Shown: in pieces, positions 1 to 48,223 of the stretch
Layout of the letters: the number at the start of each line of letters is the position of its first letter
How positions within the stretch are numbered: the stretch's first letter is position 1
Source of the DNA: Marinobacter sp.
GTDB taxonomy: Bacteria; Pseudomonadota; Gammaproteobacteria; Pseudomonadales; Oleiphilaceae
DNA: 48,223 nucleotides
Direction: 5' to 3'
Assembly (NCBI GenBank): GCA_014359475.1
Contig: JACIZI010000029.1
Coordinates: forward strand, 1 to 48,223
Notes under the pieces: model-generated
What the model was told of the DNA's origin: nothing
What the model saw: only the letters and a program-made list of their open reading frames with translations
Databases searched by the model: none
Program-made: the position numbers and the translations under genes

Positions 1-82
1 GCCTTTCTAAAACCGTCTCTGGCCATGGATGGCCAGAGCCGAGCCCTACAGGGACGTATTCACGGGCGTGTTTTGGAAAGGC
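1..82 (-). repeat. Structured palindromic 3'-end element, copy 1 (left arm cut by window edge)
   Basis: Inner arms at 1-13 and 70-82 are complementary with one mismatch, and enclose a core of exactly 56 nt (14-69). Within the core, 22-30 and 33-41 form a 9-bp hairpin with a 2-nt loop. Read on the minus strand, in the sense of the thioesterase gene ending at 171, the core starts ACGCCCGTGAA and is identical to that of copy 2. The right flank after 82 resembles the outer arm of copy 5, so the left arm probably continues beyond the window. Confidence 0.85.
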
Positions 83-170
83 CTACCCACCCCGATGCCC
101 CCGCAATCTCTGGGTATGCGTCAAAAATGGGGGCAGCCGACCAGTTTTCAAGACCTTGGGACCGGAAGAA
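83..170. other. Short intergenic stretch
   Basis: Between repeat copy 1 and the end of the thioesterase gene. Apart from sequence resembling the outer right arm of copy 5 (83-105), I see no gene, promoter or simple terminator here. Confidence 0.5.
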
Positions 171-605
171 TCAATCTTCCATCAGGAAATGAGCCCGGGC
201 GGTGGCGATCGGCTGGGCGCGGGATTTCTGCCAGGCGGAGACCATGACGTTGGCCACGCGGTTACCCTGACGGGTCAGGCGGCATTCGGCGAAGGTTTCG
301 CGGTTCAGTCCGGCGCGGAGGTAGTCGAGGGAGAAGTCGACGATTCTCGGTAAGCGCAGGGCGTCCTGGCTGAGCATCAGGTACAGGGCTGCGGAGAGTT
401 CCATAAATCCGCCGATCACTCCGCCATGGATGGCCGGCAGTATGGGGTTGCCGAGGTTTTCTTGCTTTGCCGGAAGCCGGAAAATCAGGTCGTCGCCGAA
501 GCGGTCACATTCCAGGCCGATAAACCCGGCATAGGGAATACTGGCAAACAAGCGTGAGAAATCACCGGTTTCCCGGGTGTACTTCAGAGTTTCCGGGTCG
601 GTCAT
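171..605 (-). CDS. PaaI-like hotdog-fold thioesterase (first of tandem pair)
   Basis: A 144-aa protein with the length and layout of single hotdog-domain acyl-CoA thioesterases of the PaaI/YdiI type. The conserved HGG turn is visible at about residues 61-63 (AIHGGVIGG), followed by the long central helix. Where PaaI enzymes usually have an acidic residue in the helix (LMDTA-like), this protein reads FMELSA, so catalytic competence is less certain than for its neighbour. Its ATG overlaps the TGA of the upstream gene by 4 nt, so the two are translationally coupled and may form a hetero-oligomer. The substrate cannot be read from the sequence. It ends 89 nt from repeat copy 1. Confidence 0.8.
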   Translation of the reverse strand: MTDPETLKYTRETGDFSRLFASIPYAGFIGLECDRFGDDLIFRLPAKQENLGNPILPAIHGGVIGGFMELSAALYLMLSQDALRLPRIVDFSLDYLRAGLNRETFAECRLTRQGNRVANVMVSAWQKSRAQPIATARAHFLMED

Positions 606-1072
606 TCGGTGCTCCCGGTGATCAAATCGCGGTAGGTTTTCGGCGTCGCTTCCTTGCCGATGCGCATGAAGGTGCCCACGCAGTTGGCGATGGTGTCACC
701 TCCCTCTTGGTAGGCCTCGCAGCGGGTGAAAATTATATTGCGGGTAACCTTGTAGGTTTCTGCCCGTGCATAGACCGGCCTGCCGGGCTCGGCAGGGCGC
801 ATATAATCCACCCGCAGATCCAGTGTGGGGCAAAGTTCGAACTCACTCAGGGCGCAGATGGTTACCGAGCCGGACGCGGTATCCATCAGGGTGGTGATGG
901 CTCCACCGTGGATGACTCCGGTATCCGGATCGCCCACGATGCGGTCGCTGTATGGGAGTTTCATTACAAGAAAGCCTTCCCCGGCAGCTTCTACGGTCAG
1001 GCCCAGCTCCCTGGCCTGGTTAAGGGTACTCAAAAGCCGGAGCACCCGGTCCTTGCGGATCTGGTCATTCAT
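602..1072 (-). CDS. PaaI-like hotdog-fold thioesterase (second of tandem pair)
   Basis: A 156-aa single-domain hotdog protein of the PaaI/4HBT family, expected to hydrolyse acyl-CoA or aryl-CoA thioesters in the cytoplasm as a multimer. The signature VIHGGAITTLMDTASG is present at about residues 53-68; the Asp in LMDTA is the usual catalytic acid. It is the promoter-proximal gene of the two-gene unit and overlaps the next gene by 4 nt (ATGA). The 127-nt gap to the divergent metalloprotease gene must hold both promoters. No other fatty acid or phenylacetate genes lie nearby, so the substrate is open. Confidence 0.85.
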   Translation of the reverse strand: MNDQIRKDRVLRLLSTLNQARELGLTVEAAGEGFLVMKLPYSDRIVGDPDTGVIHGGAITTLMDTASGSVTICALSEFELCPTLDLRVDYMRPAEPGRPVYARAETYKVTRNIIFTRCEAYQEGGDTIANCVGTFMRIGKEATPKTYRDLITGSTE

Positions 1073-1199
1073 TCAAGCATATCCGAATATTCTGGTTGCA
1101 GAGCAGGTAATATGGCAGTCGTTGCAACGGCCTTATAGTATGGCCCTATGATATAGCACTGGCGGCTTGTGCTCCAACTCACATTCAAGGAGAGCGATT

Positions 1200-2486
1200 T
1201 TGAAAGCGACACCCTGGCAATACCGGCTGGCTCTTTCGACCTTTCTGGCGGCGTTGATATTGATATCCGGCTGTACCGTGAATCCCGTGACCGGCGAACG
1301 GCAACTGGCCCTGCTCCCGGAAAGCCAGGCTTTGGCTATGGGTCAGGAGCAATACATTCCAACCCAGCAAACCCAGGGCGGCAAATTCTACCTGGACCCG
1401 GAACTTAATCTTTACGTGAAAGAGGTGGGCCAGAAACTGGCTGCCGTGAGTGACCGACCTGACCTGCCTTACGAATTTGTGGTGCTGAACAACGGTGTGC
1501 CCAATGCCTGGGCACTGCCCGGGGGCAAGATCGCCATTAACCGTGGTCTGCTCACGGAGCTTGAGAGCGAAGCGCAGCTGGCTGCCGTGCTCAGCCACGA
1601 GATTGTGCATGCCGCGGCTGGCCACAGCCAGCAGCAAATGCAGAATCAGGCGCTGATCAGCCTGGGGGTGGGGCTGGCCGGTTTTGCGCTGAGCGACAAT
1701 GAGTGGGCCGGGGTTATCATGGGTGGCGCGACCATGGGTGCCCAGCTGATCATGGCCCGTTACAGCCAGGGAGATGAACTGGAATCGGATGCCTACGGCA
1801 TGCGCTATATGGCAAGGGCCGGGTATGACCCGTCTGCCGCGGTGGAACTGCAGGAAATTTTCGTAAGGCTTTCCGAGGGTCGGGAGAGCGGCTTTCTGCA
1901 GGGTCTGTTTGCCTCTCACCCACCCTCCCGGAAACGGGTGGAAGAAAACCGGCAACTGGCAAAAGAACTTGGCACAAGTGGCCGTACAGGCCGGGACACC
2001 TACCAGCAGAAACTGAGCTACCTCCGCAAGCTGCAGCCCGCCTACGAAGCAGAGGCCGAAGCCGCCCGACTCGCTTCTGAGGGGAACTTCGACCAGGCAC
2101 TGGGTAAGATCAATGAAGCCATTGCCATCGAAGACGAGGAAGCCGCTTTTTACGCCCTGCGGGGTCAGATACGCGAAGCCATGGGCAATACCCGGCAGGC
2201 GGCAGAGGACTTTGACCGGGCAACCGGCCTTTACCCGGAAATGTTCAGCTATCAGCTTTACCAGGGGTTGAATGCGCTCAAGCAGAATAACCTGACCCTC
2301 GCCAAACGCAGCCTGACCCGGGCCAATGAGATGGTGCCCACTTCCATTGCATTTCTGCGCCTGGGGGATGTCGCCCTGAAGCAGGGCAATCGAGATGAAG
2401 CGGCCCGCCATTATGCCACCGCCGCGAAATCGGAAGGAGCAATTGCTGAAGAGGCCCGACAAAAGCTGGCAGATCTGACCTCATAA
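1200..2486 (+). CDS. M48-family zinc metalloprotease lipoprotein with C-terminal TPR region (BepA-like)
   Basis: A 428-aa protein. I chose the TTG at 1200 because AAGGAG at 1187-1192 lies 7 nt upstream; a more upstream TTG at 1167 has no such site. Residues 1-24 form a signal peptide ending in a lipobox (LISGC, Cys25) followed by Thr, which favours outer-membrane sorting. HEIVH at 133-137 is the zinc-binding helix and ELESDAYG at about 193-200 should give the third ligand. Residues about 285-425 look like TPR repeats. The architecture matches BepA/YfgC-type periplasmic proteases that act in outer-membrane protein assembly quality control, though E. coli BepA is not lipidated. It is divergent from the thioesterase pair. 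Confidence 0.85.
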   Translation: MKATPWQYRLALSTFLAALILISGCTVNPVTGERQLALLPESQALAMGQEQYIPTQQTQGGKFYLDPELNLYVKEVGQKLAAVSDRPDLPYEFVVLNNGVPNAWALPGGKIAINRGLLTELESEAQLAAVLSHEIVHAAAGHSQQQMQNQALISLGVGLAGFALSDNEWAGVIMGGATMGAQLIMARYSQGDELESDAYGMRYMARAGYDPSAAVELQEIFVRLSEGRESGFLQGLFASHPPSRKRVEENRQLAKELGTSGRTGRDTYQQKLSYLRKLQPAYEAEAEAARLASEGNFDQALGKINEAIAIEDEEAAFYALRGQIREAMGNTRQAAEDFDRATGLYPEMFSYQLYQGLNALKQNNLTLAKRSLTRANEMVPTSIAFLRLGDVALKQGNRDEAARHYATAAKSEGAIAEEARQKLADLTS

Positions 2487-2544
2487 CCCATTGGAATCGG
2501 GGTCGGGTTGGCCCCGCTGACATATAAACGCGGAATTTGCCGCA

Positions 2545-2573
2545 TTGACTTTTAGAGCAATAACTCTAAAAAT
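2545..2573 (+). promoter_or_regulatory. Promoter with operator-like palindrome in its spacer
   Basis: TTGACT at 2545-2550 is a good -35. TAAAAA (2567-2572) or AAAAAT (2568-2573) can serve as -10 with a 16-17 nt spacer. A perfect inverted repeat TTTTAGAG-N6-CTCTAAAA (2550-2571) fills the spacer and touches both hexamers. That is where a dimeric repressor, or a MerR-type activator, would bind. The start codon of the SCP2-like gene lies 33 nt downstream. A terminator is unlikely because the stem is AT-rich and no T-run follows. Confidence 0.6.
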
Positions 2574-2605
2574 CCCGCGCAGGTACATTAAAACGGACCC
2601 CATCC

Positions 2606-3142
2606 ATGCTAGCAGAACGCATCCAGCCAATGGCTTACCAGGCACGGCGCATATACGTCGAGCTGATGTTCAAGGTGCTCGGCAGTGCCTTTCAGGCCGC
2701 CAGTGAAATTGACCCTGAAATTCAGCAGGAGGGAAAAGCCCTGCCCACCGGCCTGCTGTTTGAAATGAAAGTCATACCCGACGGTCCTCGCATGATTGTG
2801 GAGCACCTGGGTAATGGCCGCTTCCTGTCACACGGCAATAACCCACCGCGCCCGGTCGACCTGTCAATCCAGTTCAAGCATATCGCCCATGCCTTCCTGG
2901 TGCTGTCCTTTCAGGAAAAGACATCCGTGGCCTATGCCCATGACCGTATGCTGGTGGACGGCGATATTGGTTATGGCGTCCGCATGACCCGTATTCTGAA
3001 CCGCCTGGAAGCCTTCATCCTGCCGAAGATGATTGCCTCACGGGCCGTCAAGCAGTACCCCGCCAATCTCGATCTGCCGGAAAAACTGCTGACGGCTTCC
3101 AGAATCTACCTGAAAGTCGCGACAAAATTTTTGAAATGGTGA
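2606..3142 (+). CDS. SCP2-like (sterol-carrier/lipid-binding) domain protein
   Basis: A 178-aa protein without signal peptide. I do not recognise it as a named gene. The middle and C-terminal parts (about 50-150) resemble SCP2-type lipid-binding domains: an alternating strand pattern around VDLSIQFKHIAHAFLVL, then a helix rich in Lys, Met and Leu preceded by GDIGYGVRM, the position where SCP2 proteins have their typical G-D motif. It is followed after 7 nt by an iron-type alcohol dehydrogenase, so the two probably form an operon handling a hydrophobic alcohol or aldehyde; that link is inference. The ribosome binding site is weak (GGA about 8-10 nt upstream). The upstream promoter contains a palindrome. 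Confidence 0.6.
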   Translation: MLAERIQPMAYQARRIYVELMFKVLGSAFQAASEIDPEIQQEGKALPTGLLFEMKVIPDGPRMIVEHLGNGRFLSHGNNPPRPVDLSIQFKHIAHAFLVLSFQEKTSVAYAHDRMLVDGDIGYGVRMTRILNRLEAFILPKMIASRAVKQYPANLDLPEKLLTASRIYLKVATKFLKW

Positions 3143-3149
3143 GAGCATA

Positions 3150-4337
3150 ATGTCCAATCAATTCTACGAATTCTTCTGTCCCGTCAAGGTGATCGCCGGC
3201 AAAGCCGCGCTGGAACATATCCCCTATGAACTGACCGGGCTGGCGGCCAAAAGGCCGATGATTATTACTGATAAGGGTGTGCGCGCTGCGGGGCTGCTGG
3301 ATCCGGTAGTCAATGCCTGCACGGAAAGCGGCCTGGACATTGCCAGCATCTATGACGATGTGCCACCGGACTCCTCCACCGGCGTGGTCCGGAAAATTGC
3401 CGGCATCTACCGCAGCGAACAGTGCGACTCCATTATCGCCGTGGGCGGTGGTTCAGCCATCGATACCGCCAAAGCGGTCAACATCCTTGTGTCCGAAGGT
3501 GGGGATGATATTGCCGCCTATAGTGGTGCGGGCATTCTCAAGCGCGCCCTGAAGCCCTTCTTTGTGGTACCCACCACTGCGGGCACCGGCTCGGAAGTGA
3601 CGGCTGTTGCGGTGATCACCGACATCGAGAAGCATGTAAAACTGCCATTCACCTCTTCATTTCTGCTTCCCAATGCGGCGGTTATTGATCCGCGGATGAC
3701 CCTTACGCTGCCGCCCCATATCACAGCAGCCACCGCCATGGATGCCATGACACACGCCACCGAGGCGTTCACCTGCATGGCCAGGAATCCGCTCAGCGAT
3801 GCCTACGCAACAGCGGCCATCCGCAAGATCAGCGACAATCTGCTGAAGGTGATGGATAACCCCAGGGATGCGGATGCCCGACTTGAGCTGGCCCAGGCTT
3901 CTACCATGGCCGGCATCGCCTTCTCCAACTCCATGGTGGGACTGGTTCACTCTCTTGGCCATGCCACCGGCGCCCTGTTCCACCTGCCCCACGGCCTGTG
4001 CATGAGCCTGTATCTGCCCTACGTACTGGAATACAACCTGGAAAGCATCCGCGAACCGCTGGGGGAACTGCTGCTGTATCTGGACGGTCCGGATGCCTAT
4101 GCCGCAACACCGGGCAATCGTCGGGCCGAGGCTGCCATCGCCTCGATCCGCAAGCTGCGGGACACACTCTACAAGTATTGCAAGCTGCCCCGCACCCTGA
4201 AGGAGACCGGCGCCGTCCGGGAAGACCAGCTGGACAACATCGCAGAACTGGCACTGGACGACGGTTCCATTATGTTCAACCCCCGGGAGGTAACCCTGGA
4301 GGATGCCAGAGCGGTTCTGAAACGCGCCTGGGCCTGA
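3150..4337 (+). CDS. Iron-containing (type III) alcohol dehydrogenase
   Basis: A 395-aa NAD(P)-dependent alcohol/aldehyde oxidoreductase of the Fe-ADH family. GGGSAID at 99-105 is the dinucleotide-binding signature, followed by PTTAGTGSEVT at about 146-156. Metal-ligand motifs follow: DAMTHATEAF (about 203-212) and HSLGHATGALFHLPHGL (about 267-283). Length is normal for the family. It starts 7 nt after the SCP2-like gene with GAGAG just upstream, so the two are almost certainly cotranscribed from the promoter at 2545. The alcohol substrate (ethanol, butanol or a longer chain) cannot be decided. Confidence 0.92.
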   Translation: MSNQFYEFFCPVKVIAGKAALEHIPYELTGLAAKRPMIITDKGVRAAGLLDPVVNACTESGLDIASIYDDVPPDSSTGVVRKIAGIYRSEQCDSIIAVGGGSAIDTAKAVNILVSEGGDDIAAYSGAGILKRALKPFFVVPTTAGTGSEVTAVAVITDIEKHVKLPFTSSFLLPNAAVIDPRMTLTLPPHITAATAMDAMTHATEAFTCMARNPLSDAYATAAIRKISDNLLKVMDNPRDADARLELAQASTMAGIAFSNSMVGLVHSLGHATGALFHLPHGLCMSLYLPYVLEYNLESIREPLGELLLYLDGPDAYAATPGNRRAEAAIASIRKLRDTLYKYCKLPRTLKETGAVREDQLDNIAELALDDGSIMFNPREVTLEDARAVLKRAWA

Positions 4338-4490
4338 TACGGTCTCCAGACAATGCCGTACGGGCAAGCCTCCGCCGCCCGTACGGTAACTGTAACATTC
4401 CGGATATTGAAAACCTGCCTGTAAAAAGCAACAATCAGGTTTGTTTGAGAGGGCATGGACGCTGCCAGATTAATTTAGTGATGGCTCACC

Positions 4491-5300
4491 ATGTCTATAC
4501 CCCGATTGCCCACCTGTTTAATAACCTTTCTGACGGTCGGCCTGTTCATGCTGAACACGCCACTGGCGGCCCAGGAGCATGAGCAGGCTGATACCCGTGC
4601 GCCGTCGGGACAGGGCCTGCCCCCCGACAAAACCCTGAGGCTGAACGTATCCACCAGTGGTTACCCGCCATACCTGATCGTGAAGGGTGACAGCTACGCC
4701 GGAATTATCTGGGATGTAGTGAACCGTGTGGCGGAACGCACAGGATTTGAGGTATCTGCAATACAGGTACCCCGGAAAAGAGTCGACAATCTGCTACTGC
4801 AAGGATACCTGGATGCCACGCCCCGGGCACGGGAGTGGACAGCCGATCCGGAGCAGTTCCTTTTCACTGATGCGATTGTTAACGTGGAAGAGGTATTCTT
4901 TTTCCCCAAAGACTCGGATTTCCACTATGAGGGGCCGGAAAGCCTCAAAAATAAAACCCTGGTCACTCACCTGGGTTACCGTTACCCGCCCGTCCAGGAA
5001 CTGTTCGATACCGGCCACACCCGGCGCTTTGATGTGCCCAAGGACCGGGATATGTTTCGTTATCTGCTCTACAGCGATGAACTTGATGCTGCCATTGCCG
5101 ATCGACTGGTCGGCCAGTGGATCATCCTCAGCGAAGACTTGCAGGGGCAGCTCCGGGTGAGCGAGCACAACATCAGTGAATACGGTTTTCGCCTGATGCT
5201 GCGCAAGGACTGGAGCGCGTTTGCCACCCTGTTTAACAGGGAACTGGAAGCGCTGAAAACCAGCGGTGAGCTGGAGCAGATTCTTTCCCGTTATCGCTAG
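4491..5300 (+). CDS. Periplasmic solute-binding protein, SBP_bac_3 type
   Basis: A 269-aa protein with an N-terminal signal peptide (hydrophobic residues about 8-25, cleavage near LAA-QE). After it, the segment TLRLNVSTSGYPPYLI and the later GIIWDVVNRVAERTGFEV fit the family 3 extracellular solute-binding fold used by amino acid ABC importers and by two-component sensor modules. No permease or ATPase gene is adjacent, so it may be an orphan binding protein or a stand-alone sensor partner. It ends 15 nt from the convergent permease gene, with no obvious terminator between. Confidence 0.8.
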   Translation: MSIPRLPTCLITFLTVGLFMLNTPLAAQEHEQADTRAPSGQGLPPDKTLRLNVSTSGYPPYLIVKGDSYAGIIWDVVNRVAERTGFEVSAIQVPRKRVDNLLLQGYLDATPRAREWTADPEQFLFTDAIVNVEEVFFFPKDSDFHYEGPESLKNKTLVTHLGYRYPPVQELFDTGHTRRFDVPKDRDMFRYLLYSDELDAAIADRLVGQWIILSEDLQGQLRVSEHNISEYGFRLMLRKDWSAFATLFNRELEALKTSGELEQILSRYR

Positions 5301-5315
5301 CAGGCTGCTAACCCC

Positions 5316-7802
5316 TTATTCCAGGCGGCGCAACATCAGCATCGGTGATACCCGCAGCACCGGCAACAGCTGCCAACGACCCAGAAACGCAAGCACGGCG
5401 GCACTGATCAAGGGAATCGGCACCGCCACCTGCCAGTGCCAGCGGAACGCCCCTTCAAACATACCGTACTGCAGCGCCCATACTGCGCCCTCCGCGGCCA
5501 TTGTGCCCACCAGTCCGGCAATCAGCCCCAGCAGGGCAAATTCCAGCATGGTGCTGCGCACCAGCAGGGCCTGCCGGGCCCCCAGCGTCCTCAACAAGGC
5601 ACCTTCTCTCTGACGATCCCGCAGCGTGGTACTCACCACTGCCGCCATGACCACCAGAGCCGCCGCCAGAACCAGTACCAGTATCGCTTCGATGGCCTGG
5701 GTGACCTGCCCGACAATCTCCTGAATACGGGCAATGATGTGATCAATTTCCAGCACCGATACCGTCGGATATTGCCGGCTGAACTCGTTCAGGATCGACT
5801 TCGCGTTATCCGGCAGGTAAAAGGAGGTTATCCAGGTAGCAGGCATGCCCTCAAGGCCGCCACCCGGAGGAAATGCCATGTAGAAGTTCGGCTTCATACT
5901 GTCCCACTGGACGGTGCGGATGCTGGTCACCGTTTCAGTGACCTTGTCAGAGCCGACAGTGAAGGTAAGACGATCACCGGGCTTCAGACCCAGCTTATCC
6001 GCCAGCTCTGCTTCTACCGAAACACCTTGCGTATCGCCCGGGGAAAACCACTCGCCTTCGATGATGCGATTATCTTCCGGAAGCGATTCCATCCAGGTCA
6101 TGTTAAGCTCCCGGTTCAGTGCACTCACCCGCTGATCCTTGCTCACGGCCTCTTTGACCGCCTCGCCATTCAGCTCTGTCAGCCGCCCCCGCACCATCGG
6201 GTAGAAGTTTTCCATGGGATACCCCCGCTCTGACCAGAACGCCTCAATCTCGTCCACAGTTTGTGTGGGGATATTGATCAGGAAATGGTTGGGGGCGTCC
6301 TCCGGCAACTGGGCCTGCCAGTCATCCAGCAAAGACGTGCGGACCAGTACCAGCGTGGCCGCCAGCATCAGGGTCAGGGAGAAGACCGCAAGCTGGGACA
6401 GGCTGGCCCGCCTGTGTCGGTAGAGCCCCACCAGGGCCAGCCGCCAGGACTGACCACCGCCCCGGATCCGACGCAGCACAGACACCAGGACCCAGCCGAT
6501 CAGCGCCAGCACACCCAGCAATAACAGCAGCCCGCCAAACACAGCCAGCACCATGGGCAATGCACGGGCATAGAGCCACACCAGACCGAACATGGCGGAC
6601 ACGGCGATGAGCAGGTCGGGCAATGCCTCCCGTCCGGATTCACCGGGCTGACTGCGCAGCACCCGCATGGCCGGCACGGACCGGAGTCTGCGAATGGGCG
6701 GATAAGCGAAGGCGAACAGGGACACCAGCGCTGTCAGCAGTGCCGGCACAAGGGCCCCCGGATCCACCCGGATATCGACGGGCCGGGCCAGTGCTTCGGA
6801 CAACAGGTTTGCGAGCACCCAATACAACGGCAAGGCCAATGCCAGTCCACCCAGGATGCCGGCCATTCCCCAGAGTCCGAGCCGGCGCAGATACATGCCG
6901 GCTATCGCACCGCCAGGACTGCCCAGGGTTTTCAGCAAGGCCACGGTATCGCGTTGGGATATGGCGTATTGCCGGCTGGCTACGGCCACTGCCACAGCAG
7001 ACAATAACACCGCCAGGCTGCCGCCCAGCAAAAGGAACTGTTCGGCCCGCTGCAGGGACTGGGAGAAAGTCTCACCATCACGCACACCTTCCCATTCATG
7101 GCTGGGCTCCAGGCGCGGCTTCAGCCAGTCATAATAACCGTCAAGCGCGGCGGAATCCCCTGCAAACAAATACACATGCTCCACCCGGCTGCCTTCCTGC
7201 AACACTCCGGTGGAGTCCACGTCATCCGCATGCATCATCAGCCGGGGAGCCAGTGCGCTGAGGCGAAAGCCACCATCCGGCTCACGCACCAGCAGACCCG
7301 TGATCGTCAGTGAACGGTTGCCGATTTCCAGGGAATCCCCGACAGAAACATCCAGCAAGCGCAACAGGCGCGGATTCAGCCACACCTCTCCTGGCCCGGG
7401 TCCTTCATCCCGCATGACCCTGGGTGCCGCCGGTTGCTGCTGAAACTCAATCTGGCCCCGCAAAGGATATTCGTTGCTGACCGCCTTGGCCGACACCAGC
7501 TGAAACCGGTCATTGCCAAACACCATGGTGGAGAACTCGATCATCTGTCCGGTTTCCAGGCCCCGGGCGCGGGCCTCTTCCAGCCATTCACCCGGTACCG
7601 GCCGGCCATTCTCGGCTTCCAGCTGGCGGTCGGCGGCCAGAAAAGAGCTGGCAGACGTCACCAGGGTACGTTGCAACTGGCTGGCAAACAGGGCGATCGT
7701 TGCCACGGTGGCCACGGCGATCACCAGTGCCACCAGCACTACCCGGACATCCCGTTCGCGCCAGTCCCGCTGCACGGACATGAGCTTTCCGGCGGCACCC
7801 AT
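5316..7802 (-). CDS. ybbP: FtsX-like ABC transporter permease (YbbP type)
   Basis: An 828-aa inner-membrane protein. The start at 7802 is set by a TGATG overlap with the ATPase stop; starts further upstream would run well into that gene. A first membrane segment (about 20-45) is followed by a large extracytoplasmic domain, a cluster of helices around 250-400, a second soluble region (about 480-690) and a C-terminal FtsX triad around 700-815. This doubled layout matches YbbP. With the ATPase it forms the YbbAP transporter, which family knowledge places next to tesA. Its substrate is not established; lipid-linked or hydrophobic substrates are suspected. It belongs to the MacB/LolCDE-like mechanotransmission superfamily rather than to importers. 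Confidence 0.88.
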   Translation of the reverse strand: MGAAGKLMSVQRDWRERDVRVVLVALVIAVATVATIALFASQLQRTLVTSASSFLAADRQLEAENGRPVPGEWLEEARARGLETGQMIEFSTMVFGNDRFQLVSAKAVSNEYPLRGQIEFQQQPAAPRVMRDEGPGPGEVWLNPRLLRLLDVSVGDSLEIGNRSLTITGLLVREPDGGFRLSALAPRLMMHADDVDSTGVLQEGSRVEHVYLFAGDSAALDGYYDWLKPRLEPSHEWEGVRDGETFSQSLQRAEQFLLLGGSLAVLLSAVAVAVASRQYAISQRDTVALLKTLGSPGGAIAGMYLRRLGLWGMAGILGGLALALPLYWVLANLLSEALARPVDIRVDPGALVPALLTALVSLFAFAYPPIRRLRSVPAMRVLRSQPGESGREALPDLLIAVSAMFGLVWLYARALPMVLAVFGGLLLLLGVLALIGWVLVSVLRRIRGGGQSWRLALVGLYRHRRASLSQLAVFSLTLMLAATLVLVRTSLLDDWQAQLPEDAPNHFLINIPTQTVDEIEAFWSERGYPMENFYPMVRGRLTELNGEAVKEAVSKDQRVSALNRELNMTWMESLPEDNRIIEGEWFSPGDTQGVSVEAELADKLGLKPGDRLTFTVGSDKVTETVTSIRTVQWDSMKPNFYMAFPPGGGLEGMPATWITSFYLPDNAKSILNEFSRQYPTVSVLEIDHIIARIQEIVGQVTQAIEAILVLVLAAALVVMAAVVSTTLRDRQREGALLRTLGARQALLVRSTMLEFALLGLIAGLVGTMAAEGAVWALQYGMFEGAFRWHWQVAVPIPLISAAVLAFLGRWQLLPVLRVSPMLMLRRLE

Positions 7803-8536
7803 CAGTTGACCACCTCTGTGTGTGCCTCGGCACCCGGCTCCGTCACTATGCCGGCCTCGATAGAGAAGCGACGCTGGCAACGGCCGGCCAGTTGTTCGTC
7901 GTGGGTGACCATCACCAGTGTGGTGCCCTGCTCATGATTCAGATCCATCAACAGATCAGAGATAGACCGCCCGGTGCGGTTATCCAGGTTGCCGGTGGGT
8001 TCATCGGCAAACAGTATGGCCGGCTCCGAGGCGAAGGCCCGGGCAATCGCTACCCGCTGTTGTTCGCCGCCGGACAACTGGCGCGGCGTGTGCCGCAGCC
8101 GGTCCCCCAGCCCTACCCGTTCCAGAAGCTCCCTGGCTTTTCCATCCGCCCGCTCCGAACCGGCCAGCTCCAGCGGCAGCATGACGTTCTCCAGCGCCGT
8201 CAGTGCCGGTAGCAGCTGGAAGGACTGGAAAACAAACCCGATGCGCCGGGCACGCAAGGCCGCCCGCTCGTCTTCCGAGAGGCGACTGATCACCCGGCCC
8301 TCCAGTTCCACCTCGCCATGACTCGGCGTATCCAGGCCCGCCAGCAAGCCCAGCAAGGTGGTCTTGCCGGAACCGGAGCGCCCGACAATCGCGACGGACT
8401 CGCCACGGTTGATTTCCAGACTGACCCCTTGCAAGATCGTCAGCGTATCTGCTTCCAGATTCACTTGCTGGGTGAGGTCGGTCACTTTCAGGACCGGTCC
8501 GTCCATTTGTTCTGGGGTAGCTGTCTTGTCCGTCAC
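7802..8536 (-). CDS. ybbA: ABC transporter ATP-binding protein (YbbA type)
   Basis: A 244-aa ATPase with Walker [10 protein letters not shown], the signature [16 protein letters not shown], Walker [13 protein letters not shown] and the switch His in VMVTHDEQ. It falls in the LolD/MacB-like group that pairs with FtsX-type permeases. I place the start at the GTG at 8536, with GGAG 5 nt upstream. A longer reading to 8665 would overlap the divergent tesA by about 90 nt and lacks support; an internal ATG at 8506 is the other option. Its stop overlaps the permease start by 1 nt, so translation is coupled. Confidence 0.9.
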
Positions 8537-8576
8537 GGCATCTCCAACTATCTGATTCAGAGTCTCGGGGTTATCT

Positions 8577-9221
8577 ATGCATACGGCATCAACCGCAGTG
8601 AGATCAATTGCTGTTCTGTTTCTGTTCGTTCTGGCCATTCCCACCCAGGCCGCCGAGCGCACCATTCTGGTGATGGGCGACAGCCTCAGTGCCGCCTACG
8701 GGGTACCCACCGAAAGTGCCTGGGTCAATCTCCTGCGGCAGCGCCTGGCGTCCCGTGACCTGCCCTGGCAAGTGGTCAATGCCAGTATCAGCGGGGAAAC
8801 CACCGATGGCGGCATGAGGCGGTTGCCGGAAATGCTGGACAGGCACTCGCCGGACATTGTCATTATCGAGCTTGGAGGCAACGATGGTCTGCGGGGATTT
8901 CCTCCCCAGGTTACCCGCGACAATCTGGCCGGTATGATTACCCGGTCCCGGGAGGCTGGTGCCACACCGTTGCTGGTGGGTATGCAAATGCCCCCGAATT
9001 ACGGCGAGCGTTACACCAGGGCGTTTGCGAGCATATACCCTGAGCTCGCCGAGAAATACGACATACCGCTTGTTCCCTTCTTCCTTGAGGGCATCTACAA
9101 CATTGACGGCCTGATGCAGGACGATGGCATTCACCCCACCGCAGAAGCTCAGCCCAGACTGCTCGACAACCTCTGGCCCGCGCTCAGTCCGCTTCTTGAA
9201 GCTCAGGATTCCGGCCGGTAA
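8577..9221 (+). CDS. tesA: Acyl-CoA thioesterase I / arylesterase TesA
   Basis: A 214-aa periplasmic GDSL (SGNH) hydrolase with thioesterase, esterase and lysophospholipase activity in characterised relatives. A signal peptide ends near TQA-A at 24-27. The four SGNH blocks are visible: GDSLS with Ser36, Gly74 in SGETTDGG, Asn103 in GGNDG, and Asp184/His187 in DDGIHPT. It is divergent from ybbAP with only about 40 nt between starts, the arrangement known from E. coli and Pseudomonas. Its last 38 nt overlap the 3' end of the opposing YheT-like gene, so there is no room for a conventional terminator. Confidence 0.93.
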   Translation: MHTASTAVRSIAVLFLFVLAIPTQAAERTILVMGDSLSAAYGVPTESAWVNLLRQRLASRDLPWQVVNASISGETTDGGMRRLPEMLDRHSPDIVIIELGGNDGLRGFPPQVTRDNLAGMITRSREAGATPLLVGMQMPPNYGERYTRAFASIYPELAEKYDIPLVPFFLEGIYNIDGLMQDDGIHPTAEAQPRLLDNLWPALSPLLEAQDSGR

Positions 9222-10212
9222 CCCGGCGGGCATGGGCCACTGCCCGCCGCTCCGACCAGTAATATCCGTCCCCTGCCAGCTCCACAAATCCTACATGCCC
9301 GCCCCATTTCGGGGCTTCGGCCTGCACATGGGCACCGAGTACGGAGCGGGCAGAGGGAAAGCAGTTCCGCGAAAGGAACGGATCGTCCACGGCGTTGACC
9401 ATCAGTGCCGGAACCCGGATATCTTTGAGTCGCGGCAGCGCGGAGCAGTGCGCCCAGTAATCCTCGGCATCCCGGAAGCCATGCAGCGGGGCCGTGTACC
9501 GGTCATCAAACTGCTGAAAATTGCGAATCTTCTCAATGTCCGTCACATCAATAAGATCCGGATAGAGATGCGCCTTCTCGGTCATTTTCGCGCCCAGGTC
9601 GTCCAGGAAACGCTTCATGTAAACGCGCCGGCTGGGCAGTGCCAACACCCTTGCACTGCCCGCCAGGTCACAGGGCACCGAAAAGGTGATGGCACCGGCA
9701 ATGGCGCTGGCCACCCGTTCCCCCTGCTCCGCAAGGTACAGCAGCGTCAGGTTGCCGCCCATGCTGAAGCCGCCGAGGTACAGGGTGTCATACCCCTGCG
9801 CCAGGCCGTGTCCGACCACCCGGGAAAGATCGCCGGTGGCACCGCTGTGGTAGTAGCGGGGCTGTCTGTTCATGACACCCCCACAGGAGCGGAAATTCCA
9901 GGTCAGTACGTCCCAGCCATCCCGCAACAGCGCCCGCGCAAGCCCCACCATATAGGGGCGGCGACTATGGCCTTCCAGCCCGTGACTGAGTATTGCCAGT
10001 CGGGAGCTGCCCTGGCGGTACCAGTCCAGCCTGAGAAAATCATCATCCGGGGTGGCAATGATTTCCTCCTGCGGCTCCGCCAGCGCTACGTTACGAAACA
10101 GGGTCGACCAGACGGACTGCAGGTGACCGCTACGCAGCCACACCGGTGGCCGATAATCAAGGGCGCTCAGCGGGGAGACGGATTGAAGCGGATGAGGGCC
10201 TGCCTTGTACAA
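9184..10212 (-). CDS. YheT-family alpha/beta hydrolase
   Basis: A 342-aa hydrolase of the YheT/ABHD1-3 group. The N-terminal RPPVWLRSGHLQSV and the segment GHSRRPYMVGLARALLRDGWDVLTWNFRSCGG are typical. The nucleophile is Ser150 in GGFSMGGN, and the late His sits in WGGHVGF near residue 315. There is no signal peptide, so it should be cytoplasmic. Physiological substrates of bacterial members are unknown; eukaryotic ABHD relatives act on glycerolipids. Its 3' end overlaps tesA by 38 nt on the opposite strand. It is divergent from tRNA-Asn, and its start is 25 nt from the tRNA promoter -35. Confidence 0.88.
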   Translation of the reverse strand: MYKAGPHPLQSVSPLSALDYRPPVWLRSGHLQSVWSTLFRNVALAEPQEEIIATPDDDFLRLDWYRQGSSRLAILSHGLEGHSRRPYMVGLARALLRDGWDVLTWNFRSCGGVMNRQPRYYHSGATGDLSRVVGHGLAQGYDTLYLGGFSMGGNLTLLYLAEQGERVASAIAGAITFSVPCDLAGSARVLALPSRRVYMKRFLDDLGAKMTEKAHLYPDLIDVTDIEKIRNFQQFDDRYTAPLHGFRDAEDYWAHCSALPRLKDIRVPALMVNAVDDPFLSRNCFPSARSVLGAHVQAEAPKWGGHVGFVELAGDGYYWSERRAVAHARRVTGRNPELQEAD

Positions 10213-10236
10213 ATTTTAACCTTTTATTTCATAGAG

Positions 10237-10265
10237 TTGACGGGCCATGCCAAAGTACTTAGTAT
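10237..10265 (+). promoter_or_regulatory. Promoter of tRNA-Asn (copy 1)
   Basis: TTGACG (10237-10242), a 17-nt spacer and TAGTAT (10260-10265), then a GC-rich discriminator (TGCCGCC) before the tRNA 5' end 12 nt downstream of the -10. A GC-rich discriminator is the usual mark of stringently controlled stable-RNA promoters. The second tRNA-Asn has the same arrangement. Confidence 0.75.
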
Positions 10266-10277
10266 TGCCGCCGTTGT

Positions 10278-10353
10278 TCCCCGATAGCTCAGTTGGTAGA
10301 GCAACGGACTGTTAATCCGTTTGTCGCTGGTTCGAGCCCAGCTCGGGGAGCCA
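10278..10353 (+). tRNA. tRNA-Asn (GTT), copy 1
   Basis: A 76-nt tRNA with encoded CCA. The acceptor stem TCCCCGA pairs with TCGGGGA, the D-arm holds AGCTCAGTTGGTAGAGC, the anticodon GTT is at 10311-10313, and the T-loop reads GGTTCGAGCCC. The discriminator base is G. It is identical over its full length to the second copy at 24583-24658. An own promoter lies upstream and a strong hairpin terminator downstream, so it is monocistronic. Confidence 0.98.
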
Positions 10354-10361
10354 GTTTTCCG

Positions 10362-10399
10362 AAAAGCCGCCACAGTCGATGACTCTGGCGGCTTTTCTT
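10362..10399 (+). terminator. Rho-independent terminator after tRNA-Asn, probably bidirectional
   Basis: AAAAGCCGCCA (10362-10372) pairs with TGGCGGCTTTT (10386-10396), followed by CTTT. The A-run on the 5' side makes it usable on the minus strand too, where the M18 aminopeptidase gene ends at 10399. Its stem ends match those of the terminator after the second tRNA-Asn. Confidence 0.9.
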
Positions 10400-11709
10400 T
10401 ATCCGGGTTGGTTGCCCGGCAGCCGTGGGCGTTCCATAAACTCACGCAGAACCCGGAACAGGGTGAAACCATCCCCGGTACCGGCGATCTCCCGAATCGA
10501 ATGCATACCCCATTGGGGCACCCCGATATCCAGGGTAGCAATACCCAGGTTGCCTGCGGTAATCGGGCCAATGGTACTGCCACACCCCATGTCACTGCGC
10601 ACCACAAAACTCTGGTGCGGCAGGCCCAGTTCGTCACTGATGTGACGGTACAGGGAGGCTGTACGGCTGTTGGTGGCATAACGCTGGTTATGGTTGACCT
10701 TGATGACCGGCCCCTGGTTCAGAACCGGGCCATGATTTTCGTCGTGCCGATCCATATAATTCGGATGCACACCGTGGGCATTGTCGGCCGAGATCATCAT
10801 CGAACGGGCAATGGCCCTGGCGCGGTTTTCCGGGCCACACCAACGGTCCAGCACCGCGGTCAGGAAGGGACCCTGGGCACCTTCCGCTGACATGCTGCCG
10901 ACTTCTTCATGGTCGTTACAGACCAGCAGGGAAGGTTCCTCGCCACTATTCTCGATCAGCGATTTCAGGCCGATGTAACAACTCAGCAGGTTATCCAGCC
11001 GGGCTGAGGCGATGAACTCTTCACGCAGACCCACCAGGGAGGCGGGCTGGGCATCGTAGAAATTCAGTTCGTAGCCAAGCACCTTGCGCACACCACAGCC
11101 CGGCTTCTCAAAGAGCATCTGCTGGCGCAACAGTTCGGCAAAGCTGGTTTGGTCGTTCCCGGGCACCTGCATCAGTACCGGGGGCAGATCTGTCTGGGCG
11201 TTGACCGTGCGATTGCTGTTCGCTTCCCGGTCCAGGTGAATGGCCAGGCTGGGAATGAACGCCACCGGGCGCGCAAAGTTGACCAGTGAGTCCCGCATCT
11301 CGCCCGCGTCGTCCAGCCAGGAGACCCGGCCGGCCAGGGACAGGTCCCGGTCAAACCAGGGGTTGAGCAGAACCCCCCCATACACTTCCACGCCGAGCTG
11401 GAAATAACCTTTACGCCGCAGCTCCGGGTTGGGCTTGACCTTCAGGCAGGGACTGTCGGTATGGGCTCCCACCATGCGAATGCCTGCGTTCAGGGGCTCC
11501 CTGGCCCCGGTGCGAAATGCCACCAGCGCCGAGCCATTACGGATCACGTAGTAACCGGTGGAAGGCTTCAGCTGCCAGTCATCCTGTTCGTTCAGCCCGG
11601 TAAACCCGGCCTCATCCAGCTGCCGGGCCATCCCGGCCACCGCGTGCCAGGGTGTCGGTGAAGCGTTGAGAAACGTCAGCAGTTCATTATTGAATTCAGC
11701 GTGTTCCAT
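10399..11709 (-). CDS. apeB: M18-family aminopeptidase
   Basis: A 436-aa cytoplasmic metallo-aminopeptidase removing N-terminal acidic or neutral residues; family members form large tetrahedral complexes. Metal and catalytic motifs are seen: GAHTDSPCLK (first His), NDHEEVGS (catalytic and metal-binding Glu) and the late SDMGCGSTIGP with PQWGMHSIRE (last His). The start at 11709 is supported by AGGAAG 4 nt upstream; a longer reading to 11751 lacks a site. Length fits the family (about 430). It converges on tRNA-Asn and shares its terminator. The divergent neighbour is an unrecognised gene at 11818. Confidence 0.93.
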   Translation of the reverse strand: MEHAEFNNELLTFLNASPTPWHAVAGMARQLDEAGFTGLNEQDDWQLKPSTGYYVIRNGSALVAFRTGAREPLNAGIRMVGAHTDSPCLKVKPNPELRRKGYFQLGVEVYGGVLLNPWFDRDLSLAGRVSWLDDAGEMRDSLVNFARPVAFIPSLAIHLDREANSNRTVNAQTDLPPVLMQVPGNDQTSFAELLRQQMLFEKPGCGVRKVLGYELNFYDAQPASLVGLREEFIASARLDNLLSCYIGLKSLIENSGEEPSLLVCNDHEEVGSMSAEGAQGPFLTAVLDRWCGPENRARAIARSMMISADNAHGVHPNYMDRHDENHGPVLNQGPVIKVNHNQRYATNSRTASLYRHISDELGLPHQSFVVRSDMGCGSTIGPITAGNLGIATLDIGVPQWGMHSIREIAGTGDGFTLFRVLREFMERPRLPGNQPG

Positions 11710-11817
11710 GATCTTCCTGATAGACTGATAAAAGCACTCACAGTATGGCATGATGCCACACCGCCAAAGAAGGCTGTAGGTAGAATAACGAACCCACCAT
11801 CAACCGGGAGTTCACCA

Positions 11818-12315
11818 GTGCCATTACCGCATTTTCTGGACATCGAATTCTGCCAGACGGGCGATACCCTTTTCCCTGTCGCCATTGCCTGGTCCCTGGC
11901 TGACGGGCGCATGAAAACCGTGGTGATCGAACCGGACGAAAGCTGGTTCGGGGACGACGACCTGCCGCCGGAGCTGGACCGCCTCTACCTGGAAGAACAG
12001 GGCGTGCCATTAGTGGAGCTGGCAAGAGAGCTCAATGATGATCTGCCGGATCAGACGGTCTACGTGGATGGGCTGGATCCGGACGAGATTCTCGTCGACC
12101 GGATATTTTCGGCCTTGCAGCTGGAAGCCCCGTTCGAAATCGCGCCGGTCAGCGAACTGATCACTGCCCTGGCATTCGAGGACCTGGAGGATCGCCGGCG
12201 GCAACTGCTGTTCGACCACGGCCTGGACCCGCAACTTCCGGAGAGCGGAGTCTACGCGCTACTCCTGCTGGCGCGGGACCAGGGTGTACTGGAGCATGAT
12301 CCGGAGGCGCCGTGA
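11818..12315 (+). CDS. Unrecognised 165-aa protein; possible divergent DEDD-type 3'-5' exonuclease fold
   Basis: I do not recognise a named family. The start is the GTG at 11818, backed by GGGAG 7 nt upstream; a longer reading to 11701 would overlap the divergent aminopeptidase start. The protein is acidic and soluble. The N-terminus, FLDIEF followed by TGDTLFPVAIAWSLADGR, resembles motif I of RNase T/DnaQ-type exonucleases (Asp and Glu one residue apart, then a hydrophobic strand and turn). VYVDGLDPDEILVDRIF at about 80-96 could be motif II. A clear HxxxD motif III is not visible, so activity is doubtful. It is convergent with rlmL, 75 nt away. Confidence 0.6.
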   Translation: MPLPHFLDIEFCQTGDTLFPVAIAWSLADGRMKTVVIEPDESWFGDDDLPPELDRLYLEEQGVPLVELARELNDDLPDQTVYVDGLDPDEILVDRIFSALQLEAPFEIAPVSELITALAFEDLEDRRRQLLFDHGLDPQLPESGVYALLLLARDQGVLEHDPEAP

Positions 12316-12390
12316 CAGGTGCCGGAGCAACCCGCCCACCATTAGCCATTAGCGCCACCTGGAAACCGGCCCCGCGAACGGCCTTTCCGG

Positions 12391-14565
12391 TCAGGCGCTG
12401 TGCCGGATATGCCAGCAGCGGTGAATGCGCGGGTTACGCTGGAAATCCCGGTCAATGGTATCCCGGCTTACTTCCTCAATTTCAAATTCATGCTCCAGTG
12501 ACTCATCCAACCTGAAGCGACGAAAGTTGTTGGAAAAAATCAGTAATCCATCCGACGACAAACGGGCCATTGCCTGACGCACCAGATCACTGTGATCTTT
12601 CTGTACATCCAGCACGCCGGCCATGCGGGCGGAATTGGAGAAAGTGGGCGGGTCCATAAAGATCAGGTCAAACACCTCATCCCTGCCCGGCTTCCGGGCC
12701 AGCCACTCCAGGCAGTCCGCCTGTTCGACCCGGTGTCGCTCGGGATCAGCCTGATTCAGTGCCAGGTTCTCCCGCGCCCAGTTCACGTAGGTTTTCGACA
12801 TGTCCAGGCTGAGGGATCGCGTCGCTCCGCCCGCCACGGCATGCACTGTGGCCGCACCGGTGTAGCAGAACAGGTTGAGAAAACGCTTGCCCCCACTGTG
12901 CTGCTGAATCCAGTGGCGCACCGGCCGGTGATCCAGAAACAGGCCGGTATCCAGATAATCCTTCAGATTCACCCGCAGCAGGCAGCCGTGCTCCTGCACG
13001 GTAAAGAATTCGCCACTGGCATCCTGCTTTTCATACTGATTGAGGCCTGTCTGACGCTGGCGCTGTTTACAGACAATGGCCTGCGGATCGGTTTCCAATG
13101 CATCGGGAATAACCGCAAGCGCTTCCGACAACCGCTCCGCGGCGGCCTTTTCATCCACGGTTTTGGGGGCGGCGTATTCCTGTACGTGTATCCGGCCATC
13201 ATAGATATCAATCGCCATGGCAAACTCCGGCATATCCGCATCGTACAACCGGTAACAGTCAATGCCCTGTCTGCGGGCCCACTGGCCGATGGTCTTGCGG
13301 TTCTTGCGCAACCGGTTGGCCAGCATTGCCGCCCTTTCGGGATTGGCGATGCGGGGGCGCACCTCCCCTGCTTCCAGCGGATTGCGCGGCGTCATGGCAT
13401 TATCCGGGGACACCTCGAACAACAGCAACTGAGCAGGCAGTTTACCGTTGAACAGCTTGTACTTGCGGTAGCTGCGCAAACCGATGCTCTTGCCAAACTC
13501 CGGTGCGCCGGTGAACACCCCGAGCCGCCATCCACGGAAGTGCCCGAGTGCCAGGGAGCCCAGGCTCTGGTACAGACCGGCCAACTCTTTCTTTTCACTG
13601 AGCCGCTCGCCATAAGGCGGGTTGGTCAGCAGCAGGCCGTGCCCGGCAACCTCGCCCTCCGGGTGCCAGTTCCCGATGGCCTGACATTCCACATGCACCA
13701 CACCCTCCAGCCCGGCTCGCTGGATATTGCGCCAGGCGGTGGCAATCACCCGGCTGTCCTGATCGTGGCCCACAATTGCCGGCAGTTTACGCTGACGACC
13801 TTCGTGTGCGCGTCGTTCGGCTTCCTGACGAAGCGACAGCCAGAGCTCCGGGTCGTGACCTTGCCATCCCTCAAAACCCCAGCGTTCACGCTTGCGCCCC
13901 GGGGCCATATCGCAGGCCATCATGGCCGACTCAATCACGATGGTCCCGGAGCCACACATGGGATCGTAAAAATCACCACCTTCCGCCGCAATCCCGGGCC
14001 ATCCGGCCCGGATCAGCAGTGCTGCCGCCAGACTTTCCCGCAACGGAGCCTGTCCCTTGTCGATCCGGTAACCCCGCCGGTGCAGGCTGTCGCCGCTGAG
14101 GTCGATCCCCAGCGACAGAGTACCCCGGTTCAGGCGGGCGGATACGGTGACATCCGGCTGTGCGGCGTCCACGGAAGGCCGTTTGCCGGACATGTCCCGG
14201 AAACGGTCCACAATGCCGTCCTTGACCTTCTGGGCACCGAACTGGGTGTTGCGGATCTCGTCGTTGCGCCCCTGAAACGTCACCCGGAAACGTCCTTCCA
14301 CGGGAATGTGATCTTCCCAGGGCAATGCCCGGGTGGCTTCGAGCATGCCGTCAGCACTGCCGGCGGGTACATCCTCCAGGTGCAATATCACCCGGCTGGC
14401 CAGACGCGACCACAAGCAGGCCCGGTAGCCACCCGCCAGATCGCCCCGGGCCCAGACACCGGCGGGCGCATTACGGAAGGGTTCCAGGCCCAGCGCCCGC
14501 AATTCGTCGCCGAGAAGATAATCCACGCCCCTTGGGCAGGTTACAAAAAACACACATTCAGCCAC
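12391..14565 (-). CDS. rlmL: Bifunctional 23S rRNA methyltransferase RlmKL
   Basis: A 724-aa fusion. The N-terminal half has a THUMP domain (about 45-155) and a methyltransferase with DPMCGSGTIVIE and the catalytic LTNPPYGER; this is RlmL, which makes m2G2445. The C-terminal half, from about residue 440, is RlmK (m7G2069), with NLFCYTGAATVHAVAGG for SAM binding and FMDPPTFSNS. The fusion matches the E. coli enzyme, about 700 aa. It lies opposite rmf with a 311-nt gap, so two translation-related genes share a divergent control region. Confidence 0.95.
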   Translation of the reverse strand: MAECVFFVTCPRGVDYLLGDELRALGLEPFRNAPAGVWARGDLAGGYRACLWSRLASRVILHLEDVPAGSADGMLEATRALPWEDHIPVEGRFRVTFQGRNDEIRNTQFGAQKVKDGIVDRFRDMSGKRPSVDAAQPDVTVSARLNRGTLSLGIDLSGDSLHRRGYRIDKGQAPLRESLAAALLIRAGWPGIAAEGGDFYDPMCGSGTIVIESAMMACDMAPGRKRERWGFEGWQGHDPELWLSLRQEAERRAHEGRQRKLPAIVGHDQDSRVIATAWRNIQRAGLEGVVHVECQAIGNWHPEGEVAGHGLLLTNPPYGERLSEKKELAGLYQSLGSLALGHFRGWRLGVFTGAPEFGKSIGLRSYRKYKLFNGKLPAQLLLFEVSPDNAMTPRNPLEAGEVRPRIANPERAAMLANRLRKNRKTIGQWARRQGIDCYRLYDADMPEFAMAIDIYDGRIHVQEYAAPKTVDEKAAAERLSEALAVIPDALETDPQAIVCKQRQRQTGLNQYEKQDASGEFFTVQEHGCLLRVNLKDYLDTGLFLDHRPVRHWIQQHSGGKRFLNLFCYTGAATVHAVAGGATRSLSLDMSKTYVNWARENLALNQADPERHRVEQADCLEWLARKPGRDEVFDLIFMDPPTFSNSARMAGVLDVQKDHSDLVRQAMARLSSDGLLIFSNNFRRFRLDESLEHEFEIEEVSRDTIDRDFQRNPRIHRCWHIRHSA

Positions 14566-14876
14566 TGAGGACTCCTGTTATTACCGAAGTGGTGCCAAGT
14601 CAACCGGTTGCCCACCACTATTATGGTAACCCCTTTCCTTTTATGTCACACAAATATAAGAAAGTGGTCACATAGATGAAATAAATTGTGTACATCCGCG
14701 ATGAATTCGTCTTACCTTGTAAGTGACGCGTCGTTACCCGGAATGAAAAGACCTCATTCCGTTAACAGGATCCTGACTGTTTTTGTCGGAACTGGCCAAG
14801 GGGTGTGAAGATCCTGGCAGTTGACCTGAACAGAAGTGTACACGCTTGTTCTGTTAATCCATTTGTGAGGAACGGC
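14566..14876 (+). other. Long divergent gap: rlmL promoter region and structured rmf leader
   Basis: 311 nt without a gene. It is AT-rich near 14640-14690. Two hairpins can be drawn on the rmf side: CGGAATGA/TCATTCCG (14739-14746 with 14754-14761) and AACAGAA/TTCTGTT (14829-14835 with 14849-14855). The second ends 21 nt before the rmf ATG and encloses the self-complementary GTGTACAC. They could modulate rmf translation or mRNA stability. I cannot place the promoter with confidence. Confidence 0.45.
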
Positions 14877-15086
14877 ATGAAAAGACAGAAAAGAGATATG
14901 CAAGCCCGAGCATACAAACGGGGTTATCTGGCCGGCGTATCCGGAAAATCCAAAGACAGCTGTCCCCTGGATCAGCCTGACTCCCGGCAGGAATGGCTCA
15001 ACGGCTGGCGAGAGGGTCGAACCGATAACTGGGAAGGTATGACCGGCGTATCGGGCATTCACAAGCTGGCCAACGTAACGGCCTGA
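14877..15086 (+). CDS. rmf: Ribosome modulation factor
   Basis: A 69-aa basic protein that binds the 30S subunit in stationary phase and drives formation of inactive 100S ribosome dimers together with HPF. The start at 14877 is preceded by GAGG; an upstream in-frame ATG at 14805 would add residues unlike the family. The sequence from MKRQKRDMQ through RAYKRGYLAGVSGKS to WLNGWREGRTDNW matches Rmf closely. Expression in relatives depends on ppGpp and growth phase. The leader hairpins described separately may add post-transcriptional control. A small terminator follows at 15103. Confidence 0.95.
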   Translation: MKRQKRDMQARAYKRGYLAGVSGKSKDSCPLDQPDSRQEWLNGWREGRTDNWEGMTGVSGIHKLANVTA

Positions 15087-15102
15087 CGTTGACACATGAT
15101 AC

Positions 15103-15121
15103 CGGGATAATCCCGTTCTTT
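15103..15121 (+). terminator. Terminator of rmf
   Basis: CGGGA (15103-15107) and TCCCG (15111-15115) form a short stem with a TAA loop, followed by TTCTTT. It begins 17 nt after the rmf stop. Confidence 0.7.
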
Positions 15122-15192
15122 AATCTGATATTTCAAACGACAATAAGGTAAATTCCGCTAACCCGAACGGGTCCTCCCGACCCGGACCAAGC

Positions 15193-15242
15193 GAAAAAAC
15201 GCCACGGGGTTCGTTCCCCGCACGGGCCCGCTCAGCGGGCCC
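15193..15242 (-). terminator. Double-hairpin terminator of pyrD
   Basis: Reading from pyrD on the minus strand, the first hairpin is GGGCCCG/CGGGCCC (15224-15242). A second, CGGGG/CCCCG (15205-15220), follows, then a run of six T (A94-A99 on the plus strand, 15194-15199). The first hairpin is followed by ACTTTATTT on the plus strand, so it may also catch readthrough from rmf. Confidence 0.8.
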
Positions 15243-15245
15243 ACT

Positions 15246-16289
15246 TTATTTCTGCTCCCCGGTATTCAGCAATCCGGCGTCACGAATCGCCTCGACCGCC
15301 TCACGAATGAGCGCCGGCCCACGGTAGATAAAGCCTGTATACACCTGTACCAGACTGGCCCCTGCGCGAATTTTCTCCACCGCACTGGCCCCATCGGTGA
15401 TACCCCCTACGCCGATGATCGGCAGAGCTCCGCCCAGTTCCGCCGCAAGCCCTTCGATCACCCGCAGGGAAGGCTCCCTGACCGGAGCCCCGCTCAGACC
15501 GCCGGCTTCATCTGCCAGCGGGTGCCCCTGCACTGCTTGCCGGTCAATGGTGGTGTTGGTGGCAATCACGCCATCGATACCGGTATTGCGCAGTGCATTG
15601 GCCACAAACCGGATGCCCTCAGCATCCATATCCGGAGCGATTTTCACCGCAATCGGCACATAGCGGCCATGTTGCTGCTCACACTTTCCCTGCTCATCCT
15701 TGATGGCAAGCAGCAATGATTCCAGCTGGTCACCAAACTGCAGATCCCTCAGGCCCGGTGTGTTCGGAGATGACACATTGACGGTTATGTAATCCGCCCT
15801 GTCATACACCGCCGCGATGCCCCGGCGATAATCCGCCTCGGATTCCTCGTTGGGCGTGACCTTGTTCTTGCCCACATTGATGCCGAGAATGCCCTGGTAA
15901 CGGCACCGGTCAACACGGGCCAGCAGATGCTCCAGTCCCTCATTATTAAATCCCATTCGATTGATGATCGCCTGGTGCTCCGGTAACCGGAACAACCGGG
16001 GCTTGGGATTGCCCGGTTGCGGCCTGGGGGTGACAGTACCCACCTCTATAAAACCGAAACCCAGCTGACCCAGGGCATCCACGTGATCGGCATTTTTATC
16101 GAGGCCTGCCGCAAGGCCCAGCGGATTCGGAAAATCCAGCCCCATTACCCGCACAGGAAGCCGTTCCGGCGCGGGATAAAATGCCTTCAGCATTCCCACG
16201 GAGGAGGCCATATCCAGCCCTCTCAGCGCCCAATGGTGCGCAGCCTCCGGCGGCATGCGAAATAACAGGTTGCGGATAACCCCGTACAT
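15246..16289 (-). CDS. pyrD: Dihydroorotate dehydrogenase (quinone), class 2
   Basis: A 347-aa membrane-associated FMN enzyme that oxidises dihydroorotate to orotate with ubiquinone, the fourth step of pyrimidine synthesis. The N-terminal amphipathic helices (MYGVIRNLLFRMPPEAAHHW) are those of class 2 enzymes that dock on the membrane. NPLGLAAGLDKN is the FMN-binding segment, NVSSPNTPGLRDLQ carries the catalytic Ser, and GVGGITDGASAVEKIRAGA binds the phosphate. Length is normal. It stands alone here; another pyrimidine gene, pyrF, occurs 9 kb further on. Confidence 0.96.
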   Translation of the reverse strand: MYGVIRNLLFRMPPEAAHHWALRGLDMASSVGMLKAFYPAPERLPVRVMGLDFPNPLGLAAGLDKNADHVDALGQLGFGFIEVGTVTPRPQPGNPKPRLFRLPEHQAIINRMGFNNEGLEHLLARVDRCRYQGILGINVGKNKVTPNEESEADYRRGIAAVYDRADYITVNVSSPNTPGLRDLQFGDQLESLLLAIKDEQGKCEQQHGRYVPIAVKIAPDMDAEGIRFVANALRNTGIDGVIATNTTIDRQAVQGHPLADEAGGLSGAPVREPSLRVIEGLAAELGGALPIIGVGGITDGASAVEKIRAGASLVQVYTGFIYRGPALIREAVEAIRDAGLLNTGEQK

Positions 16290-16645
16290 GTTATAACTCC
16301 CTGAGAATCAATGGCAGGGAGTATACCGGAAGTTGCTCACAGGGACATGACACATCGTGTGTGACCGGTAAATGACTGTCCCGTTAAGGTCTTATGATGT
16401 TTTCCACGGATTCTGTGGATAACTCTGTTGAAAATTCGCGGGTAAGTCATCTGATCCCTTGAGACATGGGCAAGCCTACAAATTGATCATTTTTTGACCA
16501 GTTATTTTGTCGCAATTTTTCAATAGGTTACACGACCAAAAATTGTCAGACAGCCTTAAATTAAACGCGTGTTACCATTTCTGATAAAATCGCCCGTGTG
16601 TATAAATCACACAAACATCACCCACCGGAAGCGGTCAGTATTTCG
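16290..16645. other. 356-nt AT-rich divergent intergenic region
   Basis: Between pyrD and the CDF transporter starts. It contains one DnaA-box-like 9-mer TGTGGATAA (16414-16422) and an AT-rich tract with several TTG-rich stretches (16480-16560) that probably holds the transporter promoter. I see no RNA gene and no metal-regulator palindrome. An in-frame GTG at 16598 could extend the transporter by 16 residues. Confidence 0.5.
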
Positions 16646-17818
16646 ATGAGTAACACTGAGAAGCCGGCAGACCAGCCGATATCACACTTCCACGACCTTC
16701 TCAAGGGGGAGCAGCGGATTGCTGCCCGGGTCACCATTATCGGAATGGTGCTGGATGCGTTCCTGGGAATTATCAAGGTTATTGGTGGCAGCCTGTTCCA
16801 TTCCCAGGCGCTGGTAGTAGACGGCATTCACTCTTTTACCGATGTCGCATCAGACCTGGTGGTACTGGCGGTGATGAAGCTCTCCCGGCAGGCTCCTGAC
16901 GAGAATCACCCCTACGGTCACCAGCGTATCGAGACCATGGGAACCATGATCCTGGGTTCGGTACTCATTGCCGTAGGTGCCGCACTGGCCTGGGACAATG
17001 TGTTACGGATTATGGCTGGCGAAGATCTGCTGGCTCCCGGCTGGCCGGTTCTCGTTGCTGCCCTGATCTCGGTTCTGAGCAAGGAATGGATCTACCGCTA
17101 TACGCGCCGTGTAGGCGAATCCATCCGTTCCGATCTGATTGTCGCCAATGCCTGGCACAGCCGGACGGATGCCTTTTCGTCCATCATTGTGCTGCTTTCC
17201 ACCGCCGGGGCCATGCTGGGCCTGGTCTGGCTTGACGCAGTGGCTGCCGTCGCCATTGCGGTCATCGTCGTCCGGATTGGCTGGAAGTTCACCTGGGACA
17301 GCGTGCAGGAGCTGGTGGATACCGGCCTGTCACCGGAACAAGCCGACAAACTGCGCCGGATAGCCCGCCAGACGGACGGGGTTCGGAATGTGCACGAATT
17401 GCGCAGCCGCCGCATGGGCCACGACATTTTCCTGGACGTGCACCTGATGGTGCGGCCGGAAATCAGTGTATCGGAGGGGCACCAGATCGGTATGCGGGTT
17501 GTCGGCGGCATCCAGGAAGAACTGGACAGCCCGGTGGATATCAACTTCCATATCGATGCCGAGGATGATGAGCAGGGAACACCCACTTCCTGGTCACTGC
17601 CGTCACGCAAGGAAATCAGCGAAATCCTCGACCATCACCTGCCGGCCCTGCCCCACCAGAGCCGGATGCGGTTGCACTACCTCAAGAACCATGTGCACAT
17701 CGAGATCTTTCTGGAATCCCGGGCCCAGCTCGGAGAGAAATCCGTGGCGGAGATTAACCGGGAACTGGAAACCTACCCCTGGTTTGGCAGCCTCAAAGTC
17801 TGGTTCTCCACTCCGTAA
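16646..17818 (+). CDS. Cation diffusion facilitator (CDF) metal transporter with an extra C-terminal domain
   Basis: A 390-aa proton-coupled efflux protein for Zn2+, Fe2+ or similar ions. Six membrane helices span about 25-215. The transport site is recognisable: His62 and Asp66 in GIHSFTD, and His171 and Asp175 in WHSRTD. A cytoplasmic dimerisation domain (ZT_dimer) runs from about 225 to 305. It is longer than FieF (about 300 aa): an extra 80 residues at the end contain RMRLHYLKNHVHIEIFLES, like a second, divergent ZT_dimer unit. I start at the ATG at 16646; a GTG at 16598 is possible. It converges on the ATP-grasp gene with 6 nt between stops. Confidence 0.9.
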   Translation: MSNTEKPADQPISHFHDLLKGEQRIAARVTIIGMVLDAFLGIIKVIGGSLFHSQALVVDGIHSFTDVASDLVVLAVMKLSRQAPDENHPYGHQRIETMGTMILGSVLIAVGAALAWDNVLRIMAGEDLLAPGWPVLVAALISVLSKEWIYRYTRRVGESIRSDLIVANAWHSRTDAFSSIIVLLSTAGAMLGLVWLDAVAAVAIAVIVVRIGWKFTWDSVQELVDTGLSPEQADKLRRIARQTDGVRNVHELRSRRMGHDIFLDVHLMVRPEISVSEGHQIGMRVVGGIQEELDSPVDINFHIDAEDDEQGTPTSWSLPSRKEISEILDHHLPALPHQSRMRLHYLKNHVHIEIFLESRAQLGEKSVAEINRELETYPWFGSLKVWFSTP

Positions 17819-17824
17819 CCCCGG

Positions 17825-19321
17825 CTATCGCCGGTTGGCTTCCATGCGGGAAAGAAACTCCTGCATGATCAGTGTATAGAGCTCTCCACCGAGAAAACGG
17901 TCTTCGACACCGGCATCAATACTGGGGTTGTCATTCACCTCGATGACCGCCACCCGGTTACCGGACTGCTTGATATCCACCCCGTAAAGTCCGTCGCCAA
18001 TCAGGCGCGTCGCATGCAGGGCCGCCTGGATGACTTTTTTCGGTACTTCATAGGTGGGCATGGTTTCAAAGTCACCGCTGTCCACCTCCGCACCGCCATG
18101 CTGATAGATCTGCCAGTGTCCTTTTACCATGAAATACTTACAGGCATAAATGGCCCGCCCCCCCAGTACGCCGACCCGCCAGTCATAATCGGTGTAAAGG
18201 TATTCCTGGGCCAGCACCAGGGCTGACTGGCGAAACAGGTTTTTCAGCCCGGTGCGCAGAGCGGCTTCATCATCTGCCCGGATAACACCCCGGGAAAACG
18301 CGCCGTCCGGAATCTTGATCACGGCCGGAAAGCCAATGCCCTCGATCACCCGCTCAACCGCATCTTTCTGGTCTCTGGACAGGATCAGGGTTGCCGGGGT
18401 GGGCACCTTGTTGTTGGTCAGCAAGTCCGCAAGGAACACCTTGTTGGTGCAGCGCAGAATGGAGGCAGGATCATCAATCACCACCAGGCCCTCGGCTTCC
18501 GCCTTGCGGGCAAACCGGTAGGTATGATGATCAATGGCGGTCGTTTCCCGGATAAACAGGCCATCGTATTCCGGCAGTCGCATATAATCGCGACGGGAGA
18601 TCTGCTCAACATTAATGCCCAGCTTGCGGCCCGCCTTCTCAAAGCGCCCCAGGGCCACCTTGTCACTGGGGGGCATTTCCTCTTCCGGGTTGACCAGCAT
18701 CGCCAAATCAAAACGGTACCGCCTGCGGGCCCTTGGTTTGCGCCAGATCATGCTGCTGAAACGGTCCAGTGCCCCGGCAAAGATATCCTGTTCCGCCTCC
18801 GCCAGGTCCTGGGGCGCGGCGGGCTTCATGGATTCAATCTGCCATACCTTGCGGCGGCGACGGAAAACCACTTCCAGTATGGGGCAGGGAAAGCGCTCGA
18901 ACAGGGCCCGGGCAACGGATTTCAGGGCCGGATTGGCGGATTGCCCGAAGAAGGTGCGCAGCCGCACTTCGTGGGTGGCATTTTCATCCTCTGCAACCCG
19001 GATGGCTTCGCTCGACTGCTCCAGACACTGAACAACATCCGGATTCAGGTCCTCCAGTTGCAGGGAGAAGAGCCCCTTCCTGCTCAAATCGTTCAGGGTC
19101 ATCACTGACGGCACCACATGATGACCACGTGCCTCCGCAAGCAAGGAGCAGTAGTATCCCTGGCTCAGATATTTTGCGCTCTGGCAAAGGTTGATCACCC
19201 GCACCCGGCCCGTGCCGGTATAGGAATAGGCAAGGTATTGCGCAAAGCTCAGAACATCTTCGCTGGGGTAATAAGGTGCCCAGTCTCCGGGGCGACCAAC
19301 AACAATCAGCAAACGGGACAT
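17825..19321 (-). CDS. RimK-like ATP-grasp ligase with N-terminal RLAN domain
   Basis: A 498-aa protein. GGGAGGAT lies about 8 nt before the ATG at 19321, supporting this start over longer readings. Residues about 1-190 match the RLAN domain seen only with RimK-type ligases (MSRLLIVVGRPGDW, LAYSYTGTGRVRVINLC). From about 200 on comes an ATP-grasp domain: KVFLADLLTNNKVPTP, VIKIPDGAFSRGV (ATP lysines), AQEYLYTDYDWRVGVLGG and the metal-binding VIEVNDNPSIDAG. Such enzymes form amide bonds between a carboxylate and an amino group, as RimK adds glutamate to ribosomal protein S6. The substrate is unknown. It is divergent, by 195 nt, from a GNAT/C39-peptidase fusion, its recurrent genomic partner as I recall. 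Confidence 0.88.
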   Translation of the reverse strand: MSRLLIVVGRPGDWAPYYPSEDVLSFAQYLAYSYTGTGRVRVINLCQSAKYLSQGYYCSLLAEARGHHVVPSVMTLNDLSRKGLFSLQLEDLNPDVVQCLEQSSEAIRVAEDENATHEVRLRTFFGQSANPALKSVARALFERFPCPILEVVFRRRRKVWQIESMKPAAPQDLAEAEQDIFAGALDRFSSMIWRKPRARRRYRFDLAMLVNPEEEMPPSDKVALGRFEKAGRKLGINVEQISRRDYMRLPEYDGLFIRETTAIDHHTYRFARKAEAEGLVVIDDPASILRCTNKVFLADLLTNNKVPTPATLILSRDQKDAVERVIEGIGFPAVIKIPDGAFSRGVIRADDEAALRTGLKNLFRQSALVLAQEYLYTDYDWRVGVLGGRAIYACKYFMVKGHWQIYQHGGAEVDSGDFETMPTYEVPKKVIQAALHATRLIGDGLYGVDIKQSGNRVAVIEVNDNPSIDAGVEDRFLGGELYTLIMQEFLSRMEANRR

Positions 19322-19516
19322 CGCTGGGTTATCCTCCCTGACAGTCCGCCACCCGGTGCGGGTGAATGCGCAACAATACGCCGGCACTGTTTGCCCGGCA
19401 ATGATCTTCTGATGCGTGCTTCTACGCACGCCCCGGCACTTTCACACCGGCAGTGGTTCTCACATAATGAAGCATAGCCGTTCTCCCCCGGATCCGGCGC
19501 TCAACAAGGTACTTTA

Positions 19517-20629
19517 ATGCCTGATTACCAGCTTCAACGTGCCGGCCCCGACGATCTGGATGCGCTGGTGCAGCTTGAAAACCGGTGCTTTACAGAAGAC
19601 CGGATCTCCCGCCGCAGTTTCCGTCGTTTTATGGAGATGCCCAGAGACCGGGTGCTCGTCGCTCGCCAGAACGGTTCGCTGGTCGGCTATTGCGTGGTAC
19701 TGATGAATGCCGCGACACGATTGGCGCGGATCTACTCGATTGCCGTGTCGGAGGATGTCCGGGGACAGGGTGTCGGGGAGCGCCTGATTGCCTTTGCGGA
19801 AAAAGAAGCAGCCAATAACGGGCGGATTGTGATGCGCCTGGAGGTGCGGGAAGATAACCCTTCCGCCATCAGGCTTTACCACCGGTTGGGTTACCGAAAA
19901 TTCGGCACAAAGCTGGACTACTACGAAGACCATGGCACCGCTCTGCGTTTTGAAAAACGCATCCTGTTCCTGGAGCCATCGCGGGCGCCGATCCGGGTGC
20001 CCTACTATGCCCAGACCACTGAGTTCACCTGCGGGCCGGCGGCGCTGTTAATGGCCATGGCGGCTCTTGATCCGCAGCAACCGGTGAGTTCCCTGGAAGA
20101 GCTCAGGCTATGGCGCGAGGCCACCACCATTTTCATGCTCGCCGGCCACGGCGGCTGCGGCCCCCACGGCCTGGCCCTGTCCGCCTGGCGACGCGGTTTT
20201 CACGCCAGTGCCTTTATCAGCCAGCAGGGCCCGCTGTTCCGGGACACGGTCCGCAATGAGGACAAGAAGCGGGTACTGGAACTGGTGCATGAAGGGTTTA
20301 TCCACGACATGGCCGATACCGGGATAGACCTGCACCACGAGCCACTGACCCTGGAGGCCATGTCCGACGCCCTGCACCGTGGTCGTGTACCGGTCATCCT
20401 GATCAGCACCTGGCAACTGAACCGCAGCCGCGTGCCCCACTGGGTGACGGTGTGTGCCATCGACGATCAGTTCGTTTACCTGCACGATCCGGAGGTGGAT
20501 GTGGAAGCCGGCGAGGCAGTGGCCGACAAACAGTACCTGCCGATAGACCGACGGGTGTTTGACCGCATGTCCCGGTACGGGCGCAACCAGCCGCTGCAGG
20601 CTGCCGTAATTGTTGGGCCTTTGCGGTGA
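19517..20629 (+). CDS. GNAT acetyltransferase / C39-like cysteine peptidase fusion
   Basis: A 370-aa two-domain protein. Residues 1-150 are a GNAT domain with the acetyl-CoA loop VRGQGVGERL and the C-terminal RLYHRLGY motif typical of RimI-like enzymes. Residues about 160-365 are a papain-like C39 domain: Cys in EFTCGPAALLMAM, His in VPHWVTV and Asp in LHDPE give the catalytic triad. There is no signal peptide, so it is cytoplasmic. With the divergent RLAN ATP-grasp ligase it suggests a system that ligates, acetylates and trims peptides; the target is unknown. It ends 39 nt before the arm of repeat copy 2. Confidence 0.88.
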   Translation: MPDYQLQRAGPDDLDALVQLENRCFTEDRISRRSFRRFMEMPRDRVLVARQNGSLVGYCVVLMNAATRLARIYSIAVSEDVRGQGVGERLIAFAEKEAANNGRIVMRLEVREDNPSAIRLYHRLGYRKFGTKLDYYEDHGTALRFEKRILFLEPSRAPIRVPYYAQTTEFTCGPAALLMAMAALDPQQPVSSLEELRLWREATTIFMLAGHGGCGPHGLALSAWRRGFHASAFISQQGPLFRDTVRNEDKKRVLELVHEGFIHDMADTGIDLHHEPLTLEAMSDALHRGRVPVILISTWQLNRSRVPHWVTVCAIDDQFVYLHDPEVDVEAGEAVADKQYLPIDRRVFDRMSRYGRNQPLQAAVIVGPLR

Positions 20630-20667
20630 TTTTCTGGCTTGGTTTCCCAGCCTGGTAATTGGGGGGT

Positions 20668-20781
20668 GAGCCAGTTGGGGGAGTGCTTTCCAAAACACGC
20701 CCGTGAATACGTCCCTGTAGGGCTCGGCTCTGGCCATCCATGGCCAGAGACGGTTTTGGAAAGCACTCCCCCAACCGGCTC
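20668..20781 (+). repeat. Structured palindromic 3'-end element, copy 2
   Basis: Outer arms 20668-20696 and 20753-20781 are 29 nt each with a single mismatch. They enclose a 56-nt core (20697-20752) starting ACGCCCGTGAA. Core positions 33-41 and 44-52 (20729-20737 with 20740-20748) form a 9-bp hairpin with loop CC; a smaller hairpin (TAC/GTA) sits at core 12-23, framed by GCCC and GGGC. Oriented with the GNAT/C39 gene that ends upstream. Confidence 0.92.
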
Positions 20782-20921
20782 TTGTCGAACTTATGGTGGG
20801 ATCGCCTTTGAGGAATAGCGGTCTTTGGCGAGGAGTTTTACAAGAGGCAACCCGATACCTCTGCGCATTACTGCTTTGACCGTAAGGAGTTAACTCCCTG
20901 ATATATCACCCGGGTTAACAA

Positions 20922-21033
20922 GAGAGGGCGTGGTGGCTGTTTTCAGGACCGTCTGCAGCCATGGATGGCTGCAGCCGAGCCCCCCAGGGATGGGTTCACG
21001 GGCGTGTCCTGAAAACAGCCACCACGCCCTCTC
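20922..21033 (-). repeat. Structured palindromic 3'-end element, copy 3
   Basis: Arms 20922-20949 and 21006-21033 are a perfect 28-bp inverted repeat around a 56-nt core (20950-21005). Both arm sequence and hairpin B differ from copies 1, 2 and 5, yet remain paired: the hairpin stem is CTGCAGCCAT with ATGGCTGCAG. Hairpin A is CCCA/TGGG instead of TAC/GTA. Read on the minus strand, in the sense of uvrB, which ends 43 nt away. Confidence 0.92.
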
Positions 21034-21075
21034 CCGCCCCGGAACCATCAGGCTACAGACATAAGAGCACCAAGC

Positions 21076-23136
21076 TCAGCCAACCCGCATGGCAGCCTCT
21101 TTGAGCTCGGAAATTTCATCCCGCAACCGCGCCGCCTTCTCGAAGTCCAGATCGCCGGCGGCCTTGTACATATCGTCCTCCAGCCCGGAGATCTCCTTGA
21201 GCAGCTGCTCCGGCGACTTGTTACCCGCCCTGACCAGATAACGCTCGGCTTCTTCCGCGGCTTTCTGACCGGGTCGCTCGGCCTTACGGCGACCACGACC
21301 ACTGCCCGGGGCACCTTCCATGATGTCGGAGATTTTCTTGTTCAGACCCGTGGGCGTGATGCCATGCTCCTCGTTGAAGACCGTCTGCTTGGCCCGGCGG
21401 CGTTCGGTTTCGTCGATTGCCCGCTGCATGGAACCGGTGACCCGGTCGCCGTAGAGGATGGCTTTGCCGTGCACGTTCCGGGCGGCGCGGCCAATGGTCT
21501 GGATCAGGGAGCGTTCGGAACGCAGGAAACCTTCCTTGTCGGCATCCAGAATGGTCACCAGGGAGACTTCCGGCATGTCCAGCCCTTCCCGCAGCAGGTT
21601 GATGCCCACCAGTACATCAAACTCACCCCGACGAAGGTCGCGAATGATTTCCACCCGCTCCACGGTGTCGATGTCCGAGTGCAGGTAACGCACACGGATA
21701 TCGTGTTCCATCAGGAAGTCGGTGAGGTCTTCCGCCATGCGCTTGGTAAGGGTGGTCACCAGTACCCGCTCGTTCACTCCGGTGCGCAGGTGGATTTCCG
21801 AAACCAGGTCATCCACCTGTGTGGAGGCCGGGCGGACTTCGATTTCCGGGTCCAGCAGACCGGTGGGGCGCACCACCTGTTCCACTACCTGACCGGAGTG
21901 TTCCGCTTCGTAGTTACCGGGCGTGGCGGAGACGAAGATCATCTGCGGGGCGATGCGCTCCCACTCGTCGAACCGCATGGGCCGGTTATCCAGGGCGGAC
22001 GGCAGGCGGAAGCCGTATTCCACCAGGGTCTCTTTGCGGGAGCGGTCGCCCTTGTACATGGCGCCGATCTGGGGAATGGTGACGTGGGACTCGTCCACCA
22101 CCAGCAGCGCATTGGGCGGGATGTAGTCAAACAGTGTGGGTGGTGGTTCGCCGGGGGCGCGACCGGAGAGGTATCGGGAGTAGTTCTCGATACCGTTGCA
22201 GTAGCCCAGCTCCAGCATCATTTCGATATCATACCGGGTGCGTTCCTCCAGACGCTGAGCTTCTACCAGCCGGTTGTTGTCTCGCAACTGTTTGAGCCGC
22301 TCGTCCAGTTCTTGCTTGATGCGGTCCACCGCGTTGAGCACGGTACTCCGCGGGGTGACGTAGTGGGTTTTCGGGTAGATGGTCACCCGGGGCACACGGC
22401 GCAGCACTTCTCCGGTGAGCGGGTCAAAGTAGCTAAGGTTCTCCACCTCGTCATCAAACAGTTCGATGCGGATGGCTTCTTTCTCGGATTCCGCCGGAAA
22501 TACATCGATGACATCGCCCCGCACCCGGTAGTTGGCGCGGTGGAATTCCACGTCGTTACGGGTGTACTGGAGCTCCGCCAGGCGACGCAGCAGGTCCCGC
22601 TGGCCAATCCCGTCTCCCCGGTCCAGGTGCAGCATCATCTTCAGGTAGGACTGGGGATCACCCAGACCGTAGATGGCAGAAACCGTCGCTACAATAATCG
22701 CATCCGGTCGCTCGAGTAGCGCTTTGGTGGCTGACAGGCGCATCTGTTCAATGTGTTCGTTGACCGAGGCATCCTTCTCGATAAAGGTGTCCGACGATGG
22801 TACATAGGCCTCCGGCTGGTAGTAATCGTAGTAGGACACGAAATACTCCACCGCATTGTCCGGAAAGAATTCCCGGAACTCGCCGTATAACTGGGCGGCG
22901 AGGGTCTTGTTGTGGGCCAGGACGATGGTGGGCCGCTGTATTTCCTGCACCACATTGGCGATGGTGAACGTCTTGCCGGAGCCGGTTACGCCCAGCAGGG
23001 TCTGGTGTGCAAGACCGGAGTGGATGCCGTCCACCAGGCCAGCGATCGCCTTGGGCTGGTCGCCGGCAGGCTGGTAGGGGGAGTCGACCTTGAAGGCACC
23101 GTCTTTCATCAGTGCGCCGGTTTCGGATGTCGCCAT
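21076..23136 (-). CDS. uvrB: Excinuclease ABC subunit B
   Basis: A 686-aa DNA damage recognition helicase of nucleotide excision repair, which receives DNA from UvrA2 and recruits UvrC. Walker A GVTGSGKT is at 49-56; the beta-hairpin segment [14 protein letters not shown] clamps one strand; DESH is motif II; and [15 protein letters not shown] carries motif VI. A C-terminal UVR domain (about 645-680) binds UvrC. The best Shine-Dalgarno (GGAGG) is about 14 nt from the ATG, which is long; Met10 is an alternative start. I see no full LexA box upstream. Confidence 0.97.
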
Positions 23137-23327
23137 GGCGGGGAGCTTACCTCCGGGTTATCAAAACAGAGCTGACGGTTGCCGAACAGTTGCAAGGTTC
23201 AGCAAAACTTATCGTTGCGAGAGCTTCATGGTACCATCTGTACGATCGATAACCGCCCCTGATGCGCGGAATCATCCCGACGCAGGCGGCTCGAACCTAT
23301 ACAGACGCAGCTTTAAGGAGCGCAAGT

Positions 23328-24512
23328 TTGGACCTTCAACTTTCCAGCCGAGTACAGGCTATCAAGCCCTCTCCCACACTCGCAGTCACCAACAAGGCTG
23401 CGGAACTCCGCGCAGCCGGCCAGGATATCATTGGCCTGGGGGCCGGCGAGCCGGACTTTGACACGCCCGATCACATCAAACAGGCGGCCATCGAAGCCAT
23501 CAACAACGGCCAGACCAAGTATACCGCGGTTGATGGTACGCCGGCCCTCAAGAAGGCGATCATTGCCAAGTTCAAACGGGACAACGGACTGGAATACGAA
23601 AACAATCAGATACTGGTAAGTAGTGGTGGCAAGCAGAGCTTTTTCAACCTTGCCCTGGCCACCCTGAACCCCGGCGACGAAGCCATCATTCCGGCCCCTT
23701 ACTGGGTATCCTACCCGGATATGGTCAAAGTGGCCGAAGGTACGCCGGTGATTCTTGAAACCACCGCGGAAACCCGCTTCAAGATCACCCCCGGGCAACT
23801 GGAAAAAGCCATCACCGGGCGCACCCGGCTGTTTGTCATCAACAGCCCCTCCAACCCCAGTGGCATGGCCTATTCCATGGAAGAGCTGCAGGCGCTGGGT
23901 GAAGTGCTGAAGAAGTACCCGCAGGTGATGATTGCCACCGACGACATGTACGAGCCGATCCTCTGGACCGGCAAGCCATTCTGCAACATCGTCAATGCCA
24001 CACCCGAGCTGTACGACCGCACCTTCGTTCTTAACGGCGTGTCCAAGGCTTACTCCATGACCGGCTGGCGCATCGGCTACGCCGCCGGCCCGGCACAGAT
24101 CATCGGTGCCATGAAGAAGATCCAGTCCCAGAGCACCTCCAACCCCTGCTCCATCTCCCAGGCCGCCGCTCAGGCCGCACTGGACGGTGACCAGGCCTGT
24201 GTGGGTGAAATGGTCAAGGCCTTCAAAGAGCGCCACGACTGGCTGGTGGAGGCCCTGAACAAACTGCCGGGGGTTGAGTGTCTGAGCGGCGATGGCACCT
24301 TCTATGTGTTCCCGAGCTTCCAGGGCGCCATCGATGTGGATGCGTCCGTGGGCAACGATGTGGAGTTTGCCGAAAACCTTCTGACTGACGCCGGCGTGGC
24401 CCTGGTCCCGGGTTCTGCTTTCGGCTGTCCGGGGCACATGCGTTTGAGCTTTGCCACCAGCATGGAGAACCTGCAGAAAGCGGTTGAGCGTCTGCAGAAA
24501 GCCCTGGGCTAA
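23328..24512 (+). CDS. aspC: Class I pyridoxal-phosphate aminotransferase (aspartate aminotransferase type Ib)
   Basis: A 394-aa enzyme that transfers the amino group between aspartate and 2-oxoglutarate, possibly also with prephenate or aromatic substrates. The TTG start at 23328 is supported by AAGGAG 7 nt upstream; the longer ATG reading at 23262 adds residues unlike the family. GLGAGEPDFDTP, NSPSNPSG (cofactor contact) and the PLP lysine in NGVSKAYSMTGWRIGY are clear. The sequence is of the type Ib (Rhizobium/Thermus-like) group rather than the E. coli AspC group. It precedes a tRNA-Asn gene by 70 nt, but that gene has its own promoter. Confidence 0.93.
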   Translation: MDLQLSSRVQAIKPSPTLAVTNKAAELRAAGQDIIGLGAGEPDFDTPDHIKQAAIEAINNGQTKYTAVDGTPALKKAIIAKFKRDNGLEYENNQILVSSGGKQSFFNLALATLNPGDEAIIPAPYWVSYPDMVKVAEGTPVILETTAETRFKITPGQLEKAITGRTRLFVINSPSNPSGMAYSMEELQALGEVLKKYPQVMIATDDMYEPILWTGKPFCNIVNATPELYDRTFVLNGVSKAYSMTGWRIGYAAGPAQIIGAMKKIQSQSTSNPCSISQAAAQAALDGDQACVGEMVKAFKERHDWLVEALNKLPGVECLSGDGTFYVFPSFQGAIDVDASVGNDVEFAENLLTDAGVALVPGSAFGCPGHMRLSFATSMENLQKAVERLQKALG

Positions 24513-24529
24513 AAAGTTCTGGTCAGGGG

Positions 24530-24558
24530 TTGACGGGGCCGTATCGCCAACTTAATAT
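24530..24558 (+). promoter_or_regulatory. Promoter of tRNA-Asn (copy 2)
   Basis: TTGACG (24530-24535), a 17-nt spacer and TAATAT (24553-24558), followed by a GC-rich discriminator (ACGCGCC). Same -35, same spacing and near-identical -10 as the first tRNA-Asn promoter. It starts 17 nt after the aminotransferase stop. Confidence 0.8.
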
Positions 24559-24582
24559 ACGCGCCTCGTCACAGGACGACGT

Positions 24583-24658
24583 TCCCCGATAGCTCAGTTG
24601 GTAGAGCAACGGACTGTTAATCCGTTTGTCGCTGGTTCGAGCCCAGCTCGGGGAGCCA
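24583..24658 (+). tRNA. tRNA-Asn (GTT), copy 2
   Basis: A 76-nt tRNA identical to the one at 10278-10353, with anticodon GTT at 24616-24618 and an encoded CCA. It has its own promoter (24530) and terminator (24667). Exact identity over the gene, with only the functional parts of the flanks kept, suggests gene conversion or strong selection. Confidence 0.98.
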
Positions 24659-24666
24659 CTATTCCG

Positions 24667-24703
24667 AAAAGCCGCCTTGGTCTCTGACTCTGGCGGCTTT
24701 TTT
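24667..24703 (+). terminator. Terminator after tRNA-Asn copy 2
   Basis: AAAAGCCGCC (24667-24676) pairs with GGCGGCTTTT (24692-24701), continuing into a run of six T. The stem is shared with the first tRNA-Asn terminator, while the loop differs. Confidence 0.92.
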
Positions 24704-24728
24704 GTGCCTTCCTTTTGGTTAGTGCCAT

Positions 24729-24770
24729 GGTTTGGTTTGCGGTTTGGTTTGCGGTTTGGTTTGCGGTTTA
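24729..24770 (+). repeat. 12-bp G/T-rich tandem repeat
   Basis: GGTTTGGTTTGC occurs three times in direct succession (24729-24740, 24741-24752, 24753-24764), with a partial fourth unit GGTTTA. It starts 25 nt after the tRNA-Asn terminator. Likely a slippage-prone simple repeat. Confidence 0.9.
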
Positions 24771-24795
24771 GCCTGCGTGTTTCGGGGGCGGGAGT

Positions 24796-24899
24796 CAGTT
24801 CGATCTCCCTTTTCAGGACACGCCCGCAAGTACGTCCATGTAGGGCTCGTATCGGGCCATCCATGGCCCTCCACGGTCCTGAAAAGGGAGCTCAAACTG
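24796..24899 (+). repeat. Structured palindromic 3'-end element, copy 4
   Basis: Arms 24796-24819 and 24876-24899 pair over 24 nt with two mismatches; the inner 15 bp are perfect. The core (24820-24875) is again 56 nt. It is the most divergent complete copy: hairpin B is GGGCCAT/ATGGCCC (7 bp) and hairpin A is TACGT/ATGTA. It is oriented with the tRNA-Asn unit upstream, although that unit already has a terminator. Confidence 0.9.
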
Positions 24900-25046
24900 C
24901 CTCTTATCAACAGCTGCAGTTATCGCTTATTCAGTGCATTGGCAGGCTTGGGTTCGAACGCAGCTTATTGGTTAACGAAGGTACAAACGCCTTCAGATCC
25001 CCCAAACATTGCGGTACCCAAAACAGGCGATATCCGGAAACTTGCA

Positions 25047-25162
25047 GGGCATCGGGTGGGGAAGCCTTTCCAAAACCGTCTCTGGCCATGGATGGCCAGA
25101 GCCGAGCCCCCCATGGATGGGTTCACGGGCGTGTTTTGGAAAGGCTTACCCACCCGGTGCCC
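25047..25162 (-). repeat. Structured palindromic 3'-end element, copy 5
   Basis: Arms 25047-25076 and 25133-25162 pair over 30 nt with two mismatches. The 56-nt core (25077-25132) has hairpin B like copies 1 and 2, but hairpin A is a perfect CCCAT/ATGGG. Read on the minus strand, in the sense of pyrF, which ends 35 nt away. Confidence 0.92.
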
Positions 25163-25196
25163 CCACTCCCCGACAATCAGGCTAGGGAGGAAACCC

Positions 25197-25925
25197 TCAA
25201 ACTACAGAAACAATCTCGGAGTGGATCAGCGAGAGCGCGGTCAGGGGCTCCTCTGCACGGGTTATCGGACGGCCGATGACGAGGTAGTCGCTGCCGGCGC
25301 GGAGGGCTTCCGAGGGGGTCATGATGCGCTGCTGGTCGCCGCGATCGGAATCCAGCGGGCGGATGCCCGGGGTTACAAGCCGGAAGTCAGCACCCTGCTC
25401 GGCTTTCAGACGCGGAGATTCCTGGGCGGAGCAGACGACACCGTCCAGGCCGCAGTTGCGGGTCAATGTGGCCAGCCGGGATACCTGGGCTTCCGGGGCA
25501 TCGTTGATGCCGATGCCTCTGAGGTCGTCGCCGGTCATGCTGGTCAGAACGGTGACCGCAATAAGCAGTGGCCGGTTCTGGCCATAGGGCTCCAGGCGTT
25601 CACGGCAGGCGGTCATCATTTTTTCTCCGCCGGAGGCGTGGACGTTGACCATCCACACCCCCAGATCCGCAGCCGCCGCAACCGCCGCCGAGGTGGTGTT
25701 GGGGATGTCATGGAATTTCAGGTCCAGGAATATCTCGAAACCACGTTGCTGAAGCTCCCCCACCAACTGAGGACCAAAGCGGGTGAACAGTTCCTTGCCG
25801 ACTTTCAGGCGGCATTTGGCCGGGTCCAGCTGGTCTGCCAGGGACAGGGCCGGTTCCCGATCCGGGAAGTCGAGGGCAACGATAATTCGGGGGTCTGGGG
25901 TAGTCAATGGAGGGGTTCCGTTCAT
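25197..25925 (-). CDS. pyrF: Orotidine 5'-phosphate decarboxylase
   Basis: A 242-aa TIM-barrel enzyme giving UMP from OMP, the last step of de novo pyrimidine synthesis. The first strand is IIVALDF; the catalytic Asp-Lys-Asp network is in [12 protein letters not shown] (Lys70); and [12 protein letters not shown] near the C-terminus binds the phosphate. I start at the ATG at 25925, 11 nt after the lapB stop; a longer reading would overlap lapB. The lapA-lapB-pyrF order is the same as in E. coli. Repeat copy 5 follows its stop. Confidence 0.96.
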
Positions 25926-25936
25926 CAGGTTTGCTG

Positions 25937-27106
25937 TTATTCTGCTTCCACACCCTGTATCGGGCGGATGGTCTCCCACTGTTTGCAGCTCGGGCAAAGC
26001 CAGTGCAACTGCCGGCCGGCAAAGCCGCAGTTTACGCAGCGATAGACAGGACGGTTGGAGAGTATCAGGTGGCCGATACGGCTGACCAGTCTTCCTTCAT
26101 CGGTGGTCATGCCTTTTTCGTAACCAGCCAACTCCACCAGCCGCAGCAGGCCCCGAACGCTCGGCCGCACTTCAAGTTCCCGGCGCAGCAGGTCGATGGC
26201 TGCAGCCCGGCCGGAGTGATGCTGCACTGATTCCACCAGTGCCAGCAACAAACTGGTGCTGGGCCATTGCTCATAGAGTTTGAGAAGCTTACGGTGCAGC
26301 TTGCCGACATCACCGTGGTCCCGTTCCAGTCTCATCAACCGGTCCACTGCTTCCGGACCGAATTCGGCGTTCTGACCAAACACTTTCAGGCAGCGATTCG
26401 CGGCATCCCGGTAGTTGCCCTGCCGGATCTGTAACTTCATCAGAAGGAATGTCGCCCGCACACAGGAACTGTCATAGTTCAGGGCCTCTCTGGCCAGCTT
26501 CTGGGCCTCCCAGCGGTCATCCTTTGCAAGGGCCTGGTCAGCCATTTCGCAGGTGACGTAGGCCAGCATTTTGGCGAGTGATGAATCTGAGCCACCTTCC
26601 ATCAGAACGCGAGCCACCTGCCCGGCTTTTTCCCATTCCCGCTCCTGCTGGTAAAGCTCAATCAGCTCACGGGAAGCCTGGGCACCATATTCCTTGCTGC
26701 CCATCAACTCCTGCAACAACGCTTCGGCACGATCCAGCAGCCCCGCATTGCGGTAGTCGACTGCCAGTTCGTAGGTCACCTGACGGCTGTATCTGGCCGG
26801 CAACTCGGGGCGTGCAAGCAGGTTCTGGTGAATCAGGATGGCCCGGTCGGTTTCGCCCTTGTTGCGGAAGTGGGCGCCAATGGAGAGGTGCAGGCTGACG
26901 GTATCGCGATTGACCGCAAGCGACTGGACGAAATTTTCCACCGCCTGGTCCGAGTAGTTGGTAAACAGGAATTGCAGGCGCTCGCGAACGGACTCTTCAT
27001 CGCTCAGGGTCTTCCGGCGGGCGCGCCTCTCCTGTCCATACCGGCCAAGCAGCCAGCCGGCTGCGACCGCTGCCGTCACCAGCAGCCATTGGTGCACTAT
27101 GTCCAT
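25937..27106 (-). CDS. lapB: Lipopolysaccharide assembly protein B
   Basis: A 389-aa inner-membrane protein (YciM) that in E. coli guides FtsH to degrade LpxC and so balances LPS against phospholipid synthesis. An N-terminal membrane helix (about residues 6-24) is followed by TPR repeats through about 330 and a C-terminal rubredoxin-like metal site with two CxxC pairs (CVNCGFAG and WLCPSC). Length equals the E. coli protein. Its ATG overlaps the lapA stop (TAATG), so the two are translationally coupled. Confidence 0.95.
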
Positions 27107-27408
27107 TAAAGCGTCCGGTCGTTCTCAGCTCTGGATTTCTCCAATGCCTGTTCAGTTCGGGCCAGCTTCTTCTCGAGGTTGCGGCGGGAGAGGGAGTTAC
27201 GGAAGGTGGTCACCAGGGTGATGAGCACACCCAGCAAGGCTCCCATTACGAAGGACAGGATGACCCAGACAGCAATGCCATGGGGGCGGGTTTCAAACAG
27301 CAGAAAATTCAGTGACACCGCCATCTGGTTGTTCAGGGAGAACACCAGTGCCACAAGAATCAGAAAGAGTACCAACAGAATAATCAGAATCTTCTGCAGT
27401 CCGCCCAT
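27106..27408 (-). CDS. lapA: LapA-domain inner-membrane protein
   Basis: A 100-aa protein (YciS) with two membrane helices (about 7-27 and 46-69) and a C-terminal coiled coil rich in Arg, Lys and Glu that would face the cytoplasm. LapA partners LapB in LPS assembly control. The stop overlaps the lapB start by one nucleotide. It lies 60 nt downstream of ihfB. Confidence 0.92.
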   Translation of the reverse strand: MGGLQKILIILLVLFLILVALVFSLNNQMAVSLNFLLFETRPHGIAVWVILSFVMGALLGVLITLVTTFRNSLSRRNLEKKLARTEQALEKSRAENDRTL

Positions 27409-27468
27409 AGTACCTGGCTCCTCCGGGGATAAATTCCTTCCGGGAATGTCAATCGGCTTCTCAGGATA

Positions 27469-27765
27469 TCAGAAACCCTGCTTCAGGCTGTTATTGACCT
27501 GCTCCCGCAATTCCTTGCCTGGCTTGAAGTGGGGAACATATTTGGCCGGCAACTGAACCGCTTCACCGGTCTTGGGATTACGCCCGGTGCGGGCCGCCCG
27601 GTGATGCAGGGAAAAGCTGCCAAAGCCTCTTATCTCAATGCGCTGGCCATCGGCCAGTGACTGGGACATGTGCTCGATAATGGTCTTTACCGCAAGTTCC
27701 ACGTCTTTCACAGACAACTGGGTCTGTTTTGATGCTATAAGCTCAACCAGTTCGGACTTGGTCAT
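27469..27765 (-). CDS. ihfB: Integration host factor subunit beta
   Basis: A 98-aa DNA-bending protein of the HU/IHF family that forms a heterodimer with IhfA. The start is the ATG at 27765 ([12 protein letters not shown]), with GAGGG 9 nt upstream; an in-frame ATG 9 nt earlier would leave no room for the ribosome site. The family motif [22 protein letters not shown] and the beta-arm proline region are intact. It follows rpsA as in other gammaproteobacteria, but a strong terminator separates them, so it probably has its own promoter in 27766-27851. Confidence 0.96.
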
Positions 27766-27851
27766 GAGGCCCATCCCTCTTCACATTATTATCGGACAGC
27801 CGTTAAACAGCTCCATTAGCTCTAGTTTAGCCAAACCCCAAAAAAACACAA

Positions 27852-27880
27852 AAAAAACGGGCCCTTAGAGCCCGTTTTTT
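27852..27880 (-). terminator. Terminator of rpsA
   Basis: CGGGC (27858-27862) and GCCCG (27870-27874), flanked by A-runs and a T6 run, make an 11-bp stem with a 7-nt loop. It lies 19 nt past the rpsA stop and works in both directions by sequence. It divides the long minus-strand gene block before ihfB. Confidence 0.92.
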
Positions 27881-27899
27881 TCATTCCAACAGGATTTGA

Positions 27900-29591
27900 T
27901 CAGTCCTTGTTGGCATTCTGCTGCTGCATCTGCTCCTTGATGAGATCACCGATGGTGGTCGCACCGGAAGTTTCTGCAGCCTTGGCACGAACACCTTCCA
28001 GCGCCTGCTTGTCGTCTTCAACGTCCTTGGACTTGACAGACAGGTTGATCACGCGGTTCTTGCGATCAATGCTGATGATCTTCGCTTCTACCTCGTCGCC
28101 TTCGTTCAGGGCGTTACGGGCGTCCTCAACCTTGTCACGGCTGATTTCCGATGCCTTGAGCACCGCCTCAACTTCGTCGTTCAGAGCGATGGTGGCGGAC
28201 TTGGCATCTACGGCAGACACGGTGCCCTTGACGATGGAGCCCTTGTCGTTCAGCTGTACGAACTCGGCAAACGGATCGCTTTCCAGCTGTTTGATACCCA
28301 GGGAGATACGCTCGCGCTCGGGATCAACAGACAGGATAACGGTCTCGACTTCGTCGCCCTTCTTGTACTCGCGTACGGCCTCTTCGCCAGTCTCGTTCCA
28401 GCTGATGTCGGAGAGGTGAACCAGTCCGTCAATGCCGCCGTCCAGGCCGATGAAGATACCAAAGTCAGTGATGGACTTGATCTTGCCAGTGATGCGGTCA
28501 CCCTTGTTGAAGTTCGCGGAGAACTCTTCCCACGGGTTCGGGATGCACTGCTTGATGCCCAGAGAGATACGACGACGCTCTTCGTCGATATCCAGGATCA
28601 TCACTTCCACTTCATCGCCTACCTGAACAACCTTGGACGGATGGATGTTCTTGTTGGTCCAGTCCATTTCGGACACGTGAACCAGACCTTCAACACCCTC
28701 TTCCAGCTCGGCGAAACAGCCGTAGTCGGTCAGGTTGGTAACCCGTGCGGTAACCCGTGTACCTTCCGGGTAACGACCCTTGATATCCACCCAGGGATCT
28801 TCGCCCAGCTGCTTCAGGCCCAGAGACACGCGGTTACGCTCGCGATCGAACTTGAGCACTTTGACGGTGATCTCATCGCCCACGTTAACGATCTCGCTCG
28901 GATGCTTGATGCGCTTCCAGGCCATGTCGGTAATGTGCAGCAGGCCGTCAACACCACCCAGATCCACGAATGCGCCGTAGTCGGTCAGGTTCTTGACGAT
29001 ACCCTTGATTTCCATCCCTTCGGTCAGGGTTTCCAGCAGCGCTTCGCGCTCGGCGCTGTTTTCAGCTTCCAGAACGGCGCGGCGGGAAACCACCACGTTG
29101 TTACGCTTCTGGTCCAGCTTGATAACCTTGAATTCCAGTTCCTTGTTCTCCAGGTGCGCGGTATCGCGAACCGGACGAACGTCTACCAGGGAACCCGGCA
29201 GGAAGGCACGGATACCGGCCAGATCGACCGTGAAACCACCCTTCACCTTGCCGTTGATCACACCCTTGACCACTTCCTCGGCTTCGAAGGACTTTTCCAG
29301 AACCTTCCAGGCTTCAGCACGCTTGGCCTTCTCACGGGACAGGCGGGTAGCACCGAAACCGTCCTCTACAGCGTCGAGAGCTACATCGACAACATCACCG
29401 ATCTTGATTTCCAGTTCGCCGTTTTCGTTCAGGAACTGGTTGGCGGGAATGACACCCTCGGACTTCAGACCAGCGTTTACCGTGACCCAGTCGTTGTCGA
29501 TATCAACCACGGTTCCCTGGACGATGGAACCCGGTTGCATGTCAATTTGTTTCAGGCTTTCTTCAAAAAGTTCAGCAAAGCTCTCGCTCAT
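27900..29591 (-). CDS. rpsA: 30S ribosomal protein S1
   Basis: A 563-aa protein that delivers mRNA to the ribosome. It has six S1 (OB-fold) repeats, at about 21-87, 105-171, 192-260, 277-347, 364-434 and 451-520; repeats 3-6, the RNA-binding ones, carry the typical [15 protein letters not shown] and GLVHxSD patterns. Length is close to the E. coli protein (557). A 133-nt leader separates it from cmk; S1 represses its own translation through a structured leader in E. coli, and such control could act here. Confidence 0.98.
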
Positions 29592-29724
29592 TATGTGTCC
29601 TATGTGATCAACGCAAGTGTACTCCGTGCTGCCAGCGACACGGTCTGTTAGTTTAAGTCCGGAAGGCAGCCAGGGGCTGGCCGATTAATGCTGCTTCCGG
29701 GATTCCAACGACAAAAAGGTGTAG

Positions 29725-30405
29725 TCAGGCCTGGCCTGCTGCGGCCATACACCTGTCCAACACCTCTTCGATACTCAAACCCGTGGAATCAATAACTTGC
29801 GCATCTTCCGCGGGCTTGAGAGGGGCCGCTGCGCGGTTCATATCCCGCTCGTCACGCGCCCGTATCTCTTCTAAAAGGGTGTTGATATTAACATCGACAC
29901 CCGCCTGCTTCAACTGGTTGTAACGCCGCCGCGCCCGCTCTTCCGCCGTGGCGGTCAGAAATATTTTGGCTGGCGCGTCCGGAAACACGACGGTGCCCAT
30001 GTCCCGCCCGTCAGCCACAAGGCCCGGTGGCTTGCGGAAATCCCTCTGGCGTTGCAGCAACGCATCCCTGACCGGCTGCATGACTGCCACCCGGGAGGCA
30101 TTTTCACCGGTCTGTTCGGTACGAATCTCTGTTGTGACATCTTCCCCTTCCAGTATCACCCGGACCGGCTCGCTTTCGCCGGAGGGAAGGAAGGATACGT
30201 CCAGCCCGGTAGCCACAGACACCAGGCCTGCTTCGTCGTCCAGCGACACCCGCTGACGAACCGCTGCCAGAGCCGTCAGCCGGTACAAAGCCCCGCTGTC
30301 CAGCAGGTGCCAGCCCAGCCGCCGCGCCAGCATCTGGGTAATGGTGCCCTTGCCGGAACCGCCGGGCCCATCCACGGTAATGACCGGAACCTGACTGTTA
30401 CTCAC
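29725..30405 (-). CDS. cmk: Cytidylate kinase
   Basis: A 226-aa kinase that phosphorylates CMP and dCMP. The P-loop is GPGGSGKGT at 13-21, followed by the CMP-binding region with SGALYR and the later [13 protein letters not shown]; the lid has RARRRYNQL. Its ATG overlaps the stop of the tyrA/aroA fusion by 4 nt (ATGA), showing translational coupling. The order aroA-cmk-rpsA is an old conserved linkage in proteobacteria. Confidence 0.97.
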
Positions 30406-32633
30406 TCGGTGCCTCCGTCTGCCTTGATACGAATACCGGTTGACCGGGCCAGTTCCACAAAACCCGGAAAGGATGTGGCTACGTTGGCACAGTCGTTCAC
30501 CGTGATTTCCCCCGTGGCCCGCAACGAAGCCACCGCAAAGCTCATGGCAATCCGGTGGTCGCCGTGGCTGTCCACCGTGCCTCCGGTCATGGGCTGGCCG
30601 CCGTCAATAATGATGCCATCGGCAGTCACGGTGGTGTGCACACCAACCGCGGCCAGGCCGTCGGCCATCACCTGGATGCGGTCACTCTCCTTGACCCGCA
30701 GTTCCTCGGCTCCCCGCAGCACTGTGCGGCCGTTGGCGCAGGCTGCTGCGATGAACAGCACCGGAAATTCGTCAATCGCCAGCGGAACCTGGTCTTCGGG
30801 AATATCGATACCCTGCAGGTCGGCGGCACGAACCCTGAGGTCGGCCACCGGCTCGCCTCCGATTTCGCGCTGCTCCAGCACCTCGATGTCGGCGCCCATA
30901 TCCCGCAGGATATTGATAACACCCACCCGGGTCGGATTCATACCCACATGGCGCAGGGTCAGGTCTGATCCCTGGGCAATACTGGCGGCAACCAGGAAAA
31001 ACGCCGCGGACGAGATATCCGCAGGCACATCAATGTTTCCGCCGGTCAGCCGACCACCCCCACTGACACTGACGGTGGCACCATCACGATGCACATGGTA
31101 GCCAAAGCCAGTCAGCATACGCTCGGTATGATCCCGCGTCGGAGCCGGCTCGGTGACAGAGGTAACCCCTTCCGCATAAAGGCCTGCCAGCAGCAGACAG
31201 GACTTGACCTGGGCGCTGGCTACCGGCATTTCATAGTGGATGCCGGTGAGGGCGTTGCCACCGCGGATTTTCAGGGGCGGCCTGCCCCCTTCCGCAGTAT
31301 CGATTACCGCTCCCATGGCCCGCAGCGGATCCGCCACCCGGCCCATGGGACGGCGGGACAGGCTCTCGTCACCGGTCAGTTCGGAGTCAAAAGACTGGGC
31401 GGCCAGCAGGCCGGAGAAGAGTCGCATCGCCGTACCGGAATTGCCCAGGTAGAGCGGCCCGCGGGGCGCCTGCAAACCCTGCATCCCGACCCCGTGGATA
31501 CGCACATAGCCCTGGTCCGGCCCTTCGATGGTGACCCCCATATCCCGGAAGGCCTGCAGCGTGGCCAGACTGTCTTCCCCTTCAAGGAAGCCGGTAACCT
31601 CGGTCACCCCGTCCGCCAGTGCGCCCAGCATGATCGAGCGATGGGAAATGGATTTGTCACCGGGCACCCGGATGTCACCCTGAATCTGCCCTCCCGGCTG
31701 CAGCCGGAAGGTCATCTGTTGCTGTTGATGGTTGGTCACGTAAGCCTGTCCTGAAAGCATCTTGGAAAAATGTTCCCGGGCCGCCCTGGCCCGCGTAAAT
31801 ACCCGCAGCAGCCGGGCTCCGTCCTGCTGGTCGATGGCCGTGCGCAGCTGGTCCAGATCCCGGGTAAAGTGATCAATGATCCGCAGTACTGCCTCCCGGT
31901 TGGACAAAAAGATGTCATGCCACATCACCGGATCACTGGCGGCAATCCGGGTAAAGTCCCGGAAACCACCGGCGGCATAGCGGAAGATATCCAGATTCTC
32001 GTCCTCCCCCGCCAGTGTGTCCACCAGCGAGAAGGCAATCAGGTGCGGCAAATGACTGGTGGCCGCCAGCACCTCATCGTGATATTCCGGAGACATGGTC
32101 AGCACTGTCGCACCACAGCCACCCCACAAAGCCTTGAGACGTTCCAGGCTGCGCGGGTCGGTCACCTTTGCAGGCGTAAGAATCACCTTGTGGTCAGCAA
32201 AGAGGTCGGGATTGGCAGCGGCCACCCCACTCTTTTCCGAACCGGCAATCGGATGGCCCGGTATCACATGGGCCGGCAGGTGACCAAACACCGCCTCAAC
32301 GTCCCGCACAAAGCTGCCCTTGGTGCTGCCCACATCCGTCAGCACCGCGCCGGCCTCAAGGTGGGGTGCCACTGCCGCCAGCACCTCACGGGTGGCCCGG
32401 ACCGGCACGGCCATGACCACCAGGTCACTGCCTGCGACAGCCTCGGCAACAGATGCTGCACTGTGCTGGATAATGCCCTGTGCCAGCCCCAGCTTTAACT
32501 CATCCGCCCGGGAGTCGGTTGCCACCACCGTAGCGGCCAGGCCATTACGGGTGATGGCGGCGGCCAGGGAGCCCCCGATCAGTCCAAGGCCGATAATGGC
32601 AACACGCTGGAAGATGGCGGTGTCAGCGCTCAT
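30402..32633 (-). CDS. tyrA-aroA: Prephenate/arogenate dehydrogenase fused to EPSP synthase
   Basis: A 743-aa fusion of two aromatic pathway enzymes. Residues about 1-300 are TyrA with the NAD(P) motif [10 protein letters not shown] (about 15-24) and [11 protein letters not shown]; it makes 4-hydroxyphenylpyruvate or tyrosine. From about 308 on is a complete AroA with [24 protein letters not shown] and RVKESDRI-like catalytic segments, making 5-enolpyruvylshikimate-3-phosphate. The same fusion is known from pseudomonads and relatives. It begins 1 nt after the hisC stop. By family knowledge, AroA is the glyphosate target. Confidence 0.97.
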
Positions 32634-32634
32634 A

Positions 32635-33759
32635 TCAGGCTCCGGAAGCCTGGCCGTTCAGGGCCTGATCGAGGGCGTCCAGGCAGCGCCGGTTTTCTTC
32701 CGGCAGGCCAATGGAAATCCGCAAATGGCGCGGCATGCCGTAACCACCGACGGGTCGCACAATCACACCCTGCGCCAACAGGGACTGATTGACCGCAGCC
32801 GCGTGGTTCCCCACATCAACCGCGAGGAAATTCCCGGATGACGGGATCCATTCCAGCCCCAGCTTCCGGAAACCTTCTTCAAGCTGAGCCATGCCTTCCC
32901 GGTTTACCCGGCGGGAACGCTCCAGATAGTCCTTATCGTCCAGCACGGCAGCAGCCGCCACCTGAGCCAGAGAATCCACATTAAATGGCTGCCGCACCCG
33001 GTTGAGTATATCGGCAATTTCAGGGGAACTGACACTGTAGCCAACGCGCAATGCCGCCAGTCCCCAGGCTTTGGAGAAGGTGCGGGTAACGATCAGATTG
33101 GGGAAGCGAGACAGGAGGGCGAGTCCGTCCGGATTACCCTCACCGTCCATATATTCACAGTAGGCTTCATCCAGCACCACCAGCACCCGCTCAGGCACCC
33201 GGGCCAGGAACGCCTCAATGGCCTCCGCGCTGTGCATGGTGCCGGTCGGGTTATTCGGGTTGGCGACAAAGATCAGCCGGGTCCGCCCGGTGACCGCATC
33301 GGCCATGGCATTCAGATCATGTCCCCAGTCAACAGCGGGCACCTGCACGCCGGTCGCGCCGATGGCTTTGGTCGCCAGCGGATAGACGGCAAACGCATAC
33401 TGGGAGAAAACCACCTCGTCACCGGGGCCGGCAAAACAGCGGGCGATGATTTCCAGCACATCATTGGAGCCGTTACCGAGGGTAAGCCGGGATTCGTTGA
33501 GTCCGTAGTAGGCCGACAAGGCGCGCTTGAGTACAAACGCATTACCATCCGGGTAGCGCCCCAGCTCCGGAAGCGCATCCCGGATGGCTGTCAGCGCCTT
33601 GTCACTGGGGCCCAACGGGTTCTCGTTACTGGCCAGCTTGACGATTCCTCCCGGGTCCAGCCCCAGTTCCCGGGCCAGTTCATCGATGGGCTTTCCGGGC
33701 TCGTAGGGGGACAACCCCTGCACACCCTCTACGGCAAGCTTCTGGTAATCAACCGGCAT
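32635..33759 (-). CDS. hisC: Histidinol-phosphate/aromatic aminotransferase
   Basis: A 374-aa PLP enzyme of the HisC family. NENPLGPS near the N-terminus, NPNNPTGT for cofactor contact, the DEAYCEY segment and the PLP lysine in TFSKAWGLAALRVGY are all present. Standing between pheA and tyrA/aroA rather than in a his operon, it probably serves as an aromatic aminotransferase as well (the HisHb type of the Pseudomonas supraoperon). It starts 32 nt after pheA. Confidence 0.95.
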   Translation of the reverse strand: MPVDYQKLAVEGVQGLSPYEPGKPIDELARELGLDPGGIVKLASNENPLGPSDKALTAIRDALPELGRYPDGNAFVLKRALSAYYGLNESRLTLGNGSNDVLEIIARCFAGPGDEVVFSQYAFAVYPLATKAIGATGVQVPAVDWGHDLNAMADAVTGRTRLIFVANPNNPTGTMHSAEAIEAFLARVPERVLVVLDEAYCEYMDGEGNPDGLALLSRFPNLIVTRTFSKAWGLAALRVGYSVSSPEIADILNRVRQPFNVDSLAQVAAAAVLDDKDYLERSRRVNREGMAQLEEGFRKLGLEWIPSSGNFLAVDVGNHAAAVNQSLLAQGVIVRPVGGYGMPRHLRISIGLPEENRRCLDALDQALNGQASGA

Positions 33760-33791
33760 AGGGAAAGACTCCTTCAGTCTTGAGGTCGGGC

Positions 33792-34889
33792 TCAGAGTAC
33801 GCCGACGGGATAGGCACCCAGCCGCTTGAGTTCGACCGCTTCCTCGTCAATTTCGGCCAGCACCGTGCGCACCTGCGGGTCATCGAAATGCCCTTCAAAG
33901 TCGATGTAGAACACATAGGCCCAGGTTCCGCTGGGCGAAGGCCGGGTTTCAATGCGGGTCAGGCTGATGCTGTGACGGTGGAATGGCTCCAGCAACTGGT
34001 AAAGAGCACCGGGCTTGTTGCGCATGGACACCAGAATGGAGGACTTGTCGTGCCCGGATGCCGGCACTTCCTCCCGGCCGACAATCAGAAAGCGAGTGGT
34101 GTTGTCCGGGCGATCCTCAATACGGCTGGCCAGGAATTCCAGCCCGTACAGTTCCGCCGCCATATCGCCGGCAATGGCCGCAGCGCCCGGTTCCCCGGCG
34201 GCACGGCGGGCCGCCTCGGCATTACTGCTCACCGTCACCCGCTCCACACCGTAGCGGTTCGCATCCAGCCACTGCCGGCACTGGGCGAAGGACTGCTGAT
34301 GGGAGTAAATGCGGGTAATTTCCCGATCCCGGTTTTGCGGCGCAACCAGCAGGTGATGCTGAATCCGCAACTGTACCTCGCCACAGATCTTCAGGGGCGA
34401 GTTCATGAACATGTCCAGGGTATGGTTGATCATGCCCTCTGTGGAGTTCTCTACCGGCACCACACCATAGTGGGCGTTGCCGGACTCCACTTCCCGGAAG
34501 ACCGCATCAATGGCCGGCATGGGCACACTGACCACGGAATGACCGAAATGCTTGAGGGCCGCCGCCTGTGTGAAAGTGCCTTCCGGCCCGAGAAAGGCGA
34601 TGTGCATGGGTTTTTCAAGTGCCAGGCAGGCTGACATGATCTCCCGGAACAGACGGGCTATCTCCTCGCCGGACAAGGGCCCCGGATTCTGCTCCTTGAT
34701 GCGGCGCAGCACCTGGGCTTCCCGTTCCGGGCGGTAGAAATGCACTTCCTGACCGGGGTTGGCGGCCAGCTTCACTTCGGCAACTTCCTGGGCGCACCGG
34801 GCACGCGCGCTGATCAGCGCCATGATCCGCTGATCAAGATCGTCAATCCGGTCCCGCAGCTCGCCCAGCCTGGCCTGCTCGTCACTCAT
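33792..34889 (-). CDS. pheA: P-protein: chorismate mutase / prephenate dehydratase
   Basis: A 365-aa bifunctional enzyme turning chorismate into phenylpyruvate. Residues about 1-90 are an AroQ chorismate mutase (LRDRIDDLDQRIMALISARA); about 95-275 are the dehydratase (FLGPEGTFTQAAA and the catalytic ENSTEGMIN); about 280-360 are an ACT domain with IETRPS, the phenylalanine-sensing segment used for feedback inhibition. Length is normal. It starts 5 nt after serC. Confidence 0.97.
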   Translation of the reverse strand: MSDEQARLGELRDRIDDLDQRIMALISARARCAQEVAEVKLAANPGQEVHFYRPEREAQVLRRIKEQNPGPLSGEEIARLFREIMSACLALEKPMHIAFLGPEGTFTQAAALKHFGHSVVSVPMPAIDAVFREVESGNAHYGVVPVENSTEGMINHTLDMFMNSPLKICGEVQLRIQHHLLVAPQNRDREITRIYSHQQSFAQCRQWLDANRYGVERVTVSSNAEAARRAAGEPGAAAIAGDMAAELYGLEFLASRIEDRPDNTTRFLIVGREEVPASGHDKSSILVSMRNKPGALYQLLEPFHRHSISLTRIETRPSPSGTWAYVFYIDFEGHFDDPQVRTVLAEIDEEAVELKRLGAYPVGVL

Positions 34890-34894
34890 GATGC

Positions 34895-35977
34895 TCAGCC
34901 CCGCTCCCTGGCAAATTCCGTCATGTAATCTATCAGCGCGTCTACACCCGCTTCCGGCATGGCGTTGTAGATGCTGGCACGCATGCCGCCGACAGAACGG
35001 TGGCCTTTCAGGTTCAGCAGGCTGCGGGCCTCGGCACCGGCCAGAAAGTCCTGGTTCAGGGCATCGTCTGCCAGGGTAAACGGCACATTCATCCAGGAAC
35101 GGAAACGTGGCTCAATCGGGTTGGCATAGAAGTCGTTACCGTCGATAAAATCGTACAACTTCGCCGCCTTGCGGCGGTTGATTTCGCCCATGGCAGCTAC
35201 ACCGCCCTGCTCTTTGAGCCATTTGAACACCAGGCCGGCCAGGTACCAGGAATAGGTGGCCGGGGTGTTGTACATGGAGCCGTTATCCGCCATCACCTGA
35301 TAGTTCATCATGGTGGGGGTTTCAGGCCGGGCCTTGCCCAGCAGATCCTTGCGGATAGCAACCACTACCAGGCCGGAGGGGCCGATGTTCTTCTGGGCAC
35401 CGGCATAGATCAGTCCGAATTTCGAGACGTCCAGCGGCCGGGACAGAATGGTGGATGACATATCCGCCACCAGCGGTGTGTCACCGGTCTCCGGTACAAA
35501 ATCGAATTCCAGGCCACCAATGGTTTCATTGGGGGTGTAATGGAGATAGGCGGCATCATCGCTGGTCTGCCATCCGGAGGGGTCCGGCACAGTGGTAAAA
35601 CCACTGCTTGCGCTGCTCGCGACCACGTTCACGTTGCAGTAGCGGCTGGCCTCTGCAATGCCTTTAGTGGACCAGATGCCGGTGTTGACATAATCCGCCG
35701 TGGGGCAATCACCCAGCAGGTTCAGCGGCACCGTGGCAAACTGGCTGGAAGCCCCGCCCTGCATGAACAGAACGGCGTAATCATCCGGCACACCAGCCAG
35801 CTCCCGGAAGTCTTTCTCCGCGGTTTCCGCGATTTCCAGAAACTCGTCGCTGCGATGGCTCATTTCCATCACCGACATGCCAGTGCCGCGCCAGTCAAGC
35901 ATTTCCTCCCTGGCCTGCTTCAATACCGTCTCCGGCAGAGTCGCCGGACCGGCACAAAAGTTATACGCCCTGCTCAT
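34895..35977 (-). CDS. serC: Phosphoserine aminotransferase
   Basis: A 360-aa PLP enzyme for the second step of serine synthesis, also used in pyridoxine synthesis. The start [16 protein letters not shown] is at 35977, with GAGGA 6 nt upstream; the first 17 nt of the gene overlap the end of gyr[12 protein letters not shown] carries the PLP lysine, and the N- and C-terminal sequences match the family throughout. The gyrA-serC junction is typical of gammaproteobacteria, though here it is unusually tight. Confidence 0.96.
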
Positions 35978-38540
35978 CGCCTTCCTCTTCAGCGTCAGTT
36001 TCTTCGTCATCACTTTCCGCAATCCGCTCGACACCCACCAGTCGCTCATCCTCCTGGCTCAGGCGAATAAGCCGTACGCCCTGGGTGTTACGACTCAGCA
36101 CCGACACTTCATCCGTGCGGGTACGCACCAGGGTACCTTTGTCGGAAATCAGCATCATCTGATCACCCTCAAACAACTGCAACGCAGTCACCAGATTGCC
36201 ATTACGCTCAGAGCACTGCATGGCAATAACGCCCTGACTGCCGCGGCTGTAGGCCGGGAACTCGTCAATGGCGGTACGCTTGCCGTAGCCGTGTTCACTG
36301 GCGGTCAGAATCACACCGCCCGCCTGGGGAATGATCAGCGATACCACATGGTGACCTCCAGACATCCGGATGCCACGCACACCACGGGCAGTCCGGCTCA
36401 TTGGCCGCACCTGCTGTTCCTGGAAGCGCACCGCCTTGCCGGCGGTAGAGAACAGCATCACTTCAGCGGTACCGTCAGTAATCGCCGCGCCAATCAGGGT
36501 ATCGCCCTCGTCCAGATTCAGGGCAATCAGACCGTTGCTACGCGGCCGGGAGAAGTTCGGCAGCGGGGTTTTTTTGACCACACCGTTGGAGGTGGCCATC
36601 AGTACAAACTGGTCTTCCGGATAATCCTTCACCGGCAGGAAGGTAGTGATACGTTCACCCTCATCCAGCGGCAGGATGTTGACCATCGGCCGGCCCCGGG
36701 AACCGCGGCTGCCACGGGGAATCTCGAACACCCGCAGCCAGTAGACCTTGCCACGGTTGGAGAAACACAGAATAGTGTCGTGGGAATTGGCGACCAGCAG
36801 TTTCTCGATGAAGTCCTCGTCCTTCATGGATGTGGCGGCCTTGCCCCGGCCACCACGGCGCTGGGCCTGGTAGTCTTCCACCGCCTGGGTCTTGGCGTAG
36901 CCCCCGTGTGAAATGGTCACCACCAGATCTTCTTCGTCAATCAGGTCGGCGATGGTCAGGTCCCGGCGCGAGCTGGTGATTTCGGTAAGTCGCTTGTCAC
37001 CAAAATCGTTGCGGATCTGTTCCAGCTCCTCACGGATCACTTCCAGCAGGCGCTCAGGATTGCTGAGAATCTCGATATAGCCTGCGATCCTGTCAAGAAT
37101 ATCCTGGTACTCGGTCTGCAGTTTTTCCGTTTCCAGGCCGGTCAGGCGGTGCAGGCGCAGATCCAGGATAGCCTGGGCCTGCTCCGGGGACAGATGATAC
37201 AGGCCATCACGCAGACCATAGATTTCCGGCAGGTCGTCCGGACGGCAGGCATCCTTACCGGCCCGCTCCAGCATGGCCATCACGCCACCCGATGGCCAGC
37301 CCTTGTCCATCAGCTTCTCTTTGGCCTCGGCGGCCGAAGGAGAAGACTTGATCAACTCGATAATTTCATCAATGTTGGCCAGCGCAACCGTGAGGCCTTC
37401 CAGAATGTGGCCCCGTTCACGGGCCTTACGCAGCTCATAGATAGTGCGGCGGGTAACCACTTCGCGGCGGTGCCGGATAAAGGCATCCAGCAACTGCTTG
37501 AGGTTAAGGGTTTTGGGCTCGCCATTGATCAGCGCCACCATATTGATGCCGAACACGGTTTCCAGCTGGGTCTGGGCAAACAGGTTGTTGATGATCACGT
37601 CCGGGTTTTCATTCCGGCGCAGTTCGATCACGACCCGGATACCTTCCTTGTTGGATTCGTCCCGCAGCTCGGTGATTCCCTCAAGACGCTTTTCCTTGAC
37701 CAGCTCGGCAATCTTTTCGATCAGCCGTGCTTTATTGAGCTGGTAAGGCAGCTCGGTGATGATGATGGATTCGCGACCGGTTTTCTTGTCCTGCTCCACC
37801 TCGTGGCGGGCACGGATGTAGATCCGTCCACGGCCGGTACGATAGGCCTCAACAATGCCGGCACGGCCGTTGATGATGCCGCGGGTCGGGAAGTCCGGGC
37901 CCGGGATGTATTCCATCAGCTCATCGACGGTCAGGTCCTCGTTGTCCATCAGGGCGAGGCAGCCGTCGATCACTTCGGTCAGGTTATGGGGCGGAATGTT
38001 GGTGGCCATACCCACTGCAATACCGGACGAGCCGTTCACCAGCAGGTTGGGCACCCGGGTGGGCAACACATCGGGAATCCGCTCGGTGCCGTCGTAGTTG
38101 TCGACGAAATCAACGGTTTCCTTATCCAGGTCCGCCAGCAGTGAGTGGGCCATTTTCTCCATGCGGATTTCGGTGTAACGCATGGCAGCGGCGTTATCAC
38201 CGTCGATGGAACCGAAATTACCCTGGCCATCCACCAGCGGGTAGCGCAGGGAGAAATCCTGGGCCATCCGCACGATGGTGTCATAAACGGCGGAATCACC
38301 ATGGGGGTGGTATTTACCAATGACATCACCCACCACACGGGCAGACTTCTTGTAGGCCTTGTTCCAGTCGTTGCCCAGTTCGGACATGGCGAACAGAACA
38401 CGACGATGTACCGGCTTGAGCCCGTCCCGGACATCGGGCAGGGCCCGGCCGACGATGACACTCATGGCGTAATCCAGATAGGACTGCTTGAGCTCGTCTT
38501 CAATATTGACCGGCAGGATCTCTTTGGCTAACTCACCCAT
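35961..38540 (-). CDS. gyrA: DNA gyrase subunit A
   Basis: An 859-aa subunit of the type II topoisomerase that introduces negative supercoils. Numbering matches E. coli: catalytic Tyr122 in AMRYTEIR, and Ser83 and Asp87 in the quinolone-resistance region (HGDSAVYDT), both sensitive-type residues. The GyrA box QRRGGRG opens the C-terminal beta-pinwheel, which ends in an acidic tail rich in Asp and Glu. It heads the block running to rpsA, and its last 17 nt overlap serC. Confidence 0.98.
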
Positions 38541-38656
38541 CGAGAATGGTTCCTTTGCATTTTACTGGAAGTCGGTGAGGCCCCTTGTGAAGGCCTGTAG
38601 TTATTCTTTAAACAAGCGGGCAATGGTACCACACTTGGCCCCGGGCGGGGCCGGGA

Positions 38657-39511
38657 CTAACCAAATACCACGGTTTTGTTCTCGTAGATAATCACCCGGT
38701 CTTCAATGTGCGCACGCAGTCCCCTGGCCAGCACATTCTTCTCCACATCCTTGCCCAGTCGCACCATGTCTTCGATGGAATCACTGTGGCTGATGCGGAT
38801 CACGTCCTGTTCGATGATCGGCCCTTCATCCAGGTCCCGGGTAACATAATGGCAGGTGGCCCCGATCAGCTTCACGCCCCGGCTGTAGGCCTGGTGATAA
38901 GGTCTGGCCCCGGCAAAAGACGGCAGGAAGCTGTGGTGGATGTTGATCACCTTGCCGTAGTATTTCTCACAGAGATCCGACGGCAGTATCTGCATGTAGC
39001 GGGCAAGCACCACCACATCCACCGCATATTTCTGAAACAGGTCTTCGATATGGGCGAAAGCCTCTGCCTTGTTTTCCTTGCTGACCGGCACGTGGTGATA
39101 GGGAATCTCATGCCACTCCACCATGCGGCGCAGATCATCATGATTGGAGATGACCGCAACAATCTCGGTATTCAGTTCCTTGCTGTGCCAGCGGTAAAGC
39201 AGATCGGCCAGGCAGTGAGACTCCTTGCTGCACATCAGGATAACCCGCTTGGGACGGGCGGAATCCTCAATCTGCCAGTTCATGCTGAACTCGCGGGCGA
39301 TCGGTTCGAAGGCAGCACGGAACTGGTCCAGACCAAAGGGAATGGAGCTGGCCCTGATTTCATGACGCATGAAGAACCACCCTGTCTGTGTGTCCGAGTG
39401 GTGGCTCGCCTCGGTAATCCAGCCGTTATAGGTCGACAGAAAATTGCTGACCTTGGCGACAATCCCCACCCGATCCGGGCAGGAAATCACAAGACGATAG
39501 GTATGCTCCAT
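38657..39511 (-). CDS. purU: Formyltetrahydrofolate deformylase
   Basis: A 284-aa enzyme that releases formate from 10-formyl-THF and so balances one-carbon pools. An N-terminal ACT-like domain (about 6-85; CPDRVGIVAKVSNFL) precedes a formyltransferase-type catalytic domain with NIHHSFLPSFAGARPYHQA and TRDLDEGPIIEQD, which hold the catalytic Asn, His and Asp. Length is normal. It is upstream of gyrA with a 116-nt gap containing a GC hairpin (38637-38652) that lacks a T-run, so termination there is uncertain. Confidence 0.96.
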   Translation of the reverse strand: MEHTYRLVISCPDRVGIVAKVSNFLSTYNGWITEASHHSDTQTGWFFMRHEIRASSIPFGLDQFRAAFEPIAREFSMNWQIEDSARPKRVILMCSKESHCLADLLYRWHSKELNTEIVAVISNHDDLRRMVEWHEIPYHHVPVSKENKAEAFAHIEDLFQKYAVDVVVLARYMQILPSDLCEKYYGKVINIHHSFLPSFAGARPYHQAYSRGVKLIGATCHYVTRDLDEGPIIEQDVIRISHSDSIEDMVRLGKDVEKNVLARGLRAHIEDRVIIYENKTVVFG

Positions 39512-39621
39512 TAAAGCCTTTCCTGTAATTGAATCCGGGACAGCGGAGTGCGACGGTTTCGCGACCCTGAAAATGACCGGCTATGATAGCCTATCTGAGC
39601 GCCGGAAACGAGGGACAGACC

Positions 39622-41361
39622 ATGACCAGACAGCACCACAGAATATGGCTCAGACCACTGGCAGCGCTGTGCTGCACCGTCTTGCTCGCAGGCACCGGGG
39701 CAGCCCGGGCGGCTGCCATTCTGGAGGGGGAGCGTTTTCACCCGGTCACCGCCCAGAACGGCATGGTGGCCACCAGCCATACACTGGCCACCGAAGTCGC
39801 CCTGCAGGTGTTACGGGACGGTGGCAATGCAGTCGATGCCGCTGTCACAGCCGGGTTTGCCCTGGCGGTGACCCAGCCACGGTCCGGCAACATTGGCGGT
39901 GGTGGCTTCATGCTGTTTGCCCCGGGCGATGGCGGCCCGGTGGAAGCCATTGATTACCGGGAGAAGGCCCCGATGGCGGCCACCGCAACCATGTTCCAGG
40001 ACGACGAAGGTAATGTGGTGCCCGGGCGCAGCCGTTTCACCCACAAGGCAGCGGGTGTGCCGGGCACCGTGGCGGGCTTTGCCCTGGCACTGGAGCGATA
40101 CGGCACCATCAGCCTCAGGCAGGCCCTGGCCCCGGCCATCAGGCTTGCCCGGGAAGGTTTTGCCGTGCCCCGGCGCTTTACCGAAGGGCTGCAACAGGCC
40201 CGGGACCGGCTGACGCGCTGGCCGGCGACTCTGGACACCTTCTACCGGAAGGATGGCAAGGCCTGGCAGCCCGGTGAAATCTTTCGGCAACCGGAACTGG
40301 CTGACACCCTGCAGCGAATTGCCGATCAGGGTGTAAAGGGATTCTACGAAGGTGAAACCGCCGATCTGATCGTGGACGAAATGCAACGCCACAACGGGCT
40401 GATCACCCATGAGGATCTGCGCAACTACCAGCCGGTCATCCGCACCCCCATTCACGGGCGTTACCGTGGCCATGATATCTACTCCATGTCACCGCCCTCC
40501 TCCGGCGGCACCCACATAGTCCAGATACTGAACATTCTGGAGGGCTACCCCATTGCCAGTCTGGGCCACAATTCCGCAGACACCATCCATTACATGGCGG
40601 AAGCCATGAAGCTGGCCTATGCGGACCGGTCCCGATACCTGGGGGATACGGATTTTGTCGAGGTCCCTCTGGCCGGATTGACCAGCCCGGCCTATGCAAG
40701 GCAGCTACGGAAAGCCATCCATCCGGACAAGGCCCGCCCTGCCAGCGAGGTTCGCCCGGGGGAACCGACGGTATACGAGAGTCCCGAAACGACGCATTTT
40801 TCCGTGGTGGATCGCTGGGGCAACGCGGTATCCAATACCTATACCATCAATTTCAGCTACGGTTCCGGCATCACCGTGCAAGGAGCCGGCTTTCTGCTCA
40901 ACAACGAAATGGATGATTTCAGCGCCAAGCCCGGCGTTCCGAACGCCTATGGCCTGATCGGCGGTGAAGCCAACAAGGTGGAACCCGGCAAACGCATGCT
41001 CAGTTCCATGTCCCCCACCATTGTGCGCAAGGACGGCCGCAATTATCTGGTAACCGGCAGCCCCGGCGGCTCCCGTATTATCACGACCACCCTGCAGGTG
41101 ATCATGAACGTGATCGACCACGATATGAACATTCAGACCGCGGTCAGCGTACCGCGCATCCACCATCAGTGGCTGCCGGACGAAATCCGCATCGAACAGG
41201 GAATCAGCCCGGATACCATCCACCTGTTGGAGGCCAAAGGCCACAGAGTCAGCCAGCAACATGCAATGGGAGCCATACAGAGCATCATGGTTGATGAGGA
41301 CGGCACCCTGTACGGTGGTGCCGACCCCAGGCGCAGCACATCCTCAGCCATGGGTTATTGA
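39622..41361 (+). CDS. ggt: Gamma-glutamyltransferase
   Basis: A 579-aa secreted Ntn-hydrolase that cleaves or transfers the gamma-glutamyl group of glutathione. The start at 39622 has GAGGGA 6 nt upstream. A signal peptide (about 1-31, ending ARA-AA) sends it to the periplasm. Self-cleavage should occur before Thr390, the first Thr of TTHFSVVD, to give large and small subunits. PGGSRIITT near residue 480 is the substrate oxyanion region. Its length is normal. It is divergent from purU, with 110 nt between. Confidence 0.96.
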   Translation: MTRQHHRIWLRPLAALCCTVLLAGTGAARAAAILEGERFHPVTAQNGMVATSHTLATEVALQVLRDGGNAVDAAVTAGFALAVTQPRSGNIGGGGFMLFAPGDGGPVEAIDYREKAPMAATATMFQDDEGNVVPGRSRFTHKAAGVPGTVAGFALALERYGTISLRQALAPAIRLAREGFAVPRRFTEGLQQARDRLTRWPATLDTFYRKDGKAWQPGEIFRQPELADTLQRIADQGVKGFYEGETADLIVDEMQRHNGLITHEDLRNYQPVIRTPIHGRYRGHDIYSMSPPSSGGTHIVQILNILEGYPIASLGHNSADTIHYMAEAMKLAYADRSRYLGDTDFVEVPLAGLTSPAYARQLRKAIHPDKARPASEVRPGEPTVYESPETTHFSVVDRWGNAVSNTYTINFSYGSGITVQGAGFLLNNEMDDFSAKPGVPNAYGLIGGEANKVEPGKRMLSSMSPTIVRKDGRNYLVTGSPGGSRIITTTLQVIMNVIDHDMNIQTAVSVPRIHHQWLPDEIRIEQGISPDTIHLLEAKGHRVSQQHAMGAIQSIMVDEDGTLYGGADPRRSTSSAMGY

Positions 41362-41389
41362 TACTTCGAAAAGAGAACAGGAGGCAATC

Positions 41390-41638
41390 ATGTTTGTTTC
41401 GGTACAATTGAGCCAGTATCCACTGCAGGATGACTACAAGGGTCCGATCCGGGAACTGATCGCCCGGCTTGAAGCCAGCGGCGTTGAGGTTTACCCCGGT
41501 CGCATGAGCACCGAGTTGTTCGGGGACTATGACGACGTCATGGGGGTGCTTTCCGATGCCATGAAGTGGTCCTTTGAAAACTACGGCAAATCCGTGTTTG
41601 TGGCGAAAATCATGGCGGGTGACCGGCGCCCCCGCTAA
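41390..41638 (+). CDS. Small thiamine-binding-like protein (YkoF/DUF77-type fold)
   Basis: An 82-aa protein with a very good ribosome site (AGGAGG 6 nt before the ATG). FVSVQLSQYPL, then VEVYPGRMSTELFGDYDDVMGVLSDAMKWSFE, fits the small ferredoxin-like proteins of the YkoF/DUF77 group, some of which bind thiamine or its pyrimidine precursor. It follows ggt by 28 nt and is probably cotranscribed; a functional link to glutathione breakdown is not known. Family assignment is from pattern memory only. Confidence 0.7.
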   Translation: MFVSVQLSQYPLQDDYKGPIRELIARLEASGVEVYPGRMSTELFGDYDDVMGVLSDAMKWSFENYGKSVFVAKIMAGDRRPR

Positions 41639-41639
41639 C

Positions 41640-41657
41640 CCGGCAAGGGGGTGCCGG
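41640..41657 (+). terminator. Hairpin after the thiamine-binding-like gene
   Basis: CCGGCA (41640-41645) and TGCCGG (41652-41657) form a stem with a six-base loop 2 nt past the stop. No T-run follows, so this is a weak or Rho-aided terminator candidate. Confidence 0.4.
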
Positions 41658-41751
41658 ATCAGATGGTTTATTTGTCGCAACCCTCTCGCAACCCCCGGGC
41701 CCGGCCCTCACGCCAGGCCGCTGAGGGAACCATAAGTCCTACCAGGAAGCC

Positions 41752-41778
41752 AGGCCCGCTATTTGCGGGCCTTCTTTT
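41752..41778 (+). terminator. Terminator for the ggt unit, inside the end of the convergent gene
   Basis: AGGCCCGC (41752-41759) pairs with GCGGGCCT (41765-41772), followed by TCTTTT. It overlaps the last codons of the convergent DUF4442 gene, which ends at 41759. Confidence 0.8.
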
Positions 41779-42232
41779 CACTGATCCAGAGACGGATCAC
41801 GCCCTTGACCACACAGTCGCCTTTTCTGTTATAAGCCGCTACCTTCACATCCAGATCCCCCGGTTGCCACTGTTCCGGATCAATCTCGGCAATACCGATC
41901 AGGTCGGAATCCGCCTTGGCGGGATATTCCACCTGCATTCCCCTGGGGATCCAGCGCAGGTGATCCGGGATGGATGTCTCGGCACAGACCCCCATGGCCT
42001 TTTCCAGCATATTGCAGATGGCAATGACATGTACGGTGCCAATGTGGTTCTCCACCGCCCGTCGCTTTTTCAGGCTCAGCCGGGTGTAGTTGGGGCGCAG
42101 CTCCTCTACCCGGGCGTTCACTGTCCCGAAATACGGCGCTTTGAAATCAATCAGGCGGGAGAACAGATACTTGCCCTTGGGCAGCCTGGTCAACTGCTTC
42201 CAGGTTTTCATCAGGGTGTTGTCGGCGCTCAT
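41759..42232 (-). CDS. DUF4442-family hotdog-fold protein
   Basis: A 157-aa protein. AAGGAAGG 5-6 nt before the ATG at 42232 fixes the start; a longer reading to 42268 lacks support. The sequence fits DUF4442, a hotdog group related to acyl-CoA thioesterases: a central helix around NHIGTVHVIAICNMLEKAMGV, followed by strands (RWIPRGMQVEYPAKADSDLIG). The function of the family is not established. It is the third hotdog protein in this window. It is downstream of phhB with 69 nt between. Confidence 0.8.
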   Translation of the reverse strand: MSADNTLMKTWKQLTRLPKGKYLFSRLIDFKAPYFGTVNARVEELRPNYTRLSLKKRRAVENHIGTVHVIAICNMLEKAMGVCAETSIPDHLRWIPRGMQVEYPAKADSDLIGIAEIDPEQWQPGDLDVKVAAYNRKGDCVVKGVIRLWISEKKARK

Positions 42233-42301
42233 GGATACCTTCCTTACCGGCCAAAGGGAACCAAGCATACAACGCCAGACCCTGTAGTCAATCGGCCACG
42301 C

Positions 42302-42649
42302 CTACTCTTGTTGCTGGTAGGCCTGATCAGTTCTCGCCGCCATAATAAAATCGTTCTTGTGCAGGCCACCAATCTTGTGGGTCCACCAGCGTACGGTCAC
42401 CTTGCCGTATTCCAGCAGTATGGCAGGATGGTGGCCTTCCTCTTCGGCCATGTCAGCCACCTTGTTGGTGAATACCTGGGCTTCCGCGAAGTTGCGAAAC
42501 TTGAATTGCCGGCGCAACTGGGGTTCATCGTCCAGCTCCACAATGTCCCAGTCGGGTAACTGCCGGATCAGATCCTGTTTCTCGGAATCGGTAACCTGAG
42601 GGGCATCCGCCCGGCAGGATTCGCAGCTTTGTTCAGTCAGTTTGCTCAT
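42302..42649 (-). CDS. phhB: Pterin-4a-carbinolamine dehydratase
   Basis: A 115-aa enzyme that recycles the pterin cofactor of phenylalanine hydroxylase and can also moonlight in other roles. A strong AAGGAGG site precedes the ATG at 42649. The family signature EEGHHPAI is at about 70-77, and the C-terminal [15 protein letters not shown] matches. A pair of CxxC cysteines near the N-terminus (CESC, about 9-12) is common in bacterial members. No phhA is present in the window. It is divergent from the imuA operon. Confidence 0.95.
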
Positions 42650-42717
42650 GGAACCTCCTTTTTTCACTGGTGTGCCCTTTCACCATGGACACGGCGTCCG
42701 ACAAGTTCAACCCGTGG

Positions 42718-42760
42718 TTGAAATTCTTCCCTTTCAGAGATACTGTATATTTAAACAGTA
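42718..42760 (+). promoter_or_regulatory. imuA promoter with LexA box
   Basis: TTGAAA (42718-42723), a 17-nt spacer and TACTGT (42741-42746) form the promoter. The 20-mer TACTGTATATTTAAACAGTA (42741-42760) is a near-perfect LexA (SOS) palindrome: CTGT-N8-ACAG with flanking TA. It covers the -10, so LexA should block RNA polymerase directly until DNA damage. The imuA ATG is 44 nt further on. Confidence 0.9.
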
Positions 42761-42803
42761 TTTTGGCAGAAGCGCTTTCCAGACAGTAACCGAAGGAAAC
42801 ACC

Positions 42804-43490
42804 ATGAACGATGCTCTCAACACCCTGATGCAGGACTCCCGCATCTGGCAGGGTCACAAGCAGGTGCGCAATCGCCACCCCGCGGAATCCACCGGTTATA
42901 CAGCTCTGGACAACCAGCTCGGCGGTACCGGCTGGCCCCGGGGAGCCCTGACAGAGTGCCTGCTGGATGCCCCCGGCATCGGGGAATTGCAACTGGTGCT
43001 TCCCCTGGTGCGCCAGCTGTCCCATGAGGGCAAATGCGTGTTCTGGTTAAACCCGCCCCACACTCCCTATGCGCCGGCCATGGCCAGGGGAGGTGTGGAC
43101 CTGGAGCGGATCATCATGGTGCATCCGCAAAGCCACTCTGACCTGCTCTGGACTCTGGAAAACTGTCTGCGATCACCGGTCACCGGTCTGGTACTGGCCT
43201 GGCCCGGTAAGCTGGCCAGCCGGGATATCCGCCGGCTGCAACTGGCCGCCGAGGCAGGCAGTAACATCTGCATCCTGTTCCGGGACCGGGAGTTCGCCGG
43301 GCATAGTTCCCCGGCTGCTCTGCGGCTGGAGCTGACTGCCGGCAGTCATCAGGATCTGAAGATCAACATCCTGAAGCGTCGGGGGGGCTGGCCCGGGCAG
43401 CGCTGCACTCTGTCCCTGCAGCGCACAGAGACAGCGCCCGTCTCCCGTACTCCGGCTGCCCATGGCGCCCGGGCAGCCAGCCAGCCCTGA
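42804..43490 (+). CDS. imuA: Translesion synthesis-associated protein ImuA
   Basis: A 228-aa RecA-fold (SulA/RecA-like) protein, the first gene of the damage-inducible mutasome. AAGGAA precedes the ATG at 42804. TALDNQLGGTGWPRGALTEC and the segment ELQLVLPLVRQL follow the ImuA pattern; the Walker A motif is degenerate, as is usual for this group. It is expected to interact with ImuB and RecA. The gene is SOS-controlled by the LexA box upstream, and its TGA overlaps the imuB ATG by 1 nt. Confidence 0.92.
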   Translation: MNDALNTLMQDSRIWQGHKQVRNRHPAESTGYTALDNQLGGTGWPRGALTECLLDAPGIGELQLVLPLVRQLSHEGKCVFWLNPPHTPYAPAMARGGVDLERIIMVHPQSHSDLLWTLENCLRSPVTGLVLAWPGKLASRDIRRLQLAAEAGSNICILFRDREFAGHSSPAALRLELTAGSHQDLKINILKRRGGWPGQRCTLSLQRTETAPVSRTPAAHGARAASQP

Positions 43491-44920
43491 TGCGACGAAT
43501 CATGTTGTGGATCTACCTGCACTTTCCGCACCTGTTGCTGGACCAGATTCGCCGCTGCCGCCCCCCGGAAGCACCGCTGGTCATTACCGATGGGCAACGG
43601 CAGACGGTTCTCCAGGCCTGCCCTGCGGCCCTGCAACAGGGCATCCATCCTGGCATGCGCCTGAAAACCGCCCTCACCCTGTGTGCAGAGCTGGAAATCC
43701 TGTGTTCCGACCGTCACCGCGAACATCAACTGCTGGAAGACCAGGCCCGTTGGCTTTACCGCCACGCCTCACCCGTCAGCCTTTGCCCACCGGATGGCGT
43801 GCTGGCCGAGATCGGCAGTCTCGAACGACTGTATGGCGGACTGCCCGCCGTCTGGCAGACCCTTGAACAGACGTTGGAAGATCGCCAACTGACCGCCTGG
43901 CTGGCGACCGGTCACACGCCCCTCGCCGCCCGGTTACTGGCCCGCAGCGGCCAGGGAGAGTGCACCCCGGACAAGGCGCGGATGGAGCAGGCCCTGGCCA
44001 GACTCCCCCTGCCCCTGGCAGAGTTTGATAGCGCCACCCTGAAACGTCTTGAGCGCCTGGGACTGAGCCGGCTCGGGGAGGTTTTCAGCCTGCCCGCCGC
44101 CGAACTGGCTCGCAGGCTGACCCCGGAGGTACTGGCCCACACCCAGAAAATCCGCGGCACCCGGGCAGATCCCCGGCAATCCTGGCAGCCCCCTCACACC
44201 TTCCGCCAGCAAGTGGATTTTCTGCAGGAGATAGAGCAGACCCAGGGGCTGCTGTTTCCCTTGCAACGACTACTCAATGAACTGGAAGAGGACCTTTGCT
44301 GGCACCAGAAGGATACCGATTGCCTGCTCCTGGTTCTGAAACACCGCCATCATGAACCTACCCGTATCCGTATTCGCACCTCCGGCCCGGAACACCGGGC
44401 GAGCACGTTCCTGAACCTGATCCGTCTGCGGCTGGAGCAGCACTCCCTGAAAGCCCCGGTGGCAGCCCTGATACTGGCCGTACGCCGCTTCCTGGATTAT
44501 CAGCCGGCCGGGGGAAGCGACCTGCTGGGAGAATCGCAGGATCTCAACGAAGCCTGGCACACCCTGATCAGCCGTCTGCAGGCCCGGCTCGGAGAGCAGG
44601 CCCTGCAACAACTGGCACCCCAGGGGGACCACCGCCCGGAAAGAGCCTGGACCGCCCGGCCGGTAACACTGACCAACAAGCCCCGGCCGGAACAGAGCCA
44701 GGCGCTGCCAGCCCGCCCCTTCTGGCTGCTGCAGGGGCCAGCTCCGCTGGACCAGGTGCCGGAGACCTGGCTATCCGGCCCGGAACGTATCAGTGGCGGC
44801 TGGTGGGACGGGCAGCGGGTGCAACGGGACTATTACATTGCCCGTCTGTCCGGCGGCCAGCTGGCCTGGCTGTTCCGGGACCTGAACGGTGGCTGGTTTG
44901 TGCACGGACTTTTCGGATAG
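43490..44920 (+). CDS. imuB: Inactive Y-family polymerase homolog ImuB
   Basis: A 476-aa protein of the DinB/UmuC fold that serves as the hub linking DnaE2 to the beta clamp. The catalytic acids are gone: the first motif reads WIYLHFPHLLLDQI, with no DxD, and the usual DE of motif III is replaced around LAEIGSLERLYGG. This fits the established view that ImuB lacks polymerase activity. It starts by a TGATG overlap with imuA and is followed 4 nt later by dnaE2. A canonical clamp-binding peptide was not obvious by eye. Confidence 0.94.
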   Translation: MRRIMLWIYLHFPHLLLDQIRRCRPPEAPLVITDGQRQTVLQACPAALQQGIHPGMRLKTALTLCAELEILCSDRHREHQLLEDQARWLYRHASPVSLCPPDGVLAEIGSLERLYGGLPAVWQTLEQTLEDRQLTAWLATGHTPLAARLLARSGQGECTPDKARMEQALARLPLPLAEFDSATLKRLERLGLSRLGEVFSLPAAELARRLTPEVLAHTQKIRGTRADPRQSWQPPHTFRQQVDFLQEIEQTQGLLFPLQRLLNELEEDLCWHQKDTDCLLLVLKHRHHEPTRIRIRTSGPEHRASTFLNLIRLRLEQHSLKAPVAALILAVRRFLDYQPAGGSDLLGESQDLNEAWHTLISRLQARLGEQALQQLAPQGDHRPERAWTARPVTLTNKPRPEQSQALPARPFWLLQGPAPLDQVPETWLSGPERISGGWWDGQRVQRDYYIARLSGGQLAWLFRDLNGGWFVHGLFG

Positions 44921-44924
44921 CACC

Positions 44925-47900
44925 ATGGATTACGCCGAGCTGTACTGTTTCAGCAATTTCACCTTCCTGACCGGTGCGTCCCACCCCCACGAACTGGCGG
45001 AACAGGCTGCAAAGCTTGGCTATCAGGCACTGGCCATTACCGACACCTGCTCCGTGGCCGGTATCCCCCGGGCCTGGGCCGCCCTGCGGAACAGCCCGGT
45101 CAGGCTGATCACTGGTAGTCATTTCCGGCTTTGTGATGCGCCTCCGGGAGCGGACCCGGCCCTACCGGAGTTTGTGCTGCTGGCCCGCACACGCACCGGC
45201 TACGGCCAGCTATGCCGGCTGATCACCACCGGCCGTTGCCGGGCAGAGAAAGGCCATTACCAGCTGTACCCCGACGATCTCCGGCAACATCCGCTGGACG
45301 ACTGCCTGTGCCTCTGGCTACCTCCCGACGATCCTCAAGCCGGCTATGAGCAAACCGAAGCCTGCGGATTATGGTTGCTGCGCCTGTTCGGCGAGCGTTT
45401 CCGGATTGCCGCCAGCCGCACTCTGGAAGCCGGCGAGGAAGCACACCTGGAACGGCTGCGCAGACTGTCCCGTGCTCTGTCATCCCCGATCACTGCGGTG
45501 GGTGCCGTACATATGCACAAACGGGAACGACAGCCTCTGCAGGACGTTCTCACCGCGATCCGTCACAACACCCCGGTAGAGCAGGCCGGACACGCCCTGT
45601 TCCAGAACGGCGAGCGTTATCTGCGGCCGGTTCCGGTACTGAAGCGGCTGTTTCCACAAAGCTGGCTGGACGAGACCCGGTCCATTGCCCGCCAGTGCAC
45701 CTTCAACCCCGGAAGCCTGCGCTATGAATACCCCCCGGATCTGGTGCCCGACGGCCAGTCTTCGGCCGCTTACCTCCAACAACTGACCCGGGAGGGTGAG
45801 CGCCGACGCTTTCCTGAAGGCACACCCCTGTCAGTCCAGGCCCTGATCCGCAAGGAGCTGGCGCTGATAGCGGAGATGCAGTACGAGCATTATTTCCTGA
45901 CCATACACGACATTGTTTCCTTTGCCCGCAGCCAGGGAATTCTCTGCCAGGGGCGGGGTTCTGCGGCCAACTCGGCGGTCTGTTTCTGTCTGGGCATCAC
46001 CGAGGTGAACCCCACCAGGGTGGAGTTGCTGTTCGAACGGTTCATTTCCAAAGACCGCAACGAACCCCCGGACATCGACGTGGATTTTGAACATGAGCGC
46101 CGCGAGGAGGTCATTCAGTACATCTACCGCCGCTATAGCCGGGAACGAGCCGCACTGGCAGCCACCGTGATCCGTTACCGGCCCCGCAGCGCCATTCGTG
46201 ATGTCGGCAAAGCGCTGGGATTTGACACGGCGCTGGTGGAAAAGCTTCTGAACGGTATTGACTGGCGGGACCGGGAAACCAGCTGGCGACAGCAGATTCT
46301 CGACAAGGGGCTGACCCGTAACCCCTCCGTGGCGGATCAGTTTTTCCATCTGGTCAACACCCTGCTGGGGTTTCCCCGTCACCTGTCCCAGCACGTGGGC
46401 GGCTTTGTAATCAGTGCCGGTCCCCTGTCAGAGCTGGTGCCGGTGGAAAATGCCGCAATGGAAGGCCGCACTGTCATCCAGTGGGACAAGGACGACCTGG
46501 AAAGCCTCGGCCTGATGAAAGTGGATATTCTGGCCCTGGGCATGCTTTCGGCCATTCGCAAATCGCTGGCCCTGATCGCCGACGACAAGGGACACCCCTT
46601 TACCATTCAGGATATTCCCGAGGAAGACCCGGACACCTACAACATGCTGCAGCAAGGCGACAGCATCGGCGTGTTCCAGGTGGAATCCCGTGCCCAGATC
46701 AATATGCTGCCAAGGCTGAGACCGGAGACCTTCTACGATCTGGTGATCGAAGTGGCCATTGTGCGCCCCGGCCCGATTCAGGGAGATATGGTGCATCCCT
46801 ACCTGCGCCGCAAACATGGCCTGGAACCGGTGGACTTCCCCAGTGATCCGGACGACCAGATACGCGGCGTACTGGGCCGGACTCTGGGGGTACCGATTTT
46901 TCAGGAACAGGTGATCAAACTGGCCATGGTGGCGGCCGGCTTCACTGCCGGCGAAGCGGACCGGCTCCGGCGTGCCATGGCCGCCTGGAAATCTGACGGG
47001 GACCTCACTCCCTTCCGGGACAAACTGATCTCCGGCATGCTGGCCCGCGGGCACGATGCCGGTTTTGCGGAACGGCTGTACCAGCAGATCTGCGGTTTCG
47101 GCGGTTATGGCTTTCCGGAATCCCACGCCGCCAGCTTTGCACTGCTGGTTTACGTGTCCGCCTGGATCAAGCGCCATCATCCCGCTGCCTTCTACTGCGG
47201 CTTGCTCAACAGCCAGCCCATGGGGTTCTACAGCCCGTCCCAGCTGATCCAGGATGCACGCCGCCACTCGGTCACTGTTTTGCCGCCGGATATAAACCAC
47301 AGCCACCGGGCACACACACTGCAGGGTTCGGAAAAGCACCTCCGCCTGGGCCTGCGCATCATTCAGGGACTGTCTTCCGGCGGTGCCGACCGCATCCACC
47401 AGCATCGTCCGGAGGAGGGTTACCGGTCCGTCGCTGAGTTACGTAACCGCGCCAGGCTCTCCCAGCGGGATATGGAACTACTGGCCGGGGCCAACGCCAT
47501 GCCGGACTTCAGCAGCAACCGGCACCAGGCCTACTGGCAGCTGCTGGAACACGAAGAACCGGCAGAACTCTTTGCCGGAGAAGTGGCGACGGATTACACC
47601 GCAGAGCACTGCCAGCAGTTGCCGGAACCCACCGAGGGTCAGAGCATCCTCGCCGACTACGCCAGCACCGGCCTGACCCTGCAACGCCACCCCATGGCCC
47701 TGCTCCGTGAACAGGGCCACCTGCAGCACTGCTTCTCCGCTGAACAGCTGAAAACCGCCAAACCCGGCATCCCGGTTCAGGTTGCCGGCCTGGTCACCGG
47801 CCGGCAACGCCCCGGCTCCGCCTCCGGTGTCACGTTCGTCACTCTGGAGGACGAAACCGGCAACACCAATATCGTGGTCTGGCTGGAAACCGCCCGCCGG

Positions 47901-48050
47901 CAGCGGCGGCCTTTGCTGACTGCCCGGTTGCTGCATGTGAAGGGGGTACTTGAGCGGGAGGGGGATATTGTCCACGTGATGGCGGGGAAGCTGACGGACC
48001 TCAGTCACCTGATCGACTCATTGCCCGTAGTTTCGCGGGATTTTCACTGA
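44925..48050 (+). CDS. dnaE2: Error-prone DNA polymerase III alpha-type DnaE2
   Basis: A 1041-aa C-family polymerase that carries out mutagenic translesion synthesis together with ImuA and ImuB. The start is the ATG at 44925, 4 nt after imuB. The N-terminal PHP domain begins YCFSNFTFLTGASHP; the polymerase active site is in PDIDVDFEHERREEV (two Asp), with GRGSAANSAVCFCLGITEVNP upstream; FGGYGFPESHAASFALLVY is the typical late palm/fingers block. A C-terminal OB domain (about 930-1020) is present. It is shorter than replicative DnaE (about 1160), as expected for DnaE2. A repeat-rich region follows. Confidence 0.96.
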   Translation: MDYAELYCFSNFTFLTGASHPHELAEQAAKLGYQALAITDTCSVAGIPRAWAALRNSPVRLITGSHFRLCDAPPGADPALPEFVLLARTRTGYGQLCRLITTGRCRAEKGHYQLYPDDLRQHPLDDCLCLWLPPDDPQAGYEQTEACGLWLLRLFGERFRIAASRTLEAGEEAHLERLRRLSRALSSPITAVGAVHMHKRERQPLQDVLTAIRHNTPVEQAGHALFQNGERYLRPVPVLKRLFPQSWLDETRSIARQCTFNPGSLRYEYPPDLVPDGQSSAAYLQQLTREGERRRFPEGTPLSVQALIRKELALIAEMQYEHYFLTIHDIVSFARSQGILCQGRGSAANSAVCFCLGITEVNPTRVELLFERFISKDRNEPPDIDVDFEHERREEVIQYIYRRYSRERAALAATVIRYRPRSAIRDVGKALGFDTALVEKLLNGIDWRDRETSWRQQILDKGLTRNPSVADQFFHLVNTLLGFPRHLSQHVGGFVISAGPLSELVPVENAAMEGRTVIQWDKDDLESLGLMKVDILALGMLSAIRKSLALIADDKGHPFTIQDIPEEDPDTYNMLQQGDSIGVFQVESRAQINMLPRLRPETFYDLVIEVAIVRPGPIQGDMVHPYLRRKHGLEPVDFPSDPDDQIRGVLGRTLGVPIFQEQVIKLAMVAAGFTAGEADRLRRAMAAWKSDGDLTPFRDKLISGMLARGHDAGFAERLYQQICGFGGYGFPESHAASFALLVYVSAWIKRHHPAAFYCGLLNSQPMGFYSPSQLIQDARRHSVTVLPPDINHSHRAHTLQGSEKHLRLGLRIIQGLSSGGADRIHQHRPEEGYRSVAELRNRARLSQRDMELLAGANAMPDFSSNRHQAYWQLLEHEEPAELFAGEVATDYTAEHCQQLPEPTEGQSILADYASTGLTLQRHPMALLREQGHLQHCFSAEQLKTAKPGIPVQVAGLVTGRQRPGSASGVTFVTLEDETGNTNIVVWLETARRQRRPLLTARLLHVKGVLEREGDIVHVMAGKLTDLSHLIDSLPVVSRDFH

Positions 48051-48069
48051 GGCCCTTGGTCTCGGGCTT

Positions 48070-48153
48070 CGGGGTTTTGACCCTGGCCTGAGCGGCTTGG
48101 CGGCGGGCACCGGGGTTTTGGCCCTAGCCTGAGCGGCTTGGGGGGGCGGGTAT
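48070..48153 (+). repeat. Imperfect direct repeat of about 41-43 bp
   Basis: Two head-to-tail copies, 48070-48110 and 48111-48153, both with CGGGGTTTTG, CCTGAGCGGCTTGG and a GGCGGG tail; a third start (CGGGGT) follows at 48154. It lies directly after dnaE2 and before element copy 6. No coding sense is evident. Confidence 0.8.
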
Positions 48154-48164
48154 CGGGGTGGGGA

Positions 48165-48223
48165 TGCTTTCTCTGCCGCAATTCACGGTCCATCCATGGA
48201 CCGGCCTTGCTCCGCGCCATCCA
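48165..48223 (+). repeat. Probable structured palindromic element, copy 6 (truncated by window end)
   Basis: GGTCCATCCATGGACC (48187-48202) is a 7-bp hairpin with the CC loop typical of the element. After a short linker, CGCGCCATCCA begins what looks like the second hairpin, cut at 48223. The upstream CTTTCTCTGCCGC would be the left arm. The core sequence differs more from the other copies, so membership is likely but not certain. Orientation fits the dnaE2 gene upstream. Confidence 0.55.

What the first reader, a model, noticed from the sequence alone, without database searches (positions are those of the whole stretch)
20668..25162. Family of intergenic elements with a fixed 56-nt core and three helices supported by compensatory changes
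Seen directly: five complete copies (1-82, 20668-20781, 20922-21033, 24796-24899, 25047-25162) have cores of exactly 56 nt between complementary arms. In core numbering, sense of the adjacent gene, hairpin B pairs 33-41 with 44-52. Pair 35-50 is T-A in copies 1, 2 and 5, C-G in copy 3 and G-C in copy 4. Pairs 34-51 and 36-49 also change on both sides in copy 3. Hairpin A (12-23) switches between TAC/GTA and CCC/GGG. GCCC (3-6) and GGGC (24-27) are invariant and can close hairpin A with a GTGAA bulge. The outer stem changes between CCAAAAC/GTTTTGG and TCAGGAC/GTCCTGA. Invariant unpaired stretches and covarying helices are the pattern of a structured RNA, or of a structure-recognised DNA element. 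It may already be catalogued as a REP-type repeat; I cannot check.
Basis: partly seen in the sequence, partly recalled or inferred. Interest (0 to 1): 0.85.

Follow-up and report, generated by a model that had tools for sequence, protein, structure and literature searches.

The report
Flipping CsrA-type hairpin repeat family
The window carries copies of a bacterial repeat whose RNA would fold into two loops that look like docking sites for the global regulator CsrA; it is a high-copy relative of a little-studied known RNA motif, the key bases of its loops hardly change while its long stem is rewritten quickly, and its centre can flip over in place.

Summary
Five copies have a 56-nt core and complementary arms (copy 1 is cut by the contig end). 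About 70 copies, fragments included, lie in this genome; all 36 same-genus genomes searched have some.

Found here:
- Close neighbours face outward in 37 of 38 cases.
- Isolated stem mismatches favour the AYGGAY strand (G-U 130 vs A-C 30; G-A 60 vs C-U 10); unfiltered the lean is weaker (184 vs 110; 112 vs 18).
- Loops are CANGGANG, the published CsrA/RsmE consensus. In 36 orthologous pairs loop N positions changed in 33 of 144, the fixed positions in 0 of 431.
- Arms diverge about twice as fast as flanks, mostly with compensation. The core is inverted in place in 3 of 20 orthologues of one species pair, 0 of 16 of the other. Arm homogenisation plus spacer inversion is the published outcome of template switching, so outer-stem covariation alone does not prove an RNA.

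Best reading: a dispersed dual-site CsrA-binding RNA element whose stem is maintained by template switching. Binding, transcription and transposition were not shown. New variant of a known kind.

The parts
1..99 (+). Copy 1, 5' arm truncated by the contig start; loops CATGGATG 24-31 and CAGGGACG 49-56
   Evidence: R1 match 93.0 bits, cut off at 5'; read
20667..20784 (-). Copy 2 (left member of an outward-facing pair); CANGGANG loops at 20735-20742 and 20710-20717 on the - strand
   Evidence: R1 match 126.6 bits; arms I5; not listed for RF01731
20918..21035 (+). Copy 3 (right member of the pair with copy 2); loops 20960-20967 and 20985-20992
   Evidence: R1 match 127.8 bits; RF01731 39.2 bits, below its 43-bit threshold; arms I7
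24790..24907 (-). Copy 4 (left member of the second pair), with tandem G-A mismatches in hairpin 1; loops 24858-24865 and 24833-24840 on the - strand
   Evidence: R1 match 106.5 bits; RF01731 35.7 bits; arms I8
25045..25162 (+). Copy 5 (right member of the second pair); loops 25087-25094 and 25112-25119
   Evidence: R1 match 128.6 bits; RF01731 34.0 bits; arms I6
25026..25044 (+). Conserved 5' flank GGCGATATCC... of copy 5; a 14-base form of this motif lies in register in 26 of 67 own-genome upstream regions
   Evidence: motif search against three shuffled sets, listing
21036..21056 (+). 3' flank of copy 3 with CATCAGGCTA; own-genome 3' flank is about CCCCCAAAC, many copies followed by CAGGCTA
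   Evidence: flank profile and listing of 40 flanks; sequence

Best explanation
A dispersed repeat whose unit RNA presents two CANGGANG hexaloops on a three-way junction, 25 nt apart from GGA to GGA in the main type. I infer that one CsrA/RsmA dimer binds both loops when a copy is transcribed in the AYGGAY direction, so that copies scattered in intergenic and 3' regions put CsrA-binding sites on many transcripts, most simply as a distributed decoy pool. The outer stem of about 30 bp is constrained mainly to pair; its inner ten bases also have a preferred sequence within the genome. DNA template switching between the arms keeps them complementary and sometimes flips the core. Shown: copies, loops, strand lean, loop invariance with free N positions, fast compensated arm change, core inversion, outward pairing. 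Inferred: transcription, CsrA binding, titration, template switching as the cause. Not searched for: an enzyme that spreads it.
For: Loops: of 174 elements found by the model alone, 158 have at least two CANGGANG (own 65 of 73, genus 65 of 67, class 28 of 34); 47 more came from a pattern scan that demanded these loops and prove nothing on this point. In all 221, 220 have at least one and the other strand has 3 matches in total. The consensus (A/U)CANGGANG(U/A) is quoted in PMC6692469 (passage); SELEX RUACARGGAUGU and CsrA bridging of sites 10-63 nt apart are in PMC7652899 (passages).

Selection: in 36 orthologous pairs GGA 0/216, A 0/72, closing C/G 0/143, N 33/144, other core 48/1308 changed.

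Strand: isolated stem mismatches G-U 130 vs A-C 30, G-A 60 vs C-U 10, GG+AA 43 vs CC+TT 3 (the p values there, 5e-16 and 8e-10, treat mismatches as independent). Unfiltered: G-U 184 vs A-C 110, G-A 112 vs C-U 18, GG+AA 90 vs CC+TT 10.

Template switching: arms 18.6% (324/1740, ungapped, 30 pairs) or 16.3% (372/2283, gapped, 36 pairs) vs flanks 8.8% (1156/13201); 120 Watson-Crick to Watson-Crick double changes vs 39 broken pairs; 3 core inversions in 36 orthologues. The start of the abstract of PMC8604942 names arm homogenisation and spacer inversion as outcomes of template switching (listing).

csrA: in 58 of 59 good-quality class genomes with elements vs 222 of 255 without (Fisher p 0.009; counted by hand, test).

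PMC4333381 predicted that TwoAYGGAY binds CsrA (passage).
Against: No transcript was shown. A promoter/terminator scan of 20600-25250 found nothing in either spacer and no more sites than shuffles (2 vs 1.4; 6 vs 4.9); no TTTT follows the stem in 68 of 68 own elements. In RNAfold minimum-energy structures both GGA are unpaired in only 26 of 55 own copies. Orientation relative to the neighbouring genes is only weakly favoured: sense 34 of 53 in codirectional gaps, p 0.053. Unfiltered own-genome mismatches lean little, G-U 60 vs A-C 47. 5 of 71 element-bearing class genomes lack a csrA hit, one of them 98% complete (G252). Genomes with 3 and with 60 or more copies are in one genus, so a large pool is not needed. 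Phylogeny and strand-biased mutation were not modelled.
Confidence: 0.6

Rival explanations
1. A non-autonomous mobile DNA element of the REPIN/BIME type: the inverted pair of hairpins is the moving unit, recognised as single-stranded DNA by a transposase, and CsrA is irrelevant.
For: Neighbours within 400 nt face outward in 37 of 38 cases. Copy number in the genus from 3 to at least 63. In MAG Ast373_bin18 five pairs look alike by eye over the whole unit including the spacer (outputs cut). At the uvrB site 27 of 31 loci read have no R1 match. G-T wobble would also give a folded DNA strand the mismatch lean.
Against: No clean new insertion was found: the five absences aligned between sister species look like deletions with remnants, one of them (G007 321582) less clearly; other absent sites were not aligned. 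No transposase search was made. GTAG/CGTC REPs are 20-40 bp palindromes with an unpaired tag (PMC3733652 abstract and passages), unlike this. It does not explain why exactly the CsrA consensus positions are invariant and the N positions free.
Confidence: 0.22
2. A 3' UTR hairpin that ends or protects transcripts; the long stem is the functional part and the loops are incidental.
For: Single copies are more often in convergent than in divergent gaps (22 vs 9; gaps without element in the same loci 17 vs 15).
Against: Both orientations are common, no U-tract follows, and loop bases are the most conserved part.
Confidence: 0.1
3. Palindromes kept only by template switching, without any selected function.
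For: Fast compensated arms and core inversion; the title and abstract start of PMC8794818 say that template switching can create and maintain RNA hairpins (listing).
Against: Strand-asymmetric mismatches and 0 of 431 changes at fixed loop positions need selection or an equally specific bias.
Confidence: 0.05

Closest known systems
TwoAYGGAY RNA, Rfam RF01731 (screen of PMC2864571; CsrA binding predicted in PMC4333381)
   Same: Two hairpins with GGA loops, tandem G-A in a stem, outer stem poorly conserved in sequence, same strand; best own-genome copy 45.3 bits against a threshold of 43.
   Different: Window copies score 34-39 bits or are not listed, and only 9 own-genome places reach E<=0.001. 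The second loop base is G as often as T (200 vs 195 of 427 loops), not only Y. Tens to about a hundred copies per genome, outward pairs, about 30-bp arms. The papers were seen only as passages, which do not mention copy number or pairs.
CsrB/RsmZ-type CsrA-sequestering sRNAs
   Same: Hairpin loops with the CsrA consensus.
   Different: Those are single genes with many sites (recalled); here two sites per unit in many units. RF00166 (RsmZ) has 0 of 34 genomes over its cut-off, one below it; its control set gave no positive either. CsrB, CsrC, RsmX and RsmY were not searched.
REPINs / GTAG- and CGTC-tagged REPs (PMC3116915 abstract start in a listing, PMC3733652 passages)
   Same: Many intergenic copies, two inverted palindromes per unit, single copies beside pairs.
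   Different: About 118-nt two-hairpin units instead of 20-40 bp palindromes; arms nearly unique to each copy; no tag. A GTAG-type inverted pair sits inside the spacer of one pair (L144).
Quasipalindromes under template switching (PMC7202029, PMC8604942: abstract starts in a listing)
   Same: Arms made alike, spacer inversion, clustered changes.
   Different: Here the spacer is a conserved two-loop core, and the process affects a whole repeat family.

Membership tests
TwoAYGGAY (RF01731) | Score at or above the curated gathering threshold (43 bits) | tested here: not met
   Window copies 39.2, 35.7, 34.0 bits, copy 2 not listed, copy 1 outside the stretch searched and not over threshold; in the own genome 1 of 9 listed places is over it, 45.3 bits
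TwoAYGGAY (RF01731) | Two hairpins each with an AYGGAY loop | tested here: inconclusive
   At least two CANGGANG in 158 of 174 model-found elements, but position 2 is G in 200 of 427 loops of the whole set, so the motif is ANGGAN
TwoAYGGAY (RF01731) | Tandem G-A in one stem (stated in PMC4333381, passage) | tested here: met
   10 of 27 own copies have G37-A56 and 10 of 27 A38-G55 in hairpin 1
CsrA/RsmA binding RNA | GGA in a hairpin loop within (A/U)CANGGANG(U/A) | tested here: met
   Core CANGGANG. The outer A/U-U/A pair is present only in the TAC/GTA form of hairpin 2
CsrA/RsmA binding RNA | Binds CsrA | not testable with these tools
   needs protein and RNA
CsrB/RsmZ-type sRNA gene | Own promoter and intrinsic terminator | tested here: inconclusive
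   No site in the spacers of the window (consensus scan), no TTTT behind 68 of 68 own elements; a conserved 5' flank GGCGATATC is unexplained, and other promoter types are not covered
REP / REPIN | 20-40 bp palindrome with an unpaired GTAG or CGTC end | tested here: not met
   118-nt three-helix unit; definition from PMC3733652 (abstract and passages)
REP / REPIN | Dedicated RAYT transposase flanked by the repeats | not tested
   no transposase search was made
MITE | Target-site duplication at insertion | tested here: inconclusive
   No clean empty site among the five absences aligned

The most novel reading that the evidence does not exclude
A genome-wide set of DNA-invertible CsrA-binding RNA elements: each copy's core can flip within its arms through template switching, which moves the CsrA-binding strand from one transcript to the opposite one. 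A bacterium would thus carry dozens of slow, heritable switches that decide which transcripts hold CsrA, with the palindromic arms kept as the flipping device.
Probability: 0.2. Interest if true: 0.88.

Novelty: new variant of a known kind. Interest (0 to 1): 0.7.

Why it matters
TwoAYGGAY is an RNA motif without a proven role, with a CsrA prediction left open. Here a relative of it becomes a repeat family with enough paralogous and orthologous copies to show that exactly the CsrA contact bases do not change and to name the favoured strand. The same element also lets two forces be told apart that covariation tests usually mix: selection on a folded strand and template switching in DNA.

Tried and rejected
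Tried and rejected or dropped: (1) The first search pattern had the spacing wrong by one base and found nothing; corrected. (2) Promoter in the spacer: a motif GGCGATATC at about -19 is conserved, but no partner box was seen and a consensus scan found no site in the spacers; left open. (3) 'Upstream gene on the same strand' (56 of 84, p 0.003) was rejected as evidence of sense orientation, because convergent and divergent gaps force it; the codirectional gaps alone give 34 to 19, p 0.053. (4) Recent transposition between sister species: sites that looked empty by gap size turned out, where aligned (five), to hold remnants. (5) Arm exchange between copies: arms of 57 own copies are only slightly more alike than shuffled columns (mean nearest neighbour 14.60 of 20 vs 14.19, sd 0.14; best 17 vs shuffled best 19). 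(6) Pair members are not more alike than other copies (10 pairs, core identity 0.746 vs 0.779). (7) miRNA and isrG matches are far below their thresholds and were ignored.

Rows dropped: overlapping matches on the weaker strand; own copies shorter than 112 or longer than 121 nt; for the arm tables, inverted and unequal-length orthologues (14 of 20 used, 16 of 16); the site G007 247320 / G016 146186, which holds different subfamilies in opposite orientation, was left out of the 20. Mismatches not flanked by Watson-Crick pairs were dropped; one search gives the counts without that filter.

Limits: only 9, 63 or 150 candidates were scored per genome, so copy numbers are lower bounds and some genomes counted as without element may have it. 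The gene caller is home-made, trained on 21 window genes. The own genome may include foreign contigs (contamination 1.47%; C61 has a second uvrB end). The genus is inferred to be Marinobacter from named hits, not shown. Flanks include coding sequence. Alignments A3-A7 are fitted to model R1. Outputs were cut, partly by a script fault of mine that printed whole loci.

Full report
WHAT IS THERE. The window (a whole contig, G000:C22) has five copies of an element with a 56-nt core between complementary arms. Copy 1 is cut by the contig start. Copies 2/3 and 4/5 form two inverted pairs, each between genes that converge (a tRNA gene lies before copy 4). In that set 93.5% of pair cells are standard, against 69.3% in shuffles (0 of 500 as high) and 34-49% when partners are slid.

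KNOWN FAMILY. At the curated thresholds Rfam gives only two tRNAs in the window. Below them, copies 3, 4 and 5 match RF01731 TwoAYGGAY at 39.2, 35.7 and 34.0 bits (threshold 43). In the own genome nine places match at E<=0.001, one over threshold. So this is a divergent relative, read on the AYGGAY strand. PMC4333381 (passage) predicts that TwoAYGGAY binds CsrA. PMC2864571 (table passage) rates it probably an RNA and probably not cis-regulatory; Rfam's type for it is Cis-reg.

COPY NUMBER AND HOSTS. A model built from A2 (R1) lists 107 matches at E<=0.001 in the own genome, with many copies listed on both strands and 150 of 1878 candidates scored. My own list has 73 elements, fragments and variants included. 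All 37 genomes of the genus, own included, have matches, from 3 to at least 63, and 4 of 21 other genomes of the order do. In an even draw of 369 class genomes 71 match. A strict pattern finds 56 stretches, with Marinobacter, Marinospirillum, Rheinheimera, Oleiphilaceae and Halieaceae among the record names.

ORGANISATION. Neighbouring copies less than 400 nt apart face outward in 14 of 14 own, 13 of 13 genus and 10 of 11 other cases. In the MAG Ast373_bin18 five pairs look alike by eye over the whole unit, spacer included, so the pair seems to be a repeated unit there. Own copies share a 5' flank about GGCGATATC (26 of 67 in register for a 14-base motif) and a 3' flank about CCCCCAAAC, often with CAGGCTA. 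Variants of about 200 nt carry an insert in the second hairpin, and other subfamilies keep two GGA loops.

WHICH STRAND. In a palindrome under strand-symmetric mutation G-U and A-C mismatches should be equal, as should G-A and C-U. Isolated mismatches in the outer stems of 221 elements are G-U 130, A-C 30, G-A 60, C-U 10, GG+AA 43, CC+TT 3; each of four groups leans the same way, the class group weakly. Without the filter the counts are 184, 110, 112, 18, 90 and 10, and the own-genome G-U to A-C ratio is only 60 to 47. The AYGGAY strand is the favoured one. This fits RNA, but a folded DNA strand would lean the same way.

LOOPS. At least two CANGGANG are present in 158 of 174 model-found elements; the other strand has 3 matches in all 221 elements. 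The published consensus is (A/U)CANGGANG(U/A) (PMC6692469, passage); SELEX gave RUACARGGAUGU, and CsrA bridges sites 10 to 63 nt apart (PMC7652899, passages). The TAC/GTA form of hairpin 2 contains ACANGGACGU. In 36 orthologous pairs the loop N positions changed in 33 of 144, and C, A, GGA and G in 0 of 431. Loops were located by their pattern in one species of each pair, and elements by a model that scores them, so only loss in the other species could be seen; it was not seen.

ARMS AND INVERSION. G007/G016 and G009/G022 are pairs of sister species with flanks about 92% and 90% identical. Orthologous elements were found by both flanks. Arms differ at 20.4% and 17.0%, cores at 4.7% and 5.3%, flanks at 7.9% and 9.8%. 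With gapped alignment of all 36 pairs the arms differ at 16.3%. Of the changed arm pairs 62 and 58 are Watson-Crick before and after with both sides changed, against 22 and 17 broken; the rest keep a wobble pair. One element has 32 of 58 arm bases changed, 0 of 53 core bases changed and 94% identical flanks. In 3 of 20 G007/G016 orthologues the core is inverted while flanks and arms stay; in 0 of 16 of the other pair. The G010 and G003 copies at the uvrB site also differ by five double changes and one C-G to T-G. Homogenised arms and inverted spacers are the outcomes of template switching at inverted repeats (PMC8604942, abstract start). The outer-stem covariation therefore cannot be taken as proof of RNA selection; the loops, and with less force the strand lean, can.

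MOBILITY. At the uvrB site 4 of 31 loci read have an R1 match, and several relatives have nearly abutting stop codons there. But each of the 15 G016 elements in 400 kb has an element at the orthologous G007 site, and the five absences aligned in the two species pairs look like deletions with remnants. The family has spread and decays; no recent insertion was caught. No transposase was searched for.

CSRA. The own genome has one csrA match. Among good-quality class genomes 58 of 59 with elements and 222 of 255 without have csrA (p 0.009; hand count); phylogeny was not controlled. Five of 71 element-bearing genomes lack a csrA hit, four of them under 90% complete. RsmZ (RF00166) is not over its cut-off in any of 34 genomes, but the control set gives no positive either.

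EXPRESSION. No promoter-like or terminator-like site lies in the two spacers of the window, and no TTTT follows 68 of 68 own elements. In minimum-energy folds the AYGGAY strand is the more stable one in 44 of 57 own copies, and both GGA are open in 26 of 55.

CONCLUSION. Best supported: a dispersed dual-site CsrA-type RNA element, related to TwoAYGGAY, with a template-switching stem. Transcription and binding remain to be tested. Literature: the listings (20 of 101 papers; 5 of 7; 12 of 171; 10 of 23; 11 of 11; 3 of 3) show no paper that describes this family as a repeat by title or abstract start; papers not listed were not seen.

Noticed in passing
L100:1682-1881, L123:2020-2215, L126:2077-2276, L114:976-1172, L127:2005-2200 (own genome): Variants of about 200 nt with a shared insert of roughly 80 nt in the second hairpin; the second CANGGANG loop is lost.
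   Followed up: partly
L144 (G010), also L140, L142, L145, L149: A GTAGGTCGGATTAG..CGAAGCGTAATCCGAC repeat, REPIN-like, lies in the same intergenic site; in L144 it sits inside the spacer between two elements of this family.
   Followed up: no
G000:C61 (L119): A second uvrB 3' end, about 80% identical to the window's, with its own element: C61 may come from another strain or species.
   Followed up: no
window 24717-24776: A tandem repeat of period 12 (GGTTTGGTTTGC) just before copy 4 (D3).
   Followed up: no
window 10278-10350 and 24583-24655: Two tRNA genes with identical Rfam score; copy 4 begins 134 nt behind the second.
   Followed up: no
G007 C1:711691-712016 against G016: In G016 a deletion between the two inverted elements left a hybrid hairpin joining the ends of both copies.
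   Followed up: partly
G007 C1:947320 region against G016 C1:2426185: The same intergenic site holds elements of different subfamilies in opposite orientation in the two species.
   Followed up: partly
L101 start (G000:C44:1-66): A long run of G at the contig end directly beside an element, likely an assembly artefact; several contigs end inside elements.
   Followed up: no
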